Shown piece after piece: positions 1-64,000 of a DNA stretch of 64,000 nucleotides (position 1 is the stretch's first letter; the number at the start of each line of letters is the position of its first letter). The DNA lies in the NCBI RefSeq assembly GCF_000252955.1, contig NC_014228.1, positions 372,001 to 436,000 of the forward strand. Direction: 5' to 3'. A model generated the notes under the pieces. The model ran no database searches. It was not told the DNA's origin and saw only the letters and a list, made by a program, of their open reading frames with translations. This DNA is from Xenorhabdus nematophila ATCC 19061. GTDB lineage: Bacteria > Pseudomonadota > Gammaproteobacteria > Enterobacterales > Enterobacteriaceae. The position numbers were made by a program, and so were the translations under genes.

Positions 1-571
1 TGGCCTTAAATCCTATCCATGCACCACTTACGCGTGATGCAGCCCAGCCCCATAAGCCGACATCAAGATAGTCAGCAGTCGATGCCGGATGCAAAACAGG
101 CATACTCCATGACATCAAACTGAGATCGGATTGATGGGACAGAGAGGAAGAGACACAACCGTGATCATCTCCCAGGATAACCAAGACACCGCCGTGTGGT
201 GAGGAGCCATAGGCATTGCCATGTCTTAAGGCATCTCCGGAACGATCAACTCCCGGCCCTTTCCCGTACCACATTCCGAAAACACCGCTCACTTGTCTGT
301 CTGGATCAGATTCTACTTTTTGAGTACCTATCAGTGCATTTGCCGCAAGATCTTCATTGATGGCAGGTTGAAAACGAATATTGGCTTGAATAAGTTCTTT
401 GCTGCGTTGCCATAATATTTGGTCTAAGCGGGCCAGGGGGGAACCGCGATAACCTGAAACGAATCCTGCTGTGTTAAGATTGTAAATCTCATCTAACTCA
501 GCTTGAGCGAGTAGAAGGTCAACGAGAGCTTCAGTGCCTGTGACGAATTTAGAGTGATAATATCGAGCCAT
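1..571 (-). CDS. Indolepyruvate ferredoxin oxidoreductase-like protein, N-terminal part (cut by window edge)
   Basis: Reading the minus strand from the ATG at 569-571 gives about 190 codons with no stop before the window edge, so the gene continues to the left. An AGAGAGGG ribosome-binding site lies just upstream of the ATG. The product matches the N-terminal thiamine-pyrophosphate-binding part of the large fused indolepyruvate:ferredoxin oxidoreductases: I see GFVSGYRGSPLARLD (residues about 37-51), then RFQPAINEDLAANA, GVFGMWYGKGPGVDRSGD, HGGVLVILGDDHG and MPVLHPAS in the usual order. The family oxidatively decarboxylates arylpyruvates derived from aromatic amino acids to aryl-acyl-CoA. The first 190 residues are well conserved, so the gene looks intact here; cofactor and CoA domains lie outside the window. 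A link with the aromatic cluster at 3.9-10.7 kb is possible but unproven. Confidence 0.85.
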   Translation of the reverse strand, partial: MARYYHSKFVTGTEALVDLLLAQAELDEIYNLNTAGFVSGYRGSPLARLDQILWQRSKELIQANIRFQPAINEDLAANALIGTQKVESDPDRQVSGVFGMWYGKGPGVDRSGDALRHGNAYGSSPHGGVLVILGDDHGCVSSSLSHQSDLSLMSWSMPVLHPASTADYLDVGLWGWAASRVSGAWIGFKA

Positions 572-726
572 GTTTTTGACCCTCTCTGGAGAGCATAATT
601 ATCTAATTTGCAATCAAAATTGGAGCTAATCTATTTCCCTGAAATACTTACGACAAGCATAAATCTTATTAGATGTTGGTTAATTGTTTATTTAATGTTG
701 CTTTTTGTGGTGCTCGGCTATCTTAG

Positions 727-814
727 CAATTTCGCCGTAAACCCTCGCCCGATGAGGGCGGGGATATAAGCAATTTCGCCGTAAACCCTCGCCCGATGAG
801 GGCGGGGATATAAG
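727..814. repeat. Two exact 44-bp tandem copies of an IS200/IS605-type right-end hairpin
   Basis: Two identical 44-bp units (727-770 and 771-814) follow each other without a gap. Each contains TTCGCCGTAAACCCTCGCCC followed by GATGAGGGCGGGG, which folds into a short GC-rich hairpin. From memory this is the sequence found at the 3' end of tnpB genes and right ends of IS200/IS605 elements in enterobacteria, which also encodes the scaffold of the TnpB guide RNA. No transposase or TnpB reading frame is present nearby. The rest of the 409-base stretch 572-980 shows nothing else I recognise. Confidence 0.55.
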
Positions 815-980
815 CGTGGAGATTTAAGTAAAGGACTTGCCATTTTATCTGAACATGTTCATAATGGCGCGCATTCTTGATAGGTAATCTCAGAGAATTA
901 TCCTTGTTGGTCATAGGGTTAACAAGCGTCTGGCACTCACCGTTCAAGGTATCTTTGGCTATACAGTAGCCGTCAGCGAC

Positions 981-1056
<76 letters not shown>

Positions 1057-1082
1057 ATATATAAAATCCAAATAAATAAAGT

Positions 1083-1210
1083 TATACACTTCGTCTTTCA
1101 AACTGCCTCTTTGTTGGCTGCGCTCGCTCACTCCGGTCACATAGTTATCTATGCCTCCCGGGGATTTGCTCTTTTGCCGTCGCGATGCAACTTGAAATCC
1201 ATTGTGTATA
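1083..1210. repeat. ERIC (IRU) repeat element
   Basis: A 128-bp imperfect palindrome with ends TATACAC...TTTCAA and TTGAAAT...GTGTATA. The core has the ERIC signature on the minus strand, a CCCCGGGAGG / ATAGATAACTATGTGACCGG / AGTGAGCG pattern. The length agrees with the usual element of about 127 bp. The remaining bases up to the LysR gene hold nothing recognisable. Confidence 0.85.
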
Positions 1211-1313
1211 TCTCCTCATCATAATTTCGGCTGGCATTTTCTCATCCTTCTTCACGGCAACCGACTTCTTCAAAGCCAAATCGTTGGTAGAATAATCGAT
1301 TGCAAGCAAAAGA

Positions 1314-2216
1314 TCATTCCAGTTTCTCTGACTCCTTCCAACACAATACTATCCAATCAATTAATGCTGATATTTGACTGGGAACATAGTGGTTTTTCAT
1401 TCTTAGCAGATGAATCGGCAATGTCGGTAATTGCCAGTCTGGTAAGAGTCTGACTAATTTTTTATTGAGAATGGCCTCATTGAATAGCCAGGCAGGGCCA
1501 GCGTGAATACCCACTCCGTGACATACGGCTTGGTAGATTGCACCGACATTATTCAGATAAAAACTACCGGATAGCTCTACGTGTTCCACTACACGATCGC
1601 GGGAAAGCTGCAAGCGGGTAGGAGAGGTATTTTGACGGAGCGAATAAATAACCGACTTATGATAATTCAGGTCTTGAGGGTGTTTTGGAGTCCCGTGTTT
1701 TAGCAGATATTCAGGGCTGGCGCATAGTACCCCGGACATATTGCCCAGTTTTTTGGCAATCAGAGTAGAAGCCGGCAGTTCTCCGATACGTATAGCAAGA
1801 TCAATGCCTTCTTGCCGAAGATCCAAACACTGGTCTGAAAGTACTAAGTCGAAAGTAATATCAGGGTTCTGGAGTTGAAAAAGAGTCAGCCATTGCGTGA
1901 CATAGTGTTCTCCGAAATTGACCGGAGCGGTTATTTTGATTTTGCCAACCAATGATTTATTGTTGATATCACTCAATACGCCATCTATTTCGTCCAGTAA
2001 AGGGCGCATTTGTTCATATGCCACGGTTCCGGCTGCCGTCAGGCTAAGTTTTCTGGTCGAACGATTAATCAATTGGGCTTTGAGCTGATGTTCAAGTGCC
2101 GCCAAGCGTCGGCTGGCAACAGAAGGATCTAGATGTAAGTCTTTTGCTGCTTTTATCAGGCTGCCTCTTTCGACAATACGAAAAAAGAGATGCCAGAGTG
2201 TCAGATCATGATTCAT
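1314..2216 (-). CDS. LysR-family transcriptional regulator
   Basis: The 300-residue product is the normal length for the family. Residues about 5-64 form the winged helix-turn-helix (GSLIKAAKDLHLDPSVASRRL then LEHQLKAQLINRSTRKLSLT is split across it), and residues about 90-290 form the substrate-binding fold (VGKIKITAPVNFGEHYV onward). It belongs to the CrgA/DsdC-like branch that regulates divergent neighbours. It is transcribed away from the exporter gene at 2342 with only 125 bp between, which holds a perfect small palindrome (2247-2261). I infer that it controls the exporter and perhaps the aromatic cluster beyond; the effector is unknown. Confidence 0.88.
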   Translation of the reverse strand: MNHDLTLWHLFFRIVERGSLIKAAKDLHLDPSVASRRLAALEHQLKAQLINRSTRKLSLTAAGTVAYEQMRPLLDEIDGVLSDINNKSLVGKIKITAPVNFGEHYVTQWLTLFQLQNPDITFDLVLSDQCLDLRQEGIDLAIRIGELPASTLIAKKLGNMSGVLCASPEYLLKHGTPKHPQDLNYHKSVIYSLRQNTSPTRLQLSRDRVVEHVELSGSFYLNNVGAIYQAVCHGVGIHAGPAWLFNEAILNKKLVRLLPDWQLPTLPIHLLRMKNHYVPSQISALIDWIVLCWKESEKLE

Positions 2217-2246
2217 GCTATTCCCACAATTTATATTTGAGTATAT

Positions 2247-2261
2247 AGCAATATTATTGCT
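2247..2261. promoter_or_regulatory. Palindrome in LysR/exporter intergenic region, candidate operator
   Basis: AGCAATATTATTGCT is a perfect 15-base palindrome (7-base arms and one central base) in the 125-bp gap between two divergent genes. LysR proteins typically bind interrupted palindromes near divergent promoters, so this is a likely binding site. Function is inferred from position and symmetry only. Confidence 0.45.
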
Positions 2262-2298
2262 GTTTTTACATAAGTAAAATCAAACTTTCGAGAACTCT

Positions 2299-2325
2299 TT
2301 ATTGAAAGACACTTATTGAAAGACA
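2299..2325. repeat. Two direct repeats upstream of the exporter start
   Basis: TTATTGAAAGACA occurs at 2299-2311 and again at 2313-2325, a 14-base period. It lies between the palindrome and the ribosome-binding site of the exporter gene, so it is in the leader or overlaps the promoter. It could be a recent slippage duplication or a second protein-binding site. Confidence 0.6.
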
Positions 2326-2341
2326 TCGTGGAGAACGTGGC

Positions 2342-3847
2342 ATGCAGATGAAAAAATCATTGAGTCGCTACTGGGTTTTAGTGGCTGTTTGCATGGCTGG
2401 GTTAATTCTACCCTTGGAATATACTGGCCCGGCAGTGGCTTTGCCTGCGATCCAAAACGAATTGGGCGGCAGCGGAATTGCTTTATCCTGGGTTATCAAT
2501 GCATTTGCGTTAAGTTTTGGTAGTGCTGTCATGGCGGCTGGGGCACTGGCTGATCAATATGGGCGTAAGAAGATGTTTGTGATTGGCATAGCGGGTTTCA
2601 CGCTATTTTCGGTCATTGTCAGCGTTGCCGGTAATGTCGTTTTTCTGGATTTAGTGCGGGGTCTCCAGGGGTTTTTTGCCGCCTTAACGATGGCGGGAGG
2701 AAATGCATCCTTGGCTCAGGAATTTGATGGACGTGCAAGAACCAAGGCGTTTGGATTACTGGGAACGGCTTTTGGTGCTGGCCTGGCATTCGGGCCTGTG
2801 ATATCAGGTGTTTTAGTAGAGACTTTGGGCTGGCGTTCTGTTTTTCTGCTGGGAGCCGTATTCGGGGGGATTGCACTGATAATCGGCGGGATTCATATGC
2901 GGGATTCGCGGGACCCTGATGCAGCTAAACTCGATATTAAGGGCTTGACCAGCTTTACATCATTTTTAGTATTGCTGACATTTGGCATCATGCAAATTCC
3001 ACAAAGTGGAATAGGTAGCCTCACTGTTATCTTGCTGCTCAGCGCCGCTGTAATGATGTTAGCTATTTTCATTGCCTGTGAATTAACTCATGCTCGTCCA
3101 ATGTTGGATATTTCCCTCTTTCGGTACAAAAAATTTGTCGGAGTGCAATTCCTGCCATTGGCAACGGCTGTCTGTTTTATTGTCCTGCTGATATTGTTAC
3201 CTATCCGTCTGATTGGTATTGAAGGCTATAGCGCAATTCAAGCGGGAGAGATGATGCTTGCCCTGTCAGCCCCAATGCTTTTTGTTCCTTTTCTTGCCGC
3301 GTTACTGACCCGTTGGGTTTCATCCCCGATACTCTCTTGCATGGGCTTATTATGTGCCGCAATTGGGCTGGCTTGGTTGGCAAATATGCCCGTAGGAACC
3401 GAACCGACAACATTAATGCTGCCATTGTTACTCATTGGCATTGGAACGGGCTTTCCCTGGGGATTAATGGATGATCTTTCAATCCGGGTCGTGCCGATTG
3501 AGCGGGCGGGAATGGCGACGGGTATTTTCACCACAATGCGGGCTTGTGGTGAAGCTATATGTGTGGCGGGTGCATTGGCAATGCTGAATTTCCTTTTGCA
3601 TCTGAATTTACGGCAGGTTTCCCAACAATCTCCTGATGTAATTTCAACTGCGGCTAATAATATGACAACTGGCAATTTTGAAGGTGCCAAAGGAGTACTT
3701 GCCAGTTTATCGGGGCAGGATTTCATGACCATTTATAGCGGAGCTTTCAGTATCCTGACCTATACCCTGATGGGTATAACATTATTTGCTGCTGCTGTTT
3801 CCTTTTTTACGCTAAGAAATGATCGAATAGTTTCATATTCTAATTAA
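2342..3847 (+). CDS. MFS exporter, DHA2 (EmrB/QacA) type, 14 membrane spans
   Basis: The 501-residue protein is very hydrophobic throughout and fits a 14-helix inner-membrane antiporter. Early landmarks are GPAVALPAIQNELG (the motif C/D1 region of DHA2 proteins, residues 29-42) and GALADQYGRKKMFVIG (motif A, residues 67-82). Such proteins use the proton gradient to export drugs, dyes or self-made metabolites. The gene heads the AT-rich cluster, 49 bp ahead of the next gene, so it may export its product. The start could also be the ATG two codons later. The substrate cannot be told from the sequence. Confidence 0.88.
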   Translation: MQMKKSLSRYWVLVAVCMAGLILPLEYTGPAVALPAIQNELGGSGIALSWVINAFALSFGSAVMAAGALADQYGRKKMFVIGIAGFTLFSVIVSVAGNVVFLDLVRGLQGFFAALTMAGGNASLAQEFDGRARTKAFGLLGTAFGAGLAFGPVISGVLVETLGWRSVFLLGAVFGGIALIIGGIHMRDSRDPDAAKLDIKGLTSFTSFLVLLTFGIMQIPQSGIGSLTVILLLSAAVMMLAIFIACELTHARPMLDISLFRYKKFVGVQFLPLATAVCFIVLLILLPIRLIGIEGYSAIQAGEMMLALSAPMLFVPFLAALLTRWVSSPILSCMGLLCAAIGLAWLANMPVGTEPTTLMLPLLLIGIGTGFPWGLMDDLSIRVVPIERAGMATGIFTTMRACGEAICVAGALAMLNFLLHLNLRQVSQQSPDVISTAANNMTTGNFEGAKGVLASLSGQDFMTIYSGAFSILTYTLMGITLFAAAVSFFTLRNDRIVSYSN

Positions 3848-3896
3848 GTGAGTGGTAACAAGATGGTCAATAATAGTGTGTCCTGGAGGCATTATT

Positions 3897-4601
3897 ATGA
3901 ATACGAATTCAAATCTGTCATTAGAAAAATTGTCTTTTACACTTAAACTTATCCCTATATCAGAAATATTATTATCTGATGAATTTTATTCAGGTACATG
4001 GAAAACAGTTGCTCAATGGTGTGTGGATTATTTATGTAATCCACATCCTGAATTAGGAAGGTCTGGTGTTGTCTGTCCTCACTCACAGGTCTCGATGAAA
4101 AAAGAGACTTTCTGGATTACTGAGATAAAAACTAAAGGGCGAACAGAGAAGGAGATAAAGGAAGATATTGTCAGTCTTGCTCACCTTTTTTATGAGCAAG
4201 AACCCCGTAATGGAAATGAAGTTCAATTTAAAACTATTGTCAGTGTCTGGGATGATCTTTATCCAGAAGAGTATATTTCTAATCTGCATTCTGAAATGAA
4301 ACCAATATTTTTACGCATGGGATTAATGTTGGGGGAGTTTTTTAGTTCTTGCGAAAAAACAGGATTAAGGAATCCAATTTTTTATCCTTTATGTTCTCCT
4401 GTTCCATTATTAGTTGTCAGAGATATGTTGGAATTTGATATCGCATTTCTTTCAGACTCAGAAGAATATGTCTCAGAGTATATTAATAAGTATGGAGAGA
4501 GGGGAGTCTTAGCAATTAATAATGTACTTAACAATAATAAAAAAATTCATCTTAGTGACAAGCAAGTCTCGATATTGAAATCATATTTGATGCATAAATA
4601 A
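3897..4601 (+). CDS. Uncharacterised protein, DUF6875-like
   Basis: A 234-residue soluble protein with no signal peptide or membrane helix. I place the start at the ATG at 3897 because TGGAGG lies 7 bases ahead; an upstream GTG in frame at 3852 has no good ribosome-binding site. The segment NPHPELGRSGVVCPHS (about residues 48-63), followed by a region rich in acidic residues and a C-terminal LEFDIAFLSDSEEYV stretch, recalls a family I believe is listed as DUF6875, seen in secondary-metabolite loci. I know no function for it. The conserved Cys-Pro-His could bind a ligand or metal. Its C-terminal coding sequence recurs as a fossil at 8901-8984. It is the first gene of the presumed operon behind the exporter. 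Confidence 0.75.
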   Translation: MNTNSNLSLEKLSFTLKLIPISEILLSDEFYSGTWKTVAQWCVDYLCNPHPELGRSGVVCPHSQVSMKKETFWITEIKTKGRTEKEIKEDIVSLAHLFYEQEPRNGNEVQFKTIVSVWDDLYPEEYISNLHSEMKPIFLRMGLMLGEFFSSCEKTGLRNPIFYPLCSPVPLLVVRDMLEFDIAFLSDSEEYVSEYINKYGERGVLAINNVLNNNKKIHLSDKQVSILKSYLMHK

Positions 4602-4642
4602 TGTAGTCCTATAACAATAACTATTATTAAAGGGAAATAATT

Positions 4643-6046
4643 ATGTCGAGTTCTTTTCCAGAGCCTTGGCGTATTAAAATGGTTGAACCAATAAAAATGA
4701 CCACTAGGGCTCAACGAGTTAATAGATTGATAGAAGCCGGGTTGAATCCGTTTATTTTAAAATCAGAAGATGTATTTATTGATTTGCTGACTGATAGCGG
4801 AACAGGAGCTATGAGTGATCGGCAATGGGCTGGCATGTTTTTGGGCGATGAGTCTTATGCCGGCAGCAAGAGTTATTATCAATTGTCACAGACCGTCGAA
4901 GATCTATTTGGTTTTCAATACACCATTCCTGTGCATCAAGGCCGAGGAGCAGAACAAATACTTTTTCCCTTACTTGTTGAATTAGCAAAAGAAAAAGGTG
5001 CATCTGAGCCTGTTTTTTTGTCCAATCATCATTTTGATACTACAAAAGCCCATATAGAATTATCAGGTGCCAGAGCGAATAATCTCATTTGTGCTTCTTC
5101 ACTACAAACTGAAATTGCGGATGATTGGAAAGGAAACTTTGATTTAGAACAATTGTCCAATGAAATTAACAATAATCAGAAAAACATTGTTGCCATTATT
5201 ATTACAATTACATGTAATAGTGTCGGTGGGCAGCCAGTTTCTATGGAAAATATCCGAAGTGCGGCACAAATGGCGCGTGATTCTGGTATTCCAGTTATTA
5301 TTGATGCAGCGAGGTTTTCAGAAAATGCCTATTTTATTAAAAAAAGGGAAAGCGCATTTTTTCACAAAAGTATATCCACGATCGTTAAAGAAATGTTTAA
5401 TGAAGCAGACATATTTACTATGTCTGCAAAGAAAGATGGCATGGTAAATATTGGTGGTTTATGTTGCTTTCGTAATAATGAATCTCTGTTCAGGCAAGTT
5501 CAGCTAAGATGTGTTCTGATGGAAGGATTTGTGACATATGGAGGGTTAGCAGGACGGGATATGTCAGCAATGGCGATTGGATTAAGGGAAGCGCTGGATG
5601 AAAATCATTTACACAGTCGAATAGCTCAGGTTGAATATTTGGGCACAAAATTACAACAAGCCGGTATTCCTATTCAAACCCCTGTGGGAGGACACGCGGT
5701 ATTTGTTGATGTGCGTAAAATATTCCCTGATATCAAACCGGAGAATTTCCCTGCTCAGGTTCTTTGTAATGCGTTGTATTTAGAAAGCGGTATTAGAGCA
5801 ACTGAAATAGGTTCATTAATGATGGGAAGAGATCCCATTACTGGACAGCAGGAACCTTCATTGTTTGAATTAATGAGGTTAACTATTCCACGCCGGACTT
5901 ATACCGATAGTCATATGAATTATGTTGCAGATTCATTGATTGAGGTTGTTAAAAAAGCTGACATGTTAAAACCTCTTGAATTTGAATATGAACCTAAAAT
6001 ATTAAGGCAATTTACTGCTCGCTTTAGGGAAATTGAGCGAAGATAA
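4643..6046 (+). CDS. Tryptophanase / tyrosine phenol-lyase family PLP enzyme
   Basis: The 467-residue protein aligns along its full length with TnaA and Tpl, PLP enzymes that split tryptophan or tyrosine to indole or phenol, pyruvate and ammonia (reversible for Tpl). [18 protein letters not shown] (residues 48-65), THQGRGAE-like VHQGRGAE, the PLP lysine in [13 protein letters not shown] (Lys264 by homology) and RLTIPRRTY (412-420) are all kept. The side-chain-specificity regions are closer to tryptophanase: FDTT at 131-134 and IRATEIGS at 384-391. However, the position of the tryptophanase-specific histidine near the C terminus (LRHFTA in E. coli, Phe in Tpl) is glutamine here (LRQFTA, Gln456). 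Substrate is therefore uncertain. There is no tnaC-like leader. It is 41 bp after the previous gene and 10 bp before the next. Confidence 0.88.
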
Positions 6047-6056
6047 GGAGCCGGAA

Positions 6057-7274
6057 ATGCAAACTACAATGTATTCTGAATGGGGAAAAAACAGCAATGT
6101 TATACCTACATCAGCTGACCAGTTTCATCAAATGGCTTTAAATATACGTAGAGTGCTGAGGGAAAAACAAGACGAACATAATAAATTGGGGACCTATGCT
6201 CTGGGTTTGCATGAGTGGTTTTTGAAACAGGGATTTTATCGCTTATTACAACCTAAAAAGTATGGTGGTTTTGAATTCTCTTTTTCTGAGTATTACAGAA
6301 TCATGCTGGCAATCTCAGAAGGACATCCTTCTCTTGGTTGGGGGTTGACTCTCGGAGCCTCACATGTCTTTTTAATTGCTTCACATTGGCCTGAGTCTGT
6401 TCAGAATGAGCTTTTAAATGGCAATGAACAGTTTATTGCGGCGCATAAGGCATTTCCGGCAGGAACATGCAAAAGGGTAAGTCAGGGATATATCGTGGAT
6501 GGTATTTTCTCCTATTGTAGTGGCATAACTTATGCGAGCCATGTAATTCTCTCCGTAATGTGTGATTCACAGTATCCAATAAATTGCATTATTCCCAAGC
6601 AGGATTTTGAAATATTGAATGATTGGGGTGAACAGCGGACATTGGGAATGTGGGCAAGTGGTTCCAATAGTATCCGGCTGAACTCGGTGTTTGTACCAGA
6701 GAGAATGGTCAGTCCGTTTCGTGCATTTTATGCAGATCAAAATGTTGATCATGGTACTGAAGGAACAAGAGTGCACAATAATTCTATGTACTTAGGTTAT
6801 TTAATGGCTCCTTATCACGCCAATCTGCTTGTTCCTATTATCGGTGCCAGTAAAGCAGCGCTTGAAGAATTCAGAAAATATGAAAAACCGGGCGATATAA
6901 ATGAAATGATGTTTATCCGTGCATTGGGTCTGGCAACATTACTTTCTGATTCAGCAGAGGCCATATTATTTAATGTATTCGATAAATACTCTTCATTCTG
7001 TCAGCGTTGGGAAGAGCATAGATTACCTATGACTGTGGATGAAAATTTGCGTTTATGGGGGCTGCTGCAACAAGCGGGTCGTTTAGCAAGTGAAAGTATT
7101 GATACGCTGTTTCGGAATGCGGGTTCATCGGCGGCATTAAAAGGGTCTCGCCTTCTTCAATATTTTAATGATACACAAATGTATCGTGGTCATGTTGGTT
7201 CTCAGTGGGAGCAACTCTCTTTATATGTTGGGCGTTCAATACTGAATAGAAAAATTTCTTTTCTTGATCTTTAA
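6057..7274 (+). CDS. Acyl-CoA-dehydrogenase-fold flavoprotein, probable aromatic monooxygenase
   Basis: I choose the ATG at 6057 because GGAG ends 6 bases before it; the frame is open back to a TTG at 6033 inside the preceding gene. The 405-residue product has the acyl-CoA-dehydrogenase fold: an N-terminal helical part with LLQPKKYGGFEFSFSEYYRI, a central beta domain with WASGSNSIRLNSVFVPERMV (about residues 198-217 of the fold) and a C-terminal helical domain ending in YVGRSIL. It lacks an obvious catalytic glutamate motif of fatty-acid enzymes and resembles group D flavin monooxygenases such as HsaA, HpaH C2 and the indole oxygenases IacA/IifC. These need reduced flavin from a partner reductase, which is not encoded here. 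The last codons recur as a fossil before the second HpaB gene. Confidence 0.8.
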   Translation: MQTTMYSEWGKNSNVIPTSADQFHQMALNIRRVLREKQDEHNKLGTYALGLHEWFLKQGFYRLLQPKKYGGFEFSFSEYYRIMLAISEGHPSLGWGLTLGASHVFLIASHWPESVQNELLNGNEQFIAAHKAFPAGTCKRVSQGYIVDGIFSYCSGITYASHVILSVMCDSQYPINCIIPKQDFEILNDWGEQRTLGMWASGSNSIRLNSVFVPERMVSPFRAFYADQNVDHGTEGTRVHNNSMYLGYLMAPYHANLLVPIIGASKAALEEFRKYEKPGDINEMMFIRALGLATLLSDSAEAILFNVFDKYSSFCQRWEEHRLPMTVDENLRLWGLLQQAGRLASESIDTLFRNAGSSAALKGSRLLQYFNDTQMYRGHVGSQWEQLSLYVGRSILNRKISFLDL

Positions 7275-7307
7275 AACGAGTCAATAGACCAAAGGGGTGT
7301 AGAAAAG

Positions 7308-8741
7308 ATGATTAGAACTGGGGAGCAATATATTGAGGATCTACGTGATGGACGTACTATTTTTATAAACGGAGAAAAGATTATTCATCATGTTGATCAT
7401 CCGGCATTTAAAAATGCGATTAGAACGATTGCTGGTTTATACGATTATCAGAAAGAAAATTTTGAGAAGATGACTTTTATGACGGAATCAGGTCATCGTG
7501 TAGGCCGGTATTGGGAGTTTCCAACAACACATCAAAAATTAATAGAACGAGGACAGGCAACCTATGATTGGGCGATACAGGGAGCTGGTTGGATAGGCAG
7601 AAGTCCTGATCATGTCTCATCAGCACTGGTTGGAATGATGACTCATATTGATGTATTTGAAAGTTATTCACAAGAACGGGCAGATGCCTTGAGGAATTAC
7701 TTTGCTTATGTGAGTGAGAAAGATTTATACCTGACTTATGCTCTAGTGAATCCACAGGGTGATCGCTCAAAGACACCTGGTGAACATTCTAAAAATCTCT
7801 ATCACACGTTAGGCTTGGTTGAAAAAAACGTACATGGAATCATTGTCAGGGGGGCTAAGATGCTTGCAACAGGAGCACCGTTAGCTGATGAAATTCTGGT
7901 TGGTGTTCAAAATCCCCTTAAACCAGGTATTGATGAGCGTTATGCGTTATCTTTTGCGCTTCCGTTGAATACTAAAGGTATCAAAATAATCTCACGGAGA
8001 GCTTACGGACTAGATGTAAATTCCAAAGATTATCCGTTATCGTATCGATTTGATGAAAATGACGCAGTTCTCTATTTTGATGATGTATTTGTGCCCTGGG
8101 AACGCGTATTTCTTTTTGAAAATATTGAGATGTGTCGGAAGCAATTTCATTCAACGGGCGCAGAAATGTTGATGGATACGCAGAGTATGGCTCGATACGC
8201 GGTTAAGTTGCATTTTCTGGCAGGATTAGCCCAAACAATGGCGGAAGCCAATGGAATCGATAAATACCCCGCTGTAAGAGAATCTCTTGCTGAGCTTGCC
8301 TGTTATGCCATGAATATTGAAGGACTTTTCAGGAGTCTGATCCATAATCCAAAAACGTATAACGGCTATTATCTTCCTGATCAGACCCAGCTTTATGCCT
8401 GCCAGGTAGTTGCGCAATCTATTTATCCAAAGGTGGTGAATACGATACGAAACTTAGCTGGAGGCGGTGTGATTATGTTGCCGTCCAGTGAAGAAGATTT
8501 GCTGAATGATGAAATATTAAGTGTGATTGAGAAAACGCAGTACTCATCTATTTTTTCCCCGGTTGAAAAAATTCGCCTGATGAAACTTGTCTGGGATTCG
8601 GTTGGCTCAGAGTTTGCGTCAAGGCACCTGCAATATGAAATGTTTTATTCTGGTTCACGTGTTGTCACGCTTAATCGTCTATATAATCGTTATGATTGGA
8701 CATTTGCGAAAGAATTAATTAAACGTATCAAGGAACCCTAG
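7308..8741 (+). CDS. HpaB/PvcC-type FAD-dependent monooxygenase, copy 1
   Basis: The 477-residue protein belongs to the 4-hydroxyphenylacetate 3-monooxygenase large-subunit family: RTGEQYIEDLRDGR at the N terminus, GWIGRSPDH at 94-102, YALVNPQGDRSKTPGEH at 144-160, FVPWERVF at about 262-269 and LAGGGVIMLPSS at about 378-389. Such enzymes use FADH2 and oxygen to hydroxylate phenols next to an existing hydroxyl. By motif alignment from memory with Thermus HpaB, the substrate-contacting Arg, Tyr and His are Arg98, His102 and Tyr144 here, so the substrate differs from hydroxyphenylacetate. No HpaC reductase gene is in the window. It ends the first transcription unit, before a terminator at 8780-8812. 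Confidence 0.87.
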   Translation: MIRTGEQYIEDLRDGRTIFINGEKIIHHVDHPAFKNAIRTIAGLYDYQKENFEKMTFMTESGHRVGRYWEFPTTHQKLIERGQATYDWAIQGAGWIGRSPDHVSSALVGMMTHIDVFESYSQERADALRNYFAYVSEKDLYLTYALVNPQGDRSKTPGEHSKNLYHTLGLVEKNVHGIIVRGAKMLATGAPLADEILVGVQNPLKPGIDERYALSFALPLNTKGIKIISRRAYGLDVNSKDYPLSYRFDENDAVLYFDDVFVPWERVFLFENIEMCRKQFHSTGAEMLMDTQSMARYAVKLHFLAGLAQTMAEANGIDKYPAVRESLAELACYAMNIEGLFRSLIHNPKTYNGYYLPDQTQLYACQVVAQSIYPKVVNTIRNLAGGGVIMLPSSEEDLLNDEILSVIEKTQYSSIFSPVEKIRLMKLVWDSVGSEFASRHLQYEMFYSGSRVVTLNRLYNRYDWTFAKELIKRIKEP

Positions 8742-8779
8742 TCTTATTTTTTTGTTTTTTTCACTTTATTTGTGAGGGT

Positions 8780-8812
8780 AAAAGTGCTGACGGGTGATGT
8801 TGGCACTTTTTT
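8780..8812 (+). terminator. Rho-independent terminator after HpaB copy 1
   Basis: AAAGTGC and GCACTTT arms with a 15-base loop and a T run follow the gene by about 40 bases. The same hairpin in diverged form follows HpaB copy 2, so it was duplicated with the gene. Confidence 0.75.
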
Positions 8813-8900
8813 CTATATCATTGTGCTTGGAACTACATTTGAGCATCTTGAATTGTAATAAATCGGATTTAAACTATCACCTCCTTCGATTAAACTAACT

Positions 8901-8984
8901 GACTTGTTATTAGCTATCACGATAGCACAGGAATTTGATATCGCTTTTCAGGCAGATCCACAGGAATATATTTCAGTGCGTTGA
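8901..8984 (+). pseudogene. Fossil of the DUF6875-like gene 3' part
   Basis: In one frame this stretch reads DLLLAITIAQEFDIAFQAD, then PQEYISVR and a stop. It aligns with PLLVVRDMLEFDIAFLSDS plus EEYVSEY of the intact gene at 3897-4601; the shared nucleotides GAATTTGATATCGC are exact. There is no start codon context or upstream coding sequence, so it is a remnant of a lost second copy. Confidence 0.7.
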
Positions 8985-9165
8985 AAAGTAAAATTTTTGT
9001 TGGCACTGGAAAGATAATATGTCCCATGAACTTCACTGAGAATCTGCGTCATTAGAATAATGACAGTTGAATTAATCGGTTCTCACTTTTTGTCATATTC
9101 AACATAAGTATTGTTGTTATACCCGTTCTAAATAAGGGCAATTATCTTTGTAGATTAATCACTGG

Positions 9166-9201
9166 TGCTGATTAAAAGACCTCTTTTCTTGACCTTTAAA
9201 A
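9166..9201 (+). pseudogene. Fossil of the 3' end of the flavoprotein gene
   Basis: TCTTTTCTTGACCTTTAAAA here matches TCTTTTCTTGATCTTTAAAA at the end of the flavoprotein gene (last residues SFLDL and stop at 7260-7274), with more scattered matches upstream and one base missing. As with the intact copy, it is followed about 30 bases later by an HpaB-type gene. The remaining bases of the 490-base gap 8742-9231 show nothing else I can identify. Confidence 0.65.
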
Positions 9202-9231
9202 ATCGTAACTGGCGACAGGAGTAAGGAAAAG

Positions 9232-10665
9232 ATGATAAGAACCGGAGAAAAATATTTGGATGATCTGCGTGACGGACGAACCATTTTTATTAATGGAGAG
9301 AAAATCACAAATCATGTGGATCATCCTGCGTTTAAGAATGCTATCAGGTCGGTTGCAAGTTTATATGATTATAAAGTTGCCCATGCCGATAGTATGACTT
9401 TTAAGACAGAAACAGGTAATCAACTTAGTCTGTACTGGCAATTGCCGTCTGCACCGGAAAAGTTAATTGCCCGTGGTCATGCCGCCTATGAATGGGCTAA
9501 GCAGACGATGGGTTGGCTGGGAAGAAGCCCCGATTATGTCTCTTCGGCACTGACAGGAATGATAACGCATATTGAGCTGTTTGAATCTTATTCCCAAGAA
9601 CGTGCTGATGCTTTGCGAAATTATTTTTCCTATGTGAGTGAAAACGATCTTTATTTAGCTTATGCGCTGATTAATCCACAAGGCGATCGTTCAAAAACAC
9701 CCGGTGAGCACACGAAGAATATTTATCACACGCTTGGTGTGGTGGAAAAGAATGCCAGGGGCATGATTGTCAGAGGCACCAAAATGCTGGCAACAGGGGC
9801 AGTTCTGGCAGATGAAGTTTTGGTTGGTTCACACAGGCCACTTAAACCGGGTATTGATGAACGATATGCGCTTTCGTTTGCTCTGCCGCTCAATACGAAA
9901 GGTATCAAAATCATTTCAAGGAAATCTTACGAATTCGGGGTAAATCCTAAGGATTATCCGATATCGTCTCAATTCGATGAAACTGATTCCATGATCTATT
10001 TTGATGATGTGCTGGTGCCTTGGGAAAGAGTCTTTGTTTTCGAAGACATTGAGATGGTTGTCAACCAGCTGGATTTAACGGCGTCAGAAGCGATGATGGA
10101 TATCCAAAGCCTGGCCCGTTATGCGGTGAAATTACATTTTCTGGCGGGCTTGGCTCAATCCATGGTTGAGGTAAACGGCGTTGCACAGCTCCCCGCAGTT
10201 AAAGAATCCCTTGCACAGTTGGCCTGTTATGCAATGAATGTTGAGGCGCTGTTCAATAGTGTACTCCATTGCCCAACAGTGCATAACGGGTTTTATTTGC
10301 CGGAAAAAATGCAGCTTGATACGTATCGTGTTATCTCGCAGTCAATATATCCAAAAGTACTGGAAACGATAAGGAAATTGGCAGGTGGAGGTGTTTTGAT
10401 GCTGCCATCAAGCGAAGCAGATTTAGAAAATGATGAGATTTTAGGCATCATTGAGAAAGCTCAGTATTCGTCGGTTGTTTCCCCGATCGAAAGGGTCAGG
10501 ATGATGAAACTGGTATGGGATGTAATAGGATCTGAGTTTGCTTCAAGGCATCATCAATATGAACTGTTTTATGCCGGTGCTGAGTATCAGACACTGGGAC
10601 GTCTTTACAATCAATATGACTGGGGGGCATCTAAGGCGTTGGTGGAAAAGATTAAAACGTTTTAA
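9232..10665 (+). CDS. HpaB/PvcC-type FAD-dependent monooxygenase, copy 2
   Basis: A 477-residue paralogue of the protein at 7308-8741, of identical length and roughly three quarters identical by eye, with the same family motifs (RTGEKYLDDLRDGR, YALINPQGDRSKTPGEH, LVPWERVF, LAGGGVLMLPSS). A strong ribosome-binding site (AGGAGTAAGG) precedes the ATG. At the presumed substrate position it carries Tyr102 (GWLGRSPDY), as in classical HpaB, where copy 1 has His; Tyr144 is shared. It probably hydroxylates a related but different aromatic compound, or acts on a later intermediate. It stands alone between two terminators, behind remnants of two other duplicated genes, and must have its own promoter or depend on readthrough. 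Confidence 0.87.
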   Translation: MIRTGEKYLDDLRDGRTIFINGEKITNHVDHPAFKNAIRSVASLYDYKVAHADSMTFKTETGNQLSLYWQLPSAPEKLIARGHAAYEWAKQTMGWLGRSPDYVSSALTGMITHIELFESYSQERADALRNYFSYVSENDLYLAYALINPQGDRSKTPGEHTKNIYHTLGVVEKNARGMIVRGTKMLATGAVLADEVLVGSHRPLKPGIDERYALSFALPLNTKGIKIISRKSYEFGVNPKDYPISSQFDETDSMIYFDDVLVPWERVFVFEDIEMVVNQLDLTASEAMMDIQSLARYAVKLHFLAGLAQSMVEVNGVAQLPAVKESLAQLACYAMNVEALFNSVLHCPTVHNGFYLPEKMQLDTYRVISQSIYPKVLETIRKLAGGGVLMLPSSEADLENDEILGIIEKAQYSSVVSPIERVRMMKLVWDVIGSEFASRHHQYELFYAGAEYQTLGRLYNQYDWGASKALVEKIKTF

Positions 10666-10708
10666 GCGGGTCTTTATCTCACTATCATTGTAGTTGTCCC
10701 TGTAGCGG

Positions 10709-10741
10709 AAAAGTGCCAGTATGCTGACGTTGGCACTTTTT
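10709..10741 (+). terminator. Rho-independent terminator after HpaB copy 2
   Basis: AAAAGTGCCA and TGGCACTTTT are perfect 10-base arms around a 12-base loop, with the T run inside the right arm. It is the paralogue of the hairpin at 8780-8812. Confidence 0.8.
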
Positions 10742-10953
10742 ACCCGCACGTCTTACCCAAAAGAATCCACCTTAAACAAGCCAAAATAAATTGTCGATAA
10801 AGCGCTTGCTATCCTTCTTCAACAAGTCCATAATGCTGCCTCATTTTTGAAGAGGCAGAGGAAAATTTCTCCACTCGTGTCTAGAATAGATATGTGGTTT
10901 TTTGTTTCACTGCTGATTTCTGGTGTTTTCTGCTGAAATCCAATTCTTATTTT

Positions 10954-11192
10954 TTATCCACAGTCTTTAGGGTTACTGCCTTATTGAATCTGCTGATGGT
11001 GCTTTAGTTGTTGCACAGAGTTATCCACAGGTCGGTTTCATGTATTTGGTTTTTTTTATTTATCATCCCAGATCATAGTCTTTTCTTAACTTATTGATTA
11101 ATTAAACTAATTAACCTCATTTCAAAATACAGTGATTAATATTTATTCTTTGTTTGTTCGTTGATCAGAAAAGCATTTTTATTTTATTCACA
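10954..11192. other. datA: Candidate datA locus: three DnaA boxes and an IHF site
   Basis: The 572-base non-coding gap 10666-11237 holds three perfect matches to the DnaA box TTWTNCACA in one orientation: TTATCCACA at 10954-10962, TTATCCACA at 11021-11029 and TTATTCACA at 11184-11192. A perfect IHF consensus lies between the second and third. In E. coli datA, which binds DnaA and with IHF promotes hydrolysis of DnaA-ATP, lies between the tRNA-Gly genes and queG, and its IHF site sits between DnaA boxes 2 and 3. The same flanking genes are here, though the tRNA is now 10 kb away. I see nothing else in the gap except the terminator at its left end. Confidence 0.7.
11087..11099 (-). promoter_or_regulatory. 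IHF-binding site, perfect consensus
   Basis: The minus strand reads AATCAATAAGTTA, matching WATCAANNNNTTR at every position, in an AT-rich stretch suited to bending. It lies between the second and third DnaA boxes of the candidate datA locus. Confidence 0.65.
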
Positions 11193-11237
11193 AGGAAACA
11201 GAGCCCTTTTTTAATCAGAATTTGTTCTGTTTAATTA

Positions 11238-12395
11238 TTAGGCATCGCGGGGCAGGCCTTTGGTAATTGCCCGTATAAGGCGTTTTTGTTGCGACGTTTG
11301 AACATTAACCGCATGAGCATTGCGACGGGTTGTTTGCTGACCGATAGCCCAATGAATATGTTCATCTAAAATATCACTCAAGCCGATTCTTTTTTCCAAC
11401 GCCAGTACGATATTATCTTGATAAGGCGCATTGCCCAAAGTAACGGAAATGTTGCGCAGCCAGCGTAAATAGCCAATGCGGCGGATGGCTGAGCCTTCTG
11501 TTATCCGCAGGAACTTTTCCTCACTCCAGTTGAATAAATCGAGTAATTCAGGTGTATGAAGAGCTGCACGAGGACTGAAATCGGCTTCATCGGTTAACTG
11601 TGAAAAACGGTTCCACGGGCAAATCAGTTGGCAATCATCACAGCCATAAATCCGGTTGCCCATCAATGGACGAAATTCTTCCGGTATCACGCCTTCCAAT
11701 TCAATGGTCAGGTAAGAAATGCAGCGCTGGGCATCAATGGTATAAGGTGCAACAATGGCTCCTGTCGGACAGGTGGTCATACAGGCGACACAGCGTCCAC
11801 ACTGTTCCTCTTGGGGCGTATCGACAGGCAAGGGAAGGTCAATCAGCAATTCGCCGAGAAAAAACCAGGAACCGGATTCTCGATTTAATATAAGTGAGTG
11901 TTTACCAACCCATCCCAGGCCGGCTTTAGCTGCCAGCGGGCGTTCCATAATAGGAGCTGAATCAACAAAAGGACGAAAATTCAGAGTTCCCTGATATTCA
12001 TGTTCACTGCAATAGTTTTGTATCTGATCGCCCAGTTTTTTAAGACGTTGCCGTAGCAGTTTGTGATAATCTCTGCCCAGCGAATATCGGCTAACATAGC
12101 CCATTTGTGGATTATTAAGTGTACTGGCAAAAGCTGCCTTGGCAGGCAGATAATTCATGCGCACGCTGATAACGCGTAAAGTGCCGGGCAGCAGCTCATG
12201 GGGACGGGCGCGCATCATGCCGTGACGTGCCATCCAGTCCATTTCGCCATGGTATTGCTTATCAAGCCATTCCTGTAGTTTGGGTTCTTCTGTTGACAAA
12301 TCAGTGTCACAGATACCAATTTGCTGGAAGCCTAGGGAGATGCCCCATTGTTTGATGTTTGCTGCCAGGAGATTCAGATCGAGAGGGATTGCCAT
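11238..12395 (-). CDS. queG: Epoxyqueuosine reductase
   Basis: QueG reduces epoxyqueuosine to queuosine in the wobble position of tRNA-Asp, -Asn, -His and -Tyr, using cobalamin and two [4Fe-4S] clusters in the cytosol. The 385-residue protein shows the ferredoxin-like cluster motifs CGRCVACMTTCPTGAI (about residues 197-212) and CDDCQLICPWN (about 250-260), and the N-terminal GFQQIGICDTDLS. Length agrees with the family (E. coli about 379). In E. coli nnr and tsaE are divergent from queG; here the 208-base gap to tsaE has no nnr. Confidence 0.95.
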   Translation of the reverse strand: MAIPLDLNLLAANIKQWGISLGFQQIGICDTDLSTEEPKLQEWLDKQYHGEMDWMARHGMMRARPHELLPGTLRVISVRMNYLPAKAAFASTLNNPQMGYVSRYSLGRDYHKLLRQRLKKLGDQIQNYCSEHEYQGTLNFRPFVDSAPIMERPLAAKAGLGWVGKHSLILNRESGSWFFLGELLIDLPLPVDTPQEEQCGRCVACMTTCPTGAIVAPYTIDAQRCISYLTIELEGVIPEEFRPLMGNRIYGCDDCQLICPWNRFSQLTDEADFSPRAALHTPELLDLFNWSEEKFLRITEGSAIRRIGYLRWLRNISVTLGNAPYQDNIVLALEKRIGLSDILDEHIHWAIGQQTTRRNAHAVNVQTSQQKRLIRAITKGLPRDA

Positions 12396-12603
12396 GGAAT
12401 ATCAATTTACTGCTATAAGAAGGAAAATAGCTTAACACAGTGTCGATTGAATACAAAAATGCGGTAATTCGCGTTATATACCGAGGCAGAGCAGAAGAAG
12501 TTAAATGCTCGTGTCTGGATTATGTTATGGTTATTGGTTCGTTATTTAACTGATATGCCTATTTTCTTGGCTCTCACTTAATAAATAAAATAGATACTTT
12601 TCG

Positions 12604-13065
12604 ATGAAAGAACTCGTTTTATCACTTCCAAATGAAAATGCCACGGTTGCATTGGGCAATGCAGTGGCAGCAATCAGCGATCGCGGCTATGTTATTTATT
12701 TATATGGCGATCTTGGTGCAGGGAAAACGACATTCAGTCGCGGTTTCCTACAGGCACTTGGGCATCAGGGGCATGTAAAAAGTCCGACGTATACGCTGGT
12801 CGAACCTTATGCCTTACAACCACGGCCTGTTTATCATTTTGATCTTTACCGTCTGGCTGACCCTGAAGAGCTGGAATTTATGGGTATTCGTGACTATTTC
12901 CATCAGGATTCTATTTGCTTGGTTGAATGGCCTCAACAAGGTACAGGTGTCTTGCCTGACGCGGATATTGAGCTGCATTTGAGTTATGACAGCGAAGGGC
13001 GACAGGCACGTTTTATTGCCTTATCTGAATATGGTGAAAGTCTGTTGGATAATTTAAAGTCCTGA
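12604..13065 (+). CDS. tsaE: tRNA threonylcarbamoyladenosine biosynthesis ATPase
   Basis: TsaE is the ATPase that, with TsaB and TsaD, transfers threonylcarbamoyl to A37 of ANN-decoding tRNAs. The 153-residue product has the P-loop [14 protein letters not shown] (about residues 34-47), the [11 protein letters not shown] segment and [14 protein letters not shown], all typical, and the usual length. Its stop overlaps a possible start of amiB, so the two genes are translationally close. The operon tsaE-amiB-mutL-miaA-hfq is as in E. coli. Confidence 0.95.
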
Positions 13066-13082
13066 TGAAGGAATGCCCGACC

Positions 13083-14390
13083 ATGCTGAATGCCTTTTCC
13101 GTGAATGCTCTTTTTGTGAAGATAAGCGCGGACATAAGCAAAAAATGGTGTGCCCATTGGCTGGTGATCTGCGCCTTGTTTGTCATATTGGGCCAATTGT
13201 TCATGACAACAGCCGCAGCGGCCACGTTGTCACATATACATGTGAGTAATGGCCCATCTGAAGCGACAGTAACACTGGAATTCACTGGCGGGCATCCTGA
13301 TTATCGATTCTTCTCCCTGCATTCTCCTGAACGGTTGGTGGTGGATATTTGTCAGACAGGCAAAATAACAGGATTGCCGATGCGTTTATCCGGTCAGGAT
13401 TTAGTCAGGCAAGTACGTTCCAGTCAACCACCTGATTCTCATCATCAGCGGGTTGTGTTGGAACTGGCGTATAAAGCGACTGCAACGTCTTTGGTGAAGA
13501 AAGTCGGTAGCGGATATCAGGTAGCTATTACGCTGAAAACCAATATGCTGAAAACCAATGGTGCAGTGAACAAAACGTCTGCCTTCAAGAATAGCGCTTC
13601 TCAGAATGATGCTCCTCAAAATGGAAGTAAGCAATTACTGACAAAGCCGGCTAACCAAACGGCGCAAAGGAAGGGCATACACCCCGTTGTTATTGCCATT
13701 GATGCCGGGCATGGCGGGCAAGATCCCGGTGCGGTTGGGCAGCGGGGATTAAAGGAAAAAAACGTGACTATCAGTGTTGCACGTAAACTGGAAACGCATT
13801 TACGCAATGATCCCATGTTTAAGCCTGTGTTGACGCGGGGTGGAGATTATTTTATCTCTGTGGCAGGACGTTCTGAGGTTGCACGCAAGCACAGGGCCAA
13901 TATGCTGATATCGATTCACGCTGATGCTGCGCCTAATCGCAGTGCCAGAGGAGCTTCAGTCTGGGTGCTTTCTAACCGCCGAGCAAACAGCGAAATGGGA
14001 AGCTGGCTGGAGCAGCATGAGAAGCAATCGGAATTGTTGGGAGGCGCGGGAAATGCGCTGGCTAATGGTACAGATCCGTTTTTAAGTCAGGCAGTGCTGG
14101 ATTTGCAATTTGGTCATTCCCAGCGGGTGGGCTATGACGTTGCGGTACAGGTATTGAGTCAACTGACTAAGATCGGCGCTTTGCATAAACGTACACCTGA
14201 ACATGCGAGCCTCGGTGTTTTGCGTTCTCCGGATATTCCCTCCATTCTGGTGGAAACTGGTTTTATCAGTAATCAGTATGAAGAAGAGTTGCTGGGTTCC
14301 GAACAGTATCAGGAGAAATTGGCGCAATCTATTCATCTTGGACTACGTCATTATTTTCAGGCGAATCCATTACAGACAGCGCCAAAGTAA
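13083..14390 (+). CDS. amiB: N-acetylmuramoyl-L-alanine amidase AmiB
   Basis: AmiB is a periplasmic zinc amidase that cuts peptides from septal peptidoglycan during cell separation. The product has a long signal peptide (hydrophobic [15 protein letters not shown] then AAAA before TLSHIHV), an AMIN domain, a linker rich in Asn, Ser and Lys (about residues 155-200), and the amidase domain starting [16 protein letters not shown]. The zinc ligands are expected in DAGHGG, REKNVT-like KEKNVT and SIHADAAPN, and the catalytic Glu in LVETGFISN. An ATG at 13065 overlapping the tsaE stop is an alternative start; I prefer 13083 because AGGA lies 10 bases ahead. Confidence 0.93.
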
Positions 14391-14439
14391 CCCATGTATG
14401 CCTATCGGGATAGGCGTTAAATCGTAAGTAAGGTCAAAT

Positions 14440-16362
14440 ATGGCTATCAAGATATTACCCCCACAATTGGCAAACCAGATTGCTGCCGGTGAAGTGGTTG
14501 AACGCCCTGCGTCTGTGGTGAAAGAGCTGGTGGAAAATAGCCTTGATGCCGGCGCTACACGTATTGATATTGATATTGAGCGGGGAGGCGCAAAGTTAAT
14601 CCGCATTCGTGATAACGGATGCGGGATCAGTCAGCAGGATCTCACATTGGCGTTAGCACGTCATGCCACCAGTAAAATTGCTTCACTGGATGATCTGGAA
14701 GCGATTATGAGCATGGGTTTTCGTGGCGAAGCACTGGCGAGTATCAGTTCTGTCTCACGGCTGACATTGACTTCCCGTCCTGAAAACCAGACCGAAGCAT
14801 GGCAATCTTATGCTGAAGGCCGGGATATGGAAATCACGGTTAAACCTGCTGCTCACCCGGTAGGGACAACAGTTGAAGTATTGGATCTGTTTTATAACAC
14901 GCCTGCCCGCCGTAAATTTCTCAGAACGGAGAAAACGGAGTTCGGTCATATTGATGAAGTGGTTCGCCGAATTGCACTGGCCCGGCTGGATATCGCCATT
15001 AACCTTAATCACAACGGGAAGCTGGTGCGTCAATATCGTCCGGCGAAAGAAGAATCGCAATATGAACGGCGTTTGGCCGCTATTTGTGGTACTGCGTTTG
15101 TACAGCAAGCCTTAGCGTTGTCATGGCAGCATGATGCTTTGTTGATTAAAGGGTGGATTGCTGACCCCATGAGTACCACAACAGGGAGTGATATCCAATA
15201 TTGCTACGTTAATGGACGCATGATGCGGGATCGGCTAATTAATCATGCCATTCGTCAGGCCTATCAGGACTTGATTCAGGGTGAACAACAACCCGCTTAT
15301 GTTTTGTATCTTGAGATTGATCCGCATCAGGTAGATGTGAACGTACATCCGGCTAAACACGAAGTGCGTTTCCATCAGGCGCGGTTGGTGCACGATTTTA
15401 TTTATCAAGGTGTGGCGGCGGTATTGAAACAGCGCAGTAAGGGAGATGAGCTGGCGCTGGGTTGTCAGGAACCAACTGAACATTGGGTGCCGGAGAATCG
15501 TCCTTCAGCGGGCGAAAATCATTTTCTCAGAAAGAAAATCGTACCAGCAGATTCAGTCTCTGCCCGGCATCATGATAATGACAATATCAGGCAACGAGAG
15601 CCAGACAAACGTCAGCCATTGGGTCGTGAGGCACCACCATTGCACCACGGGGAAAGCTATCAGAAAAAACAGGGAGATCTGTATCAGAAACTGATGCAGT
15701 TTGCACCGGAAGAAAAGCAGCCCCTGTTTCCGGAAAGAGCAGCTTCTGCTTCATCCTCATCAGTGCAATCAAGTCTGGAGAAAAACAGCAATGCCAGTTC
15801 TGGCTATCACCATAGCTTTGGGAAAATATTGAGTATCTATGCCGGCTGTTATGCGTTGCTTGAATCTTCAATCGGCATTGGGTTGCTCTCTCTGCCAGTT
15901 GCAGAGCGCTGGTTAAAACAGGCGCAATTGACGCCGGGAGAACAGGGGCTTAAATCCCAGCCATTGCTGATTCCGTTGAAGCTTGCTCTCAATCAGGCAG
16001 AAATGGGCAGTTTGAAGCAGAACAGTGAGCTATTGAAGACTTTTGGCATTGAATCTACATCCGCGAATGGAAAAGTAACCATTCATGCGGTATCGTTGCC
16101 TTTGCGCCAACAGAACCTGCCTAAACTTTTGCCGGAACTGTTGGGTTATCTTGGAGAGCAGTCAGTGGTTTCTGCTGAGCAGATTGCAATCTGGCTCTCT
16201 CGTCATTTAGGTAGTGAACATGAAACGTGGAACGTCGCACAAGCTGTTCAGCTTTTGGCTGATGTCGAGCGTCTTTGTCCTCAATTGGTGGGATCACCAC
16301 CAGAAGGATTATTACAGTTAATTGATTTACAAGCAGTGGTGGCACTTCTTAATCATGAGTGA
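14440..16362 (+). CDS. mutL: DNA mismatch repair protein MutL
   Basis: MutL couples mismatch recognition by MutS to nicking by MutH and unwinding by UvrD. The 640-residue protein starts with the GHKL ATPase domain: [12 protein letters not shown] (ATP-binding Asn), RDNGCGI, and [10 protein letters not shown], then [13 protein letters not shown] and [13 protein letters not shown] low-complexity linker at about residues 340-445 leads to the C-terminal dimerisation domain. It has no DQHAxxERxxYE endonuclease motif, as expected in species with MutH. The last 8 bases overlap the start of miaA. Confidence 0.96.
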
Positions 16363-17296
16363 TTTGAAAACTCAACACCTGCCGACAGCCATTTTCGTTA
16401 TGGGGCCAACGGCTTCAGGAAAAACAGCATTATCGATTGCTTTGCGTCAGCATCTTCCGGTTGAATTAGTCAGCGTAGATTCTGCGTTGATCTACCGGGG
16501 CATGGATATCGGGACGGCAAAACCTTCCGCAGAAGAACAAGCTCAGGCTCCTCATCGTTTAATTGATATTCTTGATCCTGCTGAAACTTATTCCGCGGCT
16601 GATTTTCGTCGCGATGCTTTGAAAGAAATGGCAGATATCACGGCGGCGGGGAGAATTCCACTCTTAGTTGGTGGAACCATGCTATATTTCAAAGCATTAT
16701 TGGAAGGATTATCTCCATTACCCTCGGCAAATCCTGAGATAAGGGCACAGATAGAACAGCAGGCTGAGGAACGGGGATGGGATGCTCTGCATCAGCAATT
16801 ACAGGAAATTGATCCGGTGGCTGCGGTAAGAATTCATCCTAATGATCCACAACGTCTTACTCGTGCACTGGAAGTTTTTCGCATTTCGGGTAAAACTCTA
16901 ACTGAATTGACTGAAACGGCTGGAGAAATATTGCCTTATCATGTTCATCAATTTGCGATCGCTCCTGCAAGCCGTGAAGTTTTGCATCAGCGGATCGCTG
17001 CCCGTTTTGAACAAATGATCAAATCAGGGTTTGAAGATGAAGTGAAAGCACTTTATGCTCGTCGTGATTTGCATACAGATTTACCTTCCATTCGTTGTGT
17101 CGGTTATCGTCAGATGTGGTCTTACCTCGCAGGCGAAATATCTCATGATGAGATGGTTTATCGTGGTATTTGTGCGACACGCCAGCTGGCGAAACGTCAG
17201 ATCACGTGGCTCAGGAGTTGGGACAATGTGACTTGGTTGGATAGCGATCAACCTAAACAAGTACTTAATACGGTCATACAGGTTATTGGTACATAA
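16355..17296 (+). CDS. miaA: tRNA dimethylallyltransferase
   Basis: MiaA adds a dimethylallyl group to A37 of tRNAs reading UNN codons, the first step towards ms2i6A. I start at the ATG at 16355, inside the ATGAGTGA overlap with mutL, giving 313 residues as in other enterobacteria; a longer in-frame reading from 16322 lies inside mutL. The P loop MGPTASGKT (about residues 16-24), [19 protein letters not shown] and [14 protein letters not shown] are all present. Confidence 0.95.
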
Positions 17297-17403
17297 ATTC
17301 ATTGATTGTGTACAATTGATCAGTACAAAGTGTCATTTTTGAGTAGTTAATTTTTCGAACCAAAAGGTTCTTAGTTAAAACAACAAAATAAGGAAAACAT
17401 AGA

Positions 17404-17706
17404 ATGGCTAAGGGGCAATCTTTGCAAGATCCATTCCTGAATGCTTTACGGCGTGAAAGGGTCCCGGTTTCTATTTATTTGGTCAACGGTATCAAATTGC
17501 AGGGGCAGATTGAATCTTTTGACCAATTTGTCATTTTACTGAAAAACACGGTCAGCCAGATGGTTTATAAACACGCCATCTCTACGGTTGTGCCTTCTCG
17601 TCCTGTGTCTCATCATGGTAGCAACCAAAATGCGCCTGCTGGCGTTGGTAACTATCACGCGGGTTCTAACCCGGCTACACAACAGGAAAGTGATGGCGCT
17701 GAGTAA
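17404..17706 (+). CDS. hfq: RNA chaperone Hfq
   Basis: Hfq is a hexameric Sm-like protein that pairs small RNAs with mRNAs. The 100-residue product opens with [20 protein letters not shown], has the Sm1 part [19 protein letters not shown] and the Sm2 motif YKHAIST, followed by a flexible Asn/Gly/Gln-rich tail as in E. coli (102 residues). It keeps the usual place between miaA and hflX; an AAGGAAAACATAGA leader with AAGGA precedes the ATG. Confidence 0.98.
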
Positions 17707-17803
17707 ATCAGTGACCGTACCTGACATAAATAAAAACATAGGTAGGGAGACTTTACCTATGTTTTTTCCTATGGATTTTTATTAAGCCTGAGGGGTTGCG
17801 CCG

Positions 17804-19084
17804 TTGTTTGATCGTTATGAAGGCGGAGAATTAGCTGTTCTGGTGCATGTTTTCTTCTCACAGGAAAAAGATACGGAAAATCTCAGTGAATTTGAATCAT
17901 TGGTGACTTCCGCTGGTGTTTCTCCTGTGCAGATTGTAACGGGAAGCCGGAAGGCACCTCATCCAAAATATTTTGTCGGTGAGGGCAAAGCAGAGGAAAT
18001 TGCCGAAGCTGTTAAAAATAGCGGCGCAGATGTGGTGCTGTTTAACCATACCCTCAGCCCTGCTCAAGAACGTAATCTTGAACGCTTGTGCCAATGCCGT
18101 GTTGTTGATCGTACCGGGGTTATTCTGGATATTTTTGCCCAGCGGGCAAGAACACACGAAGGCAAGCTGCAAGTTGAATTGGCTCAGTTGCGTCATCTAT
18201 CGACTCGCCTGGTCCGGGGCTGGACGCACCTTGAACGTCAAAAAGGCGGGATCGGCCTGCGTGGTCCGGGGGAAACCCAGCTAGAAAGTGACCGTCGCAT
18301 GTTGCGTGACAAAATCAAACAGATTCTGGGGCGCCTCAGCAAAGTTGAGAAACAGCGCGAACAAGGGCGTCAGGCACGTAATAAAGCCGATATTCCCACT
18401 GTTTCCCTTGTTGGTTATACCAATGCAGGAAAATCAAGCCTATTCAACAGCATAACTTCAGCCAAAGTTTATGCCGCCGATCAGCTGTTTGCCACCCTTG
18501 ACCCGACATTGCGCCGAATAGATGTCGATGATGTTGGTACTGTTGTTTTGGCGGATACGGTAGGTTTTATCCGTCATTTGCCCCATGATTTGGTGGCAGC
18601 ATTCAAGGCGACCTTACAAGAAACCCGACAAGCGAAATTGTTGCTGCATGTTGTTGATGCGGCTGATCATCGTCTGGATGAAAATATTATCGCTGTAGAC
18701 AGTGTCCTTGAAGAAATTGAATCAAATGAAATTCCTTCTCTGATGGTCATGAATAAAATCGATATGTTAGAAGATTTTACTCCGCGCATTGACCGTGATG
18801 AGGAAAATCGGCCTGTCAGAGTTTGGTTATCTGCCCAAACTGGTGAAGGTATTTCATTATTACTGCAAGCATTAACCGAACGACTTTCAGGTGAAACCGC
18901 TCACTATGAGTTGCATCTTCCGCCAGAAGCGGGGCGTTTGCGCAGCCGTTTTTATCAGCTTCAGGCGATTGAACGCGAGTGGATGGAAGAGGATGGTCAG
19001 GTCGGGCTTGAAGTCAGAATGCCGATGGTAGACTGGCGTCGTTTGTGTAAACAAGAACCAAATTTACCTGACTATGTTGTCTGA
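17804..19084 (+). CDS. hflX: Ribosome-dissociating GTPase HflX
   Basis: HflX binds the large subunit and splits stalled ribosomes after heat stress. The start is a TTG with GAGGGG 8 bases ahead, as in E. coli where the protein also begins with FDRY. The 426-residue product has the N-terminal HflX domain ([20 protein letters not shown]), the glycine-rich segment [15 protein letters not shown] (about residues 145-160), and the G domain with G1 [11 protein letters not shown] (about 203-213), G3 DTVGFI and G4 NKID. Confidence 0.95.
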
Positions 19085-19267
19085 TTGATTGGCGCAGGGC
19101 AACAAACAAGGTATTATTTTACCCGCCATTTCAAAGTGCTTATAGTAAAGTACTTATTGTCATGGAGTAGCTGAGATGGAATGGCGGTGATGGAATGACT
19201 GTGCCAGAATTGCAGTGACTGAACAGCACGGTCAAAAGTATCACCCAAATAATATTGGTTGCTTATA

Positions 19268-19371
19268 AAAACGATGAAGTTTGTCGTTTCTGCCCATGGA
19301 GGCCGCTGTCCGACCTGTCAGGGACAGGCACGGCCTGGGAAGTGGGAAGCCTCACCCGTCTGGGTGGAGAG
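19268..19371 (+). other. Possible structured leader between hflX and hflK
   Basis: The hflX-hflK gap is 335 bases (19085-19419), much longer than I recall in E. coli. It contains three successive hairpins: AAACGA/TCGTTT around 19268-19290, a nested stem with GGCCG (19301-19305) and CTGTCC pairing to GGGACAG (19321-19327) and CGGCC (19331-19335), and CTCACCC/GGGTGGAG at about 19351-19369. There is no T run, so it is not a standard terminator. No reading frame is convincing. It may be a leader RNA of hflK, a small RNA, or an inserted repeat. Confidence 0.35.
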
Positions 19372-19419
19372 CAGTCACCTCTGAAAAACCAGTGAAAAAC
19401 TAAAAAGTGGAGCTAAAAC

Positions 19420-20655
19420 ATGGCGTGGAATCAGCCCGGTAATAACGGACAGGACCGCGACCCGTGGGGAAGCAGCAATAATAATGGCGGCAACTCCGGC
19501 GGCAACAATAAAGGTGGTCGAAACCGTGGGGCAACTGATCTCGACGATCTGTTCCGTAAACTGAGTCAAAAACTTGGTGGTCTCGGTGGAAACAAAGGTG
19601 GAAATGGTTCTGAACAGAATCCTAAATTTGGCGGGCGTCTTATTGGTCTTGCCGTTGCTGCTGCAGTTGCTGTCTGGGTTGTAAGTGGTTTCTATACGAT
19701 TAAAGAAACAGAACGTGGTGTCGTGACTCGGCTGGGTAAATTCAGTCATGTCGTTCAACCCGGTCTGAACTGGAAAATGACATTTATCGATCGCGTACGC
19801 GCGGTTAACGTTGAATCTGTTCGTGAACTGGCAACATCAGGTGTCATGTTGACATCGGATGAAAACGTTGTACGTGCAGAAATGAACGTTCAGTATCGTG
19901 TCACTGATCCAGCTGCCTATCTTTTCAACGTCACCAATCCTGACAATAGTCTGCGTCAAGCAACAGACAGCGCAGTACGTGGGGTGGTTGGCAAATACAC
20001 AATGGAAAAAATCCTGACAGCGGATCGTACTATTGTGCGTAATGATACTCAGAAAGTACTGGAAGAAACGATTCGCCCGTACCACATGGGAATCACGTTG
20101 CTGGATGTTAACTTCCAGACTGCGCGTCCACCAGAAGAGGTGAAAGCTGCATTCGATGATGTGATCGCCGCACGCGAAGAAGAGCAAAAAACCATTCGTG
20201 AAGCAGAAGCTTACAAAAACTCTGTTCTGCCGATCGCCAAAGGTGACGCTCAACGCATGATTGAAGAAGCCAAAGCCTATAAAGCCAGTGTGGTATTCAA
20301 TGCACGGGGTGAAGTGGCCAGTTTTGCTAAAATCCTGCCTGAATATAAAGCTGCACCGGAAATTACCCGCGAGCGCCTTTATATTGAAACGATGGAACGT
20401 GTTCTGAGCCATACCCGCAAAGTTATTGCGAATGAAAAGAGCAATAACATGCTGGTATTGCCATTGGATCAAGTTCTGCGCAATCAGGCTGAAGCACCTA
20501 AGTTTCACCAGAATACCAAGGTAGCGCCAGAGAAGGGCAATACGACGCATTCTACATCAACGCAAGAGTACAACAGCAATGCTGGTTATGACAGCTCTGG
20601 CTATGGAAATTCAAACAACCTGCGTGGTGATGCGCTAAGACAAGGGAGGCCATAA
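19420..20655 (+). CDS. hflK: FtsH-protease modulator HflK
   Basis: HflK and HflC form a large membrane cage around the FtsH protease and limit its access to substrates. The 411-residue protein has a Gly/Asn-rich N-terminal tail (MAWNQPGNNGQDRDPWG), one membrane span at about residues 70-90 (LIGLAVAAAVAVWVVSGF), and an SPFH/band-7 domain (YTIKETERGVVTRLGKF onward), with the coiled-coil helix EEEQKTIREAEAYKNSV. The hydrophilic C-terminal tail ends two bases before hflC. Confidence 0.96.
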   Translation: MAWNQPGNNGQDRDPWGSSNNNGGNSGGNNKGGRNRGATDLDDLFRKLSQKLGGLGGNKGGNGSEQNPKFGGRLIGLAVAAAVAVWVVSGFYTIKETERGVVTRLGKFSHVVQPGLNWKMTFIDRVRAVNVESVRELATSGVMLTSDENVVRAEMNVQYRVTDPAAYLFNVTNPDNSLRQATDSAVRGVVGKYTMEKILTADRTIVRNDTQKVLEETIRPYHMGITLLDVNFQTARPPEEVKAAFDDVIAAREEEQKTIREAEAYKNSVLPIAKGDAQRMIEEAKAYKASVVFNARGEVASFAKILPEYKAAPEITRERLYIETMERVLSHTRKVIANEKSNNMLVLPLDQVLRNQAEAPKFHQNTKVAPEKGNTTHSTSTQEYNSNAGYDSSGYGNSNNLRGDALRQGRP

Positions 20656-20657
20656 TC

Positions 20658-21659
20658 ATGCGTAAGTCATTAGTCTTCACTATTGCCGCCGTATTGGTTG
20701 TGCTGTATTCGTCGATATTTATCGTGTATGAAGGTCAGCGTGGCATCATGCTGCGTTTTGGCAAAGTTGTGCGTGATTCTGATAATAAGCCATTGGTTTA
20801 TCAGCCCGGTCCGCATTTCAAAGTTCCATTTATTGAAACTGTTAAAACACTTGATGCCCGTATCCAAACGATGGATATCAAGGCTGACCGTTTCCTGACC
20901 AGTGAAAATAAAGACCTGATTGTTGACTCATATCTGAAATGGCGGATTAAAGATTTCAGCAGCTACTATCTGGCAACAGGTAATGGAGAAATTGCTCAGG
21001 CTGAACTTTTGTTGAAACGTAAATTCAGTGACCGTCTGCGTTCTGAAATTGGTCGTTTGGATGTGCGTGGTATCGTGACAGATTCTCGTGGTCGCTTGAC
21101 GACAGATGTGCGTAATGCACTGAACTTGGGAACAAGTGAAGATGATTCGAGCGCAGACAGCGATATCGCTTCGGCTGCGGCGCGTATAGAGAAAGAAACG
21201 AAAGGCAAACAACCCGTCCTGAATCCGAACAGTATGGCGGCATTGGGGATTGAAGTTGTAGACGTTCGTATCAAGCAAATTAACTTGCCGGACGAAGTCT
21301 CAGGCGCGATTTACCAGCGTATGCGTGCAGAACGTGAAGCGGTAGCGCGTCGTCATCGTTCACAAGGTCTGGAAGAAGCAGAAAAGGTTCGTGCTGCCGC
21401 TGATAAAACAGCAACTGAAATCAAAGCTGAAGCAAATAGCGAGGCATTGGTTTTACGCGGTGAAGGAGATGCAGAAGCGACCAAACTGTTCGCTGATGCG
21501 TTCAGTAAAGATCCTGAATTCTACGCATTCATCCGTAGCCTGCGTGCTTACGAGAAGAGCTTCCAAAATGACGGAAACATTATGGTACTCAGTCCGGATA
21601 GTGATTTCTTCCGTTATATGAAAGAACCTTCTAAGCCGCGCCACAATCAAAATGATTGA
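20658..21659 (+). CDS. hflC: FtsH-protease modulator HflC
   Basis: The partner of HflK in the SPFH complex around FtsH. The 333-residue protein has an N-terminal signal anchor (MRKSLVFTIAAVLVVLYSSI), the band-7 domain starting FIVYEGQRGIMLRFGKV, and the long helix RMRAEREAVARRHRSQG. GGGAGG precedes the ATG at the end of hflK, so the two are co-translated. E. coli has yjeT between hflC and purA; here that gene is absent. Confidence 0.96.
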   Translation: MRKSLVFTIAAVLVVLYSSIFIVYEGQRGIMLRFGKVVRDSDNKPLVYQPGPHFKVPFIETVKTLDARIQTMDIKADRFLTSENKDLIVDSYLKWRIKDFSSYYLATGNGEIAQAELLLKRKFSDRLRSEIGRLDVRGIVTDSRGRLTTDVRNALNLGTSEDDSSADSDIASAAARIEKETKGKQPVLNPNSMAALGIEVVDVRIKQINLPDEVSGAIYQRMRAEREAVARRHRSQGLEEAEKVRAAADKTATEIKAEANSEALVLRGEGDAEATKLFADAFSKDPEFYAFIRSLRAYEKSFQNDGNIMVLSPDSDFFRYMKEPSKPRHNQND

Positions 21660-21757
21660 GTAGGTTTGATAGGTAAATTGGATAGGTAAATTGGCTAGTT
21701 AAGTTACCTTAAACCACTTCATTGACAAAACGCGGCTGATATAATTTGGTTGTGTCT

Positions 21758-21791
21758 AAGCCACTGTATAAAACGTACAGTGGCTTTTTTG
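21758..21791 (+). terminator. Rho-independent terminator after hflC
   Basis: AAGCCACTGTA and TACAGTGGCTT are perfect 11-base arms with a 7-base loop and a T run. It closes the hfq-hflX-hflKC unit ahead of purA. Confidence 0.9.
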
Positions 21792-21920
21792 TATACTTCT
21801 GTCATTCCCAATGTTTACTTAGCAGCCCATTTATATAACTAAACGAAATAACAGAAGTGACAAAAAATACTGAAAGGTGCTAAATGAGATGGTAGAATCC
21901 ATTTTTAAGCAACCGAGTGA

Positions 21921-23228
<1,308 letters not shown>

Positions 23229-23256
23229 TTGACTACTGAGTCTCTTGGGCACACAT

Positions 23257-23285
23257 AACCGGGCTTTATGCCCGGTTTTTGTTTT
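23257..23285 (+). terminator. Rho-independent terminator after purA
   Basis: AACCGGGC and GCCCGGTT arms with a TTTAT loop are followed by TTTGTTTTT, about 30 bases after the purA stop. Confidence 0.9.
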
Positions 23286-23410
23286 TAGGCCGCTCGTTTT
23301 GCTTAATTTTTAAAATACCCACATAATGATGAATAACTAACGAAAACCAATATACAGATATATTTTGGTTCCAAATAAACTCCGTTATATTCAGTCTCCC
23401 AGAGGTGAGT

Positions 23411-23830
23411 GTGCAGTTAACCAGTTTTACCGATTATGGATTACGAGCCCTGATTTACATGGCGTCTTTACCAGAAGGCCAGATGACAAGCATTACAGAG
23501 GTCACCGAGGTTTATGGTGTCTCACGTAACCATATGGTAAAAATCATTAATCAACTGAGTCACTTAGGATTGGTGAATGCTGTCAGGGGAAAAAATGGCG
23601 GCATTAGTCTGGGTAAACCTGCCCGTGAGATCAGAATTGGTGATGTGGTTCGTTCATTAGAGCCGCTTGCATTGGTTAACTGTAGTGCTTGTCAAATCAC
23701 GTCTGCATGTCGCTTAAAATCGGTCTTGAATCAAGCGGTAGAGAATTTTTTGGAAGAGTTGGATAAACATACTTTGGCCGATATGGTTAAAGACAATAGT
23801 CCCCTTTATCAATTGCTTTTAGTCAAGTGA
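23411..23830 (+). CDS. nsrR: Nitric-oxide-sensing repressor NsrR
   Basis: NsrR is an Rrf2-family repressor whose Fe-S cluster is destroyed by nitric oxide, releasing genes for NO detoxification. I take the GTG at 23411 as start: GAGG lies 5 bases ahead and the protein then begins [20 protein letters not shown] as in E. coli. The DNA-binding part [13 protein letters not shown] and the wing [14 protein letters not shown] are conserved. The cluster cysteines are Cys91, Cys94 and Cys100 ([11 protein letters not shown]), a C-x2-C-x5-C spacing, against C-x4-C-x5-C that I recall for E. coli. The length is otherwise normal (139 residues). It precedes rnr, as usual. Confidence 0.92.
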
Positions 23831-23873
23831 AACCAGGGGATAACAGCTTGTTGATGACAACAGAGGAATGACG

Positions 23874-26333
23874 ATGTCAAAAGATCCTTTTCGGGAACGA
23901 GAGGCTGAAAAATACGAATCTCCAATCCCAAGCCGTGAATACATCTTGGATATCATTTCTAAACACACCATTCCGGTAAGCCGTCAGGAACTCGCACAAG
24001 AACTTCAGTTAACCAGTGCTGATGCACAGGAAGCATTGCGCCGCCGTTTGCGGGCAATGGAACGCGATGGGCAGTTGGTATTTACCCGCCGTCAATGTTA
24101 TGCGTTACCAGAACGATTGGATTTGTTGAAAGGGACGGTAATCGGACACCGTGATGGCTACGGTTTCCTGCGTGCAGAAGGCCACAAAGAAGATTTTTAT
24201 CTGCCTGCTGACCAGATGAAAATGGCGATCCATGGTGATGTCATTCTGGCACAGCCGTTGCGCCCGGACAGAAAAGGCCGCATTGAAGTGCGGATTGTAC
24301 GGGTATTGGAGCCGAAGAGCAGCCAAATTGTTGGTCGGTATTTTATGGATGCAGGCATGGGATTTGTCGTTCCTGATGACAGTCGTCTGTGTTTTGATAT
24401 CTTGATCCCCAAAGAGGAAGTTTGCGGGGCAAGAATGGGTAACGTTGTAGTGGTTGAATTGATGAATCGCCCAACCCGCCGAACCAAAGCTATTGGTAAA
24501 ATCGTCGAGGTGCTGGGTGAGACGATGGGCACGAATATGGCGGTTGAAATCGCACTTCGTACCCATGAAATTCCCCATAGCTGGCCGCCAATGGTAGAAA
24601 AACAGGTGGCCTCCCTGGATGAAAATGTTCCGGAGTCTGCTAAGCAAGGCCGTATAGATTTACGTGAGTTACCGCTGGTAACGATTGATGGCGAAGATGC
24701 CCGTGACTTTGATGATGCTGTGTATTGCGAAAGAAAACGCGGGGGCGGCTGGCGCTTGTGGGTTGCGATTGCGGATGTGAGTTACTACGTTCGTCCGCAA
24801 ACTGTGTTGGATACAGAAGCACGTAGCCGTGGTAACTCGGTCTATTTCCCTTCTCAGGTTGTACCGATGCTACCGGAAGTGCTGTCGAATGGATTGTGTT
24901 CTCTCAATCCGGAAGTTGACCGCTTGTGTATGGTGTGTGAAATGACCATTTCCGCTCAGGGCAAGTTATCTTCCTATAAGTTTTACGAAGCGGTGATGAA
25001 CTCTCATGCCCGTTTGACTTATACGAAAGTCTGGAAGATTTTGCAGGGCGATCAAGAGCAGAGAGAGCATTACAAGCCGTTGGTAACACATATTGAGCAC
25101 CTGCATGAACTTTATCAGGCGCTGGAACACGCACGCGAAGAGCGTGGGGCTATTTCGTTTGAATCCGAAGAAGCCAAATTTATTTTTAACGCAGAACGTC
25201 GCATTGAGCGTATTGAACCGGTTGTACGCAACGATGCCCATAAACTGATTGAAGAGTGTATGATTCTGGCTAACATTGCGGCCGCCCGCTTTGTTGAAAA
25301 ACATCATGAGCCAGCGTTATACCGCATTCACGATCGTCCGAGAGAAGAGAGTATCCTGAATCTTCGTTCGGTCTTCAATGAACTGGGGTTGAGCTTATTG
25401 GGCGGCCTGAAACCAGAGCCGAAAGATTATGCGCAATTGATGAAAGACGTCGCAGAGCGGCCAGATCACGAATTGCTGCAAACAATGCTGCTGCGCTCCA
25501 TGAAACAGGCAATTTATGAGCCTGAAAATCGCGGACACTTTGGTCTGGCGTTGCGTGCTTATTCTCACTTTACTTCACCGATCCGCCGCTATCCTGATTT
25601 GGCACTGCACCGTGCGATCAAATATTTGTTGTCGAAAGAAAAATTGGCACAAGAAAATGAGGTTGTTGAACATCGCTGGACGCCAACGGGTGGCTGGCAC
25701 AACGACATGGAACATATGCTGCAATTGGGCGACCATTGCTCCATGACTGAGCGCCGTGCCGACGAAGCGACACGGGATGTGGCTGATTGGCTGAAATGTG
25801 ATTTCATGCAGGATCAGGTGGGGAATGTATTCACCGGATTAATTACCAGCGTGACCGGTTTTGGTTTCTTCGTCCGCCTGAATGATCTGTTCATTGATGG
25901 CTTGGTGCATGTGTCAACACTGGATAACGATTATTACAGATACGATAATGTCGGCCAGCGTTTGATTGGTGAATCTTCAGGGCAAACTTATCGCTTGGGT
26001 GATGAGGTTGAAATCCGTGTGGAAGCGGTTCATATGGATGAGCGTAATATCGATTTCAACTTACTTTCAACGACACGCAAAGCGCGCAATCAAGGTAAGA
26101 CTGAGCGTGATAAGGCGAAAAAAGGCAAACCAGAGCGTAAAAATGGTAAAAAAGGCCGTGATAATAAAAAATCAGCCAATTTTGAACCAGACCGCGCTTT
26201 TCGCAAAAAGAAAAAAGCGGAAGAGCCAAAGTCCAGTAATAAGCCAAGCAAAAAGAAAAAACAGTCAGATAAAACCCAAAAAATTACGGCAAACCTGAAA
26301 GCGAAACGCGCGAAAAAAAGCACGGGCGAATAG
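23874..26333 (+). CDS. rnr: Ribonuclease R
   Basis: RNase R is a processive 3'-5' exoribonuclease that degrades structured RNA and acts in trans-translation and rRNA quality control. I use the ATG at 23874 (GAGG 7 bases ahead; an in-frame ATG at 23868 is possible), giving 819 residues. The order is an N-terminal HTH-like region, two cold-shock domains ([15 protein letters not shown]), the RNB catalytic domain with [14 protein letters not shown] (catalytic aspartates), [12 protein letters not shown], an S1 domain ([17 protein letters not shown]) and a lysine-rich basic tail of about 90 residues. Confidence 0.97.
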
Positions 26334-26387
26334 CCATAACTGCATTCAGTCAAAATAGTTAATCAGTGAGTCAGGTATCAGTCAGTC

Positions 26388-27125
26388 ATGAGTGAAATTA
26401 TCTACGGTATCCATGCCGTTAAAGCGTTATTAGAGAGCGATCCACAACGGTTCATGGAAGTTTATGTATTGAAAGGGCGGGAAGATCGCCGTTTAACCCC
26501 TCTGTTTCAGGAGCTGGAAAGTATCGGTATCACGGTACAACTTGCCAACCGCCAATGGTTGGATGCCCAGACAGAAGGCGCTGTTCACCAAGGCATTATT
26601 GCGCGGGTCAAACCGGGTCGCCAGTATCAGGAAAACGATTTGCCTGACTTGTTATCTCAGTTGGATCGCCCGTTCTTGTTGGTGTTGGATGGTGTCACTG
26701 ATCCACATAACTTGGGCGCTTGCCTGCGTACGGCGGATGCTGCGGGTGTTGATGCGGTTATCGTTCCCCGCGATCGCTCGGCACAACTGAATGCAACAGC
26801 CAAAAAAGTGGCTTGTGGTGCTGCGGAAAACGTTCCCCTCATCCGTGTGACTAACCTTGCCCGTACCTTGCGTTTACTGCAAGAACACAATATCTGGATT
26901 GTCGGAACGGCGGGGGAAGCGACTCATGCACTGTATGAAAGTAAACTGACTGGCCCGATGGCTTTGGTCATGGGAGCGGAAGGTGAAGGTATGCGCCGAT
27001 TGACCCGCGAACATTGTGATGAGCTGATTAGCATCCCAATGGCAGGTTCAGTCTCTTCCCTGAATGTATCGGTTGCAACAGGGGTATGCCTGTTTGAAAT
27101 CGTGCGCCAGAGACGTTCTCAGTAA
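26388..27125 (+). CDS. rlmB: 23S rRNA (Gm2251) 2'-O-methyltransferase
   Basis: RlmB methylates the ribose of G2251 in the P loop of 23S rRNA. The 245-residue SPOUT protein has the substrate-binding N-terminal domain ([20 protein letters not shown]) and the knotted catalytic domain with [39 protein letters not shown] and [17 protein letters not shown]. It follows rnr by 54 bases, as in E. coli. Confidence 0.97.
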
Positions 27126-27252
27126 ATCATTTTCTATTCATCACAAGATGGAAGAAGAATAGAAGAATAAACGCGTTTTTATTTTACCCGTATCTTGAGT
27201 TTTTTATATTGTACGGGTATAGTGACGCGTCGATTTTTCAGCCGTACTAAAC

Positions 27253-27312
27253 ACGTTCCTTGCCTCCATGGGCCACGGCTGACCCTGACAGGAGGCTGAA
27301 TAATCCGTAAGG
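27253..27312 (+). promoter_or_regulatory. Probable S6:S18 leader of the rpsF operon
   Basis: The 5' leader just before rpsF has CCTTGCCTCCATGGGCCACGG, split by pairing with the downstream GGAGGCTGAATAATCCGTAAGG. From memory this matches the S6:S18-binding leader in enterobacteria, where the heterodimer recognises a CCG loop that mimics its site on 16S rRNA and represses translation. Confidence 0.6.
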
Positions 27313-27322
27313 AGCAATGCTA

Positions 27323-27721
27323 ATGCGTCATTACGAAATCGTTTTTATGGTCCATCCTGACCAAAGCGAACAGGTTCCGGGCATGATCGAGCGTTACAGT
27401 GCGACTATCACTAACGCGCAAGGTCAGATTCATCGTCTGGAAGACTGGGGTCGTCGTCAACTGGCTTACCCAATCAACAAACTGCACAAGGCTCACTACG
27501 TTCTGCTGAACGTTGAAGCGCCACAAGAAGCGATTGATGAGCTGGAAACTAATTTCCGCTTCAACGATGCCGTTATCCGCAGCATGGTTATGCGCGTTAA
27601 GCACGCAGTAACTGAAGCATCACCAATGGTTAAGGCTAAAGACGAACGTCGCAGCCGTGATCTGGTCTTGGAAGAAGGCCTGGTTGATGATGTTGATGAA
27701 GCTGGGGATTCTGAAGAGTAA
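27323..27721 (+). CDS. rpsF: 30S ribosomal protein S6
   Basis: S6 binds with S18 on the platform of the small subunit. I start at the ATG at 27323 ([21 protein letters not shown]), with AAGGAG 8 bases ahead; an in-frame ATG lies two codons upstream. The 132-residue product has [21 protein letters not shown] and the acidic C-terminal tail that receives glutamate residues in E. coli (added by RimK). It is the first gene of rpsF-priB-rpsR-rplI. Confidence 0.98.
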
Positions 27722-27726
27722 TCACC

Positions 27727-28276
<550 letters not shown>

Positions 28277-28314
28277 TAGGCTCAGTCCATTAACGACTCT
28301 GAGAGGATAAGGTA

Positions 28315-28767
28315 ATGCAAGTTATTCTGCTTGATAAAGTAGCGAACCTGGGTAGCCTGGGTGACCAAGTTAACGTTAAAGCGGGTTATGCCCGTAACTT
28401 CTTAGTACCACAGGGCAAAGCTGTTCCTGCAACTAAGAAAAACGTCGAATTTTTCGAAGCTCGCCGTGCTGAACTGGAAGCTAAGCTGTCTGACGTTCTG
28501 GCAGCAGCAGAAGCTCGTGCAGCGAAAATCACTGCACTGGACTCTGTCACCATCACTTCTAAAGCGGGTGACGAAGGCAAACTGTTCGGTTCTATCGGTA
28601 CTCGTGACATCGCTGATGCAGTTACTGCAGCTGGCGTTGAAGTATCCAAGAGCGAAGTTCGTCTGCCTAACGGCGTTCTGCGTACTGTTGGTGAGCACGA
28701 AGTTGACTTCCAAGTACACAGCGATGTATTCGCGAAATTGAACGTAAACATCGTTCCAGAAGCTTAA
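28315..28767 (+). CDS. rplI: 50S ribosomal protein L9
   Basis: L9 binds 23S rRNA and spans to the neighbouring ribosome through a long helix. The 150-residue protein has the N-terminal RNA-binding domain [38 protein letters not shown], the connecting helix rich in Ala and Glu, and the C-terminal domain with [16 protein letters not shown]. Strong E. coli-like codon use suggests high expression. Confidence 0.98.
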
Positions 28768-28795
28768 TCTCTGATTAGTTTCACGAACATGTGAC

Positions 28796-28824
28796 AAAAA
28801 ACGCTGGCTTTGCCGGCGTTTTTT
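28796..28824 (+). terminator. Rho-independent terminator after rplI
   Basis: AACGCTGGC and GCCGGCGTT arms (one G-T pair) with a TTT loop and a long T run follow the rplI stop by about 30 bases. Confidence 0.9.
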
Positions 28825-28901
28825 GTTTTTCCCCTAAGCATCTCTTTTATACATAAAGCATTCAATCAGCTAAAACACGAACAGAATATTCAGGAGAGGG
28901 A

Positions 28902-29819
28902 CTAATTTCTGATCTTCTGGAATAACTGTGGTGAATCAACCATAACCGCATCAGCTCCAATATCTTTAGCCAATTGGTAATCATTCAGGTTATTAACACC
29001 AAATAGAATAATATGGGCATTACTTATTTTACGAAAACAGTCAATGGCATCTTTATCCCATGTCAGGGTGGCGGGTGAACGGGCTTCACCTAATGTATAA
29101 CGCTCTACAACTTCAATTTTACGGTGAAGTTCAAATCCATACCAACGGGTTGACTCTGCATTGGCCGCTTCTTTTTGAGGCAATTCACAATGATGGCTCA
29201 TCACGCTGTTAGCTAATATTGTGCGGGTTTGATCTCGGCTTTCAAAAACATTGATTTTATCTGAATAGTGACTCAGGGTATCCAGAAATTTTTCATTGGT
29301 AGAATAAAAACGAGTATGCTCAAAAGATTGAGTTTTGTTCAATACATTAAGTACGGCTTTTGCCTGTATGTCCGGGTTAGCATCCGGAGATTTCAAATCA
29401 ATATAGAATTCAACATCCGGGTATTTTTTGAGAACACTTTCCAGTAAAGGGATTGTTGTCTGCTGTAAGGGTAACTTAATGTTATTTTTTTTACTGAACT
29501 GGTAGCTTGCATTAACTTTTGCCAGCTCTTGAGTGGTGTAATTCGACACTGTACCATCATGATCGGTCAGGGCATTCAGATTACTTGGACGGTAGAGCAC
29601 TAACTGATTGTCTTTACTAAGTTGAGCTGTGATCCAGATAGCATCAGCTTTGTTTTTCAGGGCTGTATCAATGGCATAAAACGTATTTTCAGGGGCATCA
29701 GTCGTTCCCGCCCGATGAGCAACAATTTTCGGCGATTGTGCAAATGCACTGTAGCTGCTCAAAAGAAGTACGCACATAAATATTCCCTGTTGCAGTGTGT
29801 GTCTAACTATTCTAATCAT
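28902..29819 (-). CDS. Exported GDPD-like protein with degraded active site
   Basis: The 305-residue product starts with a signal peptide (QGIFMCVLLLSSYSAFAQSP, cleavage likely after AFA) and has the TIM-barrel start of glycerophosphodiester phosphodiesterases: IVAHRAGTTDAPENTFYAI, keeping the His-Arg pair and the Glu of PENT. The next motif, normally AIELDVQLTKDG...HD with two metal ligands and the second catalytic His, reads AIWITAQLSKDNQLVLYRP, so Glu, Asp, His and Asp are all replaced. Later VEFYIDLKSP and ADAVMVDSPQLF fit the fold. The usual reaction, releasing glycerol 3-phosphate from phospholipid headgroups, is therefore doubtful; a binding role or altered lytic chemistry is possible. 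It occupies a site between rplI and fklB where E. coli has other genes. Confidence 0.75.
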   Translation of the reverse strand: MIRIVRHTLQQGIFMCVLLLSSYSAFAQSPKIVAHRAGTTDAPENTFYAIDTALKNKADAIWITAQLSKDNQLVLYRPSNLNALTDHDGTVSNYTTQELAKVNASYQFSKKNNIKLPLQQTTIPLLESVLKKYPDVEFYIDLKSPDANPDIQAKAVLNVLNKTQSFEHTRFYSTNEKFLDTLSHYSDKINVFESRDQTRTILANSVMSHHCELPQKEAANAESTRWYGFELHRKIEVVERYTLGEARSPATLTWDKDAIDCFRKISNAHIILFGVNNLNDYQLAKDIGADAVMVDSPQLFQKIRN

Positions 29820-29907
29820 AATTACTTACCTTATTTGTGTGTTGTAAGAATATTTGCCTGATTAACCTGAAGATGCAGGTTCCAGGATTTGAAAATTGTC
29901 ATTAGGT

Positions 29908-30029
29908 CAGTGAACGAGTTTCTTGCCTTCAGGAAGTGTGACATTAAGAAGCGATGAATGGTTTTGCGAATTCCATCGTCGCCTGATTGAATTCAGGTTG
30001 GGGCTGTAAGGTGGTGAATAATGTAGCTT
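29908..30029 (-). pseudogene. Remnant of an IS630-family transposase, C-terminal end
   Basis: The minus strand reads KLHYSPPYSPNLNSIRRRW and then NSQNHSSLL...LVH and a stop. PPYSPNLNPIE is the hallmark at the last catalytic acidic residue of IS630/Tc1-type transposases; here the catalytic Glu position is Arg. No upstream coding part remains. The rest of the 554-base gap 29820-30373 is AT-rich with presumed promoters for both flanking genes and no other feature I can name. Confidence 0.65.
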
Positions 30030-30373
30030 AATATTTATAATATAGGAAATATTTTTTATTAGTCCTGACTGTGGTAATTGTCTCGTATTATACTGAAAAA
30101 TATATATATTTTTTATAATAAATAAGTTTTCTGAATGGTTCCCATAATATTAGGGAGTGTGACAGCTTGGTTATTTGATCCACGGATAAGCGCTGAAGCT
30201 GGGGAACTTGAATTTATTCCGCAAAAAATAAGATACCTTAAAAAAGTAAGAGTGTTGTATTTGGTTATGCTTTAATAATTGAAGTTTTACCTTATTGATT
30301 GTCTTCACGCGTTTACCCATCCAGACAGTGCTGTTATGCTTGAGCCTTCACTTATTTAATAACAGGTATTTTC

Positions 30374-30994
30374 ATGACAAAACCTTCTTTTGAGTCTACT
30401 GAAGCGCGTGCAAGTTATGGTATTGGCTTGCAGGTTGGGCAACAATTACAGGAATCTGGTTTGCAAGGTTTGGAGCCAGAAGCGCTGTTGGCTGGATTGT
30501 GTGATGCACTGGAAAGCCACGCTCCTGCGATTCCTGTAGAAGAGCTGCATCGTGCGCTGCGTGAAATACATGAACGTGCTGACAGCGTTCGTCAGGAACG
30601 TCAGCAGGCGATGGCAGAAGAAGGCAAAAAATTCCTGACGGAAAATGCTCAGCGTGAAGGCGTAAGCAGTACTGAATCTGGTTTGCAATTTTCTGTCCTG
30701 ACACAAGGTGAAGGCGCGATCCCTGCTCGTTCTGATCGTGTCCGTGTTCACTATACTGGCCGCCTGATTGATGGCACTGTATTTGATAGCTCAGTACAAC
30801 GTGGTACGCCAGCAGAATTTCCGGTTAGTGGTGTGATCCCGGGTTGGATTGAAGCGCTGACCTTAATGCCAGTGGGTTCTAAGTGGGAACTTTATATTCC
30901 TCATAATCTGGCTTATGGTGAGCGTGGTGCCGGTGCATCTATCCCTCCTTACAGTGCACTTATCTTCGAAGTGGAATTACTGGAAATTCTGTAA
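30374..30994 (+). CDS. fklB: FKBP-type peptidyl-prolyl isomerase (FKBP22)
   Basis: FklB speeds proline isomerisation during folding in the cytoplasm. The 206-residue protein has the N-terminal dimerisation domain ([20 protein letters not shown]) and the C-terminal FKBP domain with [32 protein letters not shown] and [22 protein letters not shown]. Its length equals E. coli FklB. It is transcribed alone, ending at a terminator. Confidence 0.96.
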
Positions 30995-31040
30995 CTGACT
31001 GTTAGTAAAAATAATCAGTTAGAGCTGTTTTTTCTGCATA

Positions 31041-31070
31041 AATCCCTTGGTTTATCCGAGGGTTTTTTTT
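31041..31070 (+). terminator. Rho-independent terminator after fklB
   Basis: CCCTTGG and CCGAGGG arms (one G-T pair) with a TTTAT loop and eight T. Confidence 0.88.
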
Positions 31071-31188
31071 AAATTTTTATTCGCTTCTTTAAGTTCACCA
31101 AAAAATAGTGATTGAGATAACATTTATATCAAATAACGACTGAACTGATTACGCTCTGAGTTTTACTTTTGTAAAATACTTAAACATA

Positions 31189-31206
31189 GTTATACTTTAG
31201 TATAAC
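31189..31206. promoter_or_regulatory. Palindromic operator over the toxin-antitoxin promoter
   Basis: GTTATACTTTAGTATAAC is a perfect 18-base palindrome. Its left arm contains TATACT, a near-ideal -10 hexamer, with TTGTAA 16 bases upstream as a -35. AGGGGAGAG follows before the antitoxin ATG. Binding of the AbrB-type antitoxin here would block the promoter, the normal mode of autoregulation in such modules. Confidence 0.6.
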
Positions 31207-31228
31207 ATAAGCGAGGGGAGAGACAGAC

Positions 31229-31486
31229 ATGACTGCTGTTGTCATTCGCCAATCTGGCGGTGCTAACATTGTTAGCATTCCAAAGGCCATAGTGAAAACA
31301 CTTAATCTGCATACTGGCTCAAAGCTAGAGCTATCTATTCAGGATAACAAAATTGTACTGACTCCAGTCGAAGAAGAGTTGACGCTGGAATCGCTGTTAG
31401 CAGGAAGCCCTAAAGAATGTTTCAGAGTCACAGATGAGGATAGAGAGTGGCTTGAGGCTAATTCTGTTGGTAAGGAAGTGATTTGA
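31229..31486 (+). CDS. AbrB/MazE-type antitoxin (ChpS-like)
   Basis: An 85-residue protein with a swapped-hairpin AbrB DNA-binding domain at the N terminus (VVIRQSGGANIVSIPKAIV, then GSKLELSIQDNKIVLTP) and an acidic C-terminal tail that would thread across the toxin. It represses its own promoter and neutralises the next gene's product. In E. coli chpS-chpB lies near ytfP and ppa; here the pair stands between fklB and cysQ. Confidence 0.88.
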   Translation: MTAVVIRQSGGANIVSIPKAIVKTLNLHTGSKLELSIQDNKIVLTPVEEELTLESLLAGSPKECFRVTDEDREWLEANSVGKEVI

Positions 31487-31815
31487 TGTATATACCAGAC
31501 AAAGGTGACATTGTTTCATTAAACTTTGATCCGAGTGCAGGCAAGGAAATCATGAAACGCCGTCCTGTATTCGTTATATCTCGTAAAATGTTTAACGAGC
31601 GCACTGGATTTGCTGTTGTAGTTCCAATCACGAGTACAGCAAGAGGAATGAAGCTAGAAGTTGTCTTACCCGAAGAAGTATCTGTTCAAGGCTCAATTCT
31701 CATCCATCAGGTAAAATCCTTAGATTTTTCGGAGCGTCAGGTCAAATTTATTGAGAAAGCGCCTCAATATATTATTGATAGAGTGACTGAGCTAACTAAG
31801 GCCATCATCTTATAG
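31486..31815 (+). CDS. MazF/PemK-type toxin, mRNA endoribonuclease (ChpB-like)
   Basis: A 109-residue protein starting at the ATG that overlaps the antitoxin stop (TGATG). It has the MazF signature YIPDKGDIVSLNFDPSAGKE, RRPVFVISRKMFNERTG and VVVPITSTARGM, and IHQVKSLDFSERQV. These toxins cut single-stranded mRNA at short motifs and stop translation under stress. Arg and Thr residues of the active site appear present (RRP, PITST), so it should be active. Confidence 0.88.
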   Translation: MYIPDKGDIVSLNFDPSAGKEIMKRRPVFVISRKMFNERTGFAVVVPITSTARGMKLEVVLPEEVSVQGSILIHQVKSLDFSERQVKFIEKAPQYIIDRVTELTKAIIL

Positions 31816-31984
31816 ATAGATATGCGAAAACAATAAAATACTCGCTATTTCAGTAAAAAATGCGTTAAAAATGTAGCTATCAAATGTTATACCCAAAATC
31901 ATTTTCAATGTGTAGCACTGCTGATAAAGCAGTGACATGAAATTGCCGAAGGGAATAGCTGAACAATGAATGCAGAGGTGTATG

Positions 31985-32728
31985 ATGCTACAACAGATCT
32001 GCCAATTGGCACGAGAAGCAGGGGCTGCGATCATGGAAGTCTATCAGGCTGAGCAACCGTTGCAAGTAGAGCACAAGACGGATGATTCACCAGTCACTGC
32101 TGCGGATATTGCCGCCCATAAGATTATTAAAGCTGGATTATTGCGTATTGCGCCTGATATCCCGTTGCTGTCAGAAGAAGACCCACCTGTATGGGAAGAA
32201 CGGAAAAACTGGCGACGTTATTGGCTGGTTGACCCATTGGATGGCACAAAAGAATTTATCCGCCGAAATGGCGAGTTTACCGTTAATATCGCATTGATTG
32301 AGGACGGCGTACCTGTGATGGGGGTTGTTTATGTTCCGGTGCAGAATGTTCTGTATTCAGGGCAAGGCCATCAGGCCCGCAAGGAAGCCAATGGACAAAT
32401 TCTGCCTATTAAAGTTATTTCTGCTGCGCTCCCAGTCGTCGTTGTCAGCCGTTCTCACCGAGATGATGAAGAATTGCAAGATTACCTCTCCCAGTTAGGT
32501 GTTCACAATACACTTTCGATAGGCTCTTCACTTAAATTTTGTATGGTGGCGGAAGGAAAAGCTCAGCTTTATCCTCGTTTTGGGCCAACCAATATTTGGG
32601 ATACGGGAGCGGGTCATGCTGTTGCGATTGCCGCAGGTGCGCATGTTACCGACTGGGAAGGGAAGACGCTGAATTACTCGCCGCGTGAATCTTTCCTGAA
32701 TCCTGGATTTAGGGTCAGTATTTTTTAA
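31985..32728 (+). CDS. cysQ: 3'(2'),5'-bisphosphate nucleotidase CysQ
   Basis: CysQ hydrolyses 3'-phosphoadenosine 5'-phosphate, the by-product of sulfate assimilation, to AMP. I start at the ATG at 31985, with GAGG 6 bases upstream, giving [13 protein letters not shown] and 247 residues as in E. coli; in-frame ATGs at 31982 and 31970 are alternatives. The Mg-dependent phosphatase motifs are [19 protein letters not shown] and [10 protein letters not shown]. The stretch upstream includes a hairpin (CACTGCT/AGCAGTG at about 31917-31935). Confidence 0.95.
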
Positions 32729-32819
32729 TGTCCGAGTGATAATGGTTCACTATTGTGAAACCATTATCACTGAGCTGTGATTAGAATTACTGAACTATGA
32801 GTCTATTTATAGATTTCAG

Positions 32820-33377
32820 TTATTTTTTCAATTCATCTTCAATGATGCTGATAACATGTGCGATCTCTTCGCTGCTTAATTTGCCATCTTTGACAAATTT
32901 TACGTTACCTTTTTTATCCAACACAATGATTGCTGAACTTTTGGGTTCCAGCCCCCATGCGTTTTTAGCCACTCCGTTACTGTCCACAATAAATTGTGAC
33001 CACGGAAACTGTTTTTTGCTGTCTTCAAGACTATTACGAACGAAGACACTGGTACCAAAAATAGCATCATCGGTATTCACGATACTGGTAGTCTGATATT
33101 TATCCTTCGGTAAATCAGCATCTTTCAATGCCTGAATCAGAGGGTCATTCATCTCTTTTGCGGAACTACGACCAGCGATATGCTGAATAGTCCGCACTTT
33201 TCCTGGAAGTTCAGCGCTGCTCCAACTTTGGTAGCTGAACTTACCTTCGTTGAGTAACAGCTCACCTTTATCTGTCACACTGACGGCAGGAACATGTTGT
33301 TCCAATGTGATGTTATGGGCAAATGCGAATATTGGCATCAAGCTCAATATTGAAGATAACATAATGTTTTTTAACAT
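32820..33377 (-). CDS. ytfJ: YtfJ-family periplasmic protein
   Basis: The 185-residue protein has a signal peptide (MLSSILSLMPIFAFA, cut before HNITLEQ) and a thioredoxin-like fold: GKVRTIQHIAGRSSAKEMND, WSQFIVDSNGVAKNAWGLEP and SAIIVLDKKGNVKFVKDGKL. No CxxC motif is present, so no redox role can be claimed. Function is unknown in the family. It sits after cysQ on the opposite strand, as in E. coli. Confidence 0.9.
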   Translation of the reverse strand: MLKNIMLSSILSLMPIFAFAHNITLEQHVPAVSVTDKGELLLNEGKFSYQSWSSAELPGKVRTIQHIAGRSSAKEMNDPLIQALKDADLPKDKYQTTSIVNTDDAIFGTSVFVRNSLEDSKKQFPWSQFIVDSNGVAKNAWGLEPKSSAIIVLDKKGNVKFVKDGKLSSEEIAHVISIIEDELKK

Positions 33378-33703
33378 ATATATTCCTTATTTGGCATGGT
33401 GTGGCATGTTATCAGGGAATGTCACATTCAGCATAGCGCTTGTTAACTGGTCTGTCCTCATTAAAATAAACAATTTGGTAACATTTAGCATAAAATATGA
33501 ATAAATTGTGAAATAGGGATATATAATACTTTATAATTTCATATGGTTACGGAATTATAGAGATTGAATCTTGGTTTTTGAGGGAACAAATTTCTATATG
33601 TGTAGTCTATACATTTGACATGACAGTGATGTGTTTCCTGATTCACTGATTATGTAACGCAATAGAATGGTATCGTAAGAAGCATGGGAGGAACAAAACA
33701 GAG
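33378..33703. other. Intergenic stretch between ytfJ and ytfK
   Basis: These 326 AT-rich bases separate the divergent ytfJ and ytfK genes and should hold both promoters. I see GGGAGG ahead of ytfK at a long spacing, and no RNA gene, repeat or reading frame that I can support. Confidence 0.4.
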
Positions 33704-33910
33704 ATGAAAATCTTTCACCATTATAACCCACTGAAAATTGCTCTCTACGTAAAAACCCTATTTCGTGGACGCTTATACATTAAAGACATGGGCGCTTTTG
33801 AATTTAACTACGGGAAAATCTTACTGCCGAAGATAAAAGATAAACGTCATTTCAATGTAATGAGTGAAGTCAATCAGCAAGTATTGCGCTTACAGACTGA
33901 AATGGGGTAG
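33704..33910 (+). CDS. ytfK: YtfK, stringent-response activator of SpoT
   Basis: A 68-residue DUF1107 protein: [40 protein letters not shown] and [18 protein letters not shown], the same length as E. coli YtfK. In E. coli it interacts with SpoT and favours (p)ppGpp build-up during phosphate or fatty-acid starvation. It is a single gene followed by a terminator. Confidence 0.93.
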
Positions 33911-33974
33911 TTTTTTGTAATGACTTACTACTGATAGATATGTGCCACAAGCAATAGCACATTGTTAGTATAAT

Positions 33975-33997
33975 AAACGGCCTTTCGGCCGTTTTTT
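33975..33997. terminator. Rho-independent terminator between ytfK and ytfL
   Basis: AAACGGCC TTTC GGCCGTTTT with T runs on the plus strand; the near-perfect arms could also serve the convergent ytfL gene. Confidence 0.88.
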
Positions 33998-34024
33998 GAT
34001 CCAGTTCGTTATTTTAACGATGTT

Positions 34025-35356
34025 TTATGCTTCATACGACTGGTCAGTGTTAGATGGGTTGGTCTGGGCTGTAGGATCGATGATTCTTGTCACCAGCAGT
34101 TGATCGATTTTGTAATTATCGATATCCACGACTTCAAATTTATAACCACCAAATTTCACAGAATCTGTGCGTTTCGGGATCTTCCGCAGGCGGAACATCA
34201 TAAAGCCAGCGATAGTTTCGTAATGACTGGAATCTGGAAAATCATCGATATCCAGTATCCGCATGACATCTTCAATGGGTGTACCACCTTCAACCAGCCA
34301 TGAGTTTTCATCACGGACAACGATCTGTTCTTCCTGTCCCTGACCAACTAAATCGCCCATTAAAGTCGTCATGACATCATTCAGGGTAATAACGCCCATC
34401 ACCAAAGCGTATTCGTTCAGAATAATTGCGAAATCTTCACCAGCAGCTTTGAAACTTTCTAATGTGTCAGAAAGTGAAAGCGTATCTGGGATCATCAACG
34501 CATTGCAGATCTGGACACCTTCTTTCAGATTCAGACTTTGACCGTTCAGTACACGATTAAGTAAATCCTTTGAATCGACATAACCGATGACATGATCGAT
34601 GTCGCCATCACAAACCAGAAATTTTGAGTGGGGATGGGTGGAGATTTTTTCTTTAATACTGTTTTCGTCTTCATTTTTGTCGAAGTACACCACACTTTCA
34701 CGGGAGGTCATGGCTGAAGGGACAGCCCGTGAATCCAGCTCGAAGACATTTTCGATCAACTCATGCTCTTGTTTACGCAATATACCCGCGACAGCCCCTG
34801 CTTCGACAACAGCATAAATATCATCGGAGGTAATATCTTCATTTCTCGCCATCGGGATTTTAAAGATTTTGAAGATGTAGTCAGCGAGTCCATTGAATAA
34901 CCAGACCAATGGGCGGCAAATAGCCAGACAGAAACGCATTGGATTGACAATTCGCACGGCAACCGCTTCGGGCTTAATCATGCCAATGCGTTTAGGGGTT
35001 AAATCAGCAAACAGGATAAAGAAACTGGTCACAATAATGAAAGAGCAGATAAAACCCAATTGCTCGGCCCATTCAGGATTCATGAATCTCAGGAACAACG
35101 TTTTTAAAGCCGGGGAAAATGCGGATTCACCCACGACTCCACCAAGGATTGCCACGGCATTCAGGCCAATCTGGACAACAGTAAAGAACAAACCGGGTGT
35201 TTCTTGTAGCTTAAGAACATGTGCGGCATTGAGATTTCCCTCATCGGCCATGAGTTTTAATTTAATTTTTCTTGAAGCGGCGAGAGAAATTTCTGATAAC
35301 GAGAAGAATGCACTGATGGCACACAGCAAAAATATCACTAATAAACTGTTTAACAT
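34025..35356 (-). CDS. ytfL: CNNM/CorC-family membrane protein YtfL
   Basis: The 443-residue inner-membrane protein has an N-terminal DUF21 domain with about four hydrophobic segments (LLVIFLLCAISAFFSLSEIS, VVQIGLNAVAILGGVVGE, FIIVTSFFILFADLTPKR), a pair of CBS domains (MTSRESVVYFDKNED, then ALMIPDTLSLSDTLESFKAAG) and a C-terminal CorC/HlyC domain. Related proteins act in magnesium, cobalt or polyamine efflux. SLSEI and the DLTPKR motif, thought to line the ion path, are kept. Confidence 0.92.
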   Translation of the reverse strand: MLNSLLVIFLLCAISAFFSLSEISLAASRKIKLKLMADEGNLNAAHVLKLQETPGLFFTVVQIGLNAVAILGGVVGESAFSPALKTLFLRFMNPEWAEQLGFICSFIIVTSFFILFADLTPKRIGMIKPEAVAVRIVNPMRFCLAICRPLVWLFNGLADYIFKIFKIPMARNEDITSDDIYAVVEAGAVAGILRKQEHELIENVFELDSRAVPSAMTSRESVVYFDKNEDENSIKEKISTHPHSKFLVCDGDIDHVIGYVDSKDLLNRVLNGQSLNLKEGVQICNALMIPDTLSLSDTLESFKAAGEDFAIILNEYALVMGVITLNDVMTTLMGDLVGQGQEEQIVVRDENSWLVEGGTPIEDVMRILDIDDFPDSSHYETIAGFMMFRLRKIPKRTDSVKFGGYKFEVVDIDNYKIDQLLVTRIIDPTAQTNPSNTDQSYEA

Positions 35357-35441
35357 AAAGTATCCGTGTCTTATCTCCAGCGATAGGGTAGGTTTTATTG
35401 AATATAGCCCAATGATTATAACATTGGGCTAACTGAATCGG

Positions 35442-36110
35442 CTAGTTTCTGTGCGTTGGAGGGAAACAGATCCCCATTCCCCCTAATCCACAATATCCTT
35501 CAGGGTTTTTGTAGAGATATTGCTGATGATAATCTTCGGCGAAATAGAATGGCCCGGCTTCGCGGATTTCCGTCGTGATTGCGCGTTGATCACCGTTCTG
35601 AATCATGGCTTGCTGGAATTGTTCGCGACTGGCCAGCGCCTGCTCAAGTTGTTGTGGTGAAACAGTATAAAGGGCGGAGCGATATTGTGTACCGATATCG
35701 CCGTGCTGGCGCATACCCTGAGCCGGATCGTGATTTTCCCAGAACAGCGTCAATAATTGCATATAAGTGATTTTGGTTGGATCAAAGATGATCCTGACGA
35801 CTTCTGCATGTCCGGTTGAGCCGGTACAAACTGCTTCATAAGTCGGGTTTGGTGTAATGCCACCGCTGTAACCGACAGATGTTGTATAAATGCCTTCCTG
35901 TTGCCAGAAAAGACGCTCAACGCCCCAGAAGCATCCCATTCCGACATAGGCGATTTCCATATTTTCTGGGATGGTATTTATCGCATGCTGTGTAATGACA
36001 TGGTAGGGTGATACAGTTATCGGAGTGGCCCTATCGGCTAAGGTTTCTTGTAAGGAAACATGTTGGCTTTCATCGGCTGAGTTTGGCAAGATTCTCTCCC
36101 TTTGATTCAC
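35442..36110 (-). CDS. msrA: Peptide methionine sulfoxide reductase MsrA
   Basis: MsrA reduces methionine-S-sulfoxide in proteins, with thioredoxin as donor. The 222-residue protein has the catalytic motif [15 protein letters not shown] (Cys about residue 57), [29 protein letters not shown], and a C-terminal glycine-rich tail [13 protein letters not shown] with the resolving cysteines. It lies divergent from tamA. Confidence 0.97.
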
Positions 36111-36220
36111 GAATTTTATGGTTATGTGCTGCTTGTATATCTTTAAAACTTTACCAGAATTAATTTATTGCAGCATTTTTATATTGTTATCCTACAGATA
36201 GATAAATATTAGGAGTCCGG

Positions 36221-37963
36221 GTGTCACGATATCCTCTCATATGTGCGCTTTTTGTCTCTATTGCAACTCCATCGGCTTATAGTGCTAATTTACGTTTAAA
36301 AGTTGAGGGACTTTCTGGCGAGTTGGAAAAAAATGCCAGAGTACAACTTTCAAATATCAGTACCGATGAAGTCTCCCCTGATGGACGTTTTCGGGCACGT
36401 GTGGAAAAAGCAATACGAGAAGGACTTCGCCCACTGGGATATTATGCTCCCACCGTTGAGTTTACCTATCAAGAAAATATTCCGCCTGCCCGCCCTGTTT
36501 TGACTGCAAAGGTAACGCTTGGTGAACCTGTGAGGGTTGCTCAGGTGAAGGTTGAACTGGAGGGCGGTGCGAAAACCGATAAAGATTATGCCACCCTGAT
36601 TCAAGAAAAGATGCCGAAAGAAGGGGAAATTCTTAATCACGGCGAGTATGAAAATTTTAAAAGTGCATTCACTAATCTGGCTGTTAAAAAAGGGTATTTT
36701 GATGCAGAGATGAAGAAAAGTGAATTGGGTGTATCAAAAGCACTGCATGAGTCCATCTGGGCTTTCGATTTTGACAGCGGGCAGCGTTATCGTTTTGGCC
36801 CTGTCATCTTTCAGGGTTCGCAAATCCGTGAAACTTATCTGAATAATCTGATTCCCTTCAAGCAGGGTGAATATTATACATCGGAACAGTTAGCCGAATT
36901 TAACCGTCGGCTGGTGGATACTGGCTGGTTTAACTCTGCGGTTGTTGTACCGGATTTTAAAACAGGACGTGGAAATCAGGATAAATTACTGCCATTGGAT
37001 GCTTCGCTAGTGCCCCGTTCTGCCAACTATGTTGAGTTGGGGGGCGGTTACGCAACCGATGTCGGCCCACGCTTACAGACAAAATGGAAAAAGCCCTGGC
37101 TCAATTCCCGTGGGCATAGCTTGGGTGCCAGTATTAATGTCTCTTCACGAGAACAACTCATTGACGCATCTTACAAAATACCGCTTAAAGCCAATCCACT
37201 CGAAGAATATTATGAGTTGCAAACGGGTTATAAGCGTAAAGATCTTAACGATACGATTTCGGATACAGCAACGCTGAACTTTGCCCGTAACTGGGATCGT
37301 TCCACGGGCTGGCAGTACGGAGTCAACCTCCGCTGGAGCCTTAGCCACTTTACGCAGGCCAATGTAACAAATACCACCATGCTGCTTTATCCGGGCGCAA
37401 ATCTCAGCCGCATTCGTCAGCGCGGCGGCACGATGCCTTATTGGGGAGATAGCCAGCGTTACTCGATTGATATTTCAGATACAAGGTGGCAATCCGATGT
37501 GGATTTTCTCGTTATTCAGGCTCATCACGTCTGGATCAGGACTTACAATGAAAATCATCGTTTTGTGGCACGTGCGGATTTGGGTTGGATAGAAACCAAT
37601 GATTTCAACAAAGTACCACCGGATCTTCGCTTCTTTGCCGGGGGGGATCGTAGCATCCGTGGTTATAAGTATCAGAAAGTTTCGCCAACAGACGGCAAAG
37701 GCAAATTAACCGGGGCATCAAAGTTGGCCGTTGGTTCGCTGGAGTATCAATACAATATTTATGGCAATTGGTGGAGTGCGCTGTTTGTTGATTCGGGTGA
37801 AGCTGTGAATGACATTAAAAGAAGTAATTTCAAAACAGGCGCGGGCATTGGTGTGCGCTGGGCTTCCCCTGTCGGGCCGATAAAATTTGATTTGGCGACG
37901 CCAATCGGGGACCCGGATAGCCATAATGTTGAGTTTTATATCGGGTTAGGGGCTGAACTATGA
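36221..37963 (+). CDS. tamA: Translocation and assembly module subunit TamA
   Basis: TamA is an outer-membrane BamA-type protein that works with TamB in lipid transport or autotransporter assembly. It starts at a GTG with AGGAG ahead. The 580-residue product has a signal peptide ([19 protein letters not shown]), three POTRA domains (about residues 24-265), and a 16-strand barrel with the lid-lock [15 protein letters not shown] motif (about 470-484). Its last four bases overlap tamB. Confidence 0.95.
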
Positions 37964-40900
37964 AGTGGGTAAAAAGAGTCAGTATTGCTTTCCTGCTGAT
38001 TGTTGGCCTGTTATTGATGACGGTTGTCGGATTGGTCGGAACACAAAGCGGTCTGCATTTCATGCTTAACAGTGCGGCACGCTGGGTTCCCGGACTGGAC
38101 ATTGCCAGTGTCAGCGGAGGATGGCGTGATTTAACGCTTAAGGGCGTGAAATATCAGATACCGGGTGTCAATGTCAGTGCTGATAATTTATACCTGTCGT
38201 TACGGCTTTCTTGCCTGAAAGATAGTCATCTGTGTGTCAACGCGCTGACGGCGGAAGACGTCTCTGTTTCTGTGAATACGGCTGAACTCTCACCTTCGGA
38301 ACCCTCTCCTCCGTCGGAGCCATTGACCGAATTGAAGACACCGTATCCGGTCTCACTGGATTTGCTGTCTTTGAAAAATATCCACGTCAAAGTGGATGAT
38401 ATCGCCATTACATTGGATGAATTTAAGGCGGGTGCGCAGTGGCAGGAAAAACAGTTAGTATTGAAACCGACTGAAATCAATCAACTCTTGGTCGCACTGC
38501 CAAAGACACCTTCTGAACCCATCGCCACTGTAGCAACAACACAACCGGGTGAATCTGAAAAATCTATACCCAAGAAATCAATATCCGAGAAATCATTGGG
38601 TGAAACCCTGAAAGCGTTGTTTGCCAATCCTCTTTTAGCCGAATTGCCAAATATCCCGATCCCGCTTGATATCACAGTAGAAAATATTCATGGTCGTCAG
38701 CTTCATCTGACAGGGGATACTGACATCACGATTAATGACCTTCGTTTACAGGCCAGTAATCAGGGGCAGCAAATTGATATAAAAAACCTGAACGTGCAGG
38801 CTCCCGAAGGGGCAATTGCGATACAGGGTATGGCAAAACTGTCAGAACAGTGGGCGGTCAAACTGGCGATTAAAGGCCAGGCTGATAATTTAAATCATCT
38901 GAATCTGAATGAACTGACCGGGCAAAAAATCGATTTAACGCTGGAAGGGGCTTTACTGAAACAGCTTGATCTTGCATTGCATCTTTCCGGGCCTGTTGTA
39001 GCGGGTCTGGATGCGCAGGTTGAACTGGCAAAGGCAGGTTTACCTGTGCATCTGACTCTGGAAAGTCAGCAACTTCAATGGCCATTAACAGGTAAACCGG
39101 AATATCAGTTAGATGGCCTCAAGCTACGCTTGAATGGTCAAGCCAGTCATTATGATCTGTCCCTCCGTTCTGCCATTAAGGGTAATGACATTCCTCCGGC
39201 ATTGCTGACCCTGGATGCGAAAGGCAATGAAGAACGGTTCAGGTTAACCCGTCTGCGTTTGGCAGCATTACAGGGTAAAGCCGATGTTACCGGCGTTGTT
39301 GATTGGAGTAAGGCGATTAGCTGGAATGCCAAGTTGGTTTTGGATGGCATCAATACCGCCGAACAGTGGCCGGAATGGCCCGCCAAAATGGCGGGTAACA
39401 TGGCGGTGCGTGGCAGCATGTATGGCGGAAGCTGGCAGCTCCAGATCCCTGAGATTGCCTTTCATGGGCATGTGAAGCAGAACATCGTCAAAGCGTATGG
39501 CAAGACTTCGGGCAATGCGGCTGGGCAGTGGGATATTCCTCAATTTGATCTGGCTTTCGGGCGTAATACCTTAAATGTTCAAGGGCGGCTTACGGATGAA
39601 ACATGGAAATTGGAGGGTGAAATTAATGCGCCGCAATTAAATGGATTACTTCCGGGTTTAGCTGGCTTGGTGACTGGGCATGTCAAGCTGCGCGGCAATA
39701 TGAAAGCCCCCCAGATTGTGGCGGATTTGAATGCCCGTGGTGTGCGTTGGCAGGACACACTTCGGGTGGATAGCGCTATCATTAAGGGCGATGTACGTTC
39801 GGCGGAACAGATCCAAGGCCAGTTATCGGTTGTTGTTCATCAATTGAGGCAGGCGGATTTAACCATCAAGAATCTGGTACTTAATGCGAAAGGCACCGAA
39901 AAACAACATGATTTGCAATTGAAAATTGAGGGCGATCCAGTATCAGGCGAGCTGGCGCTGAATGGCAGTTTTGATCGCCAGCAGGAACGCTGGAAAGGCA
40001 GTATCAATAATACTCATTTTGATACGCCGGTCGGTGAATGGCGTTTAAGCAAAGCGATATCCATTGATTATTCGAACTTACAGCAGAAGGTGACCGTTGG
40101 TGCCCACTGCTGGCTTAACCCCAACGCGCATGTCTGTCTCTCAAAACCGATTGATGCAGGCAGTAGCGGTCATGCCCAAGTTGCACTTGAACGCTTTGAT
40201 TTGGCCATGATCCAGCCATTCCTTGATAAAGATACGCAGCTCAAGGGGATATTCAGTGGTAATGCGGATATCAAATGGACAGCAGATCAAGGATTGCCGC
40301 AGGCAAAAATTGCATTGCAAGGAGAGGGTGTCCGGGTTCGTCAGGTTGTAGATGGCATTATCTTGCCGATTGATTTTGAAACACTCACTTTAAATGCCGG
40401 GCTGGCTAATGGTAAGGCTCGTCTGGCATGGCTGTTCAAACTGGCTGGCAACGGGCAATTGAAGGGTAATGTTCAGGTGGTTGATTTAGAAGGTCGCCGT
40501 AATTTATCGGGGAATATAGATCTTCAGGCACTCTCTCTGAATCTGATTAAACCTGTTTTGGATAAAGGTGAAAAAGCGGAAGGAGGCGTGAATGCGAATT
40601 TACATCTTGGGGGAAATGCCAAAAATCCGCAGTTATTCGGTTTACTTAAAGCGGATAACCTGCAAATGGTCAGCCATTGGCTGCCATTTGATATCTCTCA
40701 GGGCCAGCTGGCTGTCCACTTTGATGGTACTCGTTCGGATTTAAACGGGATGATCAAAACCCCTAAGGGGCAGCTAAATCTGAATGGCAGTGCTGATTGG
40801 CGTAATCTGGATGCGTGGTATGCCAGAATCGCCGCGAATGGCGATAAATTACGTGTCATTGTACCGCCAATGGTGAAAGTTGATGTCAGCCCGGATTTGG

Positions 40901-41772
40901 TACTGGAAGCAACACCGAATTTGCTGAAACTCAATGGTAATGTGGATATTCCGTGGGCACGAATTACGGTTCAGGAATTGCCGGAATCAGCGGTGGGTGT
41001 CTCTTCTGATGAAGTCATGCTGGATAGAAATCTGCAACCCATAGAGAAGAAAAAATCGTCCATTCAAATCCAAACTAACTTAAATATTCATATTGGTAAT
41101 GATGTGCAATTGAGTGCTTTTGGTTTGACTGCACAGCTTAACGGTGCATTGAAAGTCCTTCAGGATCAACAAGGATTGGGTCTGAATGGCCAAATTGATA
41201 TTCCGGAAGGACGTTTCCAGGCTTATGGTCAGGATTTGCAGGTACGCAAAGGAACGATTATATTCTCAGGCTCGCCAGATCAGCCATTGTTGAACATTGA
41301 AGCGATTCGCAATCCAGAATCAACGGCGAATGGTGTTATCGCGGGCGTAAGAGTGACTGGGTTGGCTGATAAACCCAAAGTAGAAATTTTCTCCGATCCC
41401 GCCAAATCACAACAGGAAGCGCTGTCTTACCTTCTGCGTGGACAAGGTTTGGAAAAAGGAGATTCTGATAACTCCCAGATGACAACCATACTGATAGGTT
41501 TGGGCGTCGCCCAGAGTGGTCAGTTGATCGGTAAAATCGGGGAAACTTTTGGTGTCTCTGATCTGGCTCTGGATACCCAAGGTATTGGTGATAAATCTCA
41601 GGTTGTCGTCAGTGGCAGGATAACCAACGACTTACAAGTGAAATATGGGGTTGGTATTTTTGATTCTTTGGCAACGTTAACTTTACGTTACCGGGTTATG
41701 CCGAGATTGTATCTGGAGGCAGTATCTGGTATTGATCAGGCTTTAGATTTGCTCTATGAGTTTGAGTTTTAA
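37960..41772 (+). CDS. tamB: Translocation and assembly module subunit TamB
   Basis: The 1270-residue protein is anchored in the inner membrane by an N-terminal segment ([20 protein letters not shown]) and forms a long beta-taco that spans the periplasm to TamA, probably carrying phospholipids. It contains many repeats of about 20 residues with alternating polar/hydrophobic pattern, a C-terminal DUF490 domain ([11 protein letters not shown]... [20 protein letters not shown]) and ends with YEFEF. A Ser/Lys/Glu-rich insert ([17 protein letters not shown]) lies at about residues 196-212. Confidence 0.94.
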
Positions 41773-41774
41773 AA

Positions 41775-42116
41775 ATGCGAGTTATTGTTTATGGTAGCCT
41801 GAGGCGCAAGCAAGGCAATCATCACTGGATGACGGATGCCCAACTGTTGGGAGAACACCAGTTAGAAGGTTATGAGATTTATGACCTTGGACATTATCCG
41901 GCGGTTATTCGTGGTAAAGGGACAATTGTGTGTGAAGTTTATCGCATTACGCCATCTATCCTGACAGAGCTGGATGAATTGAAAAAGAATGCTCAGGAAT
42001 ATTACCGGGAATTAATTGAAACACCTTATGGGAAGGCATGGATTTATCTCTATAAATTGCCTGTTGAGGGATTACATCGGATAACCAGTGGTGACTGGCT
42101 TAAGCGCCACGGATAA
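41775..42116 (+). CDS. ytfP: Gamma-glutamylcyclotransferase-fold protein YtfP
   Basis: A 113-residue GGCT-fold protein starting two bases after tamB. The substrate loop YGSLRRKQGNHHWM and the region LDELKKNAQEYYRELIETPYG with the conserved catalytic Glu are present. Enzymatic activity of this branch is not well settled. The tamA-tamB-ytfP order is standard in Enterobacterales. Confidence 0.93.
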   Translation: MRVIVYGSLRRKQGNHHWMTDAQLLGEHQLEGYEIYDLGHYPAVIRGKGTIVCEVYRITPSILTELDELKKNAQEYYRELIETPYGKAWIYLYKLPVEGLHRITSGDWLKRHG

Positions 42117-42171
42117 AAATAAAGGGCAGCGATTCGCTGTTTGCTGATAAAATCGGAAGCTAAGTGCAATG

Positions 42172-42206
42172 AAAAACCTCTGTCCTGATTAGGAGAGAGG
42201 TTTTTT
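42172..42206. terminator. Rho-independent terminator between ytfP and ppa
   Basis: AAAAACCTCT with TCCTgattAGGA inside and AGAGGTTTTTT on the right; the A run on the left makes it usable from both strands for the two convergent genes. Confidence 0.82.
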
Positions 42207-42254
42207 GAATCAAAACCCGCAGTTAACTATCTGTCAGGCATTATCCTGTCAGGA

Positions 42255-42785
42255 TTATTTTTTCGCAGCGCGTTCGAAAGAAGACACGATTTCAGCTTTA
42301 GCGGCTTCGACATTATCCCAACCGTCAACTTTAACCCATTTGCCTTTTTCCAGATCTTTGTAGTGCTCAAAGAAATGCGTAATCTGAGCGCGCAGCAGTT
42401 CTGGCAGATCGTTGACATCTTTGATGTGATCGTATTCTTTGCTCAGTTTAGTATGAGGAACTGCAACCAGTTTCGCATCTTCACCGGATTCATCGGTCAT
42501 TTTCAGAACACCAACCGGACGGCAGCGAATAACGGAACCCGGCTGTAATGGGTATGGTGTTGGAACCAGCACGTCAACTGGGTCACCGTCAAGAGACAGG
42601 GTATTGTTGATGTAGCCGTAGTTGCATGGATAGAACATCGCTGTTGACATGAAACGGTCTACAAACAGGGCACCAGACTCTTTGTCTACTTCATACTTGA
42701 TAGGATCAGCATTTGCTGGGATCTCAATGATGACATAGATATCTTCAGGCAGTTCTTTGCCCGCTGGTACGTTGTTCAGGCTCAT
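42255..42785 (-). CDS. ppa: Inorganic pyrophosphatase
   Basis: Ppa hydrolyses pyrophosphate and so pulls biosynthetic reactions forward. The 176 residues equal the E. coli length. Active-site regions are [19 protein letters not shown] (Lys and Glu ligands), [21 protein letters not shown] (three Asp metal ligands) and [13 protein letters not shown]. It is followed by the terminator at 42172-42206. Confidence 0.98.
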
Positions 42786-43244
42786 AAAAGGTTTCCTTCA
42801 ATTTCAAACCAAAATGGAGTGCGGGGTATTATAGCCAAAACAGGGTTAAAGTCCTCGGCTTTTTAGATTGCAGAAAGTGACGGCGAAGTGGGTTTATTGA
42901 TACGTTATTGCCTGATATTGAATGAGATGCAGCAGGAAAAAGGCTAAAAACAACAGGGTAAAATAAGTTGTATTATAAAAAAGCACAGACCCAATGATTA
43001 TTGTGTCTATGCTGATTCCGTAATATTTATTTTCTCCAATGCGCAGGATTTAGCTTGTGCCGAAAATGCGCTCATCGGCGTAAAAGGTAAAATAAGGATA
43101 ATATTCCCCCATGTTTTTTAAGTGGGATTTTTTGTACGAACATAAATTGATATTTTTAACTGCATCTTATAGTTCAATGAAGGGGAAGATGTGTAGGAAA
43201 TAAAGCAGCTTATTGATAATAGATTTAAATATAAAAAAATAAAT
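42786..43244. other. Intergenic stretch between ppa and fbp
   Basis: An AT-rich gap of about 460 bases separating ppa from the fbp terminator. It must hold the ppa promoter on the minus strand. One imperfect hairpin (AGCACAGAC at 42982-42990 pairing with GTCTATGCT at 43005-43013) stands out. I see no reading frame, repeat or RNA gene that I can support. Confidence 0.4.
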
Positions 43245-43268
43245 CTAAAAGAGGCGAGATTTCGCCTC
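43245..43268 (-). terminator. Terminator of fbp
   Basis: GAGGCGA and TTCGCCTC arms with a 3-base loop; on the minus strand the hairpin is followed by TTTTAGATTT. It lies 28 bases past the fbp stop. Confidence 0.8.
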
Positions 43269-43295
43269 CTTAATTATTCGCATTCAAATAATCGT

Positions 43296-44300
43296 TTATT
43301 CATCAGGAAATTCGGCCATGAAGCTTTCTGCTTTCTCGACCATTGATTTTGTACCGACAAAGAAAGGAACGCGTTGGTGTAGCTTGCTTGGTACGATCTC
43401 TAAAATACGGTTTGCACCGTCACTGGCTTTTCCCCCGGCTTGTTCTGCCAAGAATGCAATTGGATTGCACTCGTACAATAGACGTAATTTGCCTGTTGGA
43501 TGGCTTGCGGTACTTGGGTAAATATAGATACCTCCCTTCAGCAGGTTGCGGTGGAAATCAGCAACCAGAGAACCAATATAACGGGTGGTATAAGGGCGTT
43601 GTGTTGCTTCGTCCTGTTCCTGGCAATATTTGATGTACTTCTTCACGCCCAATGGGAATTTGATGTAGTTCCCTTCGTTAATAGAATACATATTGCCTTT
43701 TGCCGGGAATTGAACTTTTTCATGGGTCAGGCAGAAGACACCAAGAGAAGGATCGTAAGTGAATGTATGAACACCACAACCCGTCGTATAGACCAGCATT
43801 GTGGATGAGCCATAAACCACATAACCTGCCGCGACCTGACGATGCCCAGGTTGTAGGAAATCTTCTTCGGTCACAGGTTGCCCGATAGGCGTAATCCGGT
43901 GGTAAATTGAGAAAATAGTCCCGACAGAAACGTTTACATCAATATTCGAAGAACCATCCAAAGGATCCATCAAAACAACATATTTAGCAGTTTCTGCACG
44001 GTCGCCATCAAAAATAACGATCTCGTCTTCTTCCTCAGAAGCAATACCTGCAACTTCACCGCGTGCTTTCAATGCTGCCTTAAGTTTTTCATTGGCATAC
44101 AAGTCCAGTTTCATCTGAACTTCACCCTGAACATTAGAGACACCGCTGGCACCTAAAATATCGACCAGACCGGCTTTGTTGATGTCCCTGTGAATGATTT
44201 TAGCGCCTAATTTGATGGCAGACAGTAGTGCGGTCAGTTCACCTGTAGCATGAGGAAAGTCTTGCTGTTTTTCGACGATGAATTCGCCTAATGTTTTCAT
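43296..44300 (-). CDS. fbp: Fructose-1,6-bisphosphatase class 1
   Basis: Fbp makes fructose 6-phosphate in gluconeogenesis and is inhibited by AMP. The 334-residue protein has the metal-binding motif [20 protein letters not shown] (about residues 109-128), the [12 protein letters not shown] acidic loop and the substrate region [20 protein letters not shown]. Lengths and motifs are normal. It is transcribed divergently from mpl. Confidence 0.97.
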
Positions 44301-44472
44301 GACAAAGGCCTTGAATTTGATTGTGGTTTTAGGAAGTGTGCTTCACTTTTGTGTTGCACTCATGCGCGGGAAGTTTAGCTAAAGAATCAGATCATTGATA
44401 GGTCATTGCATTTCTTATCTTCGAATTGATGGTTACAATAGTGACACAGTTCATGATATCGGATAGAAATAA

Positions 44473-45843
44473 ATGCGTATTCATCTTCTTGGCATCTGCG
44501 GTACTTTCATGGGAGGGCTGGCTATCCTTGCCCGCTCACTGGGGCATGAAGTGACGGGTTCAGATGCCAGTGTGTATCCACCAATGAGCACTTTACTGGA
44601 AAAACAGGGCATTGAGCTCATTCAAGGATACGATCCTGCCCAACTCGATCCTGTGCCTGATATTGTGATCATCGGTAATGCAATGACACGCGGCAACCCC
44701 TGTGTGGAAGCTGTTCTGGATCGTGGAATTCCTTACACCTCCGGTCCACAATGGCTGCATGATCATGTGTTGCCGGAACGCTGGGTATTGGCTGTTGCGG
44801 GAACTCACGGCAAAACAACCACGGCAGGTATGCTGGCATGGGTTTTGGAAGCGTGTGGCTATAAACCGGGATTTTTGATTGGCGGTGTGCCGGGGAATTT
44901 TGCTGTTTCAGCGCAAATCGGTGAAAGCCCGTTTTTTGTCATTGAAGCGGATGAATATGACAGCGCTTTTTTTGATAAGCGTTCAAAATTTGTTCATTAC
45001 AGCCCACGTACGCTGATCATGAATAACCTTGAATTTGACCATGCCGATATTTTCGAAAATTTGGCCTCCATTCAAAAGCAATTCCACCATCTTGTCAGGG
45101 TCGTACCAAGTACGGGCAAGATCATTGTTCCTGATAATGATATCAACCTGAAGCATGTTCTCTCTATGGGATGCTGGAGTGAGCAGGAACAGCTCGGTGA
45201 CGGCGGAAGCTGGCAAGCGAAGAAACTCAGTCAGGATAGTAGCAACTACCAAGTATTCCATCATGGTGAATGGGTTGGTGAAGTCAATTGGTCATTAGTG
45301 GGTGAACACAATATGCACAATGGATTGATGGCGATTGCGGCAGCCCACCATATTGGCATTCAGCCTGCGGATGCCTGTCAGGCATTGGGTGAGTTTATCA
45401 ATGCCCGCCGCCGTCTTGAACTGCGTGGTGAAGTGAATGGCATCTCGGTTTATGATGATTTCGCGCACCATCCGACCGCTATTTTAGCGACACTGGAAGC
45501 ATTGAGAAGTAAGGTCGGTGGTGTGGCACGTATTCTGGCCGTACTGGAACCGCGTTCGAATACCATGAAAATGGGAATGAGCAAAAGTGATATAGCCCCT
45601 TCCATGGGACGTGCTGATGAAGTTTTCCTCTACCAGCCGGTTAATATGCCGTGGCAGGTGGTTGAAATTGCCGAACAGTGTGTTCAGCCCGCCCGTTGGA
45701 GTGCGGACATTGATACTCTGGTGCGGATGATTGTTGAAACCGCACAGCCTGGAGACCATATCCTGGTTATGAGCAATGGCGGATTTGATGGTATTCACGA
45801 GAAATTGCTGACTGAGTTAGCTAAGAAAGCAGATGCAGTTTAA
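44473..45843 (+). CDS. mpl: UDP-MurNAc tripeptide ligase (murein recycling)
   Basis: Mpl attaches the recycled L-Ala-gamma-D-Glu-meso-Dap tripeptide to UDP-MurNAc. The 456-residue Mur-ligase has HLLGICGTFMGGLAILARSLG (Rossmann start), the P loop AVAGTHGKTTTAGML (about residues 107-121), FVIEADEYDSAFFDKRSKF and NARRRLELRG followed by YDDFAHHPTAI. Its product feeds peptidoglycan synthesis. It closes the cysQ-to-mpl block; argR follows on the other strand. Confidence 0.96.
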   Translation: MRIHLLGICGTFMGGLAILARSLGHEVTGSDASVYPPMSTLLEKQGIELIQGYDPAQLDPVPDIVIIGNAMTRGNPCVEAVLDRGIPYTSGPQWLHDHVLPERWVLAVAGTHGKTTTAGMLAWVLEACGYKPGFLIGGVPGNFAVSAQIGESPFFVIEADEYDSAFFDKRSKFVHYSPRTLIMNNLEFDHADIFENLASIQKQFHHLVRVVPSTGKIIVPDNDINLKHVLSMGCWSEQEQLGDGGSWQAKKLSQDSSNYQVFHHGEWVGEVNWSLVGEHNMHNGLMAIAAAHHIGIQPADACQALGEFINARRRLELRGEVNGISVYDDFAHHPTAILATLEALRSKVGGVARILAVLEPRSNTMKMGMSKSDIAPSMGRADEVFLYQPVNMPWQVVEIAEQCVQPARWSADIDTLVRMIVETAQPGDHILVMSNGGFDGIHEKLLTELAKKADAV

Positions 45844-45931
45844 TTGAAAAATCTTTGGCACTAAGGGGAGCGCACTGATTGGGCGATCCTCGCTTCACCT
45901 GATAGCGTGTATGCTCATCATGTTATGTCAG

Positions 45932-45973
45932 TCTGCCGCATATATCCGTTGCTTCTTTCTAATATACGGCAGA
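45932..45973. terminator. Inverted repeat between mpl and argR
   Basis: TCTGCCGCATA and TATACGGCAGA form an 11-base stem with one G-T pair and a loop of about 20 bases between the convergent genes. It lacks a clear T run, so its use as a terminator is inferred from position only. Confidence 0.4.
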
Positions 45974-45979
45974 AATGGA

Positions 45980-46453
<474 letters not shown>

Positions 46454-46496
46454 TCACCATTGTTAAATCTGTTATTAGGCGGACATTATGCAAAAG

Positions 46497-46514
46497 AGTG
46501 AATTTTTATTCAAG
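46497..46514. promoter_or_regulatory. ARG box upstream of argR
   Basis: AGTGAATTTTTATTCAAG matches the 18-base operator consensus WNTGAATWWWWATTCANW at all but the last base. Its place just upstream of argR implies autorepression. The second box expected about 21 bases away is weak or absent. Confidence 0.75.
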
Positions 46515-46781
46515 AAAGAGAAGGGAAAACCAAAATATAGGAATAGGCATAGTAAATGTATTGTTAATTAAATGATGTTGTTTGATGCGGAAGGAATAAG
46601 TAAGGCAATTGGCTAATTAATAATGGGATAGCAAGAGTAATTATCAAAACAGTGCCCGTTATCTCATTAACAGATAAGCCTTTTGTCTAGAATAAAACAA
46701 CTTTGGTGTTTCATCCTTAAGTCATTAGATGGATAATCTGGCTGTTAACAGATTGTTTTTAATACGTAGTGATGAGTGGAG

Positions 46782-46832
46782 GAGAGTCTTCCTTATCATT
46801 GTTGTGATGATGGGAAAAATAAAAAGACTCTC
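46782..46832 (+). promoter_or_regulatory. Long-loop hairpin in the mdh leader
   Basis: GAGAGTCTT (46782-46790) and AAGACTCTC (46824-46832) are perfect 9-base arms 33 bases apart, ending about 50 bases before the mdh start. The rest of the 433-base argR-mdh gap shows the ARG box and AT-rich promoter DNA. The repeat may be a leader structure or a protein site; function is unknown. Confidence 0.4.
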
Positions 46833-46883
46833 TCAACCAGACAAGTTTAAGTTTTTTACAGCACTTATTTAAGGAGTATCAGG

Positions 46884-47822
46884 ATGAAAGTTGCAGTTCT
46901 CGGTGCAGCCGGTGGTATTGGTCAGGCACTTGCCCTTCTACTTAAGACCCAGCTTCCTTCAGGTTCAGAACTTTCCTTGTATGACATTGCTCCGGTGACT
47001 CCGGGTGTGGCAGTTGATCTGAGCCATATCCCAACGGAAGTTAAAGTTACTGGTTTTGCTGGTGAAGATGCAACCCCTGCGTTGGCAGGTGCAGATGTGG
47101 TATTGATTTCTGCAGGTGTGGCTCGTAAGCCTGGTATGGATCGTTCCGATCTGTTTAATATCAATGCTGGGATTATTCGTAATCTGGTTCAGCAAGTCGC
47201 GAAAACGTGTCCGAAGGCACTGATCGGGATTATCACAAACCCAGTGAATACCACCGTGGCGATCGCGGCTGAGGTTCTGAAAAAAGAAGGTGTTTACGAT
47301 AAAAACCGTCTGTTTGGTGTGACGACTCTGGATGTGATTCGTTCCAATACTTTCGTTGCTGAATTGAAAGGCAAAAAGTTAGAAGATCTGGAAGTACCTG
47401 TTATCGGTGGGCATTCAGGCGTGACTATCCTGCCTCTGTTGTCTCAGATTCCTGATGTTAGTTTTACTGACGAAGAAATTGAAGCATTGACTAAACGTAT
47501 CCAAAATGCGGGTACTGAAGTGGTTGAAGCAAAAGCGGGTGGCGGATCTGCAACTCTGTCCATGGGACAGGCTGCTGCACGCATGGGGCTTTCTATGATC
47601 CGTGGCTTGCAAGGCGAAAGCAATGTTATCGAATGCAGCTATGTTGAAGGTGACGGTGAACATGCACGCTTCTTCGCTCAACCCGTTCGTTTAGGTAAAA
47701 ATGGTATTGAAGAACGTTTAGATATTGGCAAGCTCAGTGACTTTGAACAGAAAGCATTAGATGACATGTTAGGTGTCTTGCAGAAAGATATCGAATTAGG
47801 CGAGAAATGTATTAATGGTTAA
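46884..47822 (+). CDS. mdh: Malate dehydrogenase
   Basis: Mdh interconverts malate and oxaloacetate with NAD in the TCA cycle. The 312-residue protein has the NAD-binding [18 protein letters not shown], substrate arginines in [50 protein letters not shown] and the catalytic histidine in [19 protein letters not shown] lies 8 bases ahead of the ATG. Confidence 0.98.
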
Positions 47823-47878
47823 TTTATTTAATTCGTAATTTATTAATATACGAATTAAGTTAAATATATTAGATAACT

Positions 47879-47912
47879 AAAACCGCTAGTTCAAAAATAA
47901 CTAGCGGTTTTT
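47879..47912 (+). terminator. Rho-independent terminator after mdh
   Basis: AACCGCTAGTT and AACTAGCGGTT are perfect 11-base arms around a short A-rich loop, then TTT. It lies between the convergent mdh and Ner-like genes. Confidence 0.88.
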
Positions 47913-47922
47913 CTATTTGTAA

Positions 47923-48201
47923 TTAAATTGATAGATAATTATTCTTTCTATCTCGAACTTTTCTTTCTAATAATTCTCCTGTGTAGGGATCGAAATAGCG
48001 GCTTGGCCATATTTCAGACGGATGTAATTCTAAATAATTCGCTATTATCCATTCTCCCTTGGGCCATGGGCGAGAAAGTGTATTCGCCAAAGTTGATGAG
48101 CTTAATCCCGCGTTACGAGAAACTGCTGCCAGAGTAGTTCCACGTTTACGTAAAGCGGCAATAATATCAGCAGGATGCCAATCCGATTTCATAGAAATCA
48201 T
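47923..48201 (-). CDS. sfsB: Ner/Nlp-type DNA-binding regulator (SfsB-like)
   Basis: A 92-residue protein with the phage Ner fold: DWHPADIIAALRKRGTTLAA, VSRNAGLSSSTLANTLSRPW and PSEIWPSRYFDPYTGE. It closely resembles E. coli Nlp/SfsB, a Ner-like regulator linked to maltose and sugar-fermentation genes, encoded next to ispB there as well. The recognition helix is LSSSTLANTLSRP. It is divergent from the first of two YfeC-like genes; a second ATG at 48192 could be the start. Confidence 0.85.
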   Translation of the reverse strand: MISMKSDWHPADIIAALRKRGTTLAAVSRNAGLSSSTLANTLSRPWPKGEWIIANYLELHPSEIWPSRYFDPYTGELLERKVRDRKNNYLSI

Positions 48202-48388
48202 TTTTTTAATCCTTTCCTATTAAATTTGAAGCCACATTAGTGGTATAACTAAAGCGTTAGTGTGAAATTAATAACGAACGTGAATCTGTTATTAAGAAAA
48301 TAAAGTAACATTATTTTTTCTAAAAATATTTCTAATTCTTTCTTAATAACTTCTTTTTTGAACTTGGTTACAAAAATAGAGAAACATT

Positions 48389-48736
48389 ATGAAAAAAGAG
48401 TGGTATACGGCAATGGAGTTGACCGGTGTAGGCGAGTTACCTAGATCACCACAAGGAGTTAATGCCAGAGCAAAACGTGAAGAATGGTTGAGACAAAAAC
48501 GAACCGGAGTTCAAGGCAGGGCAATTGAATACCACTATTCTTGTTTTCCTGAATCCACTCTGACTGTGCTGGAACTCAATGAGACATCACCAGAATATCA
48601 GGTTCAGAAACAAGATCCTTTATCCATTTGGGTAAGTGCATTTAATTTACTCACTGAAGAAGAAAAGGAGGTAATTACTGAAGTGATATTAAGAGATGGC
48701 ATAAGAAGTTTTTTGGAAAAAATTACTGCTACCTGA
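48389..48736 (+). CDS. YfeC-like DNA-binding protein, copy 1
   Basis: A 115-residue protein whose first 50 residues match the Mu repressor/transposase N-terminal winged helix: KKEWYTAMELTGVGELPRSP, QGVNARAKREEWLRQKRTGV and QGRAIEYHYSCFPES. The C-terminal half DPLSIWVSAFNLLTEEEKEV and ILRDGIRSFLEKI resembles E. coli YfeC/YfeD. It probably binds DNA and regulates nearby or unlinked genes; targets are unknown. It starts 187 bases from the divergent Ner-like gene. Confidence 0.75.
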   Translation: MKKEWYTAMELTGVGELPRSPQGVNARAKREEWLRQKRTGVQGRAIEYHYSCFPESTLTVLELNETSPEYQVQKQDPLSIWVSAFNLLTEEEKEVITEVILRDGIRSFLEKITAT

Positions 48737-48747
48737 GGCTGATTTTG

Positions 48748-48779
48748 AAAAAGCCAAATGTTTAAAATTTGGCTTTTTC
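48748..48779 (+). terminator. Rho-independent terminator between the YfeC-like genes
   Basis: AAAAAGCCAAAT and ATTTGGCTTTTT are perfect 12-base arms, so copy 2 may have its own promoter or rely on readthrough. Confidence 0.85.
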
Positions 48780-48812
48780 TTCACTACCCCGGTACGAAGT
48801 GAGGAGAAAGAG

Positions 48813-49214
48813 ATGAAAAAAGAATGGTATTCTGCAAAGGAACTCATCGGCCTTGCAGGGCTGCCATCGTCTCCCCAAGGCGTGAATCTAATGGCAAGAC
48901 GCGAGGGCTGGGAACAACGCCGTAAGCGTGGAGTGCAGGGAAAAGCTCTCGAATATAATGTCAACAGTTTTCCTGAAGACGTTTTCAATGTGCTGACTGT
49001 CAGTGAAAACACGGTTGAATACTATCGGAATAAGCGACAAGATCCGTTTATGATCTGGGTGGAGGCTTATTATCAGCTGACTAAGCCTGAAAGAGAGCAA
49101 ATGGTTAAGTTTATTTTGAGAAAAGGGCTGGCTAGCCTTGTTCAGTACCTTGGTATCCAAGAGACTGGCATTCAAGAGATTGGCAGTAAAGATAAGCGCA
49201 GTATCCCAGATTGA
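48813..49214 (+). CDS. YfeC-like DNA-binding protein, copy 2
   Basis: The 133-residue paralogue of the preceding gene starts KKEWYSAKELIGLAGLPSSP, then QGVNLMARREGWEQRRKRGV, QGKALEYNVNSFPEDVFNVL, and DPFMIWVEAYYQLTKPEREQ in the C-terminal half. It differs by a longer tail containing the near repeat IQETGIQEIGS. A GAGGAGAAAGAG leader precedes the ATG. The same N-terminal Mu-type DNA-binding domain suggests the pair arose by tandem duplication. Confidence 0.75.
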   Translation: MKKEWYSAKELIGLAGLPSSPQGVNLMARREGWEQRRKRGVQGKALEYNVNSFPEDVFNVLTVSENTVEYYRNKRQDPFMIWVEAYYQLTKPEREQMVKFILRKGLASLVQYLGIQETGIQEIGSKDKRSIPD

Positions 49215-49230
49215 ATGATCTGGGATACTG
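49199..49230. terminator. Perfect inverted repeat between copy 2 and ispB
   Basis: CAGTATCCCAGAT and ATCTGGGATACTG are 13-base perfect arms around TGAATG. The left arm includes the last codons of the YfeC-like gene. There is no T run, but the position between convergent genes suggests a shared terminator. Confidence 0.5.
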
Positions 49231-49241
49231 ATTGTTCCGGC

Positions 49242-50213
49242 TCAAGACACTCGTTGTACGGCGATATGGGCTAACCCCACAAGGGCCGCCTTATATGGAG
49301 AGTCATCCAGTATTTGCAACGCTGAAATAGCCTTATCTGCTTCTTCCTCTGCCCGTTGGCGGGTATATTTGAGTGAACCACACTGTTTCATTGTTGCAAG
49401 TACAGTATCCAATAAATGGCGGCCATTTCCTTTTTCAATGGCATCACGTATCAGTGCAGATTGCTCTGGTGTTCCATGATTCATGGCGTGCAAGAGAGGG
49501 AGTGTCGGTTTGCCTTCGTTCAGGTCGTCTCCCGTATTCTTGCCAAGCGTATTGTTATCTGAATCATAGTCCAGCAGATCGTCAATCAATTGAAACGCAG
49601 TGCCAAGGTAACAACCATAATCACGCAGTGCTATTTCTTGTTCAGGCGTTGCGTTGGCGAGAATGGCGGCTGAATGCGCGGCGACTTCAAACAGGCGGGC
49701 AGTTTTACTGTAAATGACACGCATATAGTCATCTTCTGAGATGTCAGGATCATTACAGTTCATTAGCTGCATCACCTCACCTTCTGCAATGACATTTGTG
49801 GCGTCAGACATCAGTTTCAAGACGCGCATGGAGTCGAGATCGGTCATCATCTGAAATGAGCGCGTATAGATAAAATCCCCGACAAGGACGCTGGCTGCGT
49901 TGCCATAAATGGCATTGGCCGTTTCCTTGCCACGACGCATGTCAGATTCATCAACAACATCATCATGCAGCAAGGTTGCGGTATGAATAAATTCAATCAG
50001 GGCCGCAACTTTGATGTGTTTTTCATCTCCACACTGAAGTGCTTTACCAGCCAGTACCGCAATCATTGGGCGAATACGCTTGCCACCGCCGCTGATAATG
50101 TAGTAACCCAGTTGGTTGATCAGCGCAACATCAGAATTTAATTGGTTAAGAATGGTTTCATTAACCGCTGCCATATCATCAGCGGTGAGTTTTATTATCG
50201 ATTCTAAATTCAT
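49242..50213 (-). CDS. ispB: Octaprenyl diphosphate synthase
   Basis: IspB makes the C40 side chain of ubiquinone and menaquinone from FPP and IPP. The 323-residue protein has both aspartate-rich motifs, LLHDDVVDESDMRRG (about residues 80-94) and LIDDLLDYDSDNNTLGKNTG (about 208-227), and GGGKRIRPMIAVLAG. It is divergent from rplU, as in E. coli. Confidence 0.97.
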   Translation of the reverse strand: MNLESIIKLTADDMAAVNETILNQLNSDVALINQLGYYIISGGGKRIRPMIAVLAGKALQCGDEKHIKVAALIEFIHTATLLHDDVVDESDMRRGKETANAIYGNAASVLVGDFIYTRSFQMMTDLDSMRVLKLMSDATNVIAEGEVMQLMNCNDPDISEDDYMRVIYSKTARLFEVAAHSAAILANATPEQEIALRDYGCYLGTAFQLIDDLLDYDSDNNTLGKNTGDDLNEGKPTLPLLHAMNHGTPEQSALIRDAIEKGNGRHLLDTVLATMKQCGSLKYTRQRAEEEADKAISALQILDDSPYKAALVGLAHIAVQRVS

Positions 50214-50464
50214 GTTTTGGCTTCGGACTCTGATTCAGAGCTTGTGCTCATTCAATTAGCGTATTAACAGATATTACGATGTATCGATTGTACTTGTAAA
50301 ACAACCCAGATAAATGGCAATTGAAAAACTCTGCTTTTTTCTCATCTGTTCTAATTCTGCACTTGTCTTCCAAACGGTTTTTGCGTAGAATTCGCGCCCT
50401 ATTATGAATATTTTATAGCGCGCTCTGGAAGAATTTTAGGGGGTGCGCGGAAAGCGGAGTTTAT

Positions 50465-50773
50465 ATGTACGCAGTTTTCCAAAGTGGTGGTAAACAACAC
50501 CGAGTAAGCGAAGGCCAAACAATTCGCTTGGAAAAGCTGGACATCGCAACCGGTGAAACTGTTGAGTTTGACCAGGTGCTGATGGTCGCTAATGGTGAAG
50601 ACATCAAAATCGGCGCTCCAGTAGTTGAAGGCGTGAAAATTAAAGCTGAAGTTGTTGCACACGGTCGTGGCGAGAAAATTAAAATCGTTAAGTTTCGTCG
50701 TCGTAAACACAGCCGTAAGCAGCAGGGCCACCGTCAGTGGTTCACCGATGTTAAAATCACTGGCATCGCTTAA
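50465..50773 (+). CDS. rplU: 50S ribosomal protein L21
   Basis: L21 binds 23S rRNA. The 102-residue protein begins [20 protein letters not shown] and ends in the basic [20 protein letters not shown] region. First gene of rplU-rpmA. Confidence 0.98.
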
Positions 50774-50793
50774 GATTTTAGGAGAGCAGATAA

Positions 50794-51051
<258 letters not shown>

Positions 51052-51066
51052 GTTTTTTGACCTTAG

Positions 51067-52347
<1,281 letters not shown>

Positions 52348-52375
52348 TCTTCCTATAAGAAATTAAAAATGATAG

Positions 52376-52407
52376 AAGGGCGCTATTTTTGAAGCGCCCT
52401 TTTTTTG
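52376..52407 (+). terminator. Rho-independent terminator after obgE
   Basis: AAGGGCGC and GCGCCCTT arms with a 10-base loop and seven T; it also faces the convergent dacB gene. Confidence 0.88.
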
Positions 52408-52422
52408 TTCACCCGTTTTTAA

Positions 52423-53871
52423 TTAATGATTCTTGTATAACGACTTATATAAGTAATTTTCGAAGCGAGTCAGTGGAACACGGCGAGTCCGTTGATCTTC
52501 CGGGGGAACGGAATAGGAAGAAATAAATTGAACAAAGGCAATTTGCTGTCCGCTGACGGCAGTTAAAAAACCGGCCAGATTATAAACACCTTGTAATGAT
52601 CCTGTTTTGGCAAAGACTTTACCATCAACACCTGCTTCATGCAGCCCGGGGCGATATGCCAAAGTACCATCATATCCCGCTTTGGGTAGCATTGAGATAA
52701 AATCTAATTCCTCATTATTCTGGGCAATAAACTGTAATATTTCCATCATGGTTGCGGCTGAGATCAAATTATGACGTGAAAGACCGGAGCCATCGACAAT
52801 GATGGTATTACCTAAATCAATGCCCGCTTTTTGTTTCAGAATCTGGCGAACTGCATCAGAGCCGGCACGCCATGTCCCGGGAACGTTGAAATAGCGGTGA
52901 CCCAGGGTACGGAAGAGGGCATCTGCAATCATGTTATCTGACTTTTTTAACATGATTTTTAGCATATCATGCAGCGGTACGGATTGATTCAAGGCGAGAA
53001 TTTTTTCAGGTTGTTGAGGGAGCGATTGGCGTCGTATATGGCCTTTTAATTCTATGCCTGCAATGGTCAGTTCATTTTTCAGGATCTTGCCGGCATAACT
53101 GGCTCCATTTTGGATAGCGAAAGCCAATGGCAGTGCTTCATCACGTTGGGTCAGGCAACCTGTCAGGGTATATCGGTTCAAGTCACCTGCCGTGACATCA
53201 AGTTCACAGTATTTTGCTTCCGGTGAGCCTTTGGCTAATGTTTTCACTTCACTGAGTACACTAACGGGATAAAACGAGGGAATCCGGACAAATGCCAGTT
53301 TTCCGGGTTGTTCTGCACTGTTCAGTGAAACTGAAAAACAGTTTTTATCCACAATTGCCGCTGTCGGTGGAGAACTGAAGCACTGAGTCATGTCGTTCCA
53401 TACCCATCCCGGCGCTTTGTCATGGCTGGCAAAAATGGAAACATCTATGATGAGATCGCCATTGATCTGTTTTATACCAGATTGTTTCAATGCCTCGGTC
53501 ATATTACGCAGCTGAGAACGCGTTAACATTGGATCGCCGACAAAACGTGCTGTCAGGTTACCTTCTAATGTGCCATCTGAGATATTAGCATCACTCTCCA
53601 GTGTTGTTACAAAGCGGTAATCTTTGCCAAGCTGTAGTAAGGCGGATAATGCCGTTACAATTTTCTGCGTACTGGCTGGTAATGCCAGTTGTTGCCCGTG
53701 ATAATCCATTAAAGGCGTTTTTGAACCGATTTTTTGGGCAATAAATGAGAAATTAGTTCCCGTAGGCAAATATTGGGTACCTTCCTCAACTGCAGAGGCA
53801 TTCACGCTGAAAACACTCAGGCTAAGACTGAGCATACAAGCTATTCTGCTGCTAATTTTTAAAAGAGCCAT
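52423..53871 (-). CDS. dacB: D-Ala-D-Ala carboxypeptidase/endopeptidase PBP4
   Basis: PBP4 trims and cuts cross-links in periplasmic peptidoglycan. I take the ATG at 53871 because the signal peptide ISSRIACMLSLSLSVFSVNASA then starts the protein; the frame is open 32 codons further. The 482-residue product has the catalytic Ser in LPASTQKIVTAL (Ser67), the second motif KKSDNMIADALF and KTG in FAKTGSLQGV. Lies convergent to obgE, as in E. coli. Confidence 0.94.
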   Translation of the reverse strand: MALLKISSRIACMLSLSLSVFSVNASAVEEGTQYLPTGTNFSFIAQKIGSKTPLMDYHGQQLALPASTQKIVTALSALLQLGKDYRFVTTLESDANISDGTLEGNLTARFVGDPMLTRSQLRNMTEALKQSGIKQINGDLIIDVSIFASHDKAPGWVWNDMTQCFSSPPTAAIVDKNCFSVSLNSAEQPGKLAFVRIPSFYPVSVLSEVKTLAKGSPEAKYCELDVTAGDLNRYTLTGCLTQRDEALPLAFAIQNGASYAGKILKNELTIAGIELKGHIRRQSLPQQPEKILALNQSVPLHDMLKIMLKKSDNMIADALFRTLGHRYFNVPGTWRAGSDAVRQILKQKAGIDLGNTIIVDGSGLSRHNLISAATMMEILQFIAQNNEELDFISMLPKAGYDGTLAYRPGLHEAGVDGKVFAKTGSLQGVYNLAGFLTAVSGQQIAFVQFISSYSVPPEDQRTRRVPLTRFENYLYKSLYKNH

Positions 53872-54144
53872 AGATCTCGCATATGAAAGTGGATGTATTT
53901 CAATAATATTTGTATGAATAATACTAAGGTGCAATTCAGGGAAAAGTAAACGATGATCCATTATCAACTCTACGTTAGAATGATAGATTAGCAGGTAAAA
54001 TATATATGTGAACTTCAGATTATGCTGGGTTTACACTCCTTTTATTGTCTGGAGGCCCGCCTGATAGGGTGTGCTCATTGTGCTGTTATTTGCAAAATCA
54101 GGAAGATGTTGTTTGGGCTTAGGATTGAATTAGAGGTTTGATAA

Positions 54145-54621
54145 ATGAAACAAATTCCGATGACGGTACGTGGCGCGGATAAATTACGCGAAGAATTAGA
54201 ACATTTGAGAAATGTACGTCGCCCTCAAATTATTACCGCAATCGCTGATGCGCGTGAACACGGTGACTTGAAAGAGAATGCAGAATATCATGCCGCTCGT
54301 GAGCAGCAGGGCTTCTGCGAAGGCCGCATTCAGGAGATTGAGGCCAAACTTTCTAATGCGCAGGTGATTGATGTTACAAAGATGACTAATAATGGTCGCG
54401 TGATCTTTGGGGCAACGGTAACGGTATTGAATGTGGACTCAGATGAAGAGCAAACTTATCGTATCGTGGGTGATGATGAAGCAAACATCAAAGAAAATCT
54501 TCTTTCTGTGAATTCACCGATTGCTCGTGGTTTGATTGGTAAAGAAGTGGATGATGCCGTTGTGATCGCCACACCAGGTGGCCAAGTAGAATACGAAGTT
54601 TTGAACGTGGATTATCTCTGA
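54145..54621 (+). CDS. greA: Transcription elongation factor GreA
   Basis: GreA rescues backtracked RNA polymerase by stimulating transcript cleavage. The 158-residue protein has the coiled coil ([20 protein letters not shown], then [20 protein letters not shown] with the acidic tip DLKENAEY) and the C-terminal FKBP-like domain with [14 protein letters not shown]. Confidence 0.98.
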
Positions 54622-54657
54622 TAAATACCGTTCTGATCGGCTAAAACGCTGATGTGG

Positions 54658-54683
54658 AAAAAAGGCCAGAGTTGGCCTTTTTT
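54658..54683 (+). terminator. Rho-independent terminator after greA
   Basis: AAAAAGGCCA and TGGCCTTTTTT arms with a short loop; the A-rich left arm could also serve yhbY on the minus strand. Confidence 0.88.
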
Positions 54684-54728
54684 GTTATTGGTAAATATAT
54701 ATGGCACTTTTGTATAAATATGCCGTGA

Positions 54729-55022
54729 TTATTTAGGTAGACTAATTTTGCGTTCTTCTGATGGACGGTAGAGAACTAACATTTTTCCAATGATTTGCAC
54801 ATTATGTGCACCAGTTTCACGAACAATCGCTTCAGCGATCAAAGTTTTGATTTCACGGTCTTCGCCTGCAACTTTGACTTTGATAAGCTCGTGATGCGAA
54901 AGAGTTTGTTCGATTTCAGCCAATACGCCTTCGGTCAGCCCGTTGTTGCCGATCATAACGACAGGCTTTAATGAATGAGCAAGACTTTTGAGATATTGAA
55001 CTTGTTTCTTGTTAAGAGTCAT
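54729..55022 (-). CDS. yhbY: Ribosome-assembly RNA-binding protein YhbY
   Basis: A 97-residue CRS1/YhbY-domain protein that binds pre-50S particles. I use the ATG at 55022 (MTLNKKQVQYLKSLAHSLKP), which gives the E. coli length; an ATG 11 codons upstream is less likely. GNNGLTEGVLAEIEQTLSHH and ELIKVKVAG with the GxxG-type loop are present. Divergent from rlmE. Confidence 0.94.
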   Translation of the reverse strand: MTLNKKQVQYLKSLAHSLKPVVMIGNNGLTEGVLAEIEQTLSHHELIKVKVAGEDREIKTLIAEAIVRETGAHNVQIIGKMLVLYRPSEERKISLPK

Positions 55023-55155
55023 CTTTTTTTGCTTAGTTGGGATTGAAAACGACATATTCTACCGCCATCTCATGTCTATCACCATAAAAGTGTGGTGTGT
55101 TTTAATGAGAGAGCGCAAAAAGTAAGGCTCTCTATTAGTATAGTTGGAAAGAACA

Positions 55156-55785
55156 ATGGCCAATAAAAAACGCTCAGCAAGCTCAAGTCGCTGGTTACAA
55201 GAACATTTTAGTGATAAATATGTTCTGCAGGCGCAGAAAAAAGGGCTTCGCTCTCGCGCTTGGTTTAAACTTGATGAGATACAGCAAAGCGACAAAATCT
55301 TTAAGCCGGGCATGACCGTTGTTGATTTAGGTGCTGCTCCTGGAGGGTGGTCTCAATATGTAGTGAGTCAGATTGGTAATAGCGGGCGGGTTATTGCTTG
55401 CGATCTTTTGCCGATGGATCCGATAGTTGGGGTCGATTTCCTTCAAGGAGATTTTCGTGATGAACTTGTATTGAAAACATTGCTTGAAAGAGTGGGTGAT
55501 AATAAAGTCCAGGTTGTCATGTCGGATATGGCTCCCAATATGAGTGGAACCCCCGCGGTCGATATTCCCCGATCCATGTATCTGATTGAATTAGCGTTGG
55601 ATATGTGTCGTGATGTGCTGGCCCCTGGGGGTAGTTTTATTGTCAAAGTGTTTCAGGGAGAAGGCTTTGATGAATACCTGAGGGAAATACGCTCCCTTTT
55701 TGCGAAAATAAAAATTCGTAAACCAGAAGCTTCGCGGGCACGATCACGTGAAGTATACATTGTAGCGACAGGGCGGAAAGTATAG
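55156..55785 (+). CDS. rlmE: 23S rRNA (Um2552) 2'-O-methyltransferase
   Basis: RlmE (FtsJ) methylates U2552 in the A loop, a late step of 50S maturation that is heat-induced in E. coli. I start at ATG 55156 ([20 protein letters not shown]), giving 209 residues as in E. coli. SAM-binding [15 protein letters not shown] and the catalytic K-D-K-E residues ([31 protein letters not shown]) are visible. It is the first gene of rlmE-ftsH. Confidence 0.96.
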
Positions 55786-55833
55786 TACCCTGACTACTAT
55801 TTGTTAACACAGTTGTAATATGAGGTTAATCCC

Positions 55834-57747
55834 TTGAGTGACATGGCGAAAAACCTGATTCTCTGGTTAGTCATCGCAGTTGTCTTGATGTTATTGTTCC
55901 AGAGTTTTGGTCCCAGCGATTCTAGCGGTCGCAGGGTGGATTACTCTAACTTTATCAATGAGATATCGCAGAATCAAGTAAGCGAAGTACGTATTTCGGG
56001 TCGTGACATTGATTTCACTAAGAAAGACAACGGTGGAAAATACAGCACTTATATGCCGATTCAGGATGAGAAGCTGCTGGATACCCTACTCAATAAACAG
56101 GTAAAAGTTGTTGGTGAACCCCCAGAACAACAAGGCCTGTTGGCGACCCTCTTTATTTCATGGTTCCCAATGCTACTGCTGATTGGCGTCTGGATCTTCT
56201 TTATGCGTCAAATGCAAGGTGGTGGCGGTAAAGGGGCGATGTCTTTTGGTAAAAGCAAAGCCCGTATGTTGACAGAAGATCAGATCAAAACCACATTTGC
56301 TGATGTTGCTGGTTGTGATGAAGCGAAAGAAGAAGTCGGTGAATTGGTTGAATATCTGCGTGAGCCAGGCCGTTTCCAAAAACTGGGTGGCAAGATCCCG
56401 AAAGGTATCTTGATGGTTGGTCCTCCAGGTACGGGTAAAACGTTGCTGGCAAAAGCTATTGCCGGTGAGGCGAAAGTGCCTTTCTTCACCATTTCTGGTT
56501 CTGACTTTGTCGAAATGTTTGTTGGTGTGGGTGCTTCTCGTGTTCGTGACATGTTTGAACAGGCGAAAAAAGCAGCGCCTTGCATCATCTTCATTGACGA
56601 GATCGATGCAGTAGGTCGTCAGCGTGGTGCTGGTCTGGGTGGTGGTCACGATGAACGTGAACAGACACTGAACCAGATGCTGGTTGAGATGGACGGTTTC
56701 GAAGGTAACGAAGGTATTATTGTTATCGCGGCAACTAACCGTCCTGATGTTTTGGACCCGGCGTTGTTGCGTCCCGGCCGTTTTGACCGCCAAGTCGTTG
56801 TCGGTCTGCCGGATGTTCGTGGTCGTGAACAAATCCTTAAAGTCCATATGCGCCGTATTCCGCTGGACACTGACATTGATGCGTCCATCATTGCCCGTGG
56901 TACACCTGGTTTCTCCGGTGCAGATTTGGCAAACCTTGTGAATGAGGCTGCATTGTTTGCCGCTCGCGGTAATAAGCGCGTTGTTTCTATGGTTGAATTT
57001 GAAAAAGCCAAAGACAAGATCATGATGGGAGCGGAACGTCGTTCAATGGTGATGACGGAAGAGCAGAAAGAATCTACTGCATATCATGAAGCCGGGCACG
57101 CTATCATCGGTCGTCTGGTGCCGGAACATGATCCTGTCCATAAAGTCACAATTATTCCTCGTGGCCGGGCATTGGGTGTGACGTTCTTCTTGCCAGAAGG
57201 TGATCAAATCAGTGCAAGCCGCCAGAAACTGGAAAGCCAGGTTTCAACGTTATACGGCGGGCGCTTAGCTGAAGAGATTATCTATGGTGTGGACAGTGTT
57301 TCTACAGGCGCATCCAATGATATTAAAGTGGCGACATCTATTGCACGCAACATGGTGACACAATGGGGCTTCTCAGAAAAATTGGGACCATTGCTGTATG
57401 CTGAAGAAGAGGGTGAAGTCTTCCTCGGTCGTTCGGTTGCTAAAGCGAAGCATATGTCTGAAGACACCGCGCGTTTAATTGATCAGGAAGTGAAAGCTAT
57501 CGTTGATCGTAACTATATACGCGCACGTCAGATTCTGATGGATAATCTGGATATTCTTCATTCAATGAAAGATGCGTTGATGAAGTATGAAACCATTGAT
57601 GCGCCACAGATTGATGACCTGATGAATCGTACAACAGTACGTCCGCCAGCGGGTTGGGAAGGTGATAATAATGGTGGCAACAACCGCCAGACTCCATCAT
57701 CTTCACAACAAACTGCGAAACCTGCGGACGGCAATCCAACCGCATAA
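55834..57747 (+). CDS. ftsH: ATP-dependent zinc metalloprotease FtsH
   Basis: FtsH is the membrane AAA+ protease that degrades LpxC, sigma-32 and misfolded membrane proteins. The product begins with two membrane spans ([16 protein letters not shown] and [20 protein letters not shown]), Walker A GPPGTGKT (about residue 195), Walker B IIFIDEID, the SRH segment [20 protein letters not shown] and zinc site HEAGHAIIG. The start is a TTG with GAGG 8 bases ahead; the ATG three codons on (55843) matches the annotated E. coli N terminus. Its cage partners HflK and HflC are at 19.4-21.7 kb. Confidence 0.97.
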
Positions 57748-57776
57748 CGTAGTTAGCCAGTTTATCAAACTATCTT

Positions 57777-57801
57777 AAACCCCAGGTTCGCCTGGGGTTT
57801 T
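57777..57801 (+). terminator. Rho-independent terminator after ftsH
   Basis: AAACCCCAGG TTCG CCTGGGGTTTT, perfect arms with a UUCG tetraloop, 29 bases after ftsH and 20 before folP. It may reduce rather than abolish expression of folP. Confidence 0.9.
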
Positions 57802-57821
57802 GACATTAAGGCACCCTAGCG

Positions 57822-58655
57822 ATGAAATTGACAGCCAGAGGAAGTGTCCTCGATCTCTCCTGCCCGCAAGTGATGGGAATTTTGAATATTACGCCTGATT
57901 CTTTCTCTGATGGTGGAAGCCATAATACCTTTGATACAGCGTTGAAACATGCCGCGAAGATGATCGCAGAAGGTGCAACTATTATTGATGTGGGAGGAGA
58001 ATCCACGCGCCCTGGTGCAGATGAGGTGAGTGAACAGCAAGAGCTTGATCGCGTTGTGCCTGTAATTGAGGCACTGGCGCAGCGTTTCGATGCCTGGATT
58101 TCCGTAGATACTTCAAAAGCTGTTGTGATGCGAGAATCAGCTCAAGCAGGAGCCCATATTATCAATGATATCCGAGCGTTGCAGGAGCCTGGGGCATTGA
58201 ATGCAGCGGCTCAGACTGGATTACCAGTGTGTTTGATGCACATGCAGGGACAACCCAGAACGATGCAGACTGAGCCTCACTACGAAGATGTCGTGTCAGA
58301 AGTAAAATCATTCCTGATACAGCAAATTGAGCTTTGCATCGCGGCAGGTGTCGCAAAAAATAATCTAATTCTTGATCCGGGCTTCGGTTTTGGTAAGAAC
58401 TTATCGCATAATTATCAGTTATTGGCTCATTTGCAAGAATTCCACCCCTTAGGCTTACCCATTCTCGCAGGAATGTCACGCAAATCTATGATTGGTCAAT
58501 TGCTTCATGTACCGCCGCAAGAGCGAGTGACCGGAAGCGTTGCTTGTGCTGTGATTGCCGCCATGCAGGGTGCCCAGATTATTCGTGTACATGATGTTAA
58601 AGAAACCGTTCAGGCGATGCGAATCGTTCAGGCAACGTTGTCCGTAAGAAACTGA
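57822..58655 (+). CDS. folP: Dihydropteroate synthase
   Basis: FolP joins p-aminobenzoate to dihydropterin pyrophosphate in folate synthesis and is the sulfonamide target. The 277-residue TIM barrel has [57 protein letters not shown] and GMSRKSMIG. folP-glmM order is typical. Confidence 0.97.
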
Positions 58656-58713
58656 TATCTGCAAAGAAACACACAGTGGGCAAAGAATATATTCAGTAAA
58701 GGAAAAACAATTT

Positions 58714-60051
58714 ATGAGTAACCGTAAATATTTTGGTACTGATGGTATCCGTGGCAAAGTAGGCAATACCCCAATTACCCCTGATTTTGTACTGAAATTG
58801 GGTTGGGCTGCGGGAAAAGTACTGGCACGTCATGGTTCTCGCAAAATTATCATTGGTAAAGATACCCGGATCTCAGGTTATATGCTGGAATCTGCGCTTG
58901 AAGCTGGGTTGGCAGCAGCAGGGTTATCCGCATCTTTTACCGGCCCTATGCCGACACCTGCGGTGGCCTATTTGACACGTACTTTCCGCGCAGAAGCGGG
59001 CATTGTTATTTCTGCTTCACACAACCCTTATTATGATAATGGCATTAAATTCTTCTCTATTGACGGAACCAAGTTGCCTGATGATGTTGAAGAAGCCATT
59101 GAAGCCGAAATGGAAAAGCCCCTGACTTGTGTGGAATCTGCCGAACTGGGAAGAGCAAACCGAATCGTTGATGCTGCGGGGCGTTATATTGAATTTTGTA
59201 AAGGTACATTCCCCAGTGAACAAAGTCTGAATGGATTAAAAATTGTTCTGGATTGTGCTAATGGTGCCACTTACCATATTGCTCCAAACGTTCTCAGAGA
59301 GTTGGGCGCAGAGGTGATTACCATTGGCTGCGAGCCTAATGGTATTAATATCAACGAAGAATGTGGCGCAACAGATGTTCGTTTATTACAGAAGAGGGTA
59401 CTGGAAGAGCAGGCGAATGTTGGTCTGGCTTTTGATGGTGATGGTGACCGAATCATTATGGTGGATCATCTGGGCCATAAAGTTGATGGTGATCAGATCC
59501 TCTATATCATCGCTCGTGAAGCATTGAGACAAGGTCAGCTACGCGGTGGTGCTGTGGGGACATTGATGAGTAACATGGGCCTGGAATTGGCACTGAAGCA
59601 GCTTGGTATCCCATTTGAGAGAGCGAAAGTGGGTGATCGCTATGTACTGGAAAAATTGCAGGAAAAAGGCTGGCGTCTGGGAGCTGAAAATTCAGGTCAT
59701 GTGATTTTATTGGATAAAACGACGACAGGTGACGGCATTGTAGCTGGATTGCAAGTCCTGAGCGCAATGGTACGCAATAATATGAACCTGCATGACTTGT
59801 GCAGTGGAATGAAACTATTACCTCAAATTTTGGTTAATGTTCGCTTTGCGGGTAATACTGATCCTCTGCAATCTGATTCTGTACTTGAAGCGGTTAAATC
59901 AGTTGAAGCTGAATTGAATGGACGTGGTCGTGTTCTACTGCGTAAATCAGGAACAGAGCCATTGATCCGCGTTATGGTTGAGGGTGAAGATGAAAAACAG
60001 GTCACCGCATTGGCACATCGTATCGCTGATACTGTGAAAAAAATGGGGTGA
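58714..60051 (+). CDS. glmM: Phosphoglucosamine mutase
   Basis: GlmM makes glucosamine 1-phosphate for UDP-GlcNAc, the precursor of peptidoglycan and LPS. The 445-residue protein has [15 protein letters not shown], the phosphoserine loop [16 protein letters not shown], the metal motif [11 protein letters not shown] and GENSGH-type [10 protein letters not shown], and the phosphate site [15 protein letters not shown]. Confidence 0.97.
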
Positions 60052-60227
60052 TTTGTTGATTTTTTCCTCGATCAGCACCAGTATTTGAAATTAATCTTGC
60101 TTGTCCGAAAGGCTTTGGTTAGTATTCACACCCGCTCAATAAGTTAATTTTTCTAATTGTGAGCGGGTGATGCACTATAGGTCGCTAGGAAATTGTGGTA
60201 AATCCCACGAGGAAACGGGTACAACAT

Positions 60228-60566
60228 ATGTATGAAGCTCTTTTAGGTATATTCTTGCTGGTTGGTATCGGGCTAATTGCTCTGGTTCTGCTACAGCAGG
60301 GGAAAGGTGCTGATATGGGTGCTTCTTTCGGTGCGGGTGCATCTAACACATTGTTTGGTTCATCGGGTTCTGGTAACTTTATGACCCGTATGACAGCTAT
60401 TCTGGCAACGTTATTTATTGTTATCAGTTTGATTCTTGGTAATATGACCAGCAATAAAGTCGGTTCTGGCAGTAAATGGGATAATTTGTCTGAACCTGAG
60501 AAAGTTGAAAAACAAACAGATATTCCGGCAGAACCAGTAAAACCAAATAGTGATATCCCACAGTAA
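60228..60566 (+). CDS. secG: Protein-export membrane protein SecG
   Basis: SecG is a small subunit of the SecYEG translocon. I start at the ATG at 60228 (MYEALLGIFLLVGIGLIALV), giving 112 residues; an in-frame GTG at 60195 is possible. Two membrane spans flank LLQQGKGADMGASFGAGASN, and the C-terminal tail is hydrophilic. An inverted repeat (CACCCGCTCA/TGAGCGGGTG at 60130-60169) lies upstream without a T run. Confidence 0.95.
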   Translation: MYEALLGIFLLVGIGLIALVLLQQGKGADMGASFGAGASNTLFGSSGSGNFMTRMTAILATLFIVISLILGNMTSNKVGSGSKWDNLSEPEKVEKQTDIPAEPVKPNSDIPQ

Positions 60567-60652
60567 ATTTCAGTAACAGAATTGAAATAGGGTTGTTGGT
60601 TTGAATGGTTAATATAGATAACCATTAAAGTAACAGTCCTATATAAATCAGT

Positions 60653-60742
60653 GCCGAGGTGGTGAAATTGGTATACACGCTACCTTGAGGTGGTAGTGCC
60701 TAAACAACGGGCGTACGGGTTCAAGTCCCGTCCTCGGCACCA
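60653..60742 (+). tRNA. tRNA-Leu (anticodon GAG)
   Basis: A 90-nt class II tRNA with encoded CCA. Acceptor arms GCCGAGG and CCTCGGC pair, the anticodon stem-loop is GCTACCTTGAGGTGGTAG with GAG, and there is a long variable arm. It occupies the position of leuU after secG in E. coli. Confidence 0.95.
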
Positions 60743-60800
60743 TTAATCTAGAAACTTGCGTTTTTAATATTATCAGCGTAAGATTTGCCACGTTTTCGAA

Positions 60801-60877
<77 letters not shown>

Positions 60878-61019
60878 CTTCTTAACAACATGTATCTTTT
60901 CCATAGTAGTCATTCAGTAGCCATTTAGACATCGATCCTAATTTGCAAGGTTGCTTTGAAAAGAAAGTATACGAAGAAGTTGGTTGAGACCACTGGCAGT
61001 AAATAGGGTCCAGTTACAT

Positions 61020-61044
61020 AAAGCCCCGAGTATCGGGGTTTTTT
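61020..61044 (+). terminator. Rho-independent terminator after metY
   Basis: AAAGCCCCGA GTA TCGGGGTTTTTT, perfect stem and T run, about 143 bases after the tRNA. It separates tRNA transcripts from rimP-nusA, possibly as a partial terminator. Confidence 0.87.
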
Positions 61045-61105
61045 GTTATTTGACAGCAGAACTACTGGGCTAATATAGCCCTTTTTTTATGTCTTGGGGG
61101 TGGGC

Positions 61106-61558
61106 TTGTCCACATTAGAGCAAAAATTAACAGAGATGATTTCAGCACCAGTTGAAGCTTTAGGTTTTGAATTAGTCGGCCTGGAGTTTATTCGCGCACG
61201 CGTATCAACACTGCGGGTCTATATCGATAGTGAAGAGGGTATTACTGTTGATAATTGTGCTGATGTTAGCCACCAGGTCAGTGCAGTGCTTGATGTTGAA
61301 GATCCGATTTCGGTGCTTTATAACCTGGAAATATCTTCGCCGGGGCTTGAGCGCCCACTATTTACAGCTGAACACTATCAGCGTTTTATAGGGGAAGAAG
61401 TCAATGTGGTTTTACGCATGGCAATGCAGAACCGCCGCAGATGGCAAGGTATCATCAAGGCTGTTGATGGTGAAATGATAACGGTTACGGTGGATGGAAA
61501 AGATGAAGTGTTCGCACTGAGCAACATCCAGAAAGCGAACCTGGTACCCCACTTTTAA
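61106..61558 (+). CDS. rimP: Ribosome maturation factor RimP
   Basis: RimP is needed for 30S maturation, notably the 5' and central domains. I take the TTG at 61106 after GGGGGTG, which gives [20 protein letters not shown] and 150 residues, as in E. coli. An upstream in-frame TTG at 61094 would add four residues. [21 protein letters not shown] [18 protein letters not shown] and [15 protein letters not shown] are present. Confidence 0.95.
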
Positions 61559-63088
<1,530 letters not shown>

Positions 63089-63113
63089 ATAAACTGTAGC
63101 AGGAAGGAACAGA

Positions 63114-64000
63114 ATGACAGAGGTAACCGTAAAATTACTGGCAGAAGAGATCCAGACATCGGTAGAACGTCTAATCCAGCAATTTTCTGATGCTGGCATT
63201 CAGAAAACCGCAACTGACTCTGTTTCCCAGAAAGAAAAAGAAGCTTTGCTGGCTCATCTGAACCGTGAACAAGGCGGTTCTGGTGGCCAGCCAGGTAAAT
63301 TAACACTACAGCGTAAAACGCGTAGTACACTAAACGTTCCTGGCACCGGTGGCAAAAGTAAATCGGTAGCGATTGAAGTCCGCAAAAAACGCACATATGT
63401 AAACCGCGATGCGATTGAACAAGCTAAAGCGGAAGAGCAGGCGAAGCGTGAAGCGGAAGAGCAAGCTCGGCGCGAGGTAGAAGAGAAGGCGCGGCTTGAA
63501 GCTGAAGCGAAAAAACTCGCGGAAGAGCAAGCTAAACGTGAAGCTGAAGAAAAGGCGAAGCGTGAAGCAGAAGAGAGCGCTCAACGTGTAGCAGAAGATA
63601 AAGCCAAACGTGACGAGACTAAATTGTCTCAGCGTGAGGCGGCGGAAAAAGAAAAAGTGACTAAGCAACATACCGAAAATAAACCAAAATCAGTTCAGAC
63701 TGAGTCTGCCGCGCAAAATGAAAAAGCGCGTCGTGAAGCTGAAGCAGCAGATTTAAAACGCAAAGCTGAAGAAGAAGTGCGCCGTAAGGTTGAAGCGGAA
63801 GCGAAACGTGTTGCAGAAGAAGCACGTCGAATGGCAGAAGAAAATCAAGACAAATGGTCTGATGACTCTGAGACCAGTGACAGCAATGATTACCATGTAA
63901 CGACTTCTCGTTATGCCCGCGATGCGGAAGATGAAAATGACGCCAAAGTTGAAGGTGATCGTCGTTCCCGTAGCCGTGGTGGTAAATCCACCCGCCAGAA
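63114..64000 (+). CDS. infB: Translation initiation factor IF-2, N-terminal part (cut by window edge)
   Basis: IF-2 is the GTPase that brings fMet-tRNA to the 30S subunit. The gene starts at the ATG at 63114 with AAGGAAC ahead, 26 bases after nusA, and runs off the window after about 295 codons with no stop. The visible part is the N-terminal domain [20 protein letters not shown], a [20 protein letters not shown] stretch and a charged helix rich in Ala, Glu, Lys and Arg (about residues 105-245), followed by an acidic and Ser-rich part ending [13 protein letters not shown]. The G domain lies outside. Confidence 0.96.

Follow-up and report, generated by a model that had tools for sequence, protein, structure and literature searches.

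A six-gene unit of Xenorhabdus nematophila that may convert L-tryptophan into a secreted, ring-oxygenated indole

Introduction

Members of the DUF6875 family bind heme and oxidize L-tryptophan, some of them at C-7, as described in the available portion of a 2026 paper (PMC13307353). In the same portion, the deletion of zigI leads to a quinolone without its 8-methoxy group. In the P. vulgaris tryptophanase, Asp133—which matches Asp137 in the numbering used below—binds the indole N1, as well as N7 of 7-aza-Trp in one of the chains. It is itself bound by His458, and the H458A variant shows 1.6% of kcat on Trp. HpaB-type enzymes use phenols as substrates. In the iif indole-degradation cluster, as outlined in the accessible part of PMC6221969, IifC is accompanied by the reductase IifD, the dehydrogenase IifB, and the oxygenase IifA on the way to anthranilate. 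Indole production in X. nematophila has been treated as the output of a single tnaA gene controlled by Lrp and LrhA (available part of PMC9241642).

Here, we describe a locus of X. nematophila ATCC 19061 in which these enzyme types are found side by side. Judging from the sequences, the balance tips toward a six-gene specialized-metabolite unit that would convert L-tryptophan into a secreted, ring-oxygenated indole.

Results

Organization of the locus

The window, by which we mean the whole 64,000-nucleotide stretch analyzed, contains seven genes of interest, from LysR to HpaB-b, and all of them are intact open frames (Table 1). The core consists of six genes in the order LysR, DHA2-type MFS, DUF6875, TnaA2, ACAD-fold monooxygenase, and HpaB-a. 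The ORFs and profile matches thus bear out the genes and the order reported in the initial annotation. The AT-rich block that it described is also present, with a GC content of 0.36-0.41 in 1-kb bins over 4001-10000, though other bins of the window are equally low (e.g., 0.372 and 0.368). The cluster was said to lack its own flavin reductase, and indeed the ORF list for 1-16 kb contains none; the reductase must be supplied in trans. Among the matches listed in a literature search, which did not cover the P422 preprint (doi 10.64898/2025.12.11.692455), there was no description of the cluster, and one paper on DUF6875 (PMC13307353).

Table 1. Positions of the genes and sites in the window
Feature	Position	Strand	Basis
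LysR-type regulator, divergent from the operon	1314..2216	-	PF00126 and PF03466
Near-palindrome AGCAATATTATTGCT, candidate LysR site	2247..2261	.	intergenic alignment
DHA2-type MFS exporter	2342..3847	+	PF07690, 147 bits
DUF6875 protein, predicted heme-dependent L-tryptophan hydroxylase	3897..4601	+	PF21780, 177 bits
TnaA2, tryptophanase-like PLP lyase, altered indole-edge residues	4643..6046	+	PF01212, 282 bits
ACAD-fold two-component flavin monooxygenase, oxygenase part	6057..7274	+	nearest PDB matches
HpaB-a, core-unit hydroxylase dependent on FADH2	7308..8741	+	PF11794 and PF03241
Terminator-like hairpin 3' of HpaB-a	8780..8810	+	13-pair stem, T tail
HpaB-b, paralogue, probably a separate neighbor gene	9232..10665	+	HpaB_N and HpaB domains

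The LysR gene is syntenic in the Xenorhabdus genomes G016, G018, G023, G003, and G007, and in G537, which belongs to another genus. The near-palindrome AGCAATATTATTGCT, which occurs exactly once in the window, is unchanged in 5 of the 6 aligned Xenorhabdus intergenic regions, and that of G007 has one mismatch. No site common to Xenorhabdus and G537 was seen, nor was the AGCAATATTATTGCT form in G537. The exporter scores 150 bits against the efflux_EmrB subfamily model, under the cut-off of this model.

The DUF6875 protein

The DUF6875 protein belongs to its family by a wide score (177 bits, as compared to the curated cut-off of 24.5). Across eight members, R55, G57, C60, and P61 are invariant and form the pattern R-x-G-x-x-C-P. 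The structure prediction from three sequences reached a pLDDT of 45.8, and neither the sequence nor the eight-member profile matched a PDB chain at E 10. The initial annotation had treated this protein as an unknown side component. Considering the role of the family in the available portion of PMC13307353, it is instead probably a heme tryptophan oxygenase that catalyzes the first step.

TnaA2, a tryptophanase-like lyase with altered indole-edge residues

The lyase had been assigned to the indole/phenol type, and it can be narrowed to the indole-lyases, as it scores 588 bits to the P. vulgaris tryptophanase and 445-451 bits to tyrosine phenol-lyases. It exceeds the cut-off of the tryptophanase subfamily NF009709 (682 bits, cut-off 285), while it remains below those of the equivalogs TIGR02617 (648 bits, cut-off 825.8) and TIGR02618. 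The genome holds two tryptophanase genes, and TnaA2 is 60% identical to TnaA1. The alignment to the P. vulgaris and E. coli enzymes, together with a 39-row residue table, shows that the PLP lysine and the catalytic residues are retained. None of the five tyrosine phenol-lyase residues (T124, M288, M379, R381, and F448) is present in the window copy. The indole-specific set (D137, F304, V394, I396, and H463) is also incomplete, reading D, F, T, I, and Q, since T387 and Q456 of TnaA2 replace V394 and H463 of the E. coli enzyme. The altered residues lie at the N1/C7 edge of the indole.

The cluster tryptophanases form one clade with support of 100/100. Of the 10 cluster copies, 6 have Q, 2 have L, and 2 have H at position 463, and 6 have T, 3 have V, and 1 has I at position 394, while all 29 compared sequences have His463 and Val394. 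The six copies with V394T match those that have an ACAD-fold gene in cis (one truncated). The His463 change is not required, because G016, which has the full six-gene unit, and G022 retain this residue. In G003 and G001, H463L occurs together with D137E, and these copies perhaps act on a different substrate.

Could TnaA2 simply be an ordinary tryptophanase? It would then release indole, the flavoproteins would oxidize C2/C3 (to indoxyl or indigoids, or for degradation), and the DUF6875 protein would act on indole or late. The catalytic residues are those of a tryptophanase, ACAD-like proteins that oxidize indole are known (review PMC6221969, accessible part), and the PDB matches of the ACAD-fold protein include XiaF, though a distant one. 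Moreover, TnaA2 may be the ordinary tryptophanase in six genomes of the genus (G001, G005, G016, G018, G022, and G029), because no TnaA1 match is present there. However, the changes at His463 and V394, the linkage of DUF6875 to TnaA2 even where the flavoproteins are missing, and the lack of an IifA-, IifB-, or IifD-type partner in the ORFs read all argue against this explanation, which we judge unlikely but deserving of serious weight.

The flavoproteins

The nearest PDB matches of the ACAD-fold protein are HpaH-C2 (83 bits), an HsaA-type enzyme (75 bits), and XiaF (46 bits). It has no Pfam match, and its scores against the HsaA and HpaH-C2 models (105 and 95 bits) are far under the cut-offs. 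Its gene probably starts at ATG 6057, preceded by a Shine-Dalgarno sequence at 6045-6050, rather than at TTG 6033. Relatives on plasmids outside Xenorhabdus reach about 31% identity at best (best 20 of 279 records), and those in 11 non-Xenorhabdus loci, found by exact-word patterns, 23-34%.

Both HpaB copies contain the HpaB_N and HpaB domains. The residues at positions R113, Y117, and H155 are R-H-Y in HpaB-a, R-Y-Y in HpaB-b, and R-Y-H in the third HpaB of the genome. The His that replaces Tyr117 in HpaB-a is also found in the HpaB of G537, and the HpaB tree does not resolve the latter with the a-type (69/58). The initial annotation counted HpaB-b as a full member of the cluster. In our analysis it probably lies outside the core unit, as a separate gene with a wider distribution, because a terminator-like hairpin and a 490-nt gap precede it—such sites number 12 in the region, as compared to 8.1 +/- 3.3 in shuffles—and its distribution in the genus differs: the b-type (by identity, 67-76%) occurs in 19 of 30 genomes, and the a-type in 4 of 30.

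The single PF01613 gene of the genome lies about 314 kb away and adjoins the third HpaB, and the two likely constitute the HpaBC pair of the genome. This location elsewhere argues against a route that would break down or detoxify phenols or aromatic amino acids, with the exporter removing toxins, as do the closer relation of the lyase to tryptophanase than to phenol-lyase and the absence of a ring-cleavage gene from the ORFs listed for 1-16 kb. Although the HpaB family and LysR regulators are common in such clusters, we consider this route very unlikely. The presence of an exporter, together with the lack of ring-cleavage genes in the ORFs read, favors synthesis rather than breakdown.

Conservation of the unit

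The six-gene order is found in 4 of 30 Xenorhabdus genomes (that of the window and three others) and in G537 at 49-68% identity; since it is kept in another genus, the arrangement is more than chance. Independent scattering, which the initial annotation had named as grounds for abandoning the cluster, therefore fails for the six core genes. Its overall interpretation is supported as to a conserved aromatic cluster with an exporter and a regulator, but not as to the role of DUF6875 or the membership of the second HpaB.

All seven full-length cluster-type DUF6875 genes of the genus adjoin TnaA2 (truncated in one case). In the reduced loci of G003 and G001, the lyase adjoins DUF6875 without the ACAD-fold or HpaB-a gene; G001 has the pair alone, with a transposase gene nearby. 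The lyase would therefore follow the heme step there, which argues against the idea that the flavoproteins act before the lyase, or that the lyase joins, to yield a hydroxylated amino acid of the tryptophan type. HpaB enzymes do take tyrosine-like substrates, tryptophanases are capable of beta-replacement (PMC5805759, available part), and the sequence does not fix the order of the steps; even so, such a product seems quite unlikely.

Truncated or stopped cluster genes occur in G017, G022, G005, G029, and G007, and G008, G009, and G011 have HpaB-b and an ACAD remnant only, as in a decaying relic with no coherent function. However, the window and three relatives have every gene at full length, and the dN/dS values of 0.04-0.27 for the cluster genes indicate purifying selection, making a relic extremely unlikely.

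The breadth of distribution was judged from genome samples. DUF6875 scored above the Pfam cut-off in 1 of 369 class genomes (that of the window), 2 of 149 family genomes (the same and G537), and 3 of 394 order genomes (these two and G691, with a marginal 24.7 bits); the G691 match was rejected, as the protein is a DUF1415 member. Of 40 relatives of G537, 2 had a match, one being G537 and the other G917, which has a fragment; within its genus the DUF6875 of the unit is present in 1 of 24 genomes, and G917 lacks the other genes. In the stretches of Rhizobium, Streptomyces, and Moraxella plasmids that were read, no annotated tryptophanase adjoins DUF6875. A Streptomyces plasmid region that combines DUF6875 and an "acyl-CoA dehydrogenase" with trp genes was rejected as independent support, as that protein fails to align with the one of the cluster. 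Two proteins were also scanned with PADLOC, with no match.

Discussion

Proposed pathway

How would the unit work? First, the DUF6875 heme protein would hydroxylate Trp on its benzene ring, with C7 as the likeliest position, as its family suggests, and would thereby create the phenol that the HpaB enzymes require. Second, TnaA2, to judge from its family and pocket residues, would cleave the hydroxy-Trp into hydroxyindole, pyruvate, and ammonia. Third, HpaB-a and the ACAD-fold enzyme would oxidize the phenolic indole with reduced flavin supplied in trans; 6,7-dihydroxyindole and a quinone-type indole are examples of possible products. The oxygenated indole would leave the cell through the MFS pump, and LysR would control the unit. 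The fully specified C7 route—from a P422-type enzyme to 7-hydroxytryptophan, through a tryptophanase with a reshaped N1/C7 pocket to 7-hydroxyindole, and through the flavoproteins to a catechol- or quinone-type indole—is a tentative proposal, which we would not expect to hold in every detail.

Xenorhabdus is insect-associated and has a nematode partner. The secreted product would be chemically near the precursors of insect melanin. It could affect melanisation in the host, act on iron, or serve the nematode as an indole-like signal. If the pathway is correct, the newly recognized heme enzyme family gains a partner and a testable pathway, a tryptophanase has been re-aimed at a hydroxylated substrate via known specificity residues, and the phenol hydroxylases beside an indole-lyase are accounted for. 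Two tryptophanase genes with different pockets also bear on the one-tnaA view of indole production, as the available part of PMC9241642 leaves the gene measured unspecified.

Comparison with known systems

The iif cluster (PMC6221969, accessible part) likewise relies on flavin-dependent indole oxygenation, but its partners IifA, IifB, and IifD were not seen here, as judged from the ORFs and the Pfam/NCBIfam matches of the seven genes. The ACAD-fold protein has a detectable sequence relation to HpaH-C2, HsaA, and XiaF and retains the C2 residue His120, but this relation amounts to only 46-83 bits, and Ser146 of C2 is aligned with His. The cluster HpaBs share both domains and R113 with the 4-hydroxyphenylacetate 3-hydroxylase HpaB, whereas they carry H155Y—plus Y117H in HpaB-a—at named substrate residues, fall under the equivalog cut-offs, and have no adjoining HpaC. 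TnaA2 shares catalytic residues with the bacterial tryptophanase (TnaA, TIL), among them the PLP lysine, Asp137, and Arg, but differs from it in its separate clade, in two known specificity positions (V394T and H463Q), and in sharing an operon with a predicted heme hydroxylase. Finally, the DUF6875 protein is in the same Pfam family as the "cytochrome P422" tryptophan oxygenases, such as ZigI of zigralone biosynthesis (PMC13307353, available portion), and would likewise have Trp or a Trp-derived indole as the substrate. While the zig cluster, as presented there, surrounds its enzyme with an aminotransferase, a prenyltransferase, a TPP enzyme, and P450s, the Xenorhabdus cluster combines it with a tryptophanase and flavoproteins.

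Organization of the cluster

The initial annotation had described seven genes as an aromatic-compound cluster, and reading of the ORFs found all of them intact in the window. They are arranged in the order LysR-type regulator (reverse strand), DHA2-type exporter, DUF6875 protein, tryptophanase-like lyase (TnaA2), ACAD-fold flavoprotein, HpaB-a, and its paralogue HpaB-b, with 10 nt between TnaA2 and the ACAD-fold gene. The genome totals 4,587,917 bases, of which 4,432,590 are in the larger of its two contigs, and the close relatives that carry species names are Xenorhabdus vietnamensis, X. hominickii, and X. griffiniae. The gene at the window's edge, which appears to be that of a fused indolepyruvate ferredoxin oxidoreductase, has relatives of ~1120 residues with POR and DUF6537 domains in other Xenorhabdus genomes, where they adjoin the cluster or its remnants.

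Coordinates of the features described in the text
Feature	Sequence	Positions	Strand	Context
Edge gene, 5′ end	window	1-571	-	
tRNA-Gly (gcc)	window	981-1056	+	immediately 5′ of LysR gene
Near-palindrome	window	2247-2261		between LysR and exporter; identical in 5/6 Xenorhabdus regions
Shine-Dalgarno	window	6045-6050		ACAD-fold gene
Start ATG	window	6057		ACAD-fold gene
Terminator-like hairpin	window	8780-8810		3′ of HpaB-a
HpaB-b	window	9232-10665		
Divergent DUF6875	L074	8716-9366		genome G029
DUF6875-like stretch	L089	3076-3405		256-kb contig filed as viral
DUF1415 protein	L077	1354-1914	-	C-P motif
Third HpaB with PF01613 reductase	L053	4226-6361		own genome, ~C2:696 kb

Conservation and decay

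When the cluster proteins were used as queries on loci of 30 Xenorhabdus genomes, all six core genes (LysR to HpaB-a) were found at a coverage of at least 93% in four: the window's own, G016, G018, and G023. In G537, which comes from a different genus of this GTDB family, they occur in the same order and orientation, with identities of 57% (LysR), 63% (exporter), 50% (DUF6875), 68% (TnaA2), 49% (ACAD-fold), and 64% (HpaB). The cluster is reduced to LysR, exporter, DUF6875, TnaA2, and HpaB-b in G003, and to the DUF6875–TnaA2 pair, at a different site with a transposase gene nearby, in G001. TnaA2 is truncated in G007, as are the exporter, DUF6875, and ACAD-fold genes in G022; DUF6875 is wrecked in G005 and G029, the latter also having a stop in TnaA2, and the cluster of G017 is broken. 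HpaB-b persists in G008, G009, and G011 alongside an ACAD remnant of 48 residues. Such a C-terminal remnant (52-56% identity), just upstream of intact HpaB-b at L041, L042, and L043 in three Xenorhabdus genomes, is a fossil of the larger cluster.

Pairwise dN/dS values, calculated with our own Nei-Gojobori script from three to five genomes per gene, are 0.08-0.10 for LysR, 0.05-0.12 for the exporter, 0.14-0.27 for DUF6875, 0.05-0.10 for TnaA2, 0.13-0.14 for the ACAD-fold gene, 0.06-0.07 for HpaB-a, 0.04-0.11 for HpaB-b, and 0.03-0.06 for the neighbouring queG.

The DUF6875 protein

The protein initially annotated as unknown matches PF21780 (DUF6875; 177 bits). In PMC13307353, the one paper in the literature searched that names DUF6875, members are reported to bind heme and to oxidise L-tryptophan, some of them at C-7, and a preprint on a "cytochrome P422" family is cited. 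In an alignment of eight members, seven of which are 25-71% identical to that of the window, 20 columns are invariant; they include R55, G57, C60, and P61, which would represent a candidate heme motif. Full-length cluster-type DUF6875 genes adjoin TnaA2 in all seven Xenorhabdus cases (one such TnaA2 is truncated). Beyond the Xenorhabdus and G537 loci, DUF6875 is rare in genome samples, with matches above the cut-off in 1/369, 2/149, and 3/394 genomes (own genome counted in each; one of the last three marginal) and a whole copy in 1/24 genomes of G537's genus.

A divergent member in G029 (24% identity; PF21780, 122 bits) has surroundings resembling a nonribosomal peptide cluster, and the stretch on the viral-filed contig is 29% identical over query residues 87-197. 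The DUF1415 protein also matches DUF6875 barely above the cut-off (25.4 bits), which hints at kinship between the two families.

The TnaA2 lyase

TnaA2 resembles tryptophanase (588 bits) more than tyrosine phenol-lyase (445-451 bits), and is 60% identical to TnaA1, the other tryptophanase of the genome. An order-wide search gave matches in 64/295 genomes. Its 28 highest-scoring further loci were combined with TnaA1 and the 10 cluster copies in a 39-sequence tree, where the cluster copies form a single clade (100/100) with ten clade-specific columns. Five residues set tryptophanase apart from phenol-lyase (PMC5805759), and the window TnaA2 differs at two, V394T and H463Q (E. coli numbering). 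Position 463 is Q in six cluster copies, L in two, and H in two (G016 and G022), as compared to H in 29/29 others; position 394 is T in six, V in three, and I in one, as compared to V in 29/29. D137 is replaced by E in the G003 and G001 copies. The copies with T394 and those with an ACAD-fold gene in cis are the same six (one such gene is truncated), a co-occurrence that is only suggestive of a link because the copies share descent.

In P. vulgaris tryptophanase (PMC11301627), Asp133 contacts N1 of the indole and also, in one of the chains, N7 of 7-aza-Trp; His458 binds Asp133, and the H458A variant retains 1.6% of the kcat on Trp. By analogy, a C7 hydroxyl of the substrate would face the Asp133/His458 site.

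Proposed route

We propose that DUF6875 would convert Trp to hydroxy-Trp, from which TnaA2 would release hydroxyindole; HpaB-a and the ACAD-fold enzyme would then produce a more oxygenated indole for export. The heme step would thereby furnish the phenol required by HpaB-type enzymes, and the otherwise puzzling presence of phenol hydroxylases next to an indole-lyase would make sense. Counting against this route, His463 is retained in two cluster lyases, and six genomes have TnaA2 and no TnaA1 match, so that TnaA2 may be their only tryptophanase. DUF6875 genes on plasmids also have no tryptophanase annotated next to them in the regions examined. No description of the cluster was found in the literature searched, the coverage of which excludes preprints and most subscription papers.

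Flavoproteins and comparison with known enzymes

The genome's single PF01613 flavin reductase lies ~314 kb from the cluster, adjoining the third HpaB. An MFS gene and an additional regulator are close by, and homologues at 34-35% identity are widespread in the genus. R113, Y117, and H155 of HpaB are named as substrate-binding in PMC10816480, and the third HpaB has this canonical set. Tyr117 is replaced by His in the HpaB-a copies and the G537 HpaB, and His155 by Tyr in all 16 rows compared (a-type, b-type from 11 of 19 genomes, and G537). The b-type genes, 67-76% identical to HpaB-a, occur in 19/30 Xenorhabdus genomes and the a-type in 4/30; the HpaB tree is weak, with a-type support of 69/58 and no resolved placement for G537.

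The nearest relatives of the ACAD-fold protein are HpaH-C2, HsaA-type enzymes, and XiaF, all distant. His120 and Ser146 are named as the two substrate residues of HpaH-C2 in PMC10816480; in our alignment, the ACAD-fold protein retains the former, while the latter is replaced by His.
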